64,000 bases of DNA. It comes from Coemansia sp. RSA 487 (Eukaryota > Kickxellomycota > Kickxellomycetes > Kickxellales > Kickxellaceae). The stretch spans positions 62,001 to 126,000 of the forward strand of contig JANBRJ010000018.1 of NCBI GenBank assembly GCA_027577595.1. Reading direction: 5' to 3'. Below are positions 1 through 64,000 of this stretch, piece after piece (within the stretch, counting starts at the first letter, position 1; every line of letters begins with the position of its first letter). A program made the position numbers and the translations under genes. The notes under the pieces were generated by a model, which ran no database searches, was not told the DNA's origin, and worked only from the letters and a program-made list of their open reading frames with translations.

Positions 1-2041
1 GTTTCCAATGAGTTTTGGCTATCCCTAACAACCCGGGTTTACTAGAAGTCGTATAGCTGGACATATCTAACATGATATAATCATCACTATCACATATATT
101 GAAACCTTTGCTTCAACACACTTTCCAAAACTTTTCCTATGATGAAAAGTTAGGAATATTTATATTTCTTTGTTGATAGCTTTTTTATTGACGCGCAAAG
201 TGGCAAACGTATTAAAGTACAGGAATAATTGTAAAAAATAACTAACGTTATAAACAAGCCAGTATATCAAGCACTTGTGTCTGTTATGAATGGTGGTAGA
301 TCCGTGATAGAAGAGTGCCTAGTGTCTTGGGTACTAGCATCGTTTGGTCGATGTATAAATCGTAGATGATCGAGGCGGTGGTCCATGGCGAAAGGTGTAG
401 AAGTGAAAGATAATATTATGCTCTCTTTTCCATCCAGATCGAACTGAAACCAACAGCTAGAGAAAAGAGAGACCACCTTTGTAATCGTAAATAATTATTT
501 GAAATCGTGAACAGCTCGGCCCATGAAAGATGCTTTCCAGCGATTAAACATGGTGTCGCCAGTGCGTACAGCACCCTTCTGGATGACTTCGGAGTGAGAG
601 CAGTAGAGCTCTCAGACTGCGAGACTATGTGACGCACCTGGATTAGGTAAAACAGCCTTCTACCCGTCGAATCGTGTGGCAACCATTTACTGGTTGACAA
701 AGAAACTGTTTCTGGATCTGTCAGCGTAGATAGCTTGGAGAAAGCGTGACAGGAGGAGCCAGAATCACCGAATATGCTTGCAACCCCGGAAATAATGTGA
801 TAGGAACTCTACGCATGCCTTACAATTCCTGCATATGTTCGATCTGTCAGGAACAAAATGGGTCAAATACTTTGGTTCTAGTAGGATTTTGTGTGGATTC
901 GCCTATGTTGACTCTGGCCGTTGTGTTTGACTCATTTATTCTGCTAACGGCATTAGCCATGTTGTCGAAATCTGAGCACGGTACGATCAGATCACTTTTT
1001 TCAAAGATGTTAACCTTTCCTTCTTTGTGCTGATCGATACGGACTGATATATCCGCACAAATGTCAACAAAAGTAACATCACAAAGCACTGTTCCTTTCT
1101 CATATTTTTTATTTATTTACTGATTTAGCCGTTTAGTCTTTGGACTTTTTTCACACAAATTGCTTTAAGCGCTTGGTTTTCTATTTGAATATCATGCCAT
1201 TATCATTATAAATGGTAGATCTTGCTGATATGTAGTTATCTGAGAAAATATAGCAGCATGTAAAAATTTTATTTATCTTGATAATGACATGATCTTCTCC
1301 ATCCTAGGTATTTGCCACATAAATTGCAAATAGTCAAACCGATTAGTCCTAAATACAGACATGGTAAGATACAGGAGTTCAAATGTAACTAACAAAATAA
1401 TATGTTATATCACAACGTCTAAATTAAATAATATTAATTAAAGTGACAAAGAGACGCATTTATCACTCTGGCTGGTTATTGTGAATACCGGTTGCCACAA
1501 CATATTCTTATTAATTCAGGATGGGATATTGTTTGTAATCTTGTGACTTGCAGTTTAATATTTCATAGATTCTGTAGACTGTCAGCTGAATAAAAAACAG
1601 AATGGCGGCTATGATGACGAGGTAAAAAAATTATCTAAAACATGTGTAGCTTTCACATGGCCTGCGCAGATATATGGAAAATATTTTGCTCCAAGATTGA
1701 GCTGCCTGACAACTCATCTATTCCTACATGAGTATGAATTGGGTCATGGTTTTTATATTATTTGTACATTCTAATACTTCAACCTGATATATATCGCCGG
1801 ATATTGCTCATGTCATGTGCATACCACCAGGCCAAAGCTGCTTGCAATATAATCCATGCCTTTCGATCTCTCGAAGTAATGGAAGTATCACAGCTATATA
1901 TTGCTAAGGCAGTGACTTTCTATCAATGCTTGCTTCTAAGTTTGCCATAGCCACCTCTTTTATTTAGACCCTTTGAAAGTCATAAGCATAATTTATATAC
2001 CATAGTCTGCTATTCCCTTTGTTATTCAATAAGCGTCACAC
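1..2041. other. AT-rich spacer with no convincing gene
   Basis: No complete gene is supported here. The stretch is AT-rich with many stops. One exon-like segment is open on the minus strand around 1089-847 (it contains the peptide VLCDVTFVD) and another around 700-416. Neither has an ATG that suits it, and I could not join them with good splice sites. They may be scraps of a decayed gene or chance. The last 100 bases presumably hold the promoter of the gene starting at 2042. Confidence 0.5.
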
Positions 2042-3085
2042 ATGTCAGATTCGGGTTATTTCAGCTTCATGAGCGATACGAAGCAAGCAGGATCGTTAGA
2101 CCATTTGTTTCCTTCGTCTATGCACCGTGTTTCTAGGTCCACATCGTGCACACGGCCAAAACGGCAATCTGCTAGCAACACACTGCATAAAGCAGCTATG
2201 CGACAGAGCAGCCTGATAGGCCGACCTCAGAGCAAAGTAAGACCACAGTCATCGTCAATCATGCGAGTTGATATACCACCAGCTATTAACACATCAATTC
2301 ACACGCTCGACACACTGTTTCTGCAGTACCACAGCGATAGCAGCAGGGAAGACAAGAGCGGCGAGAGCGACACTGATGGTAGTAGCAAGCATGACGACGA
2401 AAGTGAACCACAGTCAGCACACACGTCAACAAGCTCCGAGCCAACGCTTTTCCCGATAAACGATACCGATGATACACTTTCTGATCGGGGTTTATTGCGG
2501 CAACCGGCAAAGGAGGAGAATGTGGCGAATGTATTTGAAAAGGTGCTTGATGCTCTTTTCCCATATCCCAGGCCAGACTCGAGCCTTCACCACGTGTACT
2601 ACAATGTTGCTACGGTCGATGGCGAGCCTAACATCCCGCTATACTATGATTGCTCGATCGCCATGTGCACAGCTCGTTTCCGGTACTTTGAAAGTTTGCA
2701 GCAGCACTGGACAACACATCCGTGGAACCGGCGCAGCATCTTGCTTCCGGTCACCGCTGGTGGGCTTCGTAGATTGGGCTTTTGGCAGCACAAGGCACGG
2801 TTTTTCAAGTCGCTTGTGCAAGGGCCTCATAACACCGAGAACACGAAATGTGAAAGCAATGGAAATACAGTGCCATTGATTTGCATGTCCAAAATGCAAA
2901 GGGTCTTTGGAAAAAAACAAAGCTCTAGTTCCTCTGCTGGCTTGGATGTAAGTGGCACTTCGGTGATAACTTCAGATTACGGTGATATACGGCTACTCGG
3001 ACCAAGTTCATTTTTTGTTTCGCCGCGGGTGCTTTCGGCAGAACAGGTGCGTGTGTGGGAGGAGACTCGGGATAAATACAATTAG
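2042..3085 (+). CDS. uncharacterised protein with a single C2H2 zinc finger
   Basis: This 347-residue protein starts at an ATG. The first 150 residues are rich in Ser, Arg, Asp and Thr and look disordered, with an acidic patch (DESEPQS). One classical C2H2 finger is visible: Cys204 and Cys209 (four residues apart), then 12 residues to His222, then His226. A basic, tryptophan-containing segment follows (WNRRS, then RRLGFWQHKARFF). A lone finger may bind DNA, RNA or protein, and nothing around it narrows the choice. I do not recognise the family. It lies 484 bp upstream of another unrecognised gene on the same strand. The reading frame and finger spacing support a real gene; the function is unknown. 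Confidence 0.6.
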   Translation: MSDSGYFSFMSDTKQAGSLDHLFPSSMHRVSRSTSCTRPKRQSASNTLHKAAMRQSSLIGRPQSKVRPQSSSIMRVDIPPAINTSIHTLDTLFLQYHSDSSREDKSGESDTDGSSKHDDESEPQSAHTSTSSEPTLFPINDTDDTLSDRGLLRQPAKEENVANVFEKVLDALFPYPRPDSSLHHVYYNVATVDGEPNIPLYYDCSIAMCTARFRYFESLQQHWTTHPWNRRSILLPVTAGGLRRLGFWQHKARFFKSLVQGPHNTENTKCESNGNTVPLICMSKMQRVFGKKQSSSSSAGLDVSGTSVITSDYGDIRLLGPSSFFVSPRVLSAEQVRVWEETRDKYN

Positions 3086-3569
3086 AATATTTGTAAAGAT
3101 TATACATATCAAAGCAAAGCTTGGTGTTTAACAAGCTGCGTTTCCGATGCCATTCCAAAGCAATGACTATGACTCTATGACTATATGCTATTTTCGCAAT
3201 ATGCATGAGCCTAAATTATATTTCCTACAAGCTCCAAACAATAAACTTGAACATACTAGCCAATGCCAAAACGACAACAACATCAGCAACATACTTTTGA
3301 ATTGTTTACGCACCAAATATTGGCAGTAATCTCTCCACTTGAACAAGCTTCTTGAGTGATGAAATTAATGCAATCGGTGTTTATTTATTTACTTTTTTTA
3401 CCAAAGCCTCAATGCAACGTGTACTGTGCTTTTTGAAACTTTTCAGTTTCCAGTATCTCGTAGATCGAGCACGCATAACGCTATCAATAAACCTTTTAAT
3501 GATCAATGCTTCTGTTTGCCGCACTTTAATATAGTAAGACAGCTGAGTATAAATAGCCATCTTTGATCG

Positions 3570-4253
3570 ATGCAAGAGAATATTCTACCAAATTGCTTTA
3601 CTAATGGTACTAACAAAGACATATTGCAGCAACCATACACCCACCGTTTAAATTCGCAGCACATGTCTTTTCAAATGTGCCAGAACATACAGTGCAGCAA
3701 GCAGAAGCAACAAGAGACTTGTAGCAGAAGCACCAAAACATCGTTTTGCTCGCAGCAATGCGCATACATCCATACACTCAACATGTATCGCCAGAAAGCA
3801 GCTGAATCGCATGCATCGTCCTTGCTTGACAAACCAATGGACGGCAGTGCCGAAGGATGTGCGGATGGTAGATGGCACACCGCAACACTTATTCGCTGGG
3901 GAATCGACCCGTGGTCCCCAGCAAAGACGATCCAAATGCGCCGCCAATGTTGTCAGATGCTTTTACGGGAGCTGGGAAAGCACTGGGGAGGCGAGGGTCT
4001 CATCGATTATGCGTGGACACTGGAAAATATCAACTATTCGCTTTCGTATCTACCGGAGTATGCTGGAAAATGGCGCACATCCAGCAGCAACAAAGGCATG
4101 CTTGTCCGCTGTGATGAGCGCTATCATTACCTTTGTGCTGTAATGATTAAACGTATCAGCTGCAATCCCACGCTTACCAGTACGTTTCTCCATCAAGCAG
4201 TCCACCCGATAGAGTTTTATGCTGGTTTGTTGTTTCCAGCGTCATTCAGGTGA
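3570..4253 (+). CDS. uncharacterised protein with a cysteine cluster (FCS-type knuckle)
   Basis: This 227-residue frame starts at an ATG. Cys37, Cys42, Cys51, Cys60 and Cys64 form a cluster ending in the motif FCSQQC. A C-x4-C pair followed by FCS-x2-C resembles the small zinc knuckle of the Spp1/CXXC1 subunits of Set1 complexes and other FCS-type fingers. No PHD finger is present, so an Spp1 orthologue is not claimed. The rest is mixed alpha/beta with aromatic residues (WGIDPWSP, HPIEFYAG) and no membrane segment. Codon use resembles the neighbours. It could also be the last exon of a longer gene, since the 484-bp spacer upstream is AT-rich. Family not recognised. Confidence 0.5.
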   Translation: MQENILPNCFTNGTNKDILQQPYTHRLNSQHMSFQMCQNIQCSKQKQQETCSRSTKTSFCSQQCAYIHTLNMYRQKAAESHASSLLDKPMDGSAEGCADGRWHTATLIRWGIDPWSPAKTIQMRRQCCQMLLRELGKHWGGEGLIDYAWTLENINYSLSYLPEYAGKWRTSSSNKGMLVRCDERYHYLCAVMIKRISCNPTLTSTFLHQAVHPIEFYAGLLFPASFR

Positions 4254-5523
4254 AAGAATGAATGATGCATGTTCAACTTCCATTTTTACACAGGGATAAT
4301 AAATTTACCACATGTGTTATATTCTTAAAGACAAAGCTAGCAGATGAGAAACGATAGTACTGAAACGTCATAATTTGAATGGTTTCTCCATGTCCAGAAA
4401 ATTTATCCACAAAGTTCAGTGCCTATCAGTAGCAAATCAGTGAAAATCGATAGGCACATAAAATATTGCTTCTCTCCTGGACTGCTTATTTTCAGGTGTC
4501 TCCCTGATTGTGGCGATCAAGAAGCCAGTCGGATGGCGCAATCCAGCACCACCTGTAGGCTGTGCGAAAGATGATTTGTTTCAGCCGACGATGGTGACTG
4601 CGATGGCGAGCAAAGCCGAAGCACGCACGCAATGATGCCCAGTCATCGAGCGCAAGGCCTGCAAATGCAGAAACACATACATACGATGCGAACTGGGCCT
4701 TCCTTGCTTTTATTGCACTGTTTCATCTTGTCGAGCAGACAGAACTCGGCGGCTAGCCTGCTGCCAGAGGTGTGCGCAAAGGCAGTAGCTACTGCTTCTT
4801 TGGTGCCAGCGCTGCTAAGCGCAGTGCCAATAATGTTGATAAGCGGTGCGTCATGCAAGGAAGTTAAAGCCAGGAAATAGGGACACTGGCGTTTCTAGTC
4901 CTGCTTGTGTGCTATCGTAGCGCCATCAGCAGGAGCGATTTAGGTTGCCCTGAGCGCACCACAGGCGCATATGCACAATGCAATTATGTGCGGAGCAAAA
5001 AAGAAAAAACGAGCGGCGCTTTGGCAGGGGTGCGGGTGCATGCAGCCAGCGTGTGGGTTTGGGCTGGTGCGAATATCCAGCCAATGGTGCGCGCGCGATG
5101 GGGGGCTGATAGCGCAATCGCAGCCATCGCAGCCTGGCTCGTGCTTTGCTATCGCGCCATCGGCTGCTTTCTGCAGGCCCAAAAATCCCGAGCGTGCGGC
5201 GGCGCGCAACGAGATTGGTGGCGGCCAAGGCAACTTTTGCCCCGTACCTTTCCTGCTCTACTTTGGCGCTTACTCCCCACGGTGCCCTTGCCTTGCCTTC
5301 CGAGCAGCCGCATATAAGAGCAGCGGCATGCGACACGTTCCTCCGGAGGAATGAAGGCGACCAGACATTATTATTACATCCACAGCAGACGGACTGTCCC
5401 AGAAAGAAACTCTTACAGCCTCTTCTTTTTAATTTTGCGCAACTTGCCTGACACTTCATTTCCCCACGCCCTGAGCGCTACTCGTATTTTCCACACCCTT
5501 ACACAACAACAGCACCAGCAGCA
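4254..5523. other. spacer and promoter region of the first zinc-finger gene
   Basis: The stretch changes from AT-rich near 4300-4500 to GC-rich near 5000-5300. Several overlapping open frames occur in the GC-rich part on both strands, but none resembles a known protein and they conflict with one another. I read them as a by-product of base composition. The region leads into a TATA element about 200 bp before the zinc-finger start codon. Confidence 0.55.
5311..5318 (+). promoter_or_regulatory. TATA-like element of the 5524 zinc-finger gene
   Basis: The sequence CATATAAG sits in GC-rich DNA about 206 bp upstream of the ATG at 5524. Its placement would give a 5' leader of roughly 170-180 nt. 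This is inferred from sequence alone, without a mapped start site. Confidence 0.4.
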
Positions 5524-6321
5524 ATGGATGTTGGCGCTCTCATTAGCAGTCCATCCGCCGTTCCCGACGTAGGCGCTGCCGCGCCAAAGCCGTTCGAGTG
5601 CTCGTGGGACGAGTGCGACCGCTCGTTTGCACGCAAGTCGGATCTGGTGCGCCACTTCCGTATCCACACCGGCGTCAAGCCGTTCGAGTGTCCGTGGGGC
5701 GGATGCACAAAGCGCTTCATCCAGCGCTCGGCACTCAAGGTGCACTTCCGTACGCACTCGGGCGAGCGCCCACACACATGCGATGTCTGCGAGCGCAGCT
5801 TCAGCGACTCGTCGTCGCTTGCTCGCCACCGCCGCACGCATACCGGCGTGCGCCCCTACGTCTGCGACCACCCTGGGTGCAACAAGCGCTTCACGCGCAA
5901 GACCAGTCTGCGCAAGCACGCACAGACCCATGATCCAGACTACACACGCCCGCGCCGCCGCGCCGCCGATTCTGCCGATGCCGCGGAGAGGAGAAGCAGC
6001 ACAGCCACGTACACGCCGTCCTCGGGCTCCGTGTCGCCTGGTCTTTCACCATACAACAGTCGCCAGAGCACGCCTGGCACTGTAAGCACAGCCACGTCGC
6101 CAATGCTCAGCGTCCAGTATCTCGTATCACCACCACAGCAGATGCACGACGATGACGCCGGCCATTGCTACCAGAACAACAGCAGCAGCTACTATTGCAG
6201 TGCTGGTACAGCACCTACGTCGCCTGCGTACTCCAGCAGCGCATCGACAGCGTGCAGCAGCCCGTCAATGCGCGGCGCAGAAGGCATAAAGCTCCCACCG
6301 ATCAGTTCTCTTTTTCGCTGA
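5524..6321 (+). CDS. four-finger C2H2 transcription factor (paralogue A)
   Basis: This 265-residue protein has four tandem C2H2 fingers at its N-terminus. The ligands are C26/C31/H44/H48, C56/C61/H74/H78, C86/C89/H102/H106 and C114/C119/H132/H136. The linkers follow the TG-x-K/R-P pattern of DNA-binding polydactyl fingers. The helix contact residues (-1, 2, 3, 6) read RSDR, QSAV, DSSR and RTSK. A basic stretch (RPRRRAADS) follows, then a Ser/Thr/Pro-rich tail typical of a regulatory region. The gene is presumably a nuclear sequence-specific regulator with unknown targets. A second four-finger gene (9452-10285, opposite strand) has the same contact residues in fingers 1-3, so the two look like local duplicates. 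The start is the only ATG before finger 1. Confidence 0.85.
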   Translation: MDVGALISSPSAVPDVGAAAPKPFECSWDECDRSFARKSDLVRHFRIHTGVKPFECPWGGCTKRFIQRSALKVHFRTHSGERPHTCDVCERSFSDSSSLARHRRTHTGVRPYVCDHPGCNKRFTRKTSLRKHAQTHDPDYTRPRRRAADSADAAERRSSTATYTPSSGSVSPGLSPYNSRQSTPGTVSTATSPMLSVQYLVSPPQQMHDDDAGHCYQNNSSSYYCSAGTAPTSPAYSSSASTACSSPSMRGAEGIKLPPISSLFR

Positions 6322-6943
6322 ATCGCTGTGATGCTTGCCACAGCCCAAGAAAACCACCAGCGCAATGCAGCTGAGGCGTGCCATTGCTGCTGCTTGTACA
6401 TTTCCTTTTCTTTTGCCAATGCTTCATATTTCTTTTTCCGCGCTGTAAATACACGTATACTATTCAACATACTCGTGTGAGAGCTTTTGGGCTGGGTTGC
6501 TGCTGATAGTCGTCATCCGCTTTCATGCGCTTGCAACTGATAGCCGATATAGACCCGCCCAGCATCCGGCGGTATTTGGCCAATGGCTGCCCAGAAGCAG
6601 GGCTCATGGTCGGTGGTGCGCGACCCCAAAGGAAAAGAGCGCCAGCCGTCGTGCGGCGGTTTCCTCATTCTGATCCAGCACTCGTTTAGGCAATATCCCG
6701 CGGATGTTGCGACCAGTCCCAGCGACTCTGAAAGTGTCATGGCGTTGTGCTTTGCTGACAGTGAAATCGATCTGAGTACAACATCTGCCACATTCAGCGC
6801 TGGTGCTTTCCCCAACATTAGATCCATATCAGCACCAACTCTTTTGAGCAGTAGCTATCAGCAAATATAACAACTGTAACATGATTTGAGCTTAAATAAA
6901 GTGTCATTTAAATCAGTCATAATATTCAGATAAATGAGTGCAG
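6322..6943. other. spacer between convergent genes
   Basis: These 622 bp separate the 3' ends of the zinc-finger gene and MET17. An open frame of about 95 codons runs plus-strand from 6583, but it has no recognisable domain and I do not call it. AATAAA-type polyadenylation signals occur near 6894 (plus). Confidence 0.5.
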
Positions 6944-9451
<2,508 letters not shown>

Positions 9452-10285
9452 TCAATACGGCGTGAAGCGCACGGCAGATGTGTGCAGGGCGCTGGTGCGC
9501 GGCGGCGGCAGGGCGCTCCTGCCATACAGCTGTGGCGACGGCGACGGGGTGGTCAGCGGCGCAAACATAGACGGGAACAGCGACGGGAGTCTGGAGTGCG
9601 TTGGCGCAGTTGGCAGTGGCAGACGCACAGACGCAGCCTTGGAGAGGACACCCAGGTACTCGTGCAGAGGCGGCAGGGTCTCTGGAGCGAGGGACGGCGA
9701 CGGCGACTGCACGGCGGGGCTGGGCGACGCGCCGCTTGACATTGGCGGAGTGGCAGGGGCGAACGAGTAGGCGGTGTCAACCGACGACATGGAGTCGGAT
9801 CTGGTTGCGCGGCACGGCAGCGCCAGCGCAGGAACGGCGGGCAGCCTGCTGCCGAGCGAGCCTGTGGGGCGTTTGAGCGAGTCCATGTGCCCGCGGTGGT
9901 GGCTGTTGTAGGCGCTCTTTGTGTAGAACTGCTTGTTGCAGCCAGCGAACGAACAGAGATACGTGCGCTTGCCGCTGTGTGTGTGGCGATGGCGGGCAAG
10001 CGAAGACGAGTCGCTGAAGCGCTTGCCGCAGTTTGGCTCCTTGCAGCAGTGCGGCTTCTCGCCCGAGTGCGTGCGCAGGTGCACGGTTAGCGCCGACTTT
10101 TGCACAAAGCGCTTGGCGCACTCGGCGTACGTGCAGGCGTAGGGCTTCTCGTTGGTGTGGATCCGGTAGTGGCGTTTGAGATCGGACTTGCGCGTGAAGC
10201 CCTTACGGCAGTCTTGCCACGAGCAGTGGTGCGAGCGGTGCTTGTCGCTGAGCAGCGAAGCGTCGGTGATTTCTCTGATATCCAT
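9452..10285 (-). CDS. four-finger C2H2 transcription factor (paralogue B)
   Basis: This 277-residue protein carries four tandem C2H2 fingers: C21/C26/H39/H43, C51/C56/H69/H73, C81/C86/H99/H103 and C111/C116/H129/H133. Contact residues of fingers 1-3 (RSDR, QSAV, DSSR) are the same as in the gene at 5524; finger 4 differs (TSAS, with a tyrosine in the helix). The C-terminal half is Pro/Ser/Leu-rich and disordered. The ATG at 10285 (MDIREITD) is the first in frame; the codons before it are non-ATG. A nuclear DNA-binding regulator is likely and targets are unknown. Inverted relative to its partner with MET17 between them, it suggests a local duplication followed by divergence of finger 4 and the tail. 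Confidence 0.85.
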   Translation of the reverse strand: MDIREITDASLLSDKHRSHHCSWQDCRKGFTRKSDLKRHYRIHTNEKPYACTYAECAKRFVQKSALTVHLRTHSGEKPHCCKEPNCGKRFSDSSSLARHRHTHSGKRTYLCSFAGCNKQFYTKSAYNSHHRGHMDSLKRPTGSLGSRLPAVPALALPCRATRSDSMSSVDTAYSFAPATPPMSSGASPSPAVQSPSPSLAPETLPPLHEYLGVLSKAASVRLPLPTAPTHSRLPSLFPSMFAPLTTPSPSPQLYGRSALPPPRTSALHTSAVRFTPY

Positions 10286-11011
10286 CGGCAAGGTTGCGTG
10301 TGGTATGTCGTGTTCTGGCGTGGTGGTTGTTGTTTGTCGTGTCCTTTTGCGTGGGGTGGGCGCTGAGCGCAGGCGAGACGGCTGGGTGCGTAATAGTCTT
10401 TGGGCGTGGTGCTTTACAAGTGCATAATAATCCGTGGAGTGGGGCGTTCGAGCCTGGGGCGTGAAGAAAAAGATGTGCGTTGGAGAAGAAGGCCAGCAGC
10501 GCCCCAGCTCTCCTGCGCTGCTGGTGTTATATAAGGAGATGGGGCAGCAGGCACTGGGCTGCGCTGCGCGCCCTATTGCACGGCCGCCAGCGCTCCCGGA
10601 TTGCCATAACCCGATGTGCCTGCGGGTGCATCCTGCGTGCGCAATGCAAGCAAAGACTAAAAAGGCTTTCCCCTTGGGCTCTGCCTTCAGCCCGCACTAC
10701 CACTCTCAAAGCCACTCTCACTCGCCTGTTTGATTGTTGCGGCTACCCGGCTAAAGCGCTGCCCAACACACAATGTCGCCAAAGCCTCAATGTCGCTTTT
10801 GGTTTAATTGCAAGCCCGGCCAAGCTGCTGTTGGCCTTTAAGCAAGACCAACAATGCTTATTATTGACTTGCTGGGGGGAGGTTTGTGCATTTGTCCCAA
10901 TCCGTTGATTATCTTTGAATGTAATGCAATGAATGCACCCCCAAGCTCTCTCTTTAACCCTCTGCCTTCTTTGTGTTCTATAATAGTGTCCTTAATTATA
11001 TTATAAATAGT
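10286..11011. other. shared 5' region of two divergent zinc-finger genes
   Basis: These 726 bp serve as upstream DNA for both the minus-strand gene ending at 10285 and the plus-strand gene starting at 11012. A GC-rich block (10440-10740) is open in several frames on both strands without protein similarity that I recognise. A TATA-like element is annotated separately. Confidence 0.5.
10528..10534 (-). promoter_or_regulatory. TATA-like element of the 10285 zinc-finger gene
   Basis: TATATAA on the plus strand (TTATATA on the minus) stands out in GC-rich DNA about 245 bp upstream of the ATG at 10285, similar in placement to the TATA of the paralogue at 5524. The near-palindrome does not fix its direction. 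Confidence 0.35.
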
Positions 11012-11767
11012 ATGCCGCCCGACTCGCCTACTTCCCGTTCGCCTGCTCCTGTTGCGCGTGCTGCATGCGCCTGGCGCTCCTGTTCCGCCGAATTCGGCAC
11101 ATTTCACCAGCTGGCTGCCCATCTGCTCTCCGCTCACATTGATTGCGAAAGCGCTAATTCGTGCGAATGGTACTTGTGCGACACTGGCGGCCACCCCATG
11201 CCCTCTCGAATGGACCTAATATCTCACCTCAAAACACATACCGGGAACCGCTCCTATCTGTGCCCCGTTGACGGCTGTGGCAAGGTATACAAGCGCTCTG
11301 ACTTTCTTGCGAAGCATATAAACACGCACTCGACACAACCAGCAGCTGCCGTTGGCGCTACTGCCCCAGCCCGCCTTCGCGCAAATCACGCTGCCGACGC
11401 CTCTGATGCGTCGTCTTTCGAGGATGCACCACTGGCGCTGATCTCCAATGCCGCCGCCACAGATACGCCGCAAAATCCCACACGCAAACGTCGGCGTTAC
11501 CGCCGCCGCCAGCAGCCCTCCCCTAAACCTGAAGACGATGACGATGACTCCAGCGATGGCTCCAGCTCCAGCAACCGCCGCCCCAAAGACTTCTCTGTCC
11601 CAGACATGCCAGAGTCAGAGCGCCAAGCCGCCATGCTCGAGGCACAGCTTGCTTACATTCGCGATCAGGTCTCCACACGCAAGGAGCTCCTGGTACGCAA
11701 CAAGACCAAGATGCGCCGTTTGCGTCTGGAAAACGACATCCTTATCGACGCACTTGCCCGCACATAG
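11012..11767 (+). CDS. three-finger C2H2 protein with C-terminal coiled coil, PacC/GLI-like finger layout
   Basis: This 251-residue protein starts at the ATG after a stop-poor leader. Finger 1 is C19/C24/H37/H42, finger 2 C51/C56/H72/H76 (longer loop) and finger 3 C84/C89/H102/H106 (regular, KRSDFLAKH). Two irregular CxW-type fingers followed by a regular one, with the spacing CAWRSC...CEWYLC...C-x4-C, is the layout of Rim101/PacC and GLI/ZIC proteins. An Ala-rich linker, an RKRRRYRRR nuclear-localisation-like cluster (about 155-165), an acidic-serine run and a C-terminal amphipathic helix (RQAAMLEAQLAYIRDQ onward) follow. It is short for PacC (over 600 residues), so it may be a relative and not the pH regulator. 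Adjacent zinc-finger genes make this a small cluster. Confidence 0.75.
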   Translation: MPPDSPTSRSPAPVARAACAWRSCSAEFGTFHQLAAHLLSAHIDCESANSCEWYLCDTGGHPMPSRMDLISHLKTHTGNRSYLCPVDGCGKVYKRSDFLAKHINTHSTQPAAAVGATAPARLRANHAADASDASSFEDAPLALISNAAATDTPQNPTRKRRRYRRRQQPSPKPEDDDDDSSDGSSSSNRRPKDFSVPDMPESERQAAMLEAQLAYIRDQVSTRKELLVRNKTKMRRLRLENDILIDALART

Positions 11768-11883
11768 CCAGGCTTGTACTATTTATTTTGTTCATTTCGG
11801 TTCTTTAAGAAAAATATTAGTAAATCCTTTTTTGACATTGAAAAACTGTGAATTATTGTTTCTGATGCAGAGTAAAAAAAATT

Positions 11884-11892
11884 AAAAAAAAA
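11884..11892 (-). terminator. RNA polymerase III terminator
   Basis: Nine consecutive A residues on the plus strand read as nine T on the minus strand, three bases downstream of the tRNA 3' end. A further A run follows at about 11873-11880. This is the standard Pol III stop for the tRNA gene. Confidence 0.85.
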
Positions 11893-11895
11893 TGA

Positions 11896-11992
11896 TGCTC
11901 CATGCCAGGATCGAACTGGCGACATCCGCGTGACAAAGCATAGTGTGTATGCACTATAAGCACGATGCTCTAACCAGCTGAGCTAATGGAGC
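11896..11992 (-). tRNA. tRNA-Ile(UAU) with a 23-nt intron
   Basis: Reading the minus strand, the acceptor arms are GCTCCAT and ATGGAGC, with A as discriminator. The D arm is GCTC..GAGC. The anticodon stem TCGTG/CGCGG has five pairs, two of them U.G. The T arm is GCCAG-TTCGATC-CTGGC. The anticodon loop reads C-T-TAT-A and is interrupted one base after the anticodon by a 23-nt insert, then closes with A. Removing it gives a 74-nt tRNA. Minor isoleucine tRNA-UAU genes carry introns in many eukaryotes, and this insert includes ATA, able to pair with the anticodon as in known pre-tRNAs. No CCA is encoded, as expected. A T9 terminator follows. Confidence 0.92.
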
Positions 11993-12888
11993 GAATCAAA
12001 TCTATCTTCTCTCAGAAATTGAATGCACTATTTATACCTTTGGGGCCCCTTTGCGAGATTCTTTACGAGCTCAATTCAGACCATGTGCAGCACTTGAAAA
12101 GATGTACAAGCTATCTATGAAAAACCCAACCCAAGCACAAACTGGCACAGCATTTGAGATTCCAAAAAGCAAAAAAGAAGCCACCTATTGCTCTAAATAA
12201 ACCACAATAACACAATATTTTAAATCACGGTGAAATTACTGCTCTTGTTGAGAGAGATTTTGTATAAATACAACCTCCCTTACGATATTTGGGGTTTAGA
12301 CTGTTACAATTGTCGGTGACCTGCAGGGCCACTAAAGGGTAGATTCTGGGAGGGTATGATTATATAAGGAGCCTGCATCCTCAGATGTCAGCATCCGCCA
12401 AATGTTGCATGTCAGAACATTTGCAGTAACAATAGTAGTAGGATTACTTATAATAACTTGAGTTGGTCAAGTCAGAGGCTGAGTCTTATTCTCAGTTGGT
12501 ACGGGTCTGTTTATTGCAAGCATAATTATTCAAATGGAACTAAAGTTCCTCATCGTTTATTCAATAAACCGTGGCTTTTTATAGCTGCTACAACTAAACA
12601 GCTATTTGAATAATTGGATAGCATATGCTGTATGCTACTCAATAATATGATTGACTAGTGAGTTAATCATGTTGCGATTTCACTAGGCTTGCAAGTTGCT
12701 AAGCTGAAGCATTATCACAATTGTCTAATTGAGTTTCTAGTGGCTCCTTATATATACACTGATGATTGGAAGCCAAACAGAGGTCCTAAAGCTTCTTGAT
12801 CAGCCCCGGACAAAGAGGACTGAGAGCTGTGGGGAAGTGGTAGGAAAATAAACCAAAGTATTTCACAATACCAAGAAATTGCAGACAT
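11993..12888. other. AT-rich spacer upstream of the Fanzor relic
   Basis: No gene is supported. The stretch is AT-rich. It includes tRNA 5' flanking DNA and may include the unrecognised 5' end, intron or flanking sequence of the transposon relic downstream. I found no clear terminal inverted repeat by eye. Confidence 0.45.
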
Positions 12889-15545
12889 TTGAACCTCAGT
12901 CCACAACTTCTACTTTGCCAGCAACCAGAAACAAGGAAACCAGCATTTACAGGAGGCCACACAGTACTATGTGCGAATGTGGTTGTTCTCATTATAAAAG
13001 GTATACTCCATGTACACCAGCAGCACCAAAACAGTGAACAAAAGGCTATACAATGGCAAATAGCTCCAGGAAAAGGGGCCCAAGGAAGTGGACTTTTCTT
13101 ATATTTTCATTCTTTTCTAGTTCGTGCTTGTTTGAACAAGCAGCTTTTTGTGGAGGCATTCCTTCACTTGACTGCAAGGCAGGTACAGCAAGCTAAAGCT
13201 GTGACCGCCGCAGCTCGCCAACTAATGGGTAGCAAACATCTCATCAATTTTCAGTACTTGACAAATATGCTTCATCTTGGCATTGGCAGTTTCGGCCAAA
13301 TCTCTAGCAACGAGGGAGAGAAAATGCTAAATGCATACCTCAACAATGTTAAGTTGCGTTTTACTATTTATCTGCGCAAATCCATCGACGTTGTGCTGCA
13401 AACATGGCAGCGCAAGCATGCCATCCAGTGAGGGTCTCGTGGCCGTGCACAAAAGGCAAGGATACAAGCTAATATATCATGGCTAAAATATCAGGTCCAA
13501 GGCGCCATTCATACCAGATCCCATGACATCCGTGGCCTCTTCCCTCCCCTCCTGCCATTATCGCGATCCGTCGTCCAACGCCGATTCTCAATTCATATGT
13601 TACTGGTTATGAATTCAAAAAAACAATATTTATTATGACGTTAAGGCGCACCCTGAAGTGCATGCGAAGGCGTTTTTTAGGATTGCTCAGCTATTTGAGA
13701 CAGAAGATGAGCGCGTGTTCCAAAGTATGCCACTGCGCATGACATGGGTGCCATAGCACATAACTGTAGACACCGATGTTCTATCGCAGAACATATTACA
13801 AGACATGACGACAAGAACAGCATGTGTGATAGTGATTATTAGGTTCACGAGTTGCCGAGCTATCATCATTATCATATTGTTTTGTATAGGATCTTAGCGG
13901 CTATAAAAGCCAATGTTTTGTTCAACTAAAATTGATGAGGAACCTTAATTCCGCTTTGTCAAACTCTTGCGAAAGCATGCGAAAAATAAGGGAAACATAT
14001 GGTGGTGGGTTTTGGATTTCAAATCCAAAGCAATAGTTTCGCAAAGCGAGTGTAAATTTACACATACAGTACAAACAGGCGGCGTTTCTATTTCGATCAA
14101 AGAAAAAGAGAGTGGCGGCTGGAAGTCCAAACGAAAAACGGCAGTGAATCAAAGTATGTGAGCGACCTTGACAAGAGAAAGCTCAACGAAGCTATGGACA
14201 GAAGCGCATATTTGGATCCTAATCGCCACGACCTCGAACATGACATTCTTCCTGGCAGCACAGCAGAAGACTCAAAATGGATTCGCTACACTCGCAACCA
14301 ACACGTACACGAAATGAAAATACACAGGAATTAAGATATACTTACTGTTGTAAAAGCTGCGTGCCACAGCGGCATTGTGTTGGAGGCTGAGGAGAACCCC
14401 CCCCCCAACAAGTATCGTGCACGACGACGAGTCCTACAGAGTATAAAATATATTTGCGAACAAGAACAGCCAGGCACAGTGTTTTGAGCGAGTTTTACAC
14501 GGAAACGCTCACCAGCGCAAGGGATTCGGACAACATCTGTATCGTCGTTTGAGGCTTTCTACTCACATGAATCAGTTGGCGGCGGGCCAGCACCTTGCGA
14601 ATCATATACGAAAGAAGGCAGGGAGAAACAGCCTCGTGTTGATTATCAGTGACTGGCAGGCAACAATGGTGCGCTTCCAGGAGCCGATTCGCGGCATCGG
14701 CATGCTTCGTATGCTCAGACGACAGGGCTTCGAAGTGTATACAGTCGATGAGTTCCGGACATCGACGTTCTGCCCTAGCTGCGGTGGCATGCTGCGCAAG
14801 TGTCTCCGCGTCCAGAATCCGCGCAAGAAATTCCGAAAGAAACGCCTAATCGCTGTGTGCCATAGGCTGCTCGAGTGCACTAGCGGCAAGTGCATCCAGT
14901 GCGTGAAGGAAAAGCTGAGGGAACTCGATACGTGAATTGCAGAGTTTAAAGATCATCGTTGTCAACTCGAACGGAAGCGGCGCCAAAAATACAAACTACA
15001 ACAACAACATACGCAACAGCAGCAAAACCCACCATCTTGTCAGATGCACTGCTGTTGCAACCGCTTTTGCTGCTGAAGCTGCTCAACCGAGTCGCCGTTC
15101 CAAGCGCAGGGTTTCTCCAGGTGCTGGCGTCGTTCAGCCAAGTGGTAGTACCAGACGCAGAGTCGTTACTGTTGCTTCGTATGATCCCGAAGCCCAACCA
15201 AGCTGTTGTCGTTCCAAGCGCGAGGCTGCTACGGCCTCAACATCTGCTGCAGCTGCACCGGAGCATGGGCATACTGCCAAGCGCAAGCATGCTGACTGGC
15301 AGTGAAAACAAACCTTCACGTATCGGTATCGGTGTCGTATCAGCTATTGCTGATGCCATAAGCGATAAGCGGCCTTGCGCGTTTATCCCTGGCGATGGAC
15401 GTCTCTCAGGAGAGCCCCCTGCGACAGAATTCTCTTTGATCTGTTTTAGCGAGGGAGTTCGTTTCTGGGGCAATAAGGCGTGTAAATAGGGCTTTGGGGA
15501 TTTCGCGAATCCTCCAGCGAGAAACTGTAAAAGTATTCTGATGTT
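12889..15545 (+). pseudogene. decayed Fanzor1 (TnpB-like RNA-guided nuclease) element, copy 1
   Basis: Landmarks of Fanzor1 nucleases appear in the right order on the plus strand but in more than one frame. A helical N-terminal region (LNNVKLRF near 13345) comes first. Then come PLRMTWVP followed by HITVDTDVL (13730 on), TGGVSISI (about 14085), the RuvC-I-like DPNRHDLEHDI (14215) with RYTRNQ downstream, SDWQ (14650), and DEFRTSTFCPSC (14747-14782) leading into a second pair of cysteines (CTSGKCIQC). In Fanzor/TnpB these are the RuvC segments and the zinc ribbon. Several stops and frame changes interrupt it, so it is a fossil gene. A low-complexity tail (14937-15489) belongs to the same element because its 3' end recurs at 34722-35130. 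The 3' limit is set by that match; the 5' limit is uncertain. Confidence 0.85.
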
Positions 15546-15968
15546 CAGTGTTTGCTGCTTCTGTGTGTGTTTTATGTGCGTGAGATTGAATAATTCATAC
15601 GAGGAAGGTGATAGTTGTTACAAACGATGTTTGTTTCTTAGCTGGAAGGGAAAAAAAGCAGAGCTAAAGAAGCCTCCGACTGAGGGAGAGCCAAACAAAC
15701 CGTTGCTACTATTTGTGTTTCAAATTGAATATTTTACTAATACGTGCTTTTGGTTTTCTGGTAGCATTTGCATAATTTTTCACACGTCGTGAAAATTTTG
15801 TCTTATACAAACATTTCTTTCTCCCAAATAGCGTTTCAATCGAGTCGGCTCTCGTGTATGACTGCAACTAACTAACAATTTAGATTTATGAATTATCATT
15901 TTACTGGACAAGTGGGTATTATCCATAGATAGAAAAGACCCCGTCACCAACCGACAGAAATATAAGCT
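15546..15968. other. spacer upstream of the SET gene
   Basis: These 423 bp are AT-rich and contain no supported gene. An open frame of 83 codons from 15541 has no recognisable feature. The segment probably holds the SET gene promoter. Confidence 0.5.
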
Positions 15969-16472
15969 ATGGGAGAAAGTGGGGCTGACAACGTACAATC
16001 GATTACAACACTTAACTGCCTCGAGTTGCGCACGCATCCGCAGAGAGGCCGTGGTGTTTTCACACGAGAGCCGATTCCAAGGGGGACATTGGTGAATGTG
16101 TCTCCAACGCTTATTTTTGGCGCAGACGAGTACAACAAACACGGAAAGTTCACGCAGCTCGATCATTATACATACTGTTGGAGCAGCGGGAGCTTTGCTC
16201 TGGCGTTGGGCCTTGGCAGCATGTTCAACCATGAGTCCGCTGGTCATCAGAATGTTGGGTTTGTGCGGGACATCCAAAACTCGCTGATAAAGTACTCCAC
16301 GCTACGGGACATTGCGGCAGGCGAAGAGCTCTGCATCTGTTACGGCGAAAGCGTGTGGTTCGACGTTGTTACAGACTCTAACAACAAGCACAAGAGCATA
16401 GGTACTGAGCAGAGACCAAAGGAGGCAAAAGAGAGCGATGACGAAGACTTTTTGCGCAGCTTTGATCTTTAA
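15969..16472 (+). CDS. small SET-domain protein (putative lysine methyltransferase)
   Basis: This 167-residue protein is almost only a SET domain. GRGVFTREPIPRGTLV (27-42) is the SET N-terminal beta region, GLGSMFNHES (81-90) holds the NHxx S-adenosylmethionine and pseudoknot motif, and IKYSTLRDIAAGEELCICYG (107-126) the C-terminal motif with catalytic Tyr125. The usual NHS/C reads NHE, as in the small stand-alone SET proteins widespread in fungi. No post-SET cysteines follow; the tail is acidic (ESDDEDF). It probably methylates a protein lysine, but whether histone or not cannot be told. The ATG at 15969 is the first in frame and leaves the domain complete. It lies 251 bp upstream of the hydrolase gene on the same strand. 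Confidence 0.88.
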   Translation: MGESGADNVQSITTLNCLELRTHPQRGRGVFTREPIPRGTLVNVSPTLIFGADEYNKHGKFTQLDHYTYCWSSGSFALALGLGSMFNHESAGHQNVGFVRDIQNSLIKYSTLRDIAAGEELCICYGESVWFDVVTDSNNKHKSIGTEQRPKEAKESDDEDFLRSFDL

Positions 16473-16723
16473 TCTGTTGACCAGATGACGACGAAAATAA
16501 AAATGATGGATGGCTCACACAAGTCAAGTGACGTCGGCACTGGCTTGCGCGCACGTGCATTAAAGGCAGACTGTAGCCAGCAGCCACTACTTTTCTTCCA
16601 CCGCACAACGAACGGTTGCTCTCTTTCCTTTATCTTTTTTGAAACACAGCAATACTATTTCCTCTTATTCTTTACGGAATTCATCTTTGAGTGGGCTCAT
16701 TCTCTTTCTCTTTCTCTCGCAAA

Positions 16724-19657
16724 ATGGATGCTTCTGCTGGAGAACGCAAAAAGCAAGATGTTCTTGGTTCCATGGCTTCAGATTCACAGGCAGCGTCGTC
16801 TCCAGAACTTGCGTCACAGTTTGTCTCTGAGATACTACAGTTTGATGACCGGCCACGCAGCTGGTCAGCATGCAGCGACGTAAGCGTCGGTTCGCAAGGC
16901 AGCAGCACTCCGAGAAATATAAGAAAGTCGGCCACTTTTTCAGCCGCAGCCAAAAAAGGCATCCCTCGCTCGCTCCGACCGGCGTCTATCCTGTCCAGCG
17001 CCAGAAGCAGTATTGGAGCCACCAGCGGCGATGCGGTGGACTGTCTGACGACAGGAAGCCAGCCAAGCATCGCTACCACGTTTTCCAGCGACTCGCATCA
17101 GGTGGAGGCACGAGGGAGGATTTACGCCCAGCCAAAATCGACGCAAAGCTCGACGATAGCAAAAATCGCGTATTCGCCACGGAAGCCGACGCTCGCTATG
17201 ATGAAGCCGCTTGCTGCACTCAACAAGCCAGACAGTCAGAGTGATATATTGACGAGTAAAGACGAGTGCACAGGCGACACAAGGCCATTTTTGTCCAGGA
17301 GGCCAAGTTCTCGGACCCGCAGAGACACAACACCTGCCACTTGTGTTGCACAAATCTCTGTTGAGAGCTCTCCTGCGCGGCCCAGCGAGGAGAAGCCCTC
17401 AAGCAACAAGAAAACGTACAAGCGGCCAAGTAGCATGTACATGTGGTCTGCCTTTTCGCGGCTTTCGTCGAGTGGGTCGGCTAGCGATGGTGATGTCGCC
17501 GGTCCTGCCAAAGACACACGCAAACCAGCAATTGACCATCTAAAAACTATAGAAACAAAGAAAGGCCAGGCTGAAGAGGATGCGCACAACGAAGGTGGCG
17601 AGAGCAGCATTCCTGACGACGCCAACGAGAGCAGCAATGTTGATATACATAGCAGCAGCCACGAAGCCAAGCACGAGGATAAAAAGATTGATGATAGCAG
17701 GTGGGCGTGGGGGTGGTTTGGTGGCCAGTCTAGCAGCAAACCGCCTTCGAAGGCCAACGATGTTGCTCCACCACCGGAGCATGCCGCAGCTTCGATGGAA
17801 CAAGAAGCTGGAGCAAAGCCAGCCGCCCCAGAGGAACAAAGGGTATATTCTAAAGACCACAACACCCGCCAAAAGGACAATATGCTTTTACCGGATCTCA
17901 TTTTTGGCGAGACCGCTCCAGGTCCAAACTCCCTTCACATGCACGAGGCTGACACGACGACCGATGCGTCAAGCAACAGTATTCGTAGTGCCGAGTCATC
18001 GGACACTGCGACATCTTTGAAAAAGGGTGCCGCAGATATGCCCGATCGCGGCCCGGAGCGGCCGATATACAAAAGGCTGCGAACTCTAGGAATGGCAGCG
18101 ATCGGATCGGCCATTGAGATGGCGCCCGGGTGGGCCCGTTCGATGCTGTACGGACAGAGTGCTGCAGACGCCCTGGGCCAGCAGGGCAACACCGACAGCC
18201 TTGGCGACCGCACCAGGCAGACGGCCGAAAGCATAAAGGAGTCGATCGACAAGGGCGCTAAGAGGCTTGGGCGGGTTGCTATAATCGGTATCCACGGTTG
18301 GTTCCCGACGCGGATGGTGCAGATGCTTTCTGGTGAGCCCACAGGCAAGTCTGAAAAGTTTTGCTTAATGATGCGTGACGCTTTGCAGACCTACCTCTTG
18401 GAGAGCCATGGAGTCAACATCGATGACAGCCAAGTCAGCCTGTTTCCTCTGGTCGGCGAAGGCAAGATTGATGACCGTGTAGAGCTGCTTCTCTCTCAAA
18501 TCATCGATTCGACGGAGCCAAACACAAGTGGTTTAGCAGCAATACCAAAGGAAGGCGAACCCGCCACCCGCAGCAGCAGCAGGGCTGAAAGCATAGATAC
18601 CACGGCATCCCTTGATTCCAGCAAACCAAAGCCAAAGACCTCTGCAACAGCCGATAGCAAGCACTCAGAAATGATGGCAAAAATACTCATGCCCGAAAAG
18701 AGCAAGCGTGTGGATGTGCTAAAGGAGGCGGATACTGTCTTTGTTGTTACGCATTCTCAGGGAACGCCTGTTTCGGCAATGATCCTCGAACGGCTTATTG
18801 AGCTGGAAGTCATCGATACCACGCGGCAGCGCGTTGCAATGCTGGCAATGGCCGGTATCAGCCATGGCCCATTGCCTCATCTCAAGGACAATGTAGTCAT
18901 AAAGTACATAGAGTCTGAAGCTGCTCGTGAGCTGTTTGAGTTGATGGATCCAAGCTCGCCGCAGAGCCAGCGCTACGTTGCCGCTCTAAGCACGATCCTG
19001 CACAAGGGTGTGCGTCTTGTCTGCATTGGGTCATGGGTCGACGAGGTCGTGCCAATGTACTCTGCGATCCTGCAAGGAGTCTCGCACCAGAATGTGTACC
19101 GCGCGGTCTACATCGATGCGCCCCACTACCTCGACGACTTTCTGACAAACCTTATAGTGTTTGCGCTGCAGCTGCGCAACATGGGCATCTACGACCACGA
19201 CCTGCTTATCCACCTCAGCGAAGTAGTGGCTGGGACACTGTGGGGCCACTCTGGCCACTCGACTATCTATGGCGAGCCTTCGGTCTACAAGCTGGCGATC
19301 CGCTGGCTGCTGTACTCCACATCGCCAGCCGCCACAGCCGCGCATACGTCTACATCCGTGCCCACAGCGTTCCTCGGGACAAGCGCAGCCGGAGAGCGCC
19401 TGAACGGCAAATGCACAAACGCCAGTGGTCCCAGGATCCACATGTCGTATCGCCCGTTCAACGCCAGCGAGAAGCTCAACCCATTCTTTATTCCCTGGAT
19501 CATGCGCACGCTCTGGGACGAGCCTGAGATAAGACAGAACGAGATTCTGCGAACAGAGCTCCGGCGCCTGGTCAGTCTGTTTGACCAGTGGGCGCCTGAC
19601 ACAAAAGCCGGGAAGGAGCTAAAGTATCGCCTGGAGCCGGTACGTGCTGCAATGTAA
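16724..19657 (+). CDS. conserved fungal alpha/beta-hydrolase-fold protein with long disordered N-terminus
   Basis: This 977-residue protein starts at the first ATG in the frame (MDASAGE); the frame is open a little further upstream only through non-ATG codons. Residues 1-440 are Ser/Ala/Lys-rich and look disordered. The C-terminal half begins with VAIIGIHGWFPTRMVQML, an oxyanion-type HGW strand, and continues to FVVTHSQGTPVSAM (674-687). There Ser678 sits in a nucleophile elbow HSQG, with Thr replacing the first Gly of GxSxG. Later conserved pieces include LVCIGSWVDEVVPMYSA and VYIDAPHYLDDF, plausible Asp/His donors. It resembles a family of uncharacterised fungal proteins (I think of budding yeast YML020W, recalled and not checked). 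Lipase or esterase activity is inference. It is convergent with SYO1, 110 bp apart. Confidence 0.78.
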   Translation: MDASAGERKKQDVLGSMASDSQAASSPELASQFVSEILQFDDRPRSWSACSDVSVGSQGSSTPRNIRKSATFSAAAKKGIPRSLRPASILSSARSSIGATSGDAVDCLTTGSQPSIATTFSSDSHQVEARGRIYAQPKSTQSSTIAKIAYSPRKPTLAMMKPLAALNKPDSQSDILTSKDECTGDTRPFLSRRPSSRTRRDTTPATCVAQISVESSPARPSEEKPSSNKKTYKRPSSMYMWSAFSRLSSSGSASDGDVAGPAKDTRKPAIDHLKTIETKKGQAEEDAHNEGGESSIPDDANESSNVDIHSSSHEAKHEDKKIDDSRWAWGWFGGQSSSKPPSKANDVAPPPEHAAASMEQEAGAKPAAPEEQRVYSKDHNTRQKDNMLLPDLIFGETAPGPNSLHMHEADTTTDASSNSIRSAESSDTATSLKKGAADMPDRGPERPIYKRLRTLGMAAIGSAIEMAPGWARSMLYGQSAADALGQQGNTDSLGDRTRQTAESIKESIDKGAKRLGRVAIIGIHGWFPTRMVQMLSGEPTGKSEKFCLMMRDALQTYLLESHGVNIDDSQVSLFPLVGEGKIDDRVELLLSQIIDSTEPNTSGLAAIPKEGEPATRSSSRAESIDTTASLDSSKPKPKTSATADSKHSEMMAKILMPEKSKRVDVLKEADTVFVVTHSQGTPVSAMILERLIELEVIDTTRQRVAMLAMAGISHGPLPHLKDNVVIKYIESEAARELFELMDPSSPQSQRYVAALSTILHKGVRLVCIGSWVDEVVPMYSAILQGVSHQNVYRAVYIDAPHYLDDFLTNLIVFALQLRNMGIYDHDLLIHLSEVVAGTLWGHSGHSTIYGEPSVYKLAIRWLLYSTSPAATAAHTSTSVPTAFLGTSAAGERLNGKCTNASGPRIHMSYRPFNASEKLNPFFIPWIMRTLWDEPEIRQNEILRTELRRLVSLFDQWAPDTKAGKELKYRLEPVRAAM

Positions 19658-19767
19658 TCCATGTACTTTTACATTTTCTTTAGATATATGCATTCGCCAG
19701 TATCTGAATATTCAATAGGCAGTATATTTGCATAAACCATAACAAATCCGTGAAGCCGCAGAGAGAG

Positions 19768-22035
19768 TCATTGGCGCTCGGACGCCTTGTATTCTACAAA
19801 CGCACGCAGGTTTTGGACCACCAGGTCGCTGCGATCGCGCAGTTCACGCTCCTTTCGGCGGTCAACCGCCTTTGCCATCTTGCGCATTGGGAGATAGAGC
19901 TTGCGGAGCTTTCCTAGGAACCCGCCACGAACAAACACCGGCTCGTCGTAGTCGAAATCCATATCGCTGTATATGTCAAACATAATGTCCAGTGCCTCGA
20001 CAACAGGTTCAGCATCCACATCGGCTGGCATCGAGTTGTCTCCAGGACCAGCATACGCCATAAGCGGCCTAGAAACGACCTGTTCAAGCAGGTACGTTCC
20101 AATGTGCTGGTTTTCCTCAATATGGCCAGGCTGGCGGCGGGCAATATGCCCAAGCGCGCCAACAACCTTGACGCGGGTCTCTGCGCTTGGCGCAGCCTCA
20201 TAGACGTGGATCAGCCCCTTGATCTGCTCTGGAGTGACAGGCACACAGCCACCGACGCACCGCGCAAGGGTCCACATGCAGCCAAATGCCGGTTCTAAGA
20301 CCGCAAATCTTAGGCGCTTGTCCACCTGCAGGTGTTCTTTTGGCGCAGCATCCTTTCCATAGATGTGCTCAGCAACGGCCATCAGGAAGCTCCACCAGCT
20401 GTTGACGCTTTCCATATGCAGGTGGAACCAGCTTTTGAGAGACTCTTCGATAACAAGAAAAAAGTTGTTGAAGCAGCCAAGTGCGCGCTCCTCGAGCGCT
20501 ACAAAGTCCTCGACAGCAGAAATAACCATCTTGGCATGGCTGCTCTCTGCAGACACAAGGCATTCGGTCAAGGCGGTGGCGACGGTGGTCATTTTCGTCG
20601 GCTCAGCCAAGCGCTGCAAAGATGGGACGATGGAATTTATAAACACACCTAGGATGGAGCCCTGTATGGCCTGCTCGGTGCTTTTTGCAACCGTGCCCTC
20701 GTCAGCAAGCACGTCGTTCATATCGTCTTGGTCAAACCCAGCGTCCTCAGCATCTTCGGCGTCCTCGTACTCGTCGTCATCCCCGTCGCCGTCCACACTT
20801 GCGCCGTCCATTTCACCGCCGTCCTCGTCGTCACTGCCACCAGTGGTGCTCTTGTCTCTGGCATTGCTTTCTTCTGGCTCTGCATCCGCATCAGATGCGC
20901 CTTCATCAGTGAATATGTTTGCTGCGAGTTCAAGCGCCATCTGGACATAGTTCATCTGTGAGTTGAGCCGGCCCATTGTCAAATATTCGTCCGAGGCTTC
21001 GCCGCTGATTGTCTCTGCGCCGTCGGACATTGTCTTTGTACGCGCAGCAACAGTCGCTTTGAGCGAAGCTATTGCCTGCGTTGCAGCAGCGTGTATATCA
21101 AATGAAATGAACTGAGCGATCACCTGGATCAGTGTGCCTGAAAGATCCTCCCATGGTTTTGTCTCATTGGCGGGAATGCCGTCCAGATTGTCCTTGTATT
21201 TCTTTGTCAGTGACGATAGCGCCACAGGTTTCACGTTCGCAAGGATGCCGCCGGCCAAAATGCGGATAATCGCAAAGTCGTCGGCCGAGATCGAAGGGCT
21301 GCCTTGCTGCGTCTGGACAACGCCCATTAGTGTCTTGATTGCACCGTCCTGGCCAAACAGTGTCCGCCTTGCATAAAATGTACTGTCGGTCAGTGTATAG
21401 AGGAACTGGCCAGCAGTCTGCACAAGGGATGGCGGCAGCCTGTCGGCAACGCCAAAGAATGAGACAAGGAACGGTGTAAGCGCCATGTCGTTGATCTGCC
21501 TAACGCTTGAGGGAACCGTCTCGCAGAGCACCCACAGGATTGAAATGAGATTGTCTGCCGTAACAAAAACCAGTCTACGCTCTGCGCCGTCAGCATTCTT
21601 TTCATGGCCTTTCTCCTGCTTGATAATCTCGTCAATGGACTTTGCCAAGCGTGGTACCAGACTCTGGATGGCTGAAAATATGTTCTTGCGGCATATCTCC
21701 TCCGCAGCGCCCTGATCAATAGCTGCAATGTTGTACAGGGCACCGGTGATCTGCACGACGACATCCGGCACAGAGTCCGATAGGCGCTCGATCAGAGAGC
21801 TGATCACGTTGTTTGCCAGCAACATACGCCGGACGGCCTGGTCTTCCGACACCAGAAGATTGCTTGCACTCGCAGCAGCCCAAACGCGGTCGTTGGCATC
21901 GGCAGATGAAAGCTTTTTCAGAAGCGCGGGGACCTCGTCCTTGCTCTGTACTGTTGTGGCAGCGCCCTGTACGACGGGTGCGCCTAGCGGGTTGTAGCGC
22001 TGTTCCTTGAACGTGCGTTTCTGCGCCTTGCCCAT
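19768..22035 (-). CDS. SYO1: Syo1/HEATR3-like symportin, ARM/HEAT-repeat protein
   Basis: This 755-residue protein begins MGKAQKRTFKEQRYNPLGAP, the short basic start followed by NPLG shared by Syo1/HEATR3. Syo1 co-imports ribosomal proteins uL18 (Rpl5) and uL5 (Rpl11) with importin Kap104 and hands them to the 5S RNP during 60S assembly. ARM/HEAT repeats follow from residue 30 (VWAAASASNLL; VQITGALYNIAAID). A long acidic insert (about 395-460: DDEDGGEMDG, DDDEYEDAED) matches the known acidic loop of Syo1. More helical repeats fill the C-terminus. The ATG at 22035 was chosen because conservation starts there; the frame extends 26 codons upstream only through non-ATG codons. It is divergent from FBP1 across 621 bp. 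Confidence 0.9.
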   Translation of the reverse strand: MGKAQKRTFKEQRYNPLGAPVVQGAATTVQSKDEVPALLKKLSSADANDRVWAAASASNLLVSEDQAVRRMLLANNVISSLIERLSDSVPDVVVQITGALYNIAAIDQGAAEEICRKNIFSAIQSLVPRLAKSIDEIIKQEKGHEKNADGAERRLVFVTADNLISILWVLCETVPSSVRQINDMALTPFLVSFFGVADRLPPSLVQTAGQFLYTLTDSTFYARRTLFGQDGAIKTLMGVVQTQQGSPSISADDFAIIRILAGGILANVKPVALSSLTKKYKDNLDGIPANETKPWEDLSGTLIQVIAQFISFDIHAAATQAIASLKATVAARTKTMSDGAETISGEASDEYLTMGRLNSQMNYVQMALELAANIFTDEGASDADAEPEESNARDKSTTGGSDDEDGGEMDGASVDGDGDDDEYEDAEDAEDAGFDQDDMNDVLADEGTVAKSTEQAIQGSILGVFINSIVPSLQRLAEPTKMTTVATALTECLVSAESSHAKMVISAVEDFVALEERALGCFNNFFLVIEESLKSWFHLHMESVNSWWSFLMAVAEHIYGKDAAPKEHLQVDKRLRFAVLEPAFGCMWTLARCVGGCVPVTPEQIKGLIHVYEAAPSAETRVKVVGALGHIARRQPGHIEENQHIGTYLLEQVVSRPLMAYAGPGDNSMPADVDAEPVVEALDIMFDIYSDMDFDYDEPVFVRGGFLGKLRKLYLPMRKMAKAVDRRKERELRDRSDLVVQNLRAFVEYKASERQ

Positions 22036-22656
22036 TTCTAGTTCTAACGTTATGTGAGATACTTGTGGAGTGGTGGATAGAGCTTGAGAAGGGAAGAAAG
22101 AAAGAACGGGCAAGAATCACACGTTCAAAGCAAAAAAATTCGAGAAAAGGTGTTTTCTGATCTGATCTTATGAGCAATCTGAAAAATAAGATTCACTGAT
22201 CTGGAAGTGATTCACTGATATGGGGAAAACGGGAGGCTGGTATTCATAATTGCTTGCGCTTGGGCCATCTTGCTGCCTTTTTTTCCCACACCGCTTCTAT
22301 ATACTTGAATGCTGTCGTGTCAGGGCCACACGACAAAGATAAAGCACATTATCTCACAGCAGCAGCAGCAGACAATAGCAACAATATGCTGTCGGACATG
22401 CCCGGAGGTGACAAGCCTGGGCTTCGTTTTACAATCGGTGATTGGGCTGGGCGTATCATCACTGCTGATAAGAAAGTGGATGAATGCTTTAAAAGGAGCA
22501 CGACCAAATATTTCCGCTCATCATCATCGCCTTTTCTTTTGCTTTATCTCTATTTTCTATAACTACATTCCATTTTTCTTTTGTTCTCTGTACTTGAAAT
22601 ACTTTTTAGCTTCTAAAGAACGCCCACGTTTCACACTACACAGCACTTGACTAAAA
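22036..22656. promoter_or_regulatory. divergent promoter region of SYO1 and FBP1
   Basis: These 621 bp lie between two start codons facing away from each other. A TTTAAAAGG motif near 22488 lies about 165 bp before the FBP1 ATG and could act as a TATA element. Pyrimidine-rich DNA precedes the FBP1 start (22510-22600). An open frame of about 100 codons (22254 on) has no recognisable domain and I read it as non-coding. Confidence 0.4.
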
Positions 22657-23697
22657 ATGACAGACCACCACCAGACTAACATCATGACGCTGACGCGCTA
22701 TGTCCTTGAGCAGCAGCGCACGCACCCCGACGCAACGGGCGACCTGACGATAGCAATCAACGCGGTGCAGGTGGGATGCAAGTTTGTCGAGTCGTGCGTG
22801 CGCAAGGCGCGGCTCATTAACCTGGTCGGGCTTGCCGGCAACACCAACGTCCAGGGTGAGGACCAGAAGAAGCTGGATGTTCTGTCAAACGAGATGTTTG
22901 TCAATGCGCTGATGGCGTCGGGAAAATTCTCGTTCATGGTGTCCGAAGAGGTCGACGACATTGTCTGCGTGCCGGAGGAGCTGCGCGGCAAGTACTGCAT
23001 CACGTTCGATCCCCTGGACGGAAGCAGCAACATCGACGCCGGCGTGAATGTCGGCACAATCTTCGGGATCTGGCGCCTGCCATCAGGGCCCAAGGCCACC
23101 GTGGACGAGATTCTGGTTCCAGGGTCGGAAATTGTTGCTGGTGGATACTGTATGTACGGGTCCTCGTGCAACCTCATCCTCACCTTTGGCAACAACTGCG
23201 TCGAGGGCTTCACGCTCGACCCGGCGCTTGGCGAGTTCATTCTGACGCATCCGGACATCCGCATCCCCCCGCGTGGCAAAATCTACTCGGTGAACGAGGG
23301 TAACTCGCTTTACTGGGACGATGCCACCAAGGCGTACTTTGACAGCGTCAAGTTCCCAACACCAGAGAGCGGACGCAAGCCATATTCCGCACGCTACATC
23401 GGCTCGATGGTGGCAGACGTCCACCGCACGCTTCTTTACGGGGGCATCTTTGCGTATCCCAGCGATCGCAAGTCGCGCTCAGGGAAGCTGCGCATTCTGT
23501 ACGAGTCGTTCCCAATGGCCTTTATCACAGAGCAGGCAGGCGGAAAGGCAACAACCGGCGTGCAGCGCGTGCTGGACCTGGTGCCGAAGCACATCCACGA
23601 CCGCTGCCCCATTTTCCTGGGCGGCACCGAGGACATTGCCGAGGTCGAGGCTGCGTTCGCCAGCAACAGCAACTGGCTCAACGGTTCCCAGAAATGA
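22657..23697 (+). CDS. FBP1: fructose-1,6-bisphosphatase
   Basis: This gluconeogenic enzyme removes the 1-phosphate from fructose-1,6-bisphosphate in the cytosol and needs Mg2+. Its 346 residues match the usual length (335-350). The metal site is clear: EE97-98 (VSEEVDD) and FDPLDGSSNID (117-127), with the active-site signature GKLRILYE at 276-283. The AMP-site region near the N-terminus (TGDLTIAINAVQ) is present, so allosteric control is plausible. Residue 2 is Thr, whereas budding yeast Fbp1 exposes a Pro recognised by the GID ligase, so that glucose-induced degron is not evident here. The ATG at 22657 is the first in frame. No intron. Confidence 0.97.
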   Translation: MTDHHQTNIMTLTRYVLEQQRTHPDATGDLTIAINAVQVGCKFVESCVRKARLINLVGLAGNTNVQGEDQKKLDVLSNEMFVNALMASGKFSFMVSEEVDDIVCVPEELRGKYCITFDPLDGSSNIDAGVNVGTIFGIWRLPSGPKATVDEILVPGSEIVAGGYCMYGSSCNLILTFGNNCVEGFTLDPALGEFILTHPDIRIPPRGKIYSVNEGNSLYWDDATKAYFDSVKFPTPESGRKPYSARYIGSMVADVHRTLLYGGIFAYPSDRKSRSGKLRILYESFPMAFITEQAGGKATTGVQRVLDLVPKHIHDRCPIFLGGTEDIAEVEAAFASNSNWLNGSQK

Positions 23698-24084
23698 GAT
23701 GACTACCATGAGGGTTGTTGTCTGATGAGCAGCCACAGAACTATGAATCATTTTCAGACTTTCCATTTATATTCTTGCTCTTTTCAAATCCCATTTGCTT
23801 TATCGATATATACAGTGGTGAGCCGATGTTTTTTTTACTGTGTAGCCTTGACTAAGTATTGCTGAGAAACACTTCTAAAACGACTTTTACAACTTTACTT
23901 CCCTAGCGTTTGTATATACTACTGTAAACTATATAAATCACGGCTTGTCCATTATACATTAGAAAACAAGTTAAGAAGAGGGACCAGTGTCTCCCTCTTT
24001 GTGTAATAGCTGAACATTTAGGCTTGCTTGTATGAACTGTGTGAGCCTTGGTTAAGCATCTCGATGAATGAGACAATAGATCCT
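23698..24084. other. 3' flank of FBP1, AT-rich
   Basis: No gene is seen. A short inverted repeat near 23977-23998 (AGAGGGA..TCCCTCT) could form a small hairpin; its role is unknown. Confidence 0.45.
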
Positions 24085-24820
24085 AAACTAAAGAGCGACA
24101 GAAAACCAAGGGTCAACAAATGTACATGATGACACATGGTGAATACAGCGAAGGGTATGAGAATAACAAACCAAACAGCTCATAATAGGTTTGGAGCTCG
24201 ATATTTCCCACCAGCACATTGGAATGATTCTGAAAGACAAAGGCACCGTTTCTAGGGTAGCGAAGAGGAAGCCATTTATTACCAAGAAACAGGCGGAGGA
24301 TCTTATATCTATCGGCAAAAGCACATTCCAGCTCAGCCTTGGCTAGTCAAGAACTCTTGTAAAGCGATCGAAAAATAGCGAGCTTGATAGATGTAACACG
24401 GTTGGTACCACCAGACCAGGTGGGCCGTTCTCTTAACGTATGAGGTGGCATCTTCTACAACGGGCACACTGACTTTGCTGTTTTCAGAGAAAAGTCAGTG
24501 ACTAGCAAGGTGCTAAAGGAAAAAGCATACAAGCACCAACTGTTGCCTTCTACGCAAAACAACACCCTCACAACGCTTGTAGAAGATAGCGTTCGTATAC
24601 ACACCTCAAACGCTTCCAAAAATACCACTGAATCACGATCAAAAACAACATTTGCGACGCTTTCATGCCAATCGACTGCTTTGGCCACTGTGTTACGGGT
24701 TCAAACGCAGTTGATATACTATTATATGCGGAAAAGAATTTGCTCTACATTGTCTAAAGAAGGGAAAGATATTGAGCCACCACTGTTGCATATACCAGCA
24801 TTCATTAGATGTGTATAGGG
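24085..24820 (+). mobile_element. decayed Tc1/mariner-type transposase fragment
   Basis: On the plus strand, from about 24185, the peptide IGLELDISHQHIGMILKD leads into RVAKRKPFITKKQAED. In Tc1-like transposases the helix-turn-helix region is followed by exactly such an R-x-A-x-x-KP-(F/L)-(I/L)-x-K-K/N segment. A second stretch in another frame (from about 24475) contains GTLTLL and VTSKVLKEKAYKHQLLPS, like the Tc1 segment after the second catalytic Asp (GxLxxL...Y..iL...LLPS). The sequence is interrupted by stops and changes frame, so it is a dead copy. I did not find terminal inverted repeats, and the ends given are approximate. The 3' end abuts the TMA22 stop codon. Confidence 0.7.
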
Positions 24821-24883
24821 ATGGGTTTTTTATATATATAAATATGCTGGACACACGGAAGGTAAAGAGAAAAGCAAAAACTA

Positions 24884-25468
24884 CTACGGCAGCTGTCCAG
24901 TCTTTTTCTTGTTCTTCTTCTCATCCTCAACCATTGCAATGTTTTCCTCTGGGATTTGCGGGTGGAGTTTGATGATCAGCTCCTTGATCTCCTCCGAAAA
25001 GTCGCCCTGCACCACAATCTCATCCAGGCCCTGCGGGTTTTTGGACACCGATCCGCCGCACGCAAAGTGGTTTGCAAACGCCTTTGCCGTCTTCTTCAAG
25101 TCAATACCAAACACATCTAGCCCAAATACGTTGGTGACACACTTGCGTTTGTTGCGCACCACCCGCTTGATGACAATTTTGGACATCTTCTTCTTTTCAT
25201 GCTCGCGCTCCAGCCGGGCTTCTTCCTTGGTAATCGCCTTCTCCATCTTTGCAGCCTCCTTTGCCTCCTTCTCCTCGCTCAGCGTGGTCATTGCCATCTT
25301 CTCAGTAATCGCATTGTCGCTGTACAGTTGCTGGTGGACGTTGGGATGTGTTTCCTTGAGCCATGCCTCGCACTTGTTCTTTGATGCCGAGAACTCGCAG
25401 TACTCTGGTGGTAGACTACAAACTGCGCAGTAGAGCACGTTCTTCTTTACTGGCTCGGCCTGCTCCAT
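24884..25468 (-). CDS. TMA22: density-regulated protein homologue (DENR/Tma22), SUI1 domain
   Basis: This 194-residue protein pairs with MCT-1/Tma20 to release deacylated tRNA and mRNA from 40S subunits after termination and to aid re-initiation. The N-terminal cysteine motif is visible (VLYCAVCSLPPEYCEF, residues 12-27), then a charged helix (KEAAKMEKAITKEEARLERE). The SUI1/eIF1-like fold follows from about 100 (SKIVIKRVVRNKRKCVTNV; FACGGSVSKN) and ends with DFSEEIKELIIKLHP. The length fits the family (about 198). The ATG at 25468 opens the conserved part; the frame extends further only through non-ATG codons. A Lys-rich end (KKNKKKTG) completes it. It lies 191 bp downstream of MES1 on the same strand. 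Confidence 0.95.
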   Translation of the reverse strand: MEQAEPVKKNVLYCAVCSLPPEYCEFSASKNKCEAWLKETHPNVHQQLYSDNAITEKMAMTTLSEEKEAKEAAKMEKAITKEEARLEREHEKKKMSKIVIKRVVRNKRKCVTNVFGLDVFGIDLKKTAKAFANHFACGGSVSKNPQGLDEIVVQGDFSEEIKELIIKLHPQIPEENIAMVEDEKKNKKKTGQLP

Positions 25469-25659
25469 TATTTCTGATTTCGTGGACTGATGTGATAGCT
25501 CCGTTGCAAAAATAGATGAAAAAGGCAAGTGAGATAGCAAAAATGCGAAATGGCCATTTAGAGCAATGCGATGAAAATATAATTGTTCAAAAATATACCA
25601 GTGGCGAAAAGGCGATCACAAAAGGGTAGGGGCCACGTGAGGCAGCGAAACCTTGAAGC

Positions 25660-28295
25660 TCAGCTGGTGCTGATGACAATATCGGCGTTAGCTACATCCT
25701 TTGGCGGGTTGCTGCTTGCATTAGCCTTGTCCTTAGTCTTGCTCTTGCTCTTGCTCTTATCCTTTTTGCTCTTTTTCTTCTCGTTGGCATCGGTCTCCTT
25801 TTGCGAACCGCCGAACTTTGCCCGCCATTCGTCGATCTTCTTCTCGTCAATGCGCGCAAACAGATACTCAGCCTTGCCGATGACGTGTCCGGCGCCGAGC
25901 TCAAGTTCAAAAGCGTCGGTGATGATGCGCTCAGGTGCGTTGAGCTGGCGTGCGATACAGGCCGATGTGGCTGGCAAGAACGGATGGAGCAGCGCGCCAA
26001 TGAGATAGATCAGGTTTGTCGCAACCGCAAGGACTGTGTCGCATTGCGCGCGGTGCTCGTTGAACAGCGTGTTGTCGAGCTTCGATTCCTGGAGATACAC
26101 ATTGCCGCGCGCAGAAATGTCCATGACGGTGCGGAGCCCCGATCTGATGTGCACGCCGTCCATCTGCTCAATGTAGCGTGCAAGAAGCGTGTTGACGTCA
26201 TCAATGAGGCGGCGGTCTGCCGTGTCTGCGCCAGGTGCAATGCGCGAAGGCTCTGGTGCTGGGAGAACGCCGGCGTACTTTGTGTTGCCGTCAAGGAACT
26301 TGACAACGCGGTTGCAAAAGTTGCCCAGGTTGGCCAGGAGCTCGTTGTTGTTGCGAGCAACAAAGTCGTTCCATGTAAAGACAGTGTCCGCTGTCTCTGG
26401 GCGACTGGCAAGCAGATAGTAGCGCCAAACGTCCGATGGCACTCCGGTATCGCGAGCATTGTTGCCAAACACGCCGACGCCGCGCGACTTGGAGAACTTC
26501 CCGGACTCGTAGTTGAGGTAGTCACAGGTCGAGATGTGGTGCAGGAACGTCCAGTTGTCGCCTGTTGCAATCTCGGTTGACGGGAAGACAATGGTGTGGA
26601 ACGGCACGTTGTCTTTTCCCATGAACTGGTACAGTTTGACGTCATCAGGGTTCTTCCACCACTTCTCCCACTCGTCAGTGTAGTTTGCGGTTATCGACGG
26701 GTACCCAATGCACGCATCAAACCACACGTAGAACACCTTGGTGTCAAATCCATCGACCGGGATCGGAACGCCCCACTTGAGATCGCGCGTGATGCAGCGT
26801 GGATGCAGCCCCTCCTTGAGCCAGTTGCGGGTAATGGTTACTCCGTTCGACGACCACGAACCCTCGGCTGCCGTCTTGTTGACGTACTCCTCGCACTTTG
26901 GCTGCAGTTTGTCGAGATCAAGGAACAGGTGCTTCGATTCGCGCACCACCGGAGTATTGTTGTCGAGCTTGCAGCGTGGGTTGATGAGCTCGGTTGCGTT
27001 GTACAGCCCGCTGCACTTATCGCACTGGTCGCCACGCGCATCCTCATAGCCACACTTTGGGCACGTGCCCTCCACAAACCGGTCTGCGAGGAAGCGATTG
27101 CACGTCTCGCAGAACGGCTGCTCCATGACATCTTCGGAAATGTAGCCGTTTTCACGGCACTTGAGGAATATGCTCTGCACTATTTCTGTCTGCTTTTCGG
27201 TTGTCGTGCGTCCAAAGTAGTCAAACGACAAATTGAACCAATCATAGACGTCCTTATGCAGTGCATTGTACTTGTCGCACAGCTCCTGGCACGAAATATT
27301 CTCCTCGAGCGCCTTGATCTCGGTTGTAGTGCCATACTCGTCTGTGCCGCAGATATAGAGGGTGTTGCTACCGCGGGCGCGAGAGTAGCGGGCAAAAACA
27401 TCGGCTGACAGTGTCGACCCGATAATGTTTCCTAGATGAGGCACATTGTTGACATATGGCAGAGCAGAGGTAATAAGGATGTTCTTTTCACCCGCTTGAG
27501 GAAGAACGGTTTTTGACGGGTCATAGCTAAATTCAATGGACCCATTGACTTTGCGGTTCTCTAGCGTAGCATCCTCACGCACCAATACATTGACGACCTA
27601 TATAAGCACGTGTATCCATGGCAAATAAAAGTAGAGAGAACCAGAAAATACATCATGATTAGCAAGTATTGCGCAATAGGATTCATGGCGACAGCAGATG
27701 CAAAAGGGTTGTGACTCACATTGGCTGAATAAACGGGCAACACCGACACAACTGTTGCTGAAGAAAGCAGACGGGAGTACCACTGCTGCAACGCCGGGTA
27801 TTTGCTAAGAGTGTTGTCCTTTGCGTTCGAAAGGGCGTAGTACAGGCTTCCAAAAAGGACAGCATCAACGGCAGAAACAGCGTTACTGTCTTCAACAGCA
27901 TTAATGCTCGCAATCTTGGGCTCTGCCGCAGCAAAAATCGTCTCCAGCTCCTTGTCCGCTGGAAGTGTGCTAAGGCTCTTTTCCTCCCATTCCAGAAGCT
28001 GCTCAACAGAAAGGCGCTCGCTTTGCGACAGGGTCCAGACGCGGTAGAGGTAGCGGACCGTGGCATTAGCGTCGTAAATCTTTGTTTGCGCATCGTCAAG
28101 TGTGGTCCAGTACGGCTGTTTAGATTTCGGAGCCCCTTCATTTGCAGTAGCGGCAACATTGGTCCATTGCACCGTGGTGACTGTGGCCTGCGCCGCAAGT
28201 AGTGTCTTTAACAGTCCAGCAGCGGCGAGGGTGTTTGCCGCGGGAGGTGCAAGGTTTTTCGAAATGGTAATTTGGTTCTGACTCGCTTTTGTCAT
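25660..28295 (-). CDS. MES1: cytosolic methionyl-tRNA synthetase with GST-like N-terminus, one intron
   Basis: Two exons, 28295-27720 and 27597-25660, encode 837 residues. The 122-nt intron starts GTGAGT and ends TATATAG, in phase 0. Exon 1 (192 residues) is the GST-like appendix that in yeast Mes1 binds the cofactor Arc1. Exon 2 carries the class I synthetase. ITSALPYVNNVPHLGN is the HIGH region (PHLGN about 245-249). A zinc knuckle follows with CETCNRF, CPKCG and CDKCSG, then FYVWFDACIGY. KFSKSRG (559-565) is the KMSKS loop. An anticodon-binding helical domain and a Lys/Ser-rich tail (KKKSKKDKSKSKSKTKD) end it. Yeast Mes1 has 751 residues, so this is somewhat longer. The join was chosen because both exons stay in frame and the site separates the two domains. 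Confidence 0.93.
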
Positions 28296-28663
28296 TTTCT
28301 TTTTAAATCGACTGCTGTTTTGTTAACAAATGTCCTTATACTGTGCCAGTTTATAAAATAAAATAATTAGGAAATTACTTGGAAGGAGAAAAAAAAGGAC
28401 AGCTTTGTGTGAATCATTAATCTCTCTTTCCGCTCCCACTGATTTTTTAATGGGGGAAAATACCAGTAACATTTGTGATCAAAAGATCAATCAGGGCCTC
28501 AAGCACGACAACAGATAATCCGTCTCTCAAAAATAACTACTTGCCGATTACTTTTTTGTCTCTCTTTTGTGGGTAAATCTCTGGACTCATTTGCTACATA
28601 ACGGCACACTTTCGAATCAGTAGTAGGATCCTGTACATTTGAATTCTCAGCCGATCAGATATT
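28296..28663. promoter_or_regulatory. divergent promoter of MES1 and mitochondrial bL35
   Basis: This 368-bp AT-rich spacer separates two start codons facing away from each other. No classical TATA box stands out. Sharing of control is inferred from the arrangement only. Confidence 0.4.
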
Positions 28664-28972
28664 ATGAACTTGTTCGGAATTCTGCATGCTGCTTCGCACC
28701 AGATAGCCACGGCATCTGCATTCTCGCGTGCAGTGCTCTGTGGACCGCAGACACAGGCTATTCGTGAAATGTCAAAGCTAAAGACACACAAGGGAACGGC
28801 CAAGAGGTGGAAGGTTATTGCAAATGGGGCATTCCAGCGCAGACAAAGAGGTCTTCGACACAAGACCCGCAAATTGGCTTCCGACGTTCGCCGCGGAAAG
28901 CACGCGCCCGTCGTTTGTACGAAAGGCCAAGAATGGCATCTGGATAGATTACTTCCATATGCAAAGCACTAA
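28664..28972 (+). CDS. MRPL35: mitochondrial ribosomal protein bL35m
   Basis: This 102-residue protein has an N-terminal Ser/Ala/Arg presequence (MNLFGILHAASHQIATASAF) and a mature bL35 core. The family signature KTHKGTAKRWKV (40-51) is followed by GAFQRRQRGLRHKTRKL. bL35 sits in the large mitochondrial ribosomal subunit. The length fits a bacterial-type L35 (about 65) plus a targeting peptide. The ATG at 28664 begins the presequence. It is divergent from MES1 and only 84 bp from the ureF stop codon, end to end. The symbol is by protein family; yeast naming of bL35m differs. Confidence 0.9.
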   Translation: MNLFGILHAASHQIATASAFSRAVLCGPQTQAIREMSKLKTHKGTAKRWKVIANGAFQRRQRGLRHKTRKLASDVRRGKHAPVVCTKGQEWHLDRLLPYAKH

Positions 28973-29055
28973 CGTCGTTCGATTTCATACAGCTTTATCA
29001 GAATATTTCTTGTGGATACACTAATAAACGTTAAAAGTACATTGTAAAATGGTTG

Positions 29056-29886
29056 CTAGCTGTTGAATATTCGCGAGTATAGCCGATCGTGCATTCCTTG
29101 ATAGAGCTCGAGAATAGGCTCGGTGTACACCGCCGATTCTCCAAACACATCCTCAATACTGCCCATTGAGACCTCAACATGGCTCCACTGTTCAAGAAGG
29201 CTGCTTACGAACGGCTGCATATCGCACTGAAGCGTCTGTGCTCGAAGCGGACCAACAAGATTCAGCCGGACTGCTGCAGAGAATAGTTGCCTGACAAACT
29301 GGAACAGGAACAACTGCTGCATGTGTGATTTACTGATATCCATTGTGGCGCATACAAATCCAAAGATTGTTGGCCAGTGTGCCTGGGTCTCGCCCAGTCT
29401 CGACAGCCGCTGAAGCTGTTTTGCCATTGCTGCACACAAAATCCCGCGCCGGCCCGACATAAAGCCCGCCTGGGCGTAGCCTCTGTTGAACAGCATCAAG
29501 AGCCCGCCGCCCTGCGCAATCGACGCACGCATTGCCACTTTGTTTGATGACAGCATCGACTGATGGTAGCTATCCACGCACGAAAAATCCGCCAGTGCAG
29601 CATTGATAGCAGACCTTTCTCCCTCCTCACTTGTCTCCAGCGAAATGCGTTGTATATGATCAAGCGCCATGCTGTGGGCTCGTGAGCAGAACGGTAGCGC
29701 AAGGCGGGCCTGGTTGCGTGTGCTGTCACGAATAAATGACAGAAACGAGCCGATATCATCCTCAAGAGCACCGTCGCGAACAAGTCCTGCTTGCATTGCC
29801 GCCTCAAGACCAGCAGACGCAACAAATCCGCCGGTCGGAAGCTGTGAGTCGGCCAGGAGCCAAAGAAGCCAAGTCTCCTTGTCCAT
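29056..29886 (-). CDS. ureF: urease accessory protein UreF
   Basis: This 276-residue helical protein belongs to the UreD-UreF-UreG complex that loads nickel into urease. The N-terminal signature LLADSQLPTGGFVASAGLE (10-28) is the diagnostic UreF motif (DS-x-P-x-G-x-F/Y-x-x-S-x-G-L/E). Conserved internal parts include SMLSSNKVAMRASIAQG and LFLFQFVRQLFSAAVRLNLVG. It ends with HDRLYSRIFNS, like the R-L-F-x-S end of UreF proteins. Its presence implies a nickel urease elsewhere in the genome. The codon before the chosen ATG (29886) is TTG, so translation starts MDKETW. It is divergent from the arginine methyltransferase gene across 341 bp. Confidence 0.93.
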   Translation of the reverse strand: MDKETWLLWLLADSQLPTGGFVASAGLEAAMQAGLVRDGALEDDIGSFLSFIRDSTRNQARLALPFCSRAHSMALDHIQRISLETSEEGERSAINAALADFSCVDSYHQSMLSSNKVAMRASIAQGGGLLMLFNRGYAQAGFMSGRRGILCAAMAKQLQRLSRLGETQAHWPTIFGFVCATMDISKSHMQQLFLFQFVRQLFSAAVRLNLVGPLRAQTLQCDMQPFVSSLLEQWSHVEVSMGSIEDVFGESAVYTEPILELYQGMHDRLYSRIFNS

Positions 29887-30227
29887 CAAAATGTATAGGT
29901 AAAAAAATGCAAAACGTTAAAGATACGATAGCAGATATCTGCGAAAGAAGGAACACATGAAAGAAGATCAAAGAAGCCTTGTATTATCTACAGCGGCCAT
30001 GATTTGATTTCCAAAGCTAATCTGATCATATTGGCTGGAGTTTTTTTTTTTGTTCTTGTTTTTGGCAAAGTTTTTTTTTCTGGGAGGATGAGAAGCAAAG
30101 GATATCTGTTCCAGCCAGCCTTCCTTTCCTGTCAATATACATTTTTCTTACAAGAGTACTAGCTTTTATTTTTGTTTTTTTTTCGTTTCTATTTGTATAC
30201 ACACAGCTTGTCATATAATAGAACAGC
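29887..30227. promoter_or_regulatory. divergent promoter of ureF and HMT1
   Basis: This 341-bp spacer has long T runs on the plus strand (30044-30053, 30071-30078, 30174-30182) just before the HMT1 start. Such poly(dT) tracts are typical nucleosome-excluding promoter elements in fungi; their function here is inferred. Confidence 0.4.
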
Positions 30228-31205
30228 ATGACTAGCAAGGACTACTACTTTGACTCGTACGCACACTTTGGCATCCACGAGGAGATGCTGAAGGACGAGG
30301 TGCGCACGACATCCTACCGCGACGCGATTATCAAAAACAAGGCCATCTTCAAGGATAAGGTTGTGCTGGATGTCGGGTGTGGAACGGGAATCCTAAGCAT
30401 GTTTGCAGCAAAGGCCGGGGCAAAGCACGTGATTGGTGTCGACATGTCAAACATTATCGACAAGGCCAAGCTTATCGTCGAGGAGAACGGGCTCAGCGAT
30501 AAAGTCACGCTGCTTAAGGGCAAGATGGAGGAGGTTGAACTTCCGTTCGACAAGGTCGACATAATAATATCAGAGTGGATGGGGTATTTTCTGCTCTACG
30601 AAAGCATGCTGGACACCGTGCTGGTTGCGCGCGACAAGTATCTCAATCCCGGCGGCATGATCTTCCCCGACACAGCAACCATGGTCATATCCACCATTGA
30701 GGATGGCGAATACAAGGAGGATAAGCTCAACTTTTGGGACAACGTCTACGGATTTAAGATGACCTGCATCAAGGACGCTGCAATGCATGAGCCGCTCGTT
30801 GACACGGTGGAGCCACGCTTTGTCAACGCGTCGCACTGTGTCTTCAACACAATTGACATCATGACTGTCAAAAAGCAGGATCTGGCCTTTGATCTGCCGT
30901 TCGAAATCGCCATTAACCGCGACGACTATGTACATGCCTTTATCGCGTGGTTTGACATCGAGTTCCGCGCCTGCCACAAGCCTATTCACTTCAGCACTGG
31001 CCCGTTTGCAAAGTACACACATTGGAAGCAGACCGTCTTTTACACAAAAAACACGCTGACTGTGTGCAAGGGCGATGCCATTAAGGGCAATATTTCCTGT
31101 GCACCCAACGCGGATAACCCTCGCGATCTTGACATCTCGATCAAATATGTCATGAACGGCAAAATGGACTCTTCCGAGGAGAACCTCCAGTTCAGAATGT
31201 GTTAG
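30228..31205 (+). CDS. HMT1: type I protein arginine methyltransferase (Hmt1/PRMT1)
   Basis: This 325-residue enzyme makes omega-N-mono- and asymmetric dimethylarginine on RGG-rich RNA-binding proteins and histone H4. All PRMT1 landmarks are present: YYFDSYAHFGIHEEMLKD (6-23), motif I VLDVGCGTGILS (46-57), acidic VDMS (71-74), the double-E loop SEWMGYFLLYE with Glu116 and Glu125, and the THW loop (YTHWKQTVFY). The beta-barrel and dimerisation arm are complete. The length is close to human PRMT1 without its N-terminal extension and to yeast Hmt1 (348). The ATG at 30228 lies directly before the conserved YYFDSY start. No intron. It is convergent with ARO8, about 195 bp apart. Confidence 0.97.
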   Translation: MTSKDYYFDSYAHFGIHEEMLKDEVRTTSYRDAIIKNKAIFKDKVVLDVGCGTGILSMFAAKAGAKHVIGVDMSNIIDKAKLIVEENGLSDKVTLLKGKMEEVELPFDKVDIIISEWMGYFLLYESMLDTVLVARDKYLNPGGMIFPDTATMVISTIEDGEYKEDKLNFWDNVYGFKMTCIKDAAMHEPLVDTVEPRFVNASHCVFNTIDIMTVKKQDLAFDLPFEIAINRDDYVHAFIAWFDIEFRACHKPIHFSTGPFAKYTHWKQTVFYTKNTLTVCKGDAIKGNISCAPNADNPRDLDISIKYVMNGKMDSSEENLQFRMC

Positions 31206-31399
31206 CTGCAAATGTAAAAGCATCATATTTTTTTCTAGTATTATCTGCTTGCCAATATCTAATTGCCCTAGTGTAAATGTCTGAGTATTAAAGCCGCTCT
31301 TGGGCAACTGCAATTGAACTAAATCGACTGAAAAGTGGGGGGAATATGATATAGCGACCATACACAAGGTTACAAAGTGGATTTGACATGGGTTTATCT

Positions 31400-32953
31400 C
31401 TAGCTGCTAATTGTCATCTTTCCTGGAATCGGCGAAATCATCCCCTTTTCCACATGCTTGGACGGCACACAAATGCGAGCATCCTGGACAGCTGGCGGAT
31501 AAACGGCAGCCTCGCGTATGGCCACAATTGCCTGTGCTAGACGCGCCAGCGCCGGCTCAAACATATCCACATCAACAAGCGCAAACGCCGCACGCAGGTA
31601 GCAATCAGCGGTGGCCGAGCTTGCGCTGCTGCTACAAAACGGCGCACCGGGCGCCATCATGACGCCGCACTTTTTCATTGCCTCGAGCAGCCGTGGCATG
31701 GCTGCCGCATTCGATGCGCCCTCGGGTCCAAGATTGACCTTCATCCACAGAAACATCCCCGCAGAAGGCACAACATAGTCAACAAGGCCAGCAATGTGCT
31801 TGTCAACCATTCCCACAAACACGTTGCGACGGTAAGTGTATGTTGCACGCAGGTTGCGCAGGTGCTGGTTCCAGCCCTCCATCCCCCAGGTGTCATTCAG
31901 AAGCTTTGAAATGAGGCCCTGGGTAAGTCCAGAGGGCTGAAGAATCGTCGACTCGTTGAGAATCTGCAGCTTGTCAAGGATGTAGGACGGCGCAGTGATC
32001 CAGCCACAGCGAAGATTTGGCGCGAGGATTTTGCTAAACGAGTCTAGACGAATCACTCGTCCATCGACATCTAGCGACAGAAGAGAAGGTACAAGGGAAA
32101 TCGCCTGTTGATCGCTACTAAGCGCAGCGGGACCGCCCGCCTCGGTGGAATCCTCAAGAGAGCCGCTGGTCGAAAACGGCGCAAACTGTAGGAAATAGTA
32201 GGGGTCATCTTCGATGATCGCAAGGTTGTGTTTGCAGGCGATTGCGTATATTCTTTGGCGGCGCTCTAGCGACATTGTTGCACCGGTCGGGTTTTGGCCA
32301 GTAGGAACCAGATACATTGCGCGCAGGGGCTTTTCTCCGCTCCAGTTGGTACAAATCCCGTCGAGAGAGTCCGGGTCCATGCCCTCGCCATCCATGTCCA
32401 CCGGCACAGGCTGGACCTTGGCGGCAACGAGACTACTGAGGGCACCAGGAAAAGTCCACTTCTCCACAAGAAGCGAGTCTCCAGCCTCGCAGAACAACGA
32501 GACCGCCTTTCCAATGGCATCAGTGTTCCCGCAAGAGGCAATGACGCCCCAGTCTGCGTACTTTGGACTGTGGACTATTTGTGTGTATTTCTTCAAAAAG
32601 CTGCAATAGCTGTCGATGCCGCAGCCTGCACCATACTGGAGTAGCTCATCGAGACTCTCTGTAGAGTGGCTCCTCTGCGATTTCTCAAGCACCAGGTCGG
32701 TGCTAGTGGATGACAAAGCCCCTTCGCGCTGGATTGTTGGGGACGCGACCTTTGCTTGGAGCTGCAGGATTGGGAATGTGCTTGGATGCGGCACGCCACC
32801 AGCCATATTGATCATTGCGCTGGTAGGGTTGCCCATGACAGATTTGAAGGCGCTCTTTTTGTGGGCGCGCATTGCAGGAACAAAGATGTCGCTGAGATCC
32901 TTTGGTAGCGGCAGTGATGTGTTTTCGCTGGCGGTTGCCATGTTGGGAGCCAT
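31400..32953 (-). CDS. ARO8: Aro8-type aromatic/2-aminoadipate aminotransferase
   Basis: This fold-type I PLP aminotransferase has 517 residues, close to yeast Aro8 (500). Visible landmarks are NMAGGVPHPSTFP (substrate arm), YGAGCGIDSYCSFL, VPTGQNPTGATMS (Asn of the cofactor pocket), IIEDDPYYFLQF (Asp/Tyr pair) and RLDSFSKILAPNLRCGW, which holds the Schiff-base lysine and the phosphate-binding arginine. Aro8 relatives transaminate aromatic amino acids, kynurenine and 2-aminoadipate in the cytosol, linking Phe/Tyr/Trp and lysine metabolism. Exact substrate preference cannot be read from sequence; Aro9 or a Bna3-like role is possible. The first ATG (32953) gives MAPNMATASE; the Met at codon 5 is an alternative start. 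Confidence 0.9.
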   Translation of the reverse strand: MAPNMATASENTSLPLPKDLSDIFVPAMRAHKKSAFKSVMGNPTSAMINMAGGVPHPSTFPILQLQAKVASPTIQREGALSSTSTDLVLEKSQRSHSTESLDELLQYGAGCGIDSYCSFLKKYTQIVHSPKYADWGVIASCGNTDAIGKAVSLFCEAGDSLLVEKWTFPGALSSLVAAKVQPVPVDMDGEGMDPDSLDGICTNWSGEKPLRAMYLVPTGQNPTGATMSLERRQRIYAIACKHNLAIIEDDPYYFLQFAPFSTSGSLEDSTEAGGPAALSSDQQAISLVPSLLSLDVDGRVIRLDSFSKILAPNLRCGWITAPSYILDKLQILNESTILQPSGLTQGLISKLLNDTWGMEGWNQHLRNLRATYTYRRNVFVGMVDKHIAGLVDYVVPSAGMFLWMKVNLGPEGASNAAAMPRLLEAMKKCGVMMAPGAPFCSSSASSATADCYLRAAFALVDVDMFEPALARLAQAIVAIREAAVYPPAVQDARICVPSKHVEKGMISPIPGKMTISS

Positions 32954-34721
32954 TTTTGTAGCAAGTAGTCTGAAGTGGCGAATTAAGCGGGTGAATTGAT
33001 TTCTACTATTTTTAGTGCAAGCGGCAGAATACGCAAAGGGGAGATGTGCTGCTAAATAAAACTATAATATCAAATAAAAATATGATGGCTGTTTAGCTTA
33101 GAATAGCAAAGTGCAGGAGGGGAAGTCGACCAAAGTATATGTAAATAGTGGTTGGAGGCTTCACAAAAGTAGCTAGATTGGAGTTAGGGAGATGTGGGAA
33201 AAGTCTGGGATTGAGAAAACATTCGTGTTGCGGCGGCTTGCTCTGAATGCCGGCACATAGTGGCCATCGACAATGTTTGCTTTTATGTCTTTTCTGCCCG
33301 CCACTCACACATAGACACAGAAAGGCTTAACCAGTGCAACTAAGTCACTATTTTCTGTCGCACAAGCAAAAGTAGTAAGTGAGCAAGAGCGCAAGACAAA
33401 GGAAACAGGGCTTCTTGTTGTGCGACACCGAAAATAGCGAACAAAATCTAGAGAGGGGTGGGTGGTGCACAGCCTGGGCACATTTGCTATTGTTTCTCGT
33501 ATTGGAACAGCCATTATTTCAACTATTGCCTTGTTTTCTCTTTGCCCAGCTTGAACTGCGGTCATTTGCTCATTCAGGCGTCGCCACCCCCACCCTTGTT
33601 AATGAAACGAGGCAACAACCAAGAGCTCTACAACATACACAAAATTACTGTTCTACAGCGGAACTGTCAACGCAATGTCTGCTTCTATTTGATTTCTGAC
33701 ACGAGAAATGACTTGGCGCCATTAATTCTTCAAATAAGCAGTACCAGAGCGCTGAAATAATGCAAGTCACAGGGGCTGAGCCAAAGGAGGCGGATGCGCA
33801 AGACAAGAGACGACGATGCGCAAGAATCTCAAAAGATGGTGGGGCGGCTGTGCCTTCTAGTGTATGTATAAATCAATATCGCATTTCCAACTCAAGCGAT
33901 TGTGTCTGCTGTTTTCGGCCACAGGATCTGCACAATGGAACCTGCACACACACGCCTTGTTACAGGGGCATCTGGGTGCGGTGCCGGTGGCAAAACCTGA
34001 AGCAGAATGCACGCTCAGGCACCGTGAAGTCTGTGAGAATTCCGCATTGCAACCACCTCCGACTTTTCAAAGAAGCTCTATGTGCAATAGAGACAATTTT
34101 TCTAACCGATTCCGCCTATGATATACTTCAATTTGATGTTGGACAAAATACTCATGCTCCATTCCATTCCCTGTGGCCAGAAGCAGACCGTTGGTTCCTA
34201 GCACATCTAGTTTCTTGGATGTTGCACAAATGTGAGTTAACGTTTTACAGTTATCAGCCAAAAACCACACTATAGGCACCAGTGGTATTTCTGTGGAGAG
34301 TTACAAAACACAAAACAGAACCGCTGCTTGGGCCAGCCAACAGAAAGCGAGCGTTAATATCAATATCGGTAAACTAGCTTGTCAAGGGATTTTTGTATAA
34401 GCACAACCTTCTGTGCTGTGCTTGGTTGATGAATTTCGGATCAGGGGAGAGTAAGGGTATAAAATCCCATACAATAGAATGGTAAAAATAGCTTTTCAAA
34501 GTGCTATGTTGTGAAAATGACATCTGATGTGGAAACAGCGCAATTTCATTGTAATGACATGACATTTGTCATTTAACAATGGGAATGGCGGGATCCACTA
34601 TGGCATTGTCGTTCAGGTGATCTGTAGCATGCTAACGTTTTGATCAATATCGGTAAGAGACCGCCCAATATATACAGCCTGATGGAAACAGTTGATACTA
34701 TAATACAGAATACAGGACATC
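32954..34721. other. AT-rich spacer, possibly with a weak gene
   Basis: This stretch holds the ARO8 promoter and then sequence with no firm gene. The only frame worth noting is 33760-34275, listed separately. The rest has frequent stops in all frames. Confidence 0.45.
33760..34275 (+). CDS. doubtful hypothetical protein
   Basis: This open frame of 171 codons starts at an ATG. It has a basic start (DKRRRCARISKD), several cysteines and a C-terminal stretch with conserved-looking composition (YDILQFDVGQNTHAP, WPEADRWFLAHLV). A GTATGT..CCACAG segment inside it (about 33861-33923) could be a 63-nt intron whose length keeps the frame either way. I recognise no family. It lies in gene-poor DNA between ARO8 and a transposon relic, so it may be a chance frame or a gene remnant. 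Confidence 0.25.
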   Translation: MQVTGAEPKEADAQDKRRRCARISKDGGAAVPSSVCINQYRISNSSDCVCCFRPQDLHNGTCTHTPCYRGIWVRCRWQNLKQNARSGTVKSVRIPHCNHLRLFKEALCAIETIFLTDSAYDILQFDVGQNTHAPFHSLWPEADRWFLAHLVSWMLHKCELTFYSYQPKTTL

Positions 34722-35165
34722 AGAATGCTTATAGTTTCTCACTGGAGGATTTGAAACCCCCAAAGGCCTATTTACACGCCTTATTGCTTTATAAACGAAC
34801 CCCTCGCTAAAACAACTTGAAAAGTTTGTTACAAGGGATCCTCCTGAGAGGTGTCCATCGCCGGGGATAAAGGCGCAAAGCCACTTATGGCATCAGCTTT
34901 AACTGGTACAATATGATATGTGAAGGTTGCAGTTGCAGCTGCATTGGCATTGGCATTTGCTGCTGAGCATTGTCAGCAATAAAAGTGGTTGCAACAACAG
35001 TGTGTCTAGTAGAACGACGAGTTTGGTAGTGCATCTTTGCCTGCGTCTGCGATTGCTGTTGGCAGTTTTGGTGCCAATTCTGTACCTGATGATAGTGCTC
35101 TTGGTTAGCTGCCCATAGATATTATTAACTTTGTAAAAAAATACTACCAAATAACATAAAACCAA
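34722..35165 (-). pseudogene. 3' fragment of the Fanzor-family element, copy 3
   Basis: On the minus strand this segment matches the 3' part of copy 1 (about 15020-15545) at nucleotide level. Shared stretches include TGATGCCATAAG, CGGCGATGGA, CTCTCAGGAG, TGTTTTAGCGAGGG, GCAATAAGGCGTGTAAATAG and AATCCTCCAG. The encoded tail peptide RHTVVATTF corresponds to VRCTAVATAF in copy 1 and TRHAVATAEN in copy 2. The RuvC-coding part is not recognisable, so this is a truncated, dead copy. The end near 34722 is where similarity to copy 1 stops and may mark the 3' end of the element. Confidence 0.75.
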
Positions 35166-36158
35166 AGTAAAGTATAGAAAACAGAGGATGCAGAAAGCTG
35201 CTAATTGATACCTTGTCTTTTATATTTCGCTTTTTTGTGGGGTTTCTTTCATTTTTCGTTTTTTCTTCTTTCAAACACAACTAAATAAATAATAGCCTGG
35301 TGTAGCTAATATGAGAATTTTAACTGATTGTTGTTGTTGTGTTGTTGCTTGCAGGTTACAAGATTAGCATTGCAACTGGAGAGAAACATCAGTATTTGTT
35401 TACTATAAGCGGCATAATGCAGCAACTGTATTTTATGATGCCAACATTAAATTGTCATTTTTATGCTGGTTGCCAGTTGTTTCACACCCCCTCACAGCTC
35501 ATGAATTGTACCGATTCCTTTCGATTGGAAAACATGCCTGAATCACAGTTTTATTTTAAAATAGCCACATAGAGAAGCTGCATCTAAAATAGTTTTTCGA
35601 AAATTGGTTGTTTTTGCATATAGACTTGGATATCACAATAATGCTGGGGTCTACATACAATAAAAAAGAACCATATCTAGAAATGATGCTTACATTTGTA
35701 TCAAGCAAGTATCATATGAATTTCTGGTATACTCAGAAAATACCATATACGATTCTTATTTGTCAGCCATCCAAACAATATTTAGCTCTAATTATCAAGT
35801 AAAACATCATCACAATGCCATAGATATTATTGTGCATGCTGATATATTTATACAGATATTCCAGTATGACAATGGAGACTAGCTTTAACCAGAACCTTCA
35901 AAAATTGGTGCAAATGCTTTTTTAAGTAATTTAATTATGATAAATGTGTTACAGCTTCCAGTGGTTGAAAAGCATTGGGAGTTGATTTAATGTAATGAGG
36001 CAGATTTGGTGGGCCAAATTCTCTCCTCACTGGTGATATATTCTATAATTTAGGAGGTCCTCCGCTATACTTATCCACACATAGCATGTATGCTTGTTTG
36101 GTAAACTTTTATAATAGAAAGCTACGTCAAATAAAAAGAAACAGAATAGATCAAGTGA
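35166..36158. other. AT-rich gene-poor stretch
   Basis: Nearly 1 kb with no supported gene; frames are short and AT-driven. It separates the element fragment from the 3' end of the cyclin gene. Confidence 0.5.
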
Positions 36159-39100
36159 TCACAACATATCAACAAAGCCCCGATCCCTAAGCCGTTTAGT
36201 TGCCAGGGGCGATGCAGACGCCCCCTTGGAGGAAAGTTTGCTGTCTGTGCTGAGGGTGCCATTGATATTGTTGTGCGCATAAATCGGGCCATTTTCCCCA
36301 GCATCTACTTCGACAGTGCATGGTGCTGGAGTAGCGATATCGTGTTGCTTGTGACCACCAGGGCTCTGCTGGGAATGCTGGTGACGTGACAACCTAAACC
36401 ACGTACTAATGGGGTGAAGAATCTTGGTTTTAAGCTGCCAGCCGCTGCTGGACCCGGAACTGTTGCTTGCTTCACCGTCCCCATTCGAACTATCACCGCA
36501 GCGCGTATGCGTAGCACCACCACATGTGGAATCACCTCTACTCGCTGTCGAATTGCCATGCACTCCGGGGAGCAAGTATGAGCCGTCGTCATGGCACTGC
36601 TGCGAAATACAGTCTCCAGATGTGTGCATGTGCGTGTCGAACGACAGTTCCGATAGCGCTGTGACAGGTGGTGCCGTCAGGGTGTGTTCGTTCGAATCGC
36701 CTAGATCTTCCTGCACACGGGACGAGAGCTGCGCTTGACCAGCCAAACATTGAGAATAGCTGTTGGACGATGCCAGACCCAAGGACACGGCCGGAGACTC
36801 CTTGTATACCAGAGTGTGTACTGGAGATGTATCCATTGCACACGATCCAAAACTGGCCAAACGCGCCAGTGGAGGGCGCAAAGGAAGGTTCGATTCATTG
36901 GCGGGTAGCTTGTGGTGTGGCTGGCTGGTGTGGGTACTGGATACGCTGCGGTCCCTGGAATATTGGACATGTGATGAGCTAAATGGAATCGACGACGGGC
37001 CTGAGATCATACTGTCTACCTTTCCGATATCAGGAGCGGTAGATTGGTGGCGTAGAATGTGGCGTTCCTTCTGAGCCCTGCGAGTCGAGATAGAACCGAT
37101 GCCGGTTTGGGCCAGCTCTGGCGAATCTGAATGGATGTATTTTCGCAGCGAGGGAATTGACATCGCCATGCGTGGAGCAGCGCTCCTAGAACTAGCGAGC
37201 CTGGATGCGCCTGGGTCATAGCGCTGTTGCTGGTACCTTGACCGCGCATAGCTGCTTTGCGCCTGCTCCAGCGGCTGCAAAAAGTAGGCAGAGCTGGAAG
37301 TGGCTGTCGACGGCGCAGCAGTGGCAGACGAGCTTGGAGCCCCAGATCCTGGACAGTGATGGTAGATCGGCGACGGGTGTGGGATGTTGCCATAATGCCC
37401 GCGCGACACTGCTCGCTTCTTCGGAGACGGGCGCAGGTGCAGCTGCTCGTCAGCAGACAGCTGGAGCAACGGTCCGGCTGAAGACAAGGGTGCCATTCCA
37501 GGCTGGGCGTAGACTCCGTGAGAACACAGACCAGTCTGTTGCTGGGTGGGTTCGCACGACGAGGTAGACGCAGAACTGGACATTTGCTTGTAGCCCAGCG
37601 ATTGGGATACAGCTTTGGGATCAAATGAAAACTGGGGCTTTGTGTTGTCCGTACAATGTCTTCTACCGTGAGGCTTGATTGTGTATGGATAGCCTGCGCT
37701 TTCTCCATGTGCAGCTGTGTTGTAGTGTTTCGAACCCTAAAAAAAGTATAAGCAAAGCGTGGCAAGTAATGTGGTAATTCTTGTGGTTAAGTAGTGATAT
37801 AGCGGTGACAGTGATGGTGTGTTTAGATCAATTAGGACACCATCGCACATTCTTGCTCAGCGGCCCGATAGAGCCAGCAGAGTGAGTGCGAACATGTGTT
37901 TGGGGATGAATAGTGGAATTGGCGTGTCTTACATTTGGAAGATCGGACACATTCGTCATAGACGAAGAATCAACAGCCGATGGCAGAGGCTGGTGGCTCA
38001 TGCGCCTATCGGGGCAGTGGCCAAGCAGGGGTTTCTTCTGGCTCTGCTTGTGGATGTGATGGTTAGCGCTATCAGCGTGGTTTCCAAGGCCAAGGGTTGG
38101 AGGGTAGAATCTTGCAGGCTCCGGATAGACATGTGGATAAATCCCCTTCTGGCTTGGTTGGCACTGTGGGAGAGACTCGTAAGCAACGATAGCAGGGTTG
38201 GTCGTGTTCGCATTGTCCGCCTTGTTTTGGGCCGAGACTGATGAGTCTGCGACTGCAGCCTCAGTTCCTGCCGGATGTGAGTGGGAAGCGCTGAACGGTG
38301 GTGTGGTAGGCGTAAGAGGAGCCGCATGCTTGGAGTTGCTAGGATAAAAGGCAGAAGCGGCTTCATTAAGATCTTCATTATCGATACGCAGGTCAAAGTC
38401 AAGCAAGAACAGCAGCTGCTTCTCCATCAAGTTGACCTCTGCAACAGTGAACATGGTGGAATAGCGCGCCCAGTACTTGTTCTTTGGCGATGCATCATTT
38501 AGATATTTCCTAATATTGAAGGAAAGTCAAATATACAAAAAGGGACACTTACACATTAGCTTGCAGTGGACACAAGAGACGCAGAAAAGCAATACAAGCA
38601 TAAAAGTTACATGCGGTTGACTTACCCTGCAACAATAAGAGCTGCCAGAAAAATGCGATGGCATGTGCATTCCATGCCTACAAAAGCTTGTGCATTGTTG
38701 ATGTTAGTATTGAACCATAAATTTTGTCAATTGTTTAGCTAAATAAATGGCACAAGAGCACAGAAAACAACAAGGACAGCCAGCAGTTACTCTGGAATTG
38801 TGTGTCTCCAACAATGACCAGAGCAAGACAGAGAAGTAACAGGACATGACATATGGCTACTTTAACAAGAAAATGCTAATCTTTTCCAGCCGCAAAGTGC
38901 AAGATCGCACAACAAACAATTGGCCCGCGCCACAATACATGGTCTGCTACAACAGTAATAATCTGGATAGTAGCGCTGGGACAACAAAGCTCCGTGCAGA
39001 TTACTATTGATTACTACTCCTGTAGCAGACCATTTTAAAATAATAAACAATCGCTTTTTTTGTGCGGACGGGGCAAAAAAGATACATATTTCTGCAGATA

Positions 39101-39659
39101 TAAGCCGACTTAAAATTACCACAGAGTATTTGAATAGTTAACTCCAGGGGGTGGAGATACCAGGTACAGGAGACTGGAATTCACATGGCAATGATGATGG
39201 GTTGGGCTTACCTCTGGCTTCCTTTGGCAAGCGGTGACGCAGCCGCTGAAGATACACAAGCGTGCATATTAGTGTACCAGCTTGGACACGCGAGCGCAGC
39301 ACGAGATTGGTGATAAATGTGTCAAGTGGTGGAATGTTTGACAGAGTGCCGGCACCTGGCGTCGCTGGAGGGGACGGGAGGCGCTCTGCCGAACCAGGAC
39401 GAACCGACCGCTGTGCACAAACCGGATCTACTGCTGCTGATGCCGCCGAAGACAGGCGGTCAGGGGATGTAAGCACAGGAGCAGGTGTGCACGGAATGAC
39501 ATTTCTTGCGTGCATGGCGATGGCTGCAATCATCTCCTTGGTGATCTCGCATTGGATTGTGTCCAGAGTCCGTGGGTTGAGCGGGGTGGACATGTTTAGG
39601 TGCTGTGGCCGGTGCTGCTGCTGCCCATGGCTTCGGGTTTGTTCGACCTGGGTAGACAT
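36159..39659 (-). CDS. Pcl/Pho80-type cyclin with a very long C-terminal tail, four exons
   Basis: The exons are 39659-39212, 38677-38626, 38509-37849 and 37736-36159, giving 912 residues in one frame. Introns are 534, 116 and 112 nt. Donors are GTAAGC, GTAAGT and GTGCGA (the last is weaker); acceptors are TTTTGTAG, AATATTAG and TTTTTTAG. A perfect TACTAAC branch site lies 24 nt before exon 2. The cyclin box crosses exons 1-3: FITNLVLRSRVQAGTLICTL, LQRLRHRLPKEARGMECTCH, RIFLAALIVAGKYLNDASPK, then YWARYSTMFTVAEVNLMEKQ. This order fits Pcl1/Pho80 cyclins, partners of Pho85/CDK5 kinases. The N-terminal 100 residues and the 600-residue tail are Ser/Pro/His-rich and disordered; family members usually have 280-400 residues. 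The last splice join is the least certain. Confidence 0.85.
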
Positions 39660-42600
39660 GGTCCGTTTGTAAATATATTAAGAGAGAGAGGCTGCGTGTG
39701 TGTGTTGGGTGGGATTATGCCTATATTAGACCCAATGGTGTGAGGATGTAGAATCCCACGACTATCAATAAATGATGCTTGCGTCGCACAAGCTAATGCA
39801 AATATAGATGGATAAGAGCGTTGAGATTATCAGGATATTAGCACCCAAGCTTTGGTAAAAAAAAATATTAGAAGAGTATAAAAATAATATATGCGAATAA
39901 TTCCTAGAGAGGAATGTCTGCTGTTTGGTGGGCAGAGTATAGGGTCTAAATATAAGCAAAAAAGATAATATACAACTTGACCGTGCAGACTCAACGACAA
40001 GACAGAGAAGGAGGGATGGGAAGGATGGGGGACGAGAATTGTGCGCTAGACCAGAGCAGAGGGAGCAGTAGGACTGGTTGTATTGTTGGGCTGCTATGCA
40101 TAAAAAGCAGAGTGCACTGACACTTGTGTAGTTGGGGGAGGGGCTGCTGTTAAGCAACGACGTCCACAAGTGCTTTAAAATACAGATGAACGCGCCAGGC
40201 GGGTAGTAAACGGAAAACAAAGCAAACAAAAAGTAGGGATGCAGGTACGACGAGTCTTAGAAAACGGGAATTCTGGAATCGTGGCCTACGCAAGCTCTAT
40301 AATGCCATCTGTTTCTGGTATGGAGTACACAAATAAAGAGAGGGTATTGCAGTAATGGCTAAAATAGCTGCCAATTCGAGATTGAGCAAAGTATGCAGAG
40401 TTGGACAGAAAGGAAAAAAGAGACGTGGATCATATGTCAGATAGACTGCACCGCTCAAATAATGGCATTGGCAGACATGCCTACCGCAACTAGGAATATT
40501 TATAGTTTTCGCTGTATATGGCCGCGTGCTGTCAAAGAGCAAAGCACTGAATGGGGGAAATCGACGTTTTCATTATCAAAGATATTCCCATTCAGTGCAG
40601 ATTTAGGCCAAGAACAAGGAGTAAAAATGGGCCATTGGGAAAAGCACAATAATCGAAGCAGCACTTTCTTTTGATTATTGTGCTTTTCCCAATGGCCCAT
40701 TTCTCATGCTTGTGTTCTTGGGCTAACGGAAATAATACAAGGTCATGCAAAATATGACCCGAACAAGGCGCTCGATGGGTAGCTTTGACACCCTCGCTTG
40801 CTTCTGAATGAGGATAAAGCCCATGTGGCGGCGATGGCGAGTGTAAACACTTTCACGCCTGTAAAAATACAATAGATCAGCAAATGCCACCAAAAATGGC
40901 AATATGCGATGGCTCTTTTATGCAGGGTCCAGGCGCAATATACCCAAAAATAAATAAATAAAACATGCATAATAATGGATGTGGCGGACACTAGAAGCCA
41001 ATATAACCCACAAATATTGTGTTTGTCTTTTTGAAAGCGTGTGGCATCACCACAAGAAAAGAAAGCAGTCGTGGGTCTAGATAGAACTAAGGAGATATCG
41101 TTAGAGCCATAAAAGCTGAGCAAGCCAAGATGCGCTGCAATAAAGTATGCGACTTTTCTAACCCCACAGACGCGCTTTATAATATAAACACACAGCATCT
41201 CCACATTCAATAAAAGCATAGTACTTTATCGATTGCTCTGCGTGTATTCTCTTGCGGGGCATATGGTAAAAAGAATGGCTTGCCCAGAGCTAGCTCCACT
41301 CAAGCAACCGTACACATACCTTGCTATCCGTAGTGTCTGTACACTTTCTAGAGCTATAGATATGCTTTAGACGCGAACAATCGCAGAATCGAAAAAGAAA
41401 CACAAGATTCTGAAAGTCGGTCTGCAAGCGATCAAGAGCGTGAGGAATAAAATGTTATTTGAGCGTTTGTGTTTAGATGCAGCTAACAATGTCTGCGTAT
41501 CTTTTGATTGCGGTTGAAGATCGCCCACAACAAACAATACAAGGTTAGGCCGTTGAATTACCACGAAGCAAGGAAACAAGGCAGAAAAGTACAAGAATAA
41601 ATAAATATCAAAACATAAATTATACAAGAAATAAAGAATCAGCAGCAAGGCCAAATGTAAAAATGGTGTAGCAGAATCGCAACTGATCTCAACCACAAAA
41701 ATAATACAAGCAAAATCTGCTAAAAGAAACAACCCAAGGAAAAGAAGCATGGGCAGACTCGCTGTTTCTTTTATTTGGAGCGCCTAGCCCATCATATTCG
41801 TTTTTTTGCATTTCCCTCCCGAATTCTCCCACGCATTCTCTCCTGTGCTAGGGAAGGGGGAAGCATCGGGTTTTGTACACAAAAGCAGTGGTGTTTGGTT
41901 GGAACAGAAATCGTGTGTGCAAAAATGGCGTTTGCTAGCAATTGGAAGCAGCGGCGGCGTAATAACCAGTGGTCGTTTGAAGCAAGCACTCTGCGTGCAG
42001 AAAGAAAAGACGTACACAACAGCACTTGTGGATGACTAACCAAGCAATTAAAAAAGCTCAAAGCTTATCTACGCGCGCAAGCAAGTAAGCAAGCAGTCAT
42101 TGTTGGTTACAGCCAGCTCCTAGCGAGCAGCGTCTGATGGTGATGGTGTGCTAGCTAGAAAATGGTAGGCTTCCGTATGAGCGATAGCAGTATTATTTTC
42201 ACATGTAACGCCTACACGCAATGCACATACATTGTGCTTAACTTAAAAGAAATTTGCCATACGATTTTAAACTCTGGATCCAAAAAAGTACGAATAGTCC
42301 TGTGCTATTTGGGAGAAAACAAGGTTTGTACTAGACAAGCGTTGACAAGGTAGATTTTCAACGATGTGTGAAAATCGAGTGTTTTCAGTTGTTTGCGAGA
42401 GAAAGCGTCGTTTGCAGCTACCAATACAAGATATAAAAAAGCAGGAGGAAAAGAAACCATGATGGGCGTTAGTAAAAAACATAGTCCATCAGAAACACAC
42501 AAATAGCGGTAAACATCATTTAGTAGCGACTGCAATAAACGCAAAAGCACAACAGCAGAATACTTACAACTAGGGTCAAAGTTTCCTAGATACCACCATC

Positions 42601-42766
42601 TTACCACTGCCTAACGGCAGCGAAAGCACTCCGCACGCCGATGTGGAGGGTGCAATGACAACCAAATAGGCAAGACACATACAATCGGGAACAACGAGCA
42701 CTGTTGTACGTATTGATGAAGCAATAGCTAAGCCAAAATTCCCACCAATTCATATAGGTATCAGAT
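39660..42766. other. long gene-poor region with an inverted repeat
   Basis: About 3.1 kb without a supported gene. Frames of up to 158 codons exist on the minus strand (around 40743-41219) but are leucine- and phenylalanine-rich AT-driven frames with no domain. The notable feature is the hairpin at 40607-40722. Confidence 0.5.
40607..40722. repeat. inverted repeat with perfect 30-bp arms
   Basis: Arms 40625-40654 and 40673-40702 are exact reverse complements, separated by 18 bp. The pairing continues imperfectly outward: CCAAGAACAAGGAGT on the left against TGCTTGTGTTCTTGGG on the right, so the full arms reach about 48 bp. A smaller inverted repeat, GAATGGG..CCCATTC, lies just upstream (about 40549-40594). 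The arms could be a short foldback element (MITE-like), a structured RNA or a recent inverted duplication. No coding content is visible. Confidence 0.85.
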
Positions 42767-43420
42767 ATGTTAGTTTTTGGTAGCCGGGTTTTCGGCTGTG
42801 GCGACTGCGTGTCTCGTGCGGCTCCGAGTTTGGTAAGTATGTTGAAACTCTGCGGCAGCAGCAGAAACAGAAGCAGTGGAGCGTCTGAACGGTTCGGGAA
42901 CTTTTCTGTGATCGAGCTGTCAGTTGACGATATAGCAGAAGTTGATAGTGGCGGAAATATTTCAATTCCAGCATCTGGCTGTGGCAGTCAAAGCGGGGTT
43001 GTATTGCGCTACGCCACTCCTTATTTCCCTCCTGTTTTTGTTTGTTGCTTCCGCTACAGCCTTCATACATTCTGCACTCGTACATCCAAGCAAGCCATGA
43101 CATAAAACCTTGTGCTTTCTCTTCTCTACACCTCCAAACGGCCGCAGGTTATTAATTTTCTGGATTTTTTGAGCGCACCGTGGCATGACGGACACAGCCT
43201 CGAGGTGCGAAATTTGTTAAGCAAATAAACTTCAAATCCGAGCTGCTTTAGCATCCGCCGCATCCCGGCACCGTGAATGGGTTTATTTCAAACAAAACAT
43301 TGACTTTTATAGCCGTTAAACCTATAGAACTCATTCTGATAATGATGGCAGCTAGGCAGCTAGGCAACTCGCGAACCTAATCGCTACCACGCTCGCTGTT
43401 GTCTAGCTAGGATTTTTCTA
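42767..43420 (-). pseudogene. Fanzor-family element fragment, copy 2
   Basis: Read on the minus strand, GMRRMLKQLGFEVYLL followed by NKFRTSRLCPSC (about 43183-43218) matches the last RuvC segment and zinc ribbon of copy 1 (GMLRMLRRQGFEVYTV, DEFRTSTFCPSC). A second cysteine pair (CTSAEC after KVLCHGLLG) aligns with CTSGKC in copy 1. The tail peptide TRHAVATAEN follows. Upstream, 43285-43415 resembles 13810-13925 of copy 1 in nucleotides (TTAGGTTC, CGAGTTGCC, GGCTATAAAAG, CAATGTTTTGTT). Those two blocks lie much further apart in copy 1, so the middle of the gene, including RuvC-I, is absent here. The copy is broken in more than one place and non-functional. Confidence 0.8.
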
Positions 43421-44136
43421 AGAAAAATAACTCCTTTTCATCTTCATTTTCATCTTCATCTTCATAAAAACCCGTCTATTCATACGATGAACGATCAGCA
43501 TCTATTGTTTAAATTAGAAAAAAAAAGAAAAATGCTTCGCCCAAGAATCGGACTGAGATTTGAAGGCTGGGAGCCGACATTCCCAAGACAAAAGGAAAAA
43601 TCCGGGCTAAACTCACATTTTGATTTTGGAAAATTTAGTACGCTTAAATTCTTCACGATGGAGTTAAGCGGTAGAACCAGATCGAATATAATGTATACGG
43701 GAAAACAGTCACATGAAAAAGATTTATAAACTTTGCGGAATTCCAGGAATATGCAGGTAAAAGTCTTCATGCATGAATTATATGAGGAAATTACAATCCA
43801 AGCACATGGATTTTTATGCTCTTTCAAATGCTATTTTTCGCTACCTAAGAGTATAGAGTTTTATGCTCATTACCCCTAATCCTGAATTCGTCCAAAACCC
43901 GAATACAGTCTGGGAGGTTGTATTTATACAAATCCCTAACAAAGTAAAACATGTTGATGGTACCATTTTTGTCTATTGTGTTTGTATATCGCGATCGTAT
44001 CTTAGTAACTGATGCTATAAAGCCTAAAACATAAATGTAGGTGATATATACTGCTGCATTTACATAACGCTGGCGGTACTTTACAAAACATATATTATTT
44101 TCCATAGCACATGCCACTTGTAAAGAAATATCTAGC
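43421..44136. other. AT-rich spacer with a TCATCT-type microsatellite
   Basis: No gene is supported. A short TTCATC/TTCATT tract occurs at 43437-43465. Around 43531-43590 a tRNA-like pattern is visible but too degenerate to call. The right end borders the TIF6 stop codon. Confidence 0.45.
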
Positions 44137-44874
44137 TCAGCTATAATTGTCGATCAGCGAATCGCGCATGTCGTTGACAATAGCAGATGGCTGCGAGTCC
44201 TGTAGCTTGAAAATGCTCTCTATGACGCTCAGCTCGGTGGACGTCGTGTCAAGACCGGCAAAGGCAGACCAGTCGTTGACAACAAGCCCGCCGCCAATGA
44301 CATCAGAACCACGGTTGACTGTGCCTGCAACAAGCGGCACCTGTAGCAGGCTGGACAGTTCGTCCTGGTCCTGCACGCTTGTGCGCGGGTGAACAAGGCC
44401 ACCCTGGTTCGAAATTGCACAGTACGAGCCAACAAGGACGTTGTCAGCAATAGTCTGGCGGAAAACCTCGACGCCCAGAACATCAGCAATAATCTCCTCA
44501 GTCTCGCGGTCCAGGTCGGGGTGCACAAGAGCGACGTAGTCATTGCACGCAATGACGTTGCCCAGCGCACTCAGGCGCTCCTCGACACGCTGTATGGCTA
44601 CGCTGTCAGGAAGCGAGTTCCTTAGGTGCTGCAGCTCCTGGTCCGTTGTTGTGTTGGGTACCAACAAGCCGCGACGATTTCCGGCAGTAAGACGGCCGAT
44701 AATACGAGTCCCTGCAATTGAGGCATGGACCACCGGAACCACATCGCTGAGCTCGCTCTCAAAGACACTGTAAAAGTTTTCCGAGCCGCCAATCGCAACA
44801 AGACAGTACGAGTTTGTGAGCTTGGAGAACACTCCAATTTCGTTGCTGTTTTCAAATTGCGCACGCACGGACAT
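44137..44874 (-). CDS. TIF6: translation initiation factor 6 (eIF6/Tif6)
   Basis: This 245-residue protein has the length of yeast Tif6 (245). eIF6 binds the 60S subunit at uL14/uL24, prevents premature joining with 40S, and is needed for late pre-60S maturation; Efl1 and Sdo1 release it. The pentein-fold repeats are evident: [20 protein letters not shown] at the start, STAGTR-like [60 protein letters not shown] and [20 protein letters not shown]. Conservation begins within ten residues of the ATG (44874). The fungal C-terminal tail carries serine residues (SQPSAIVND) of the kind phosphorylated by CK1 in yeast and human eIF6. No intron. Confidence 0.97.
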
Positions 44875-46198
44875 TTTTAGTGCTTGACAGATTAAATGAG
44901 AAGAGTACGAATAAACTTTTGAAAGAGTGTCGGTACAGAGAAGAAAAGGAGACGAGATTGCAAAGAAATGAAAGACGTAAAAAACCGCTGCAAAGAAATT
45001 TAAAAAGTGAAAAAAACTGCTGCTGCGGTCCCACCCTTATAAAAAATAGTTGATTTGATCGAGCTGTGGTGATTAAAATATACACGATAGGTATTGAAAG
45101 TGGAAGTGGTTGAAGGAAAAGATACAAAGTTCATATTGATGGATATTAACGGCAGTGCGGCGACTGCTGTTTTATACAAGCGACATGTCTTTCAATATCC
45201 AGCATATAAACTGTAGCCGTAGACTCCTTTGTAGATGCTGCGGCTACCGCGGTTGTCAGAGTAAAAAAAGACCAGGCGAATCTGATCTAGGGGCACAGTT
45301 TTGTATGCTGCGGCCAAGTATTGGGTTTGCACCAAGAGCCGACAAAGAAAGGAGGCGGGTCGAGCCGACTCAGCTGCCACTATTTCAATATTTAGAGGAG
45401 AGCTGCAATACAACAATTGTAAGCAGTGTAGAGTGTGCAGTGCATGCATTTTTTAAGCAATCTATTGCTGGCAATAGAGTTTTCGGGTCTATCATGGGAA
45501 AAAGAGAGACATGTCAACATCTTTACATATTTTTACTTTTGCGTTAGCTGGCACACACGACGTTAATATTATTTACATTTTGTATATTTCCCACCTTCAA
45601 GACAGAAGCAGCAGCAGCAACAACAACAACGGAAAGGAAACCATTTCCCCTTGCATTGCGCTACAAGACTTATAGTAACTAGGCAGGGTGCAAAAACAGG
45701 TACATCCATTATCTGGCTAATTGTGTGCTAAAAACTTGCTTTGCTTGGGTGCACCCTGGATTGACCATTTTCACCAAGAAGCTCTACTGCGTGCTACTAA
45801 ACACCCAGTCCCTTCAGTTCCGATTATGTCGCCGCGCTCGGCACACAAGGCAAAAAAAAAACAAAGAAACAAGCAAAGCGCCCCTTCTAAGCTACTCTTT
45901 GCCTTACAAACTCCGATGGGGTTCATGCACTGCACAGAAAAGGAAAAAAGAACGCAAAAGCAGCGCTACAAAGACAGCTCTTTTCTCCTTCGCATGTAAC
46001 CTTTGGCTGCCTTATATTTATTTATTTATTTATTTCCTCCCTTCACAAACATACTGAACGACCAGGTATTCAGTCAGTATCGTTGCAACTAATACAACCC
46101 ATCATCTCTATTTGTATTCCGTGCGTAGAATAGGCATCCCGCGCCGGCGCAGCAGTAGAGTCTTCTCTTCACTCTTTCTTTACACCAAACACTTGGAA
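44875..46198. other. spacer and promoter region of the giant gene
   Basis: This 1.3-kb spacer has no recognised gene. Frames at 45155-45547 and 45721-46057 lack recognisable domains. Its right end carries a five-copy ATTT tract about 165 bp before the next start codon. Confidence 0.45.
46016..46035 (+). repeat. ATTT microsatellite, five copies
   Basis: Five perfect copies of the tetramer ATTT lie in the upstream region of the large gene starting at 46199. It is likely non-coding and may vary in length between strains. Confidence 0.9.
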
Positions 46199-48684
46199 AT
46201 GAGCCAGAGCGATTGGGAGACGGACTCGGACTACCGCCAGTTCAACCCTGGCATGTTTGCTATGCGCCAGCTTGGCCGCAGCGTCTCCAGACGTACGAAA
46301 AGGCTCCTGCAGCCTGTGCGCAACAGACAGGATGACGGCCAGGAAGCAAAGGTCCTTGAAGACGAGCCACACTTAGGCACCGGAGCAAACAGTGCCACGG
46401 GAAACGGCTATTTTGTTTATGACTTTGACAAGGGCATCAACAACACAGGCATCGCCAATGAAGACGGCAGCTCTGATGCAAAGCCTTATTGGCGTGGTCC
46501 CCCACAGCCCTCAGGGATCCACCGGCGCTCCTTAAGCTTTGACAACCTGGTTGTTCTTCCGGATTCCATCCCACGGCGCAGTACAGAGCCGGCAGTCGGC
46601 ACAACGCCCACCCCACACAACATTGGCCTGCCCGAGTCGTCTACATGGAACAGCGGCAATACTATGACAAGGACAGCAGCAGCATCAACCGCAGCACAGA
46701 GCCTCCATGCTGCGTCGCTGCGACCTGACCACGTTTACGATGCCACGCGCCGTAAGTGGGTGCCAGAGTTTGCCTATAGCCCGCGCCAGCCACCGAATGT
46801 CGATTCGAGCAACGATGGAACAAGGCTGTCGCTGTCAGCGCAATGGCGCACGGGTGGCGTTCTGCAGGCAAATGCACCTCATGGAAGAAATGGCCGCCAT
46901 CGGAAGAGCAGTGCATCCCGGCATCCCCACCACAACCGCGAAAGCTTTTCTGGCCCAGCGCAGCTCGACGCAAGCGCAAACTTTTCAGAGTCGCATTCAA
47001 GCGCAGTTAACATTAGTGACCAATTCCAGGACCACCACCCTCCCATGTGGCGAGACGAAGAGGCCGCCAACACCGAAGCACACAGGGGCCCCGAGGTTCT
47101 GGCTGCGATGGCCGAGATAGCCGCTGCTGCTGCGAATGCAGGTACAACACCACCAAGGGGTATGGCATTTATTAGACAAAGCTCAGCACAGGCACCAGCA
47201 CAAACGAGAACCACAACAACGGAAGTGCTGCCTTCGATGCCTGTGTCACTAGGTTTGTTTCGCAGACAAAGCGCACGGAGCCAGAATCGTGCTTCGCGGG
47301 AGTCGAGTCAGCGCAAGGTCGGGAACTTTGCACGCGTCATAGGGAACATATCGCGGCGGCTTAACCGCATTAGGTCCAACCGAAGCGCCTCCCAGCCGGC
47401 AACGCCCGCTGAAGTCCGCCACAGCATCCTCGAGTCTGCTCGCCAAAACATGCTCAATGCTCCCAATGGCACAGCAGGCCTCGGCTTTTACCGATTTGTT
47501 GTCAATCCGGCCGACCCAGTTTCTGATGCGGACAGTCTGGAGCCCGACTCGCCCACAATATCACACCACCCGTCGTCCGCCAGGCCCAGCGGCCACCAGA
47601 GGAGCACTTCATTCCCGCCAAATGGCGTAGGCAGTGCCAGATATCCGTTTGACATGGCCGACAACGACGAAACCGACCAAGCGCAACACACAAACGGCGT
47701 TGGAATTGCAAAGCCCGTGCCAGGACACGCAATTAGCAACATGCACAACACCACTGCGGTCAACATCAACGAAATAGACGGCCATGACACGCAGGACGAG
47801 TTCATCCAGCTTGAAAGCATCCCTGCGTCGCAAGATGCAACCTTTTCAGCAGTGCATAGTGACACTACTCGTCGAACAGCCATCTTCCACAGCGGGCCAG
47901 CACACAGACGTGTCAGTAGCGACAGCGCCTGGCTGCGTCAGACCCAGGGCCGTGGCTCGCCTCTTATGACAAACCAGGGCCACGACGGGTCGCTGTCAGC
48001 AATCGTCCAGGCCAAGCTGGACTCTAAATTCATCGACTCTGTGCATGTGTCAACACGCCTGAACAGCAATTCCAACACAGATTCGTCGTATGGTACCTTT
48101 GTTCGCTTCCATAACAGCGGCGAGCTGAATGGGATCTTTACTACAGACCATGACTCGCACCAGCCAGCCAGGGACAATACGGACGGCAAGCAGCGGGATC
48201 ACCAGACAGCTACCGGCACTTATCCAATGGACAGCGGTCGGGCATCGCTACCAGACGGTCGATTGCAAACACAGCTGTCTGTTGACCACATCTCAGGGCA
48301 GCAGCAGCAGGCTGAAAGGAACGGTGGTGGCGACACATCGCTGAATGGTATTACCGGCGCTGGCTCGGCACAGGAGTTGCCGGGAGCACCCGGCCAGGCA
48401 GAGGCCGTCTTCATCTCGAACAGGCGTGCGCGCAATCAGGAGAACATCAGGCAGTTTGTTGATGAGATGCGTGCGGCGCGTGAGGATAGCGTGCGGCGCA
48501 GGCGCGATGCCGAGATGCGGCACAAGGTCATCCGGAACGACCAGGCGGTGCTGGATGCCACGGTATATGTGTACGAGCGCCAGCAGAAGAAGGACGCGCA
48601 CGACAGGCAGCGGATCGAGCAAATGCAGCAGCTACTTGAGGAGGAGCAGCTAGATTATCTGAAGGAAAAGCTTTCTGAAAGGAT

Positions 48685-48722
<38 letters not shown>

Positions 48723-51700
48723 GGCAGATTCCGCAAGAGCTGGAGACTGGCGCATCAAGCAGCAGCACTATTGGTTCGGGCGTTGGAGGTGGTGGGTGTG
48801 CGCCGCCGATGGTGCCGGCAATCCTTGGCGGTCGAAGTCGCTTAAAGAATCGTAGAAAGAGCGAGGGCTCTGGGCATCGAGAGGCTGTGGTGAAGGAGGG
48901 CGGGCGTAGACGAGCAACGATGTTTGGCATGTTTTGCGTGTCTGGCGATGGGTCTTCATCGAGCGCTTCTATTGCTGCGCCTCTGCCGAAGCGGCTGGTG
49001 CGCAAGGACGCAGGGAGCTCCTCGCCGTTTGGTCGTGTGGAGGAAACACGCAAAGCCTTGCAGCTGGACAAGGAGCTTCCCCCGCTACCTATAGCATACC
49101 GTCGCAATGGCCTTTTCCAGGCAGAAAGCGTGGCGGCTGAGCAAGACCAGCGTTCAGAGCGAGCAGCACCAAGAGAAAGCGAGAGCAGTCCGCTGCGCAG
49201 AAGCCGCTCGTTTTCGCATTTCGGCAGCGGCGAACGAATCGCAGCTTTGGCTAATCGTGAAATGTCTGATGCCACAAAAGACCCGTGGTCCCATCGCGCC
49301 GACCATGCTTTTAATAGACGCAATGTAGCATTCGTAGACGGAAGAAGCACCGGAATGAACGCAGCAGCTGGTGTTGATCCTTCTCAGCAAGAGGAAGCAC
49401 CTGTCGTGCCTGACACAAAGGAAGACGTCAAGGAGGGTCGCATGTCGCGAGCTGGAGCGCTACTGGGAGTCTTGGGCATGTTTGGAGGTAACCACGCCAG
49501 ACGCAAAAGCAGTTCCCACCACGATGCAGCACTTCGAAAGAACCAGAGACACAACGGAGATAGGAGCGGCAATCGGCGCAATATGGCTCTCTACCGAGGA
49601 CAGCGCCGCCATACGTTTGATGTATCTGAACCCGAAGCCGATGTAGAGAGCGATGGTGCAGGATTGTCGACACGGAAACCAGCCGGTGCGGACAAACCAG
49701 CTCCAAACGTCCGTGTCAATGTGCCAAAGGAGTCGCTTTCAAACGAAATCTATGCCGGATTTGTGCACAGTGCAACCGATGATGCTCAGTCGTCGTCGCG
49801 CAGGCGCATGTATTCGCATATCTTGACTACCCTGCAAGGGTCCGATGCAGAGCCACTGGAGCTGGAGCCAGCGCCGATGCACAATCGCAGTCTGCGAGTT
49901 GGCGCCAATGCCGGTGTGACAAAGCCTCGCGTTAGCGCAGGGAGTGGAGATGACGGCTCGAACGGCAAGGCGGGTGAACAGCTACAGACGTTTGCCGACG
50001 ATCACCAAGGTGATGCCGATAGATGGCGTGACTCTGCTATTACTGGAGTGCTTACCCAAGTTTCTGCTGCGACGTCACCGAAACACGAGTCGGCGGCCGC
50101 CGAAGCCACTGGCGTTTTGGATGAGCAAGCGCCAGCAAGAGCAAACGGTCCAGAGCCAAGCATCGGGGATTATAACCAGAGAATTGAGAGCAGTGGCGAC
50201 GATGACTATTTGATCCGGCCGAGACGCTACAAACATGTTGTTCGGTTTGAGGAGGTGGCAGGCCCGAAGGCACGCACATCCAGCCTTGCACTAGACACAA
50301 TCACAGCGCGGACCGAGAGCGGAGAGCTGTACATGCAAAGAGCAAAGCATAGGAGAAAGTCAATGGCGCGCTCAACACCGCATTCCCACAGCGCCTCGCA
50401 GGTCGTGAGCTCCGATGGATCGTTTGCCGACATGATTGCGTCAGCAAACGCCGAGGCCTACCAGTTCCATCTTGCGGACCTTCCGGGTTTGGAAGGGGTT
50501 GACACGCCTTCTACAAACGATGCGATGCTGTCGCCTGGCTTGAGCACACCTCGACACTTGCCGGCAAGCGAGAGACTTCGCCGCTTGGAAAACGAGATAT
50601 TCAACAGCGGAAGGCAATCTCGGCCAACAACCTCGGACTCTGATCGTGCTAATCTAGGTCGTCCTAGCGCCGATGTTCCGTTCGATTCTCCGATTAGCGA
50701 TGCTGGTACTGGAAGGACGCAGATCCTGGACTTTGCGGAGGCAAACATCCACACAGGAGTGGGCACGGGCCCTGGGCCAAAGTATAGGCGTCCATCGGCT
50801 CGTCCCGAGATCCGAGATGTGCGAGGCATTGTTTGGGATGACACAAACCCGACAACCACTGCTACAGAGTCGGTTGATGTGCCTGGAGAATCTATAGGTT
50901 TGGCAGGCGACAAGGATGCTTTTGCTGGATCGTCCATGGAGAAAAAGTCGCCAGCAAACAGATCAGTGTTAGGCAACGGGACAACTGACACTCTGCAAAC
51001 CCTTGGCAACCCTACAAGCCATGAACCGGCGGCGGCTGCTGCTGATAATGATGGTGATGATGGTGATGACAATGCACCCTTGGCTGCAGCCATTTCATCA
51101 CCAAAGTTTGCGGCCGTATCTGCTGAAGACAGCGACTCACCTGGAGCAAACGATGCGACCGCCAGCGGCTTTTCACAGCCTAGCGATCCGGCTCATCTTG
51201 CAAGGCTTGTTCAGACGTCGCCTGACCCTCGGAAGCTGATATACGATGCCAGCTCCCAGTTCGGCACCATGCGCTCGCCAAGATCGCTTGGCTTTGCGGC
51301 TCCTGATGCAAAGAGCGTTGGCGAATCGAGCGAGGGGCACCGCGAGCTTCTCGCTGATATCGCCGCCAGACTAGCAAAGCACAATGTAAGTTGGCACCAA
51401 GCACTAACAGCGCAAGCCGTTCAAGTGGCATTGTTGTAGCACAAAGTAATCCATCTATCGACAGAACACCATCCCTCCCCTGTTTACTTGCTGCCTGATT
51501 GTTCGTATTTAAAGCTGCTGTCGTCTGAGTTGCATCAGACGCGCGTTTGCAAACATTGCATCTTCGCTCGTATAACCGGGGTTTGGATGCTGTTTTTGTT
51601 TTCCTATTGCGTGTGTGAGAGGCAGCAGTGTTTATGTCTTATTTTATGCCTACTATGCTGGTATGGATGGTGACCTGTATGTCTGTACAGAACTCTATGT

Positions 51701-54526
51701 TCTTTCTGTTGTTGCCAAGTTGCTTATTTGTTTTATATTCTTCTTTTTGGTTTCGGATAGGGCGGAGTTGCCATGCAGAAACCTCAGCTACCAGGAGATA
51801 TCGCGAGCAGTGCCGAGTTTCCAGAAGTCACCAAAAGCCAGTCGGCACCTTCTGCAACACTCTCGCCCAGGAATATCTCGGCGGAAAACCGACATATGCA
51901 TACGATAGATGGGCGAAGAGCCAGGACCAGCAACAGCAGAAGCAGTCTTGGCTTTAACGCTGCCAGCGGCGATGACCACATGCTGCGGCACGACTCTGAT
52001 CTCCTGGCAACGACTGCGGACTCTGACGCTGTGGGCCACGCAAGCAACCAGGCCATCAAGTCGTTTGAGCCGATGGCTGCTTCGACGGCAGACGCCAGTG
52101 CGGGGATCAACGGTGCAGCTGGTGGGCTAAAGAGTAGCCAGGATGCGAGAGCTGACCAGCCTAAACAAGACATAGACAATGCAAACGTCGGAAGCAGCGC
52201 CAAGCTTGGAGACCATTCTCTGGCGTTCCAGGAATACGTTGAGCAGCAGAGGAAGTTGCCAAGGGATCGGTCAAGCCATGCTGGTGTCGAGCAGCTCAAC
52301 TTCCGCGTCAGCCTTCTCGACCGTCCCATGCCGGAGTACAACCGCAGGTCCCGCTCTGTTTCTTTGCCAGCACCGCAGCGAGCAGGGTCTATCTTGGCCA
52401 GCGAGGTGTGGCAGCAGCGCAGGCCGTCTGTACAGCAGAATACCGACACAGCAGTCCACGCTCCGCGCCCTTTTGTCCACCAACGCGCCAACTCTTTCTA
52501 CGACTCGCCGCCGCTAGTGCAGGCGCTGCTGAAGCCTGATGTGCCTTCAGCCACACCCACGACGCACTCTAAAAGCCAGGGTGCTGATGAGGAGATCGCC
52601 GAACGGGCCCTGTTTAGTCATCTTTTGGGCGACGGCGCAGCACTCACCTCCCCTGACCTAAAACTTGCACGGAGGCAGTCGACTGCATCGTCGCTGGCTC
52701 CAGCTGCGCCGCAGCTGTTTGACCCAGCCCACGACACTGGCGAAAACGGCGTTCCTGATTCTGTTCTGCGGGCGTATTTGGCTGGCGATATTATGGCGAT
52801 CGAGCGGTTCTTTGAGCATATAATGCGGATAACCGCGCCTTCGTCTGTGTATGACGGCGAGGCATCGGAGGATGGCGACTGGACGTACGGGCTGGAAGGC
52901 CCTCCCCCTGGGTTTGCAGCCAAAAAGACTGCTGCAAAGAAGGAGGCGTCTAATACTTCGCGCGAGGTTCCCGGGATGGTTGACACAAGCGCCACGGCAT
53001 CGCATGCCATCGATTCGAGCTGCAACCTGCAACAACAGGCCACTGCAGGAAGTAGCCCCAGACAAGCGCCCCCAGATCCAAGCCAACATCCAGCTTCAGT
53101 GCAGGACGACTGCGATGCTGCCGCAGTGGACGTCCTGTCCGTGTCTCGGGAGCATGTGGGGCCAGATACGAGCTACAGCGCAAACAACGTGTCTGGCACG
53201 CATAGTAATCCCAGCTCGCCCTTGATGGGATCGAATGCATCTGGAGCGGGACTTGTGCTGCAGATCAACGCATCTCATCAAGACGAGGCACCATCTGCGC
53301 GTGGAGCCGGCGCTGTCAACGCAACAGAAGGTGCACCTGCAGATAGCCCTCGTCGCAAAATCGCAATTCCTCGATCGAGGCTTTCTAAAACACGTCGTAG
53401 CAGCGGTAGCGTCAACGAGGGTACTACACATGGAAGCGATGCAAACATTGGCGTGGCGAACCATCGGTCCGTGCACGCTAGCGCTGTTGAGATTCTAGAC
53501 GACGCCCCGCTTCGGGCTTGGGACGATCCAAGCAACCTTGTCTCTTCGGGGATTTCAGAAAGGGGTGTTGGCGCCCCTTGCAACCCAGCTGTTGAGGATC
53601 TGCTGCCTGCGGAGATTCCTGCATCGTATGCAGAAAATGCACAATGCTTGAGTCCTGCGCGCTTGCCCGCACAGAACCACAGCCGTGGGCAGTCTGGGAC
53701 GAGCCAACGCAAGCCTATCCCCGTCGATGGTACCAGATCCAAGAAGCACGAGAAGCAGCTCTTGCTGACTCGCTTGCGTGTGCTGGAGGGAATGATACAA
53801 AAGTCTGCCATCGAGGAATCGCGCTTGCAGCCTCCTCCAGCACTGCACAAGCCGCAGCTAGTGATGGACATGGAGTCACTGGCGTCAATATACTCATCTA
53901 GCATGGAGCTCGACTACGACAGAATTAACATGGAGCTAAGTCGAAGCGTTAGAAACAGCACAGACAAGAGGCAAAGTGCTGCGACCGCAGGCATGTTTGC
54001 GCGCCCATTGCCGTTGTCGAAGGCGAATGGCGCTTCTCCCCAAGAGATTCCCGAGGCCGATCATGCGGCAGCAGTGCAATCACCCAGTTCCAACGAGGGC
54101 GGTCAGCGTGCCGAGGTTCTGAAGAGGCTCCGGCACAACTCGCAATCTCGCGCGAGAGCTCACTATAGGACGAGTGTCGTAAACCGCCAGACCTTTGTGT
54201 CTCCCGGACAGAGTACAGAGGGGATTCCAAACAAGGCGCAGTATACCAAGAAGTGGCACGGAAAACCAATAGGCGTTGGCGCTGCCTCGCGGACTGCACA
54301 TGCCGAAGCAAAGAGCGCTGCAGTGCCTAACGCTTCAGTGCTGAGCGAAGTTTCCGATGCTGCCTACTCGGCAAGGTCAAGCGGATCGATTAGAATCGAG
54401 ATCGTCGATGAGAGCCCGTTTGCTGGTTCGCGTGGTAGCGATATGGCCAGCATGCAATACCGTCAGCATGCTCTGCCGCTGCCGAGCACTGGTCGCTTTA
54501 GGCGTTCAGCCAAGTATCTGATATAG
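46199..54526 (+). CDS. giant disordered protein of about 2,650 residues, two exons
   Basis: Exon 1 is 46199-51385 (1,729 codons) and exon 2 is 51761-54526 (921 residues plus stop), joined by a 375-nt phase-0 intron with GTAAGT donor and TTTCGGATAG acceptor. The ATG at 46199 (MSQSDWETDSD) is the first in frame; codons before it are non-ATG. Most of the chain is Ser/Arg/Asp/His-rich and disordered. A charged helix lies near residues 740-840 (QENIRQFVDEMRAAREDSVR onward) and ends in an 11-glutamine run. Recurrent short basic patches (RRSRSFSH, RRKSMARST, RRSGRI-like) resemble phosphosite clusters. Exon 2 has a helical patch (KQLLLTRLRVLEGMIQKSAI). No enzyme domain or membrane segment is seen, and I do not recognise the family. 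A cell-cortex or polarity scaffold would fit but is speculation. If the intron is wrong, these are two adjacent genes. Confidence 0.7.
48689..48721 (+). repeat. CAG repeat encoding polyglutamine
   Basis: Ten CAG codons followed by CAA encode 11 consecutive glutamines immediately after a long charged helix in the giant protein. A pure CAG tract of this kind is likely to vary in length between strains. Confidence 0.95.
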
Positions 54527-54750
54527 CGTTCGGGCTTTGCGGTGTATTAGATCCTGCGATTTCCAAGCCCAGGCACGTATAAATATTTCCCGGTTCATCG
54601 AGCAGTGAGTGATCCGCTCTACTTTTTCTTATGTTTGTGTATTGGCTAGTGTAATCCACATAAAAGACCATTTTACTCACTTTTAGCTAACTTGTTTTTT
54701 TTTTAAAACCCACTCATATGCTGAAAAGAAATTAGTATTCGACGCTCCAA

Positions 54751-56061
54751 TCAATTGGAACAGTCGCTGGGAGACGTCCAGTCAACGGGCACCTCCAGGG
54801 GCATATTGCGGTACCAGCGTGCGTCCTTTGCTCCGGAGGAAGCAGACGAAAGCTTGATAAAGTCGTTCAGCAGGACATCAGGCTGAACCTGAAGATGCTC
54901 GTCAGCATCGGTGGCATTGTTTGTGCTGCTAATGAGATCCGACCTGTAGACAGCATTCGGGTCGATGAACTGAAGCGAGCTGGAGCCGGAGCTGGAGCTG
55001 CTTCTGCCGCCCGATGTGTCGAGCTTGTAACCGTTGACAAGATCCTGCCACTCGGGGATTGTGGCACCGCCATGGGACAGAGGCTCGATGCTGGTGTCGA
55101 TCAGAATGTCCCAGCCTGAAACTGCCTTGTGGAAGTCGTCGGCGCTGGTGAATGACCTCATGTCTCCTGTGTACGCATTAAGCCCAGCGTCGGAAAGCCC
55201 CTGAGCGAGCCATTTCTGTGCAGGGACCATAGTCCAGCCCAGGATTGTTCCGTTGGCAACCTTATTGTATCGAGCAATGCCAACATTCGTTTTAGCCGCG
55301 TTGGCCGAGGCGGGCTTCTTGAGCGCATTGTAGCGGGATTCGATATCCGCAAAAAGCTTGTTTGCCTCTGCCTCCTTGTTATAAAAGGCGGCAACAAACT
55401 TGATCCACTCGGCCTTGCCAAGCATATCGCTGGCGTCCTCGGGGTTTACAGAGAATGAGCGCGGATCGCTCATCCCGTAGGTGGTGAATGTCCACTGGAG
55501 CCCTTGGCCGTCGAGATCATAGGACACTCTGCGCACCAGCCCATGGCTGCGGACGTTGCGTCTTCTGGTGCTTGGCGTAGCGTACGTCTGCTCGATGCGC
55601 GGCAGGCTGGAAAGCTGCTTTTGCATGCAGGGAGACGTGACAGTGAGGAACTTGTATGAGCCGGCAACAGTGTTCTGAAGATTGAAGGCTTCGATGATTG
55701 CGCTGGCAGGGGCTGAGGACAGGACGACCTTGCTGCCTGGGATGGCAGCAACCTTTGTCCAGTTTCCGACCTGGAGACTATTGGCTGGGGTGGGGCTGGC
55801 GCCGTCGGGAGCTGGGGTTCCGCACTGGTAGAGCACATAGTTTTCGTTGGCGATGTTGTTGCGGATGTACTTTGCATTGCCCGCGTAGGTGATCTCAAAG
55901 CCCGAGCCGTACTTTGATTCGACTTTGTCTGGGAAGTAGTCCTTTGAGGGGTCGTACGAAGACACGCAGTCGGACTCGTTGCCGGCGACGTTGACAGGGA
56001 GCATAAGAGCGGCCCCCAGCAACAGTGCGGCTGTAGTGTAGATGGTTGTTTTGAAGATCAT
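54751..56061 (-). CDS. secreted periplasmic-binding-protein-like protein (TroA/iron-siderophore type)
   Basis: This 436-residue protein has an N-terminal signal peptide (hydrophobic TTAALLLGAALMLPVNVAG, cleavage near residue 27) and several N-glycosylation sites (NES, NWT, NGT, NAT). The mature part begins DYFPDKVESKYGSGFEITYA then YVLYQCGTPAP. After this come a first lobe with putative ligand contacts and a linker helix (EWIKFVAAFYNKEAEANKLF). A second lobe follows with GWDILIDTSIEPLSHGG. The layout resembles bacterial solute-binding proteins of the TroA/ferric-siderophore class, which have relatives in some algae, oomycetes and early fungi. A Ser-rich run (GGRSSSSSGSSSLQF) interrupts the second lobe. 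No GPI signal is visible. Metal or siderophore capture outside the cell is an inference; the ligand is unknown. No ABC permease is nearby. Confidence 0.6.
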   Translation of the reverse strand: MIFKTTIYTTAALLLGAALMLPVNVAGNESDCVSSYDPSKDYFPDKVESKYGSGFEITYAGNAKYIRNNIANENYVLYQCGTPAPDGASPTPANSLQVGNWTKVAAIPGSKVVLSSAPASAIIEAFNLQNTVAGSYKFLTVTSPCMQKQLSSLPRIEQTYATPSTRRRNVRSHGLVRRVSYDLDGQGLQWTFTTYGMSDPRSFSVNPEDASDMLGKAEWIKFVAAFYNKEAEANKLFADIESRYNALKKPASANAAKTNVGIARYNKVANGTILGWTMVPAQKWLAQGLSDAGLNAYTGDMRSFTSADDFHKAVSGWDILIDTSIEPLSHGGATIPEWQDLVNGYKLDTSGGRSSSSSGSSSLQFIDPNAVYRSDLISSTNNATDADEHLQVQPDVLLNDFIKLSSASSGAKDARWYRNMPLEVPVDWTSPSDCSN

Positions 56062-58388
56062 CTCTGATTGTTTTTGATCGAATGGAGGTTAGACGACTAT
56101 TTTTTTTATCTTTGTGCGTGATACAGATGTCTGTTATCAGATGGAATTTCCAGATAGGTAGAGTGCTAGCTATGAAACTCCCACACAGATTAAGGTTTAG
56201 ACGTTTCAACTGTTCTGCAGCAAGCAGTAGCGGCGGCGCTTGGGTTTCCTTTTTGAACGATGTGTTTTGGAAGACTTTGCACGTAGGCGTGAAAAAGAGC
56301 GTGTGGTTAGCAGGCGGCGTGTGCTGGATGGTGTTGGTGGCAAGAAAACAGATGTTGGTGGGCAGGCGGTGGCAAAGCTATTTATATCTGGCGACAATAC
56401 TTCAACAGAACAACCAAGAGGAATAAATGCAACACTACATTGGAATAAGGAAAAGGCAGGGGACGTATTTCCAAAGCGCATGCCCAGAAAGTAGCGCCTG
56501 TCAACATGTTAACAAGTGTGCAAGGGCTAGAAAGAGGTCCCCTCCCCAAAAGAGGGATCATCCAGAGGTCGACAAAGCACAGCCAGCAAGGACACAGATA
56601 GATGGTGTAGTTGTGCGGGTTGCATGGCTTGCAGCCATCAGCTCAGCACACAGGAACTCGGATGAAAAAGAGAGTAGATACCGCACAATATGCATCGCAA
56701 GTATTTTTTTTGCAGGTGTCTGCGCAACAAAAACAGGAAGCTTCAAGAGCCGAGTATTGGGGTTTATCTTTTTTTAGCGCGCAGTTGCAATGGCTACATT
56801 TTTCAGAACAAAACAGCCGAATTCCTCTGCCACAACCACAGAAACCTACAATACAGATCCCTGTTTGTTTATAATTAGACAAATGCCGAGGCGCAAGATG
56901 CTCATACACGCGTCAGCGGCAAAGATGAGCAGGAATGTTGCAATGCTTTGGATCCTTTTCGATTGCCTTTTATTTCAGTGGTGATTTGCAAGATGTGCAC
57001 ACGATGCCGTCATCCCTTCTTTCTAGTATGTATGACCCGCTTCCGGGCAACTCCAGGCGCTATATTTCAATATCGAAGAAGCCGGCAATGATTCGAAATT
57101 AACAAAACATGGCATATACGGGGAAATGAATATAGATAATTATAGCCATGAGAGGCGTTTGTGTGGTGCGAGCTTTGTTAGTCATATGGACGCCTTTGCG
57201 GCGTATCCAGTGCATTTTAGACGTAAGAAAGGAGAAGTGAGAACTTTTGGACGAAAAAGAAAAACAACGTACTGGTGACCTGTTCTAAAAATAAGCATTG
57301 AATGGATTGGTAGTGCGATAGAACGGGCACAAGTGGGAGGCAGTGGTCGCCGACCAAAACAAGAAGACATATGTTTCCAAAATCTAAGCGTATGGCTGAA
57401 AGTAACGAGCATTGTATGCAGGGTAGACCAACATCGAGGGTTGTAGCAATCCATTGAGAAGCAATAGCGTGCACAGCCTGCAAATGTAAACAAGAACGCC
57501 ATGTATAGCAAACATTATTTGTCTTATCATGCGTTGAGCAAAATCATGTATGGCATAGAAGATACACAGCCAACGAGCTGAGCACACGCATGTCTGTTTG
57601 GCTTCTTGCGCGGCCGATAATGCGATGCGCTTAGCTGGAAAGCGCGCTATCAGCGATTTCAGAAGTGCAGGGAGCTTAGTCCCCTTTTTTGCGGATTTAG
57701 CCCCGAGTACGCTGTGCAGCCCTTGCATTCCAGCTCAGCGACTCCTGTTCACCGATATGTACATGAATGTTGGGCAATCTTTGTGAAATGTACCCGCAAA
57801 GTGGCCGAAAAAAGGGCCTTTGCACATATCTCTGCTCTCCCCCAATCCAATGAATGCGAGCGGCATCTCGTGCTTGTGCTGAGCATTTGCAAAAGATAGC
57901 GGGCCATTGTTCGGGTTTTCTTTGTTGTCATTTTTAGAGTGCGTAGAAAGTGTAGCTGATAGCATACACCTTTTCCGAGCTTGTCATGCTTGGGACAACT
58001 GCGCTTGCTTCTTGCTATTTGCTGCTGATATACAGGTACGAGCTCATTCCAGCTGCTTGCATCATGTTCAGTTGTTTGTTTGAATTTTTTTGCAGAGAAA
58101 GTGGCTGCTGCCATCAGTAAAAGAACTGCTTGCTTTTTATTTTATTTCCAAGCAACAATGTGGTGGTGGTGGTAGCATTTGCTCAAGGTAAGCAAGGCAG
58201 CAATATATTTTGGCACTTGGAGTGGCGGTGATCAGCTAACGCACACATGAGCCAGATCAACAAAGAATGGGCACCCTAAACTGAAGCCTTTGTCGACTTG
58301 CGTTTTTCTTCCCAGTTTAGTTGCAATGTTTATTTAATAATTTTTATATATATATATTTTTTTGTAAAAGTAATAAGCAGCATCGAAA
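56062..58388. other. spacer between divergent genes
   Basis: This 2.3-kb spacer separates the start of the binding-protein-like gene (minus) from PSF1 (plus). Open frames of up to about 120 codons occur on both strands (for example 56082-56426 and 57749-58114), but all overlap one another and none has a recognisable domain. AT-rich DNA, with an alternating TA tract near 58346-58358, precedes PSF1. Confidence 0.5.
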
Positions 58389-59174
58389 ATGCTTGGCGAC
58401 GAGGCGTTTCGGCTTGCAAAGGAGGCCAAGGACATCACAACAGACCACATACCAGCCTACAATGAAGAGCAAGTCAGGCTGGTGACGCAAGAGACGCGGT
58501 ATCTGTGGACGCGGATCGAGGATATGTATGCCAGCCTCAACCCGTCTATCGGCACTCAGCAGGAACAGCAGCGGCGACAACAGACCGGCAGCGGTCCAGC
58601 AGAGCCTGCAGAGCAGCTGCCGGCGTCGTCACAGACGCACGCGACACAACAGCCGTTTAGCCAGCAGCCACCGCTAGACGGCGCAATGGACAGCCAGGAA
58701 GACGACTCGCAAATAGAGCACAGAAACAGTATCAGCGGCCAGACTACACTTTACGCACAGACGCTGGCGCGCAACAAGCGGTGCCTCCTGGCGTACCACG
58801 ACCGTAGAGCTCGGTTCCTGCGGTCGCTTCTGTGGACGCTGCACCTGGCACCGTCGCTGGTCCCAGGGAACCTGCTGGCACGCATGTCTCCTGACGAGCA
58901 AACTTACATGCGTGAGTACGCGAAGCTGAACTCGGCGTACCGTGACGCGGTCGAGGCACAGCTTATTCCGAGCGGGTCGCTCGACTGGGCAGCCAATGGA
59001 GATCTGCCGCCACGCGACCCGCTCATTGAGGTGCGTGTGGTCAAGGACTGCGGCGAAGTTGTCACCGAGAACGGCGTGGTCAGCCTTCAGGCGGGAACGC
59101 AGCACTACGTGTCCCGTGCAGACGTAGAGCATCTAATCACAATTGGGTATCTGGAACATGTCAGCCCGTGCTAG
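58389..59174 (+). CDS. PSF1: GINS complex subunit Psf1
   Basis: This 261-residue protein is one of four GINS subunits that join Cdc45 and Mcm2-7 to form the CMG replicative helicase. The N-terminal A domain starts MLGDEAFRLAKEAKD. The conserved ARNKRCLLAYHDRRARFLRS (131-150) and NLLARMSPDEQTYMREYAKL follow. The C-terminal B domain reads LIEVRVVKDCGEVVTENG and ends HYVSRADVEHLITIGYLEHV, the Psf1-specific end. Yeast and human Psf1 have about 200 residues. The extra length is a Gln/Ser-rich insert at about 55-120 within the A domain (QQEQQRRQQ; SQQPPLDG). The ATG at 58389 directly precedes conserved sequence. No intron. Confidence 0.95.
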   Translation: MLGDEAFRLAKEAKDITTDHIPAYNEEQVRLVTQETRYLWTRIEDMYASLNPSIGTQQEQQRRQQTGSGPAEPAEQLPASSQTHATQQPFSQQPPLDGAMDSQEDDSQIEHRNSISGQTTLYAQTLARNKRCLLAYHDRRARFLRSLLWTLHLAPSLVPGNLLARMSPDEQTYMREYAKLNSAYRDAVEAQLIPSGSLDWAANGDLPPRDPLIEVRVVKDCGEVVTENGVVSLQAGTQHYVSRADVEHLITIGYLEHVSPC

Positions 59175-59316
59175 AGTTAGTGTGTTTTTCCCCGATAAAT
59201 ACGGACATGAATGAGTGGGATGATTATATGATATACCAGAGCAGAAACAGAAAGAGTAATTGGAAAATGTGTAGATGTAGAGAAAGACAGCTTGGAGCTG
59301 AAGGTCTCATAAACAC

Positions 59317-60975
59317 TTAAGCAGCAACAGGTCGTTTCGGCGTAAATATGCTCTTGACGCGCGCCACGCCGCTTCTGACTGCCACGTTTGTGCCGCGCCT
59401 GACGGTGACAAAGCCCCTGGAAAGCATTGCCCTGTTCGACCTCCGCGGCTTGCTGTCGATCTGCGATGCCTTGGCGTCTTCTGGCTCCACTTCAACAGCG
59501 GCTGCATCGACAGGCTCAGAGTGCGCATCCTCCTCACCCCCAGCAGCAGTGGAAACAGCAACAGCAACAGCCGGACCGGTATCTGGAGCTTCAATGGTTG
59601 TTATCTTTTCGCTTTGGTGGTCGCAGGCAACGGATCCGCTGTCGGCAGCAAAGTTGTCCTGCGACCTCATTGGGACCACGGACAGACGCGACGCAACGGA
59701 CCGCCTCAGAACCATTGACGTCGTCTGTCGCACGTGCTGGACCTTGCGCGTGATACCTTCGAAGAAGATGCGCGATGACCGCCTGTTGAGCGCTGTGCGG
59801 CTGCCTACGGCTGCCTCACAATTATCACTGGCAAGCGGCTCGGTACGTACACATTCACGGGTGCGGGTGGTGGTTTCGGCCTCCTGTTCATTGCAAAAGG
59901 CGGAGTTGTCCTGGCTCTCAGCAACCTGGTGTTCGTGTGGAGGGCCGGTTTCGGACTGCTTGTCGCTGTTGCCACTGGCGCTGCTTGAATCGTCGCTATT
60001 CTCGTCATCGCCATCAACATCTTTGTCGGAGACGCTAGCTGCATCGTCATTCGACTGGTCGCAGCACTCTGCAGCATCAACGTTATCTGCAGCACACTTT
60101 TCGGGAGCAGACTCTTCAGCAGCAGGCACCACAGAATCTGGGATATCGGCAGCATCTTCCACCTCAGCGGGTGCTTCTTTTGCGGATGGCTCGACATCGT
60201 CGTGCAGAGACTCGAGAGGGTCGCTGGAGGAAGCTGCGTGAGAGTTCAGACGCGGGCTGGCAGGGGCAGAGGGCTTTGAAGCGACAGACGCAGCATCGGT
60301 GTTCTTTGAGATGCTCCTTCTCATCAGCATGCTGGCAATGCTTGCACGGCGGCTTTTGCTCTTAAGGCTGCCAAACGCATCGTGGTGCTGCTGCTTGACA
60401 GGTTCCTCGAGTTGCGGTTGTTCAGCGACAGCCGATGGTGCTGTCGGCGTGGCAACCGAGAAGAGTGGCGACGCCGCTATTGCGTCAATCTCGGGGTCGG
60501 TGCTGAAGGCGAAGGTCAGCCCATAGTGGTCCAGCAGCCCTGCCGTTGACTTTGCCACTGGTGTGTCGTTGCTGGTGCTGCTGCGTGCGCTGCTTACAGG
60601 CTCAGCGGCAGTGTCGCAGGGCATAGAGCTTGGCTGGACATCGGTATCCACAAGGTGCTGCTCCTTCTCCTTCTCCTTCTTCTCCTGCTTGTGTTCGTGC
60701 TGCTGTTGCTTGGGCGAAGACACTGTCTGTGGCTGTGGAGCAGCAGGGCCTGTTTGCGGTTGAGTCTGCTTAACGACAGTTTCTGCTGCGTCGTTGGGCT
60801 TGGACTCGGATTTGGTGGGTGGGACACTGTCGTTGGGCGGGGGCTTCTTCAGAGAGACAGTGTCGCTGTGGGCCGAAAGTGACGGCATGTCGAGGGTGAT
60901 GCCAGGCGAGTCGAACTCGGGCAGCCATGACGACGAGAGCCGGGCAGCAGCTGCGCTTGGGTCGCCAGAAAGCAT
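59317..60975 (-). CDS. low-complexity disordered protein with a likely 5'UTR intron
   Basis: This 552-residue protein starts at an ATG (MLSGDPSAAA). It is dominated by Ser, Ala, Asp, Glu and Pro with a Lys/Glu/Gln stretch (KQEKKEKEKEQ, about 95-110) and an acidic-serine centre (VDGDDENSDDSSSAS). Two basic segments stand out: SLKSKSRRASIASMLMRRSI (about 203-222) and the C-terminal MLSRGFVTVRRGTNVAVRSG with VKSIFTPKRP. The RRAS and RRSS patches look like kinase sites. I do not recognise the family. A good splice pair lies upstream, donor CATCAG/GTAAGT at 61229 and acceptor AAACAG at 60997 with branch ACTAACC. No in-frame ATG exists before it, so a 233-nt 5'UTR intron is the simplest reading. 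It is convergent with PSF1, 142 bp apart. Confidence 0.65.
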   Translation of the reverse strand: MLSGDPSAAAARLSSSWLPEFDSPGITLDMPSLSAHSDTVSLKKPPPNDSVPPTKSESKPNDAAETVVKQTQPQTGPAAPQPQTVSSPKQQQHEHKQEKKEKEKEQHLVDTDVQPSSMPCDTAAEPVSSARSSTSNDTPVAKSTAGLLDHYGLTFAFSTDPEIDAIAASPLFSVATPTAPSAVAEQPQLEEPVKQQHHDAFGSLKSKSRRASIASMLMRRSISKNTDAASVASKPSAPASPRLNSHAASSSDPLESLHDDVEPSAKEAPAEVEDAADIPDSVVPAAEESAPEKCAADNVDAAECCDQSNDDAASVSDKDVDGDDENSDDSSSASGNSDKQSETGPPHEHQVAESQDNSAFCNEQEAETTTRTRECVRTEPLASDNCEAAVGSRTALNRRSSRIFFEGITRKVQHVRQTTSMVLRRSVASRLSVVPMRSQDNFAADSGSVACDHQSEKITTIEAPDTGPAVAVAVSTAAGGEEDAHSEPVDAAAVEVEPEDAKASQIDSKPRRSNRAMLSRGFVTVRRGTNVAVRSGVARVKSIFTPKRPVAA

Positions 60976-61477
60976 GTGCGAGATAGACCGTTGAGACTGT
61001 TTAAGCTAAGGTTAGTTTGCTGTGGATGCAGGAGAGATGGGCGCCTTCCGATGTTGTTGCTAGGGCGGGAGAGGAGTAGCTACAGAAAAGAGAGAAGCAA
61101 GCACGCCGGATATCGTGTTAGAATCGTCAAACAACAAACAAAAATCGCTAAACACCCTCTGTTCCTCATTTGGAAGCTCACAATGACCGTCGGGGTCGGG
61201 CGGCGCAGGCAGACGTGTTTGGAACTTACCTGATGAATTGTAGGATCAGGAGCTGACAGGTACTGGCGAAAAAGACAATAGAAAAATCGATGGAGGCGCT
61301 AAGAGTATGGAAGGGAGTGCTGTGAGAGCTGCTGAGAAGAAAGAGCGGCGGCGCCAACATCGCACGGCAGCAAACGGTTCCAGTGCCGGGAATGAAGCGT
61401 CACATATTCGGGGACGAGCGCAGTAGTAGCCCCTGCAAGAGATCTCAGGAGAATGCGCATCCAGAAAACGTTGCGCG
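60976..61477. other. 5' leader and promoter of the low-complexity gene
   Basis: This stretch contains the predicted intron (60997-61229) and a leader exon of unknown 5' end. The ankyrin gene on the same strand ends at 61478, only about 250 bp upstream of the donor. Confidence 0.5.
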
Positions 61478-63181
61478 CTAGAAAAGGGACCGCCGCACCG
61501 GCGGCTCGCGCATCCCCAGCGCCCTGCGCAGCTCACGCGATCGGAGCGCAATCGAGCGAAATTCAGCATCATTGGCATCGGCACCCGCTGCCACCAGCCG
61601 CTCCACAACTGCAACCCACCCACTGCGCGCCGCCGCTCGCAGCGCCTCGACGCCGCCACGCCCGCTTGCACTTGCACCGTGCGCCAGAAGGTCATCCACG
61701 ACTTCTGAATGGCCACCACGCGCCGCGTTGCGCAGCGGCGCTTCGTCTTTGGCGTGGACGTCGGCGCCAGCGCGCAGCAGCAGACGCACAATATCCGCAT
61801 GCCCGTGCTCGGCGGCGGCGCGCAGCGGCTCCTCGCCCAGTGCGTGGGCGTCTGCACCGTATGCTAAAAGGACCGCTGCAGTGCGAATCGATCCGCGCGC
61901 ACATGCGTAGACCAGTGGCCGCCCACCACGCGCGTTAGGGTTTGCGCCGCGCGCGAGCAGAAGCCGCACAACGCCGATATGTGTGACCACCGGGCGCTGG
62001 GCGGGTGGCACTGCAGCCGCCAGCTCATCCATGTTGATGCGGTCGCTGCGTGCGGCTGGCGTTATCGGCTGTGTCACCGGCGAACATGCCGATTGCGCCG
62101 GTGCCGACGGAGGCTGCTGCTGACTGCGAGGCCCCGACGCTGCGTTTCGATATCTCTGTGGCATGCACCTTGCGCGGTGATGTGGATGGCCAGGTGGCAG
62201 CGGCGCAATTGCTGCCGGAGTGTTGCAAAGCGCTGCGTCGCCGGTAGTCCCTGCGTACGAGTACTTGAGCAGCTCTGCCTGTGTTAGCCGCACCGTCTGC
62301 TGCTGACTTTGCCGGCATGCAGACATTGGCTCCAGAAGAGGTGGGCGCGGAAACTCGCCATCACCCTTGTAGCAGGCGGCTAGGATGCAACTTTCGTCCA
62401 GCGCCTGCACGCGCGCCCCGGCGTCTATCAGAACTTGGACCACGTCGATGTTGGCGTCACCCGCCATTGCCGCCGACCGCAATGCCCGCGAGTTGTCGGC
62501 CTGCGCATGGGCACCGTGTCGCAGCAGCTCGTGTACAGCTGCTGCGTGGCAGTTGCCTGCAGCCAGAACCAGCGGCTCGTCTTCAAATGCGTGGACGTCG
62601 GCGCCTGCGCCGATCAGCAGCCGCACGACACCCGTCTGCCCAAGCCCCGCCGCAATGCGCAGGGCCGCATCGTCGTCATCGCAAATGTCCACCAGCCGCG
62701 CTCCGTCGCCGCCTGTGCCCTGCGCGAAGCCTGTGGTGCTGCCGCGCCAGTTATCCAGCCCCGCTGCACCTCCTTCGGTCGCTGGCGCCGCTGCCCGCGC
62801 CGGCATCTGTAGCAGCTTGCGTACGATCGGCTCCCAACCCTGTGCGCACGCATGGCGCAGGATCCACTGGTCGTCGGCGCGCGGATCAGCACCCATATTC
62901 AGCAGAAGCAGAACAAGGTCTTGTCTGAACATGCGTGGCCGCCGCCCCGCAAGCCCCACGCGCCCATCCAGCACCTGCTTCTGTCCAAACTCCGCCAGGC
63001 AGTATCGCGCACGCACCGCCCGTGACAGCGACACCTCGTGCAGCCCCCGCGACACGTACGCCAGCGTCGGCCACTGCGCCTGCACAAAGATCCGGCACAG
63101 AATGTCGAATGGCAGCACCTTGTCCATCGCTGCTCCATCGCCGTCGCTACTGCGGCTGTCGCTGGCAGAGTATCGCTTCAT
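61478..63181 (-). CDS. F-box-like ankyrin-repeat protein
   Basis: This 567-residue protein starts at the ATG at 63181 (MKRYSAS); the frame extends upstream only without ATG. An F-box-like helix pair lies near the N-terminus (VLPFDILCRIFVQAQWPTLA, about 22-41, then YVSRGLHEVSLS). Ankyrin repeats begin near residue 75 (LLLLNMGADPRADD). Clear repeats include VRLLIGAGADVHAFEDEPLV, VQVLIDAGARVQALDES, VRLLLARGANPNARGG, VLLAYGADAHALGEEPLRAA and VRLLLRAGADVHAKDEAPLR, roughly ten in all. A Pro/Gln/Ser-rich spacer (about 300-375) splits them. F-box proteins recruit substrates to SCF ubiquitin ligases and ankyrin arrays bind partner proteins, so a substrate adaptor is the natural inference. The substrate is unknown. 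It is very GC-rich compared with its flanks. Confidence 0.8.
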   Translation of the reverse strand: MKRYSASDSRSSDGDGAAMDKVLPFDILCRIFVQAQWPTLAYVSRGLHEVSLSRAVRARYCLAEFGQKQVLDGRVGLAGRRPRMFRQDLVLLLLNMGADPRADDQWILRHACAQGWEPIVRKLLQMPARAAAPATEGGAAGLDNWRGSTTGFAQGTGGDGARLVDICDDDDAALRIAAGLGQTGVVRLLIGAGADVHAFEDEPLVLAAGNCHAAAVHELLRHGAHAQADNSRALRSAAMAGDANIDVVQVLIDAGARVQALDESCILAACYKGDGEFPRPPLLEPMSACRQSQQQTVRLTQAELLKYSYAGTTGDAALCNTPAAIAPLPPGHPHHRARCMPQRYRNAASGPRSQQQPPSAPAQSACSPVTQPITPAARSDRINMDELAAAVPPAQRPVVTHIGVVRLLLARGANPNARGGRPLVYACARGSIRTAAVLLAYGADAHALGEEPLRAAAEHGHADIVRLLLRAGADVHAKDEAPLRNAARGGHSEVVDDLLAHGASASGRGGVEALRAAARSGWVAVVERLVAAGADANDAEFRSIALRSRELRRALGMREPPVRRSLF

Positions 63182-63559
63182 TTCAAGTTCATGTCCACGC
63201 AACTCTACTGCCCGACTCGTGTTTTCAAATGTTCTTGCAAATTGTTGTCTAAATTCTGCTACTGCGGCGTCGCTTGGAATTATTGTGCTGTGTTGTGTTT
63301 TGTTTTGTTTGCGAATTTGATAAGGAAAATGGAGAAAATGTCAATATAATGCAAAAGTACAGCTGATTTGCGACAAAGAAGGGGAAAAGGCGCTCATTTG
63401 GCCAGGGAGATCAAGCAAGAGCTCGCCTTTTTGGGAGGATCAGGCGATGATTATATGCTGCGCCAGGATTACCCTCCCCACCACCAGCCTCTGTTCCCAA
63501 AGCTATGTGGAATCGCCCTCCAAAAGCAGGATGCTTTCAAACAGCCTTTAGCCCAGACG
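63182..63559. other. spacer upstream of the ankyrin gene
   Basis: These 378 bp separate the ankyrin gene start from the 3' end of the next minus-strand gene. They contain no supported feature. Confidence 0.5.
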
Positions 63560-64000
63560 CTAGTACATGTCGTCACCATCGCTGTCAAAGTCGCACAGTT
63601 CGATGTGAACCGGATCCGGTCTGCGATGTGCTGGTGCTGCAGGTATGTCCTTCCACCACGGCATCTCTCTTGAATCGGTCGCTGTGGCTGTCAGCAGCTC
63701 TTCGTCGCCACTTCCGCAGGCCAAGCCGTTGCCTCTGCTGCTGGGCACCACCAGCATTATACGCTCACTAGAAGCCGTGCCACGCATATTCGGTGTGCTG
63801 GATGCCGGTCTGTGTGCATATCCATCCCTGCCATCTTTAGTTTTCTGCCGAGGCACTGCAATCCGCGTCGGCGCAGCAACAGCATACGGCGCTGGCAGAC
63901 GGACCGAAACCACAGGTGCGGCAGCGCTGTCAAGCGATGCGACGCGTACATTAGCCAGCGACGGCTGCCGCCCATCGCATTCGCCCAGCGACACCGCAGT
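63560..64000 (-). CDS. partial uncharacterised protein, 5' end beyond the window
   Basis: The minus-strand frame is open from the window edge to a stop at 63560, giving at least 146 residues of C-terminus. The sequence has an Ala/Val-rich part (SLDSAAAPVVSVRLPAPYAV), a basic stretch (RQKTKDGRDGYAHR) and an acidic end (LCDFDSDGDDMY). No domain is recognised. The first in-frame ATG inside the window lies well downstream, so the true start is to the right of 64000. Confidence 0.55.
   Translation of the reverse strand, partial: TAVSLGECDGRQPSLANVRVASLDSAAAPVVSVRLPAPYAVAAPTRIAVPRQKTKDGRDGYAHRPASSTPNMRGTASSERIMLVVPSSRGNGLACGSGDEELLTATATDSREMPWWKDIPAAPAHRRPDPVHIELCDFDSDGDDMY

Follow-up and report, generated by a model that had tools for sequence, protein, structure and literature searches.

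The Fanzor1 remnant and its surroundings

The window (the whole 64-kb stretch of Coemansia sp. RSA 487 DNA that was analysed) encodes eIF6, UreF, FBPase, a PRMT1-like enzyme and a protein resembling DENR, a gene set that marks the DNA as eukaryotic. For eIF6, the best-scoring chains are what we take to be the fission-yeast and budding-yeast proteins, with the presumed human chain close behind; for the PRMT1-like enzyme, chains that we take to be mammalian outscore the presumed yeast one. By these genes alone, a fungal host is likely. On the plus strand, five segments spanning 13111 to 14899 almost certainly represent the fossil of a Fanzor1 gene (copy A). The preliminary description had placed this gene at 12889–15545, which does fall on the Fanzor1 locus, but recognizable homology begins only at about 13111, the coding remains end by 14935 and the element as a whole appears to extend well beyond the gene on both sides.

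About 255 nt before the left end of the element lies a 97-nt gene called as tRNA-Tyr (11896–11992, anticodon ATA), the length of which could accommodate an intron, and about 130 nt past the right end starts a SET-domain open frame (15966–16469; Pfam E = 2.8e-12). A Pfam search with ten stretches (E up to 10) returned a weak match to the zinc ribbon of copy A, this SET match and, weakly, a PR domain on one ORF nearby, and two hits no better than chance (0.1 and 0.21). Elsewhere in the window, ORFs that look C2H2 zinc-finger-like by eye are found at 5632–5887 and 9931–10192 (on opposite strands; 70% over 264 columns), with a third at 11012–11767. An ORF that is ankyrin-like by eye contains a 93-column direct repeat (61733–61825 and 62570–62662; 73%), and 40603–40726 is a 124-nt near-palindrome (81% match to its own reverse complement) resembling a small inverted-repeat element.

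Seven landmark strings had been singled out in copy A as the RuvC segments and zinc ribbon of Fanzor1. Each occurs once in the six frames of the window, all on the plus strand and in the order given: PLRMTWVP (13730–13753), HITVDTDVL (13757–13783), TGGVSISI (14075–14098), DPNRHDL (14215–14235), RYTRNQ (14284–14301), SDWQ (14648–14659) and DEFRTSTFCPSC (14747–14782). They sit in separate reading-frame pieces, with stops and frame changes between them. Their assignment holds in part: RuvC-I is found in DPN and RuvC-II in DEFRTS, whereas SDWQ, PLRMTWVP, HITVDTDVL and TGGVSISI are, to judge from the alignments, conserved but not catalytic positions.

The identity of the gene as a Fanzor1 is borne out by homology to solved Fanzor1 proteins. 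In a search of 177,635 PDB sequences (E up to 10), the piece 14447–14932 (162 residues) matched three distinct sequences, all of them Fanzor1: PpFz1 from Parasitella parasitica (PDB codes 9cf0–9cf3; 2.5e-23), SpuFz1 from Spizellomyces punctatus (7.3e-10) and GtFz1 from Guillardia theta (0.12). Frame 13613–14158, with X at the stops, likewise matched only PpFz1 (2.1e-14), SpuFz1 (6.7e-4) and GtFz1 (0.078), and its first part alone had PpFz1 as its sole match (1.8e-8). PpFz1 was also the sole match, a weak one, of piece 12844–13428 (E = 0.16). Piece 14056–14331 placed PpFz1 second (0.32) after an unrelated caspase (0.013), a hit that we take to be due to chance, and piece 13949–14158 searched alone gave no Fanzor match in the PDB, only an unrelated chain at 0.61. 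The matched chain positions of PpFz1 rise along the window (566–663, 738–800, 808–852, 871–923 and 1096–1214), the five segments being collinear with this protein. PpFz1 fragments used as queries against the window recovered them, in order, at 3.8e-5, 1.9e-17, 0.001, 5.3e-6 and 3.9e-26, values that are flattering because the fragments were trimmed to their matched parts; with the PpFz1 and SpuFz1 fragments against the reversed window, the best E was only 0.28.

Weak matches of the zinc ribbon to the TnpB-family models PF07282 (Pfam; 1.2e-3) and NF040570 (NCBIfam; 7.4e-4) might point to a decayed bacterial-type TnpB or to a Fanzor2. However, both matches are under the cut-off, the segments that precede the zinc ribbon are also Fanzor1-like, with PpFz1 best and SpuFz1 second, and phage records gave nothing at E up to 1, all of which makes such an origin, judged against solved structures and the TnpB models, highly improbable. 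Among PDB sequences, Fanzor1 chains are the sole matches of the two strong pieces of copy A, and the TnpB models score more weakly. In viral contigs, a pattern search with the zinc-ribbon piece found nothing; of 164 pattern matches obtained there for an alignment with the PpFz1 and SpuFz1 fragments none was confirmed, nor were any of the 113 obtained from bacterial and archaeal genomes.

The first remnant of the Fanzor1 gene (13111–13428, frame 1, with the match itself at 13111–13389) corresponds to about PpFz1 566–663 and is followed by a stop at 13429–13431. The second (13616–13804, frame 2; about 738–800) has a stop within the matched segment (13754–13756), and the third (13994–14098, frame 2; about 808–852), which includes TGGVSISI, was recognized as a second domain in the match of frame 13613–14158. 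RuvC-I lies in the fourth (14146–14331, frame 1), after which comes another stop (14332–14334). The fifth (14540–14899, frame 2) carries the RuvC-II region and a C4 zinc ribbon in which all four Cys codons are retained (14771, 14780, 14876 and 14891); this half is 37% identical to PpFz1. The succession of frames (1, 2, 2, 1, 2) amounts to three frame changes.

Between the second and third matched segments lie 180 nt, where PpFz1 has seven residues, and they consist mostly of a short repeat (13816–13952, plus strand). A partial copy occurs in inverted orientation at 12536–12590 (minus strand; 76% over 58 columns to 13895–13952, E = 1.8e-4), and a further one at 43291–43400 (minus strand; 74%, E = 1e-12) in the element that we call copy C, where it directly adjoins what is left of the zinc ribbon. 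The repeat separates coding segments that are almost adjacent in PpFz1, as an intron of the Fanzor gene might, but neither of the other two copies occupies the corresponding place and we consider an intron unlikely. An insertion is the reading adopted here for 13816–13952. The stretch 13816–13922 was at one stage a candidate for conserved coding sequence and was dropped after alignment of the repeat copies.

The catalytic residues of SpuFz1 are given as D383, E541 and D606 (PMC11423790). In the alignments, the Glu of DEYKTS is at chain position 935 and the Asp of WNRD, the RuvC-III motif in PpFz1 and SpuFz1, is at position 1000, a distance of 65 as between 541 and 606, and from its spacing D383 would fall on the DPG-type motif. 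The catalytic positions would then be DPN for RuvC-I, DEFRTS for RuvC-II and WNRD, after the zinc ribbon, for RuvC-III. Copy A retains the Asp of RuvC-I in DPNRHDL (codon 14215) and the Glu of RuvC-II in DEFRTS (codon 14750). The motif described by Bao and Jurka is D-X(125,275)-[TS][TS]XX-C4 finger, with RD 5–50 residues after the finger (PMC3627910); in copy A, about 181 codons, counted across a frame change, separate the D at 14215 from the TS at 14759, and the four Cys are present. Searched with the PpFz1 stretch that contains RuvC-III (RD/WNRD), copy A gave nothing at E up to 5. We read the missing RD as decay, the claim being for the remains of a Fanzor1 and not for a working one. The preliminary description rightly called the gene interrupted: judged by its stops, its three frame changes, the inserted repeat and the lack of a recognizable RuvC-III, it is dead.

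Two further copies and a conserved non-coding block

The other two copies are on the minus strand, copy B at 35.09–34.71 kb and copy C at about 43.93–42.30 kb, and copy A does, as had been claimed, keep more of the protein than either. Copy C has a zinc-ribbon remnant in two frames (43049–43284, minus strand; 60% amino-acid identity with copy A across 40 residues, E = 3.7e-12; PpFz1 fragment 1e-10 and 1.6e-5), with a K at the RuvC-II Glu position. Its RuvC-III remnant (42923–42976, minus strand), preceded by a stop and with N at the Asp position, is a weak second domain (E = 0.32 alone) that is supported by its position. Near copy B, searches of the window with copy A and with the PpFz1 and SpuFz1 fragments gave no recognizable Fanzor match. 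Past its coding remains, copy A has a tail (14962–15085, plus strand) that aligns with 35092–34964 of copy B (minus strand) over 130 columns at 65% (E = 4e-9), and because of this common tail copy B is assigned to the same element as copy A.

Beyond the tail, at 15337–15552 (plus strand), is a conserved non-coding block of 216 nt, a candidate omega-RNA region, which matches 34709–34909 of copy B (minus strand) at 77% (E = 3e-38). The A–B alignment has gaps of 7, 3, 1, 2 and 2 nt, which disfavours a shared protein. The fold of the block beats 198 of 200 shuffles in copy A (z of -2.49) and 194 of 200 in copy B (z of -1.98). A two-sequence consensus of the block and its flanks contains 59 pairs, two of which vary at both positions, including one that lies outside the block; such covariation is weak, because the structure was predicted from the same two sequences. 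Across the window, a profile of the A and B blocks recovers these two at 1e-69 or better, the next best match being at E = 1.3. Copy C matches the block only over a 25-nt stretch at its 3' end (15531–15555 with 42565–42541, E = 0.09), and A and C have sequence in common some 280 nt past the block. Viral contigs contained no exact match to a 20-base motif of the block, and a tRNA was the only Rfam hit at gathering scores.

By its position after the end of the Fanzor1 coding sequence, and by analogy with known elements, the block is probably the omega-RNA region, a reading that we hold with some reserve. Omega-RNA lengths of 75 nt for PpFz1, 90 nt for SpuFz1 and 150 nt for GtFz1 are listed in PMC11423790; since the block is longer, the RNA may correspond to its 3' part only. 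The excess length, the weak covariation and the reliance on only two copies also fit a different account, in which the 216 nt belong to an untranslated tail, or are one more short repeat, following the Fanzor gene in copy A; a further short repeat is indeed present in the window, and the sequence shared by A and C runs beyond the block. Against this, the tail between coding end and block is likewise common to A and B, and the block lies after the stop, where the SpuFz1 omega-RNA is placed in PMC10432273. We regard the untranslated-tail or repeat account as a distinct possibility, if not the expected outcome, and continue with the omega-RNA region as the preferred reading.

Ends of the element

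Copies A and C share sequences at both ends, in line with the coding remains. At the left end of copy A (12248–12301, plus strand), 12259–12301 aligns with the left end of copy C (43932–43890, minus strand) at 84% over 43 nt (E = 1.7e-7). A wider A–C alignment here was reached in none of 300 shuffles, and the core 17-mer of this end occurs three times at up to three mismatches, a count reached in none of 100 shuffles. The right end of copy A (15798–15832, plus strand) matches 42338–42304 of copy C (minus strand) at 86% over 35 nt (E = 7e-6). The ends and the guide-RNA region had been described as unknown; both can now be proposed, with borders of the copy A element that would lie roughly at 12.25 and 15.83 kb (about 12250 and about 15832) and the block at 15337–15552 as the putative guide-RNA region.

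Downstream of the copy B block is a left-type end in inverted orientation (34385–34504, plus strand), which aligns with the copy C left end at 67% over 126 columns (E = 0.14); a longer alignment was reached in none of 300 shuffles. The sequence TTACCGATATTGAT has exactly two occurrences in the window (34643–34656 and 34359–34372, minus strand), flanking this end-like sequence. Comparison of the left end with the inverted right end gave a score reached by 12 of 500 shuffles for copy A and by 432 of 500 for copy C. The end near copy B compared with the inverted right end of A was equalled in 3 of 500 shuffles, and its best fit was to the right end of C in direct orientation (0 of 500); the left end of copy A against its own right end in direct orientation was matched by 20 of 500. 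The orientation of the ends is ambiguous because the end sequence itself is nearly palindromic. No target-site duplication of at least 5 bp was found at copy A; the best exact duplication at B and C was 6 bp, which was matched by 24 of 100 random placements in a control covering exact matches only.

Relation to known Fanzor1 elements

PpFz1 is the best match of the strong pieces, has the same order of segments and shares the RuvC-I, RuvC-II and zinc-ribbon landmarks. It differs in having about 172 residues between chain positions 923 and 1096, compared with about 80 codons in copy A, which is moreover broken and has no recognizable RuvC-III. The FRI domain of PpFz1 (roughly 100 residues) presumably lies in this interval. 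From the shorter gap in copy A, the FRI domain is probably absent, although a deletion is possible.

That fungi carry Fanzors, as the preliminary description stated, is already in print: Fanzor1 elements of fungi, together with partial copies and ghost loci, are described in PMC3627910 and PMC10432273. Spu-1 of Spizellomyces punctatus and its ghost loci likewise comprise full, partial and ORF-less copies, and a conserved non-coding region follows the stop codon, but the scaffold is about 75 nt long and lies at a 30-nt inverted repeat, compared with the shared block of 216 nt seen here (PMC10432273). The SpuFz1 scaffold also stops at the element end, whereas here the sequence shared by A and C extends past the block and the inverted repeats are ambiguous. 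Copy B, with its block and tail, its lack of a nuclease match and one inverted end-like sequence nearby, resembles the published ghost loci. The MuDr-type fungal Fanzor1 elements ROr-4, PBl-3 and MCi-4 likewise show no transposase, but have terminal inverted repeats and 9-bp duplications (PMC3627910). Among the matches listed in literature searches, none on Kickxellales concerned Fanzor, and for Fanzor together with fungi, pseudogene and ghost only Saito et al. mention Fanzor.

The best explanation for these observations is that one family of Fanzor1 elements has left three insertions in the window, all of them old and dead. From what is left of each, copy A is the most complete but broken, copy C is internally deleted and copy B consists of 3' non-coding sequence only. 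By analogy with published Fanzor1 biology, the protein of the intact ancestor would have bound an omega-RNA from the conserved block after the gene, the 3' end of the omega-RNA would have supplied the guide, and the RuvC site would have cleaved DNA that matched it next to a short motif; such cutting would favour retention or copying of the element, which was presumably moved by some transposase. All three copies are presumably inactive now. A more speculative variant, which we consider improbable, is that the block represents an exceptionally long omega-RNA from an FRI-less Fanzor1 family, the ORF-less copies of which, such as B, were retained and spread as genes for guide RNAs, with an intact Fanzor1 at another place in the genome serving them in trans.

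As three dead insertions, the locus is a genuine, and not unexpected, member of a kind already published, and knowledge of Fanzors is unchanged unless intact copies turn up. What it contributes is a decayed Fanzor1 family, represented by three wrecks within 64 kb, and in 15337–15552 it provides a concrete sequence with which the guide RNAs and ghost copies of this family may be found.
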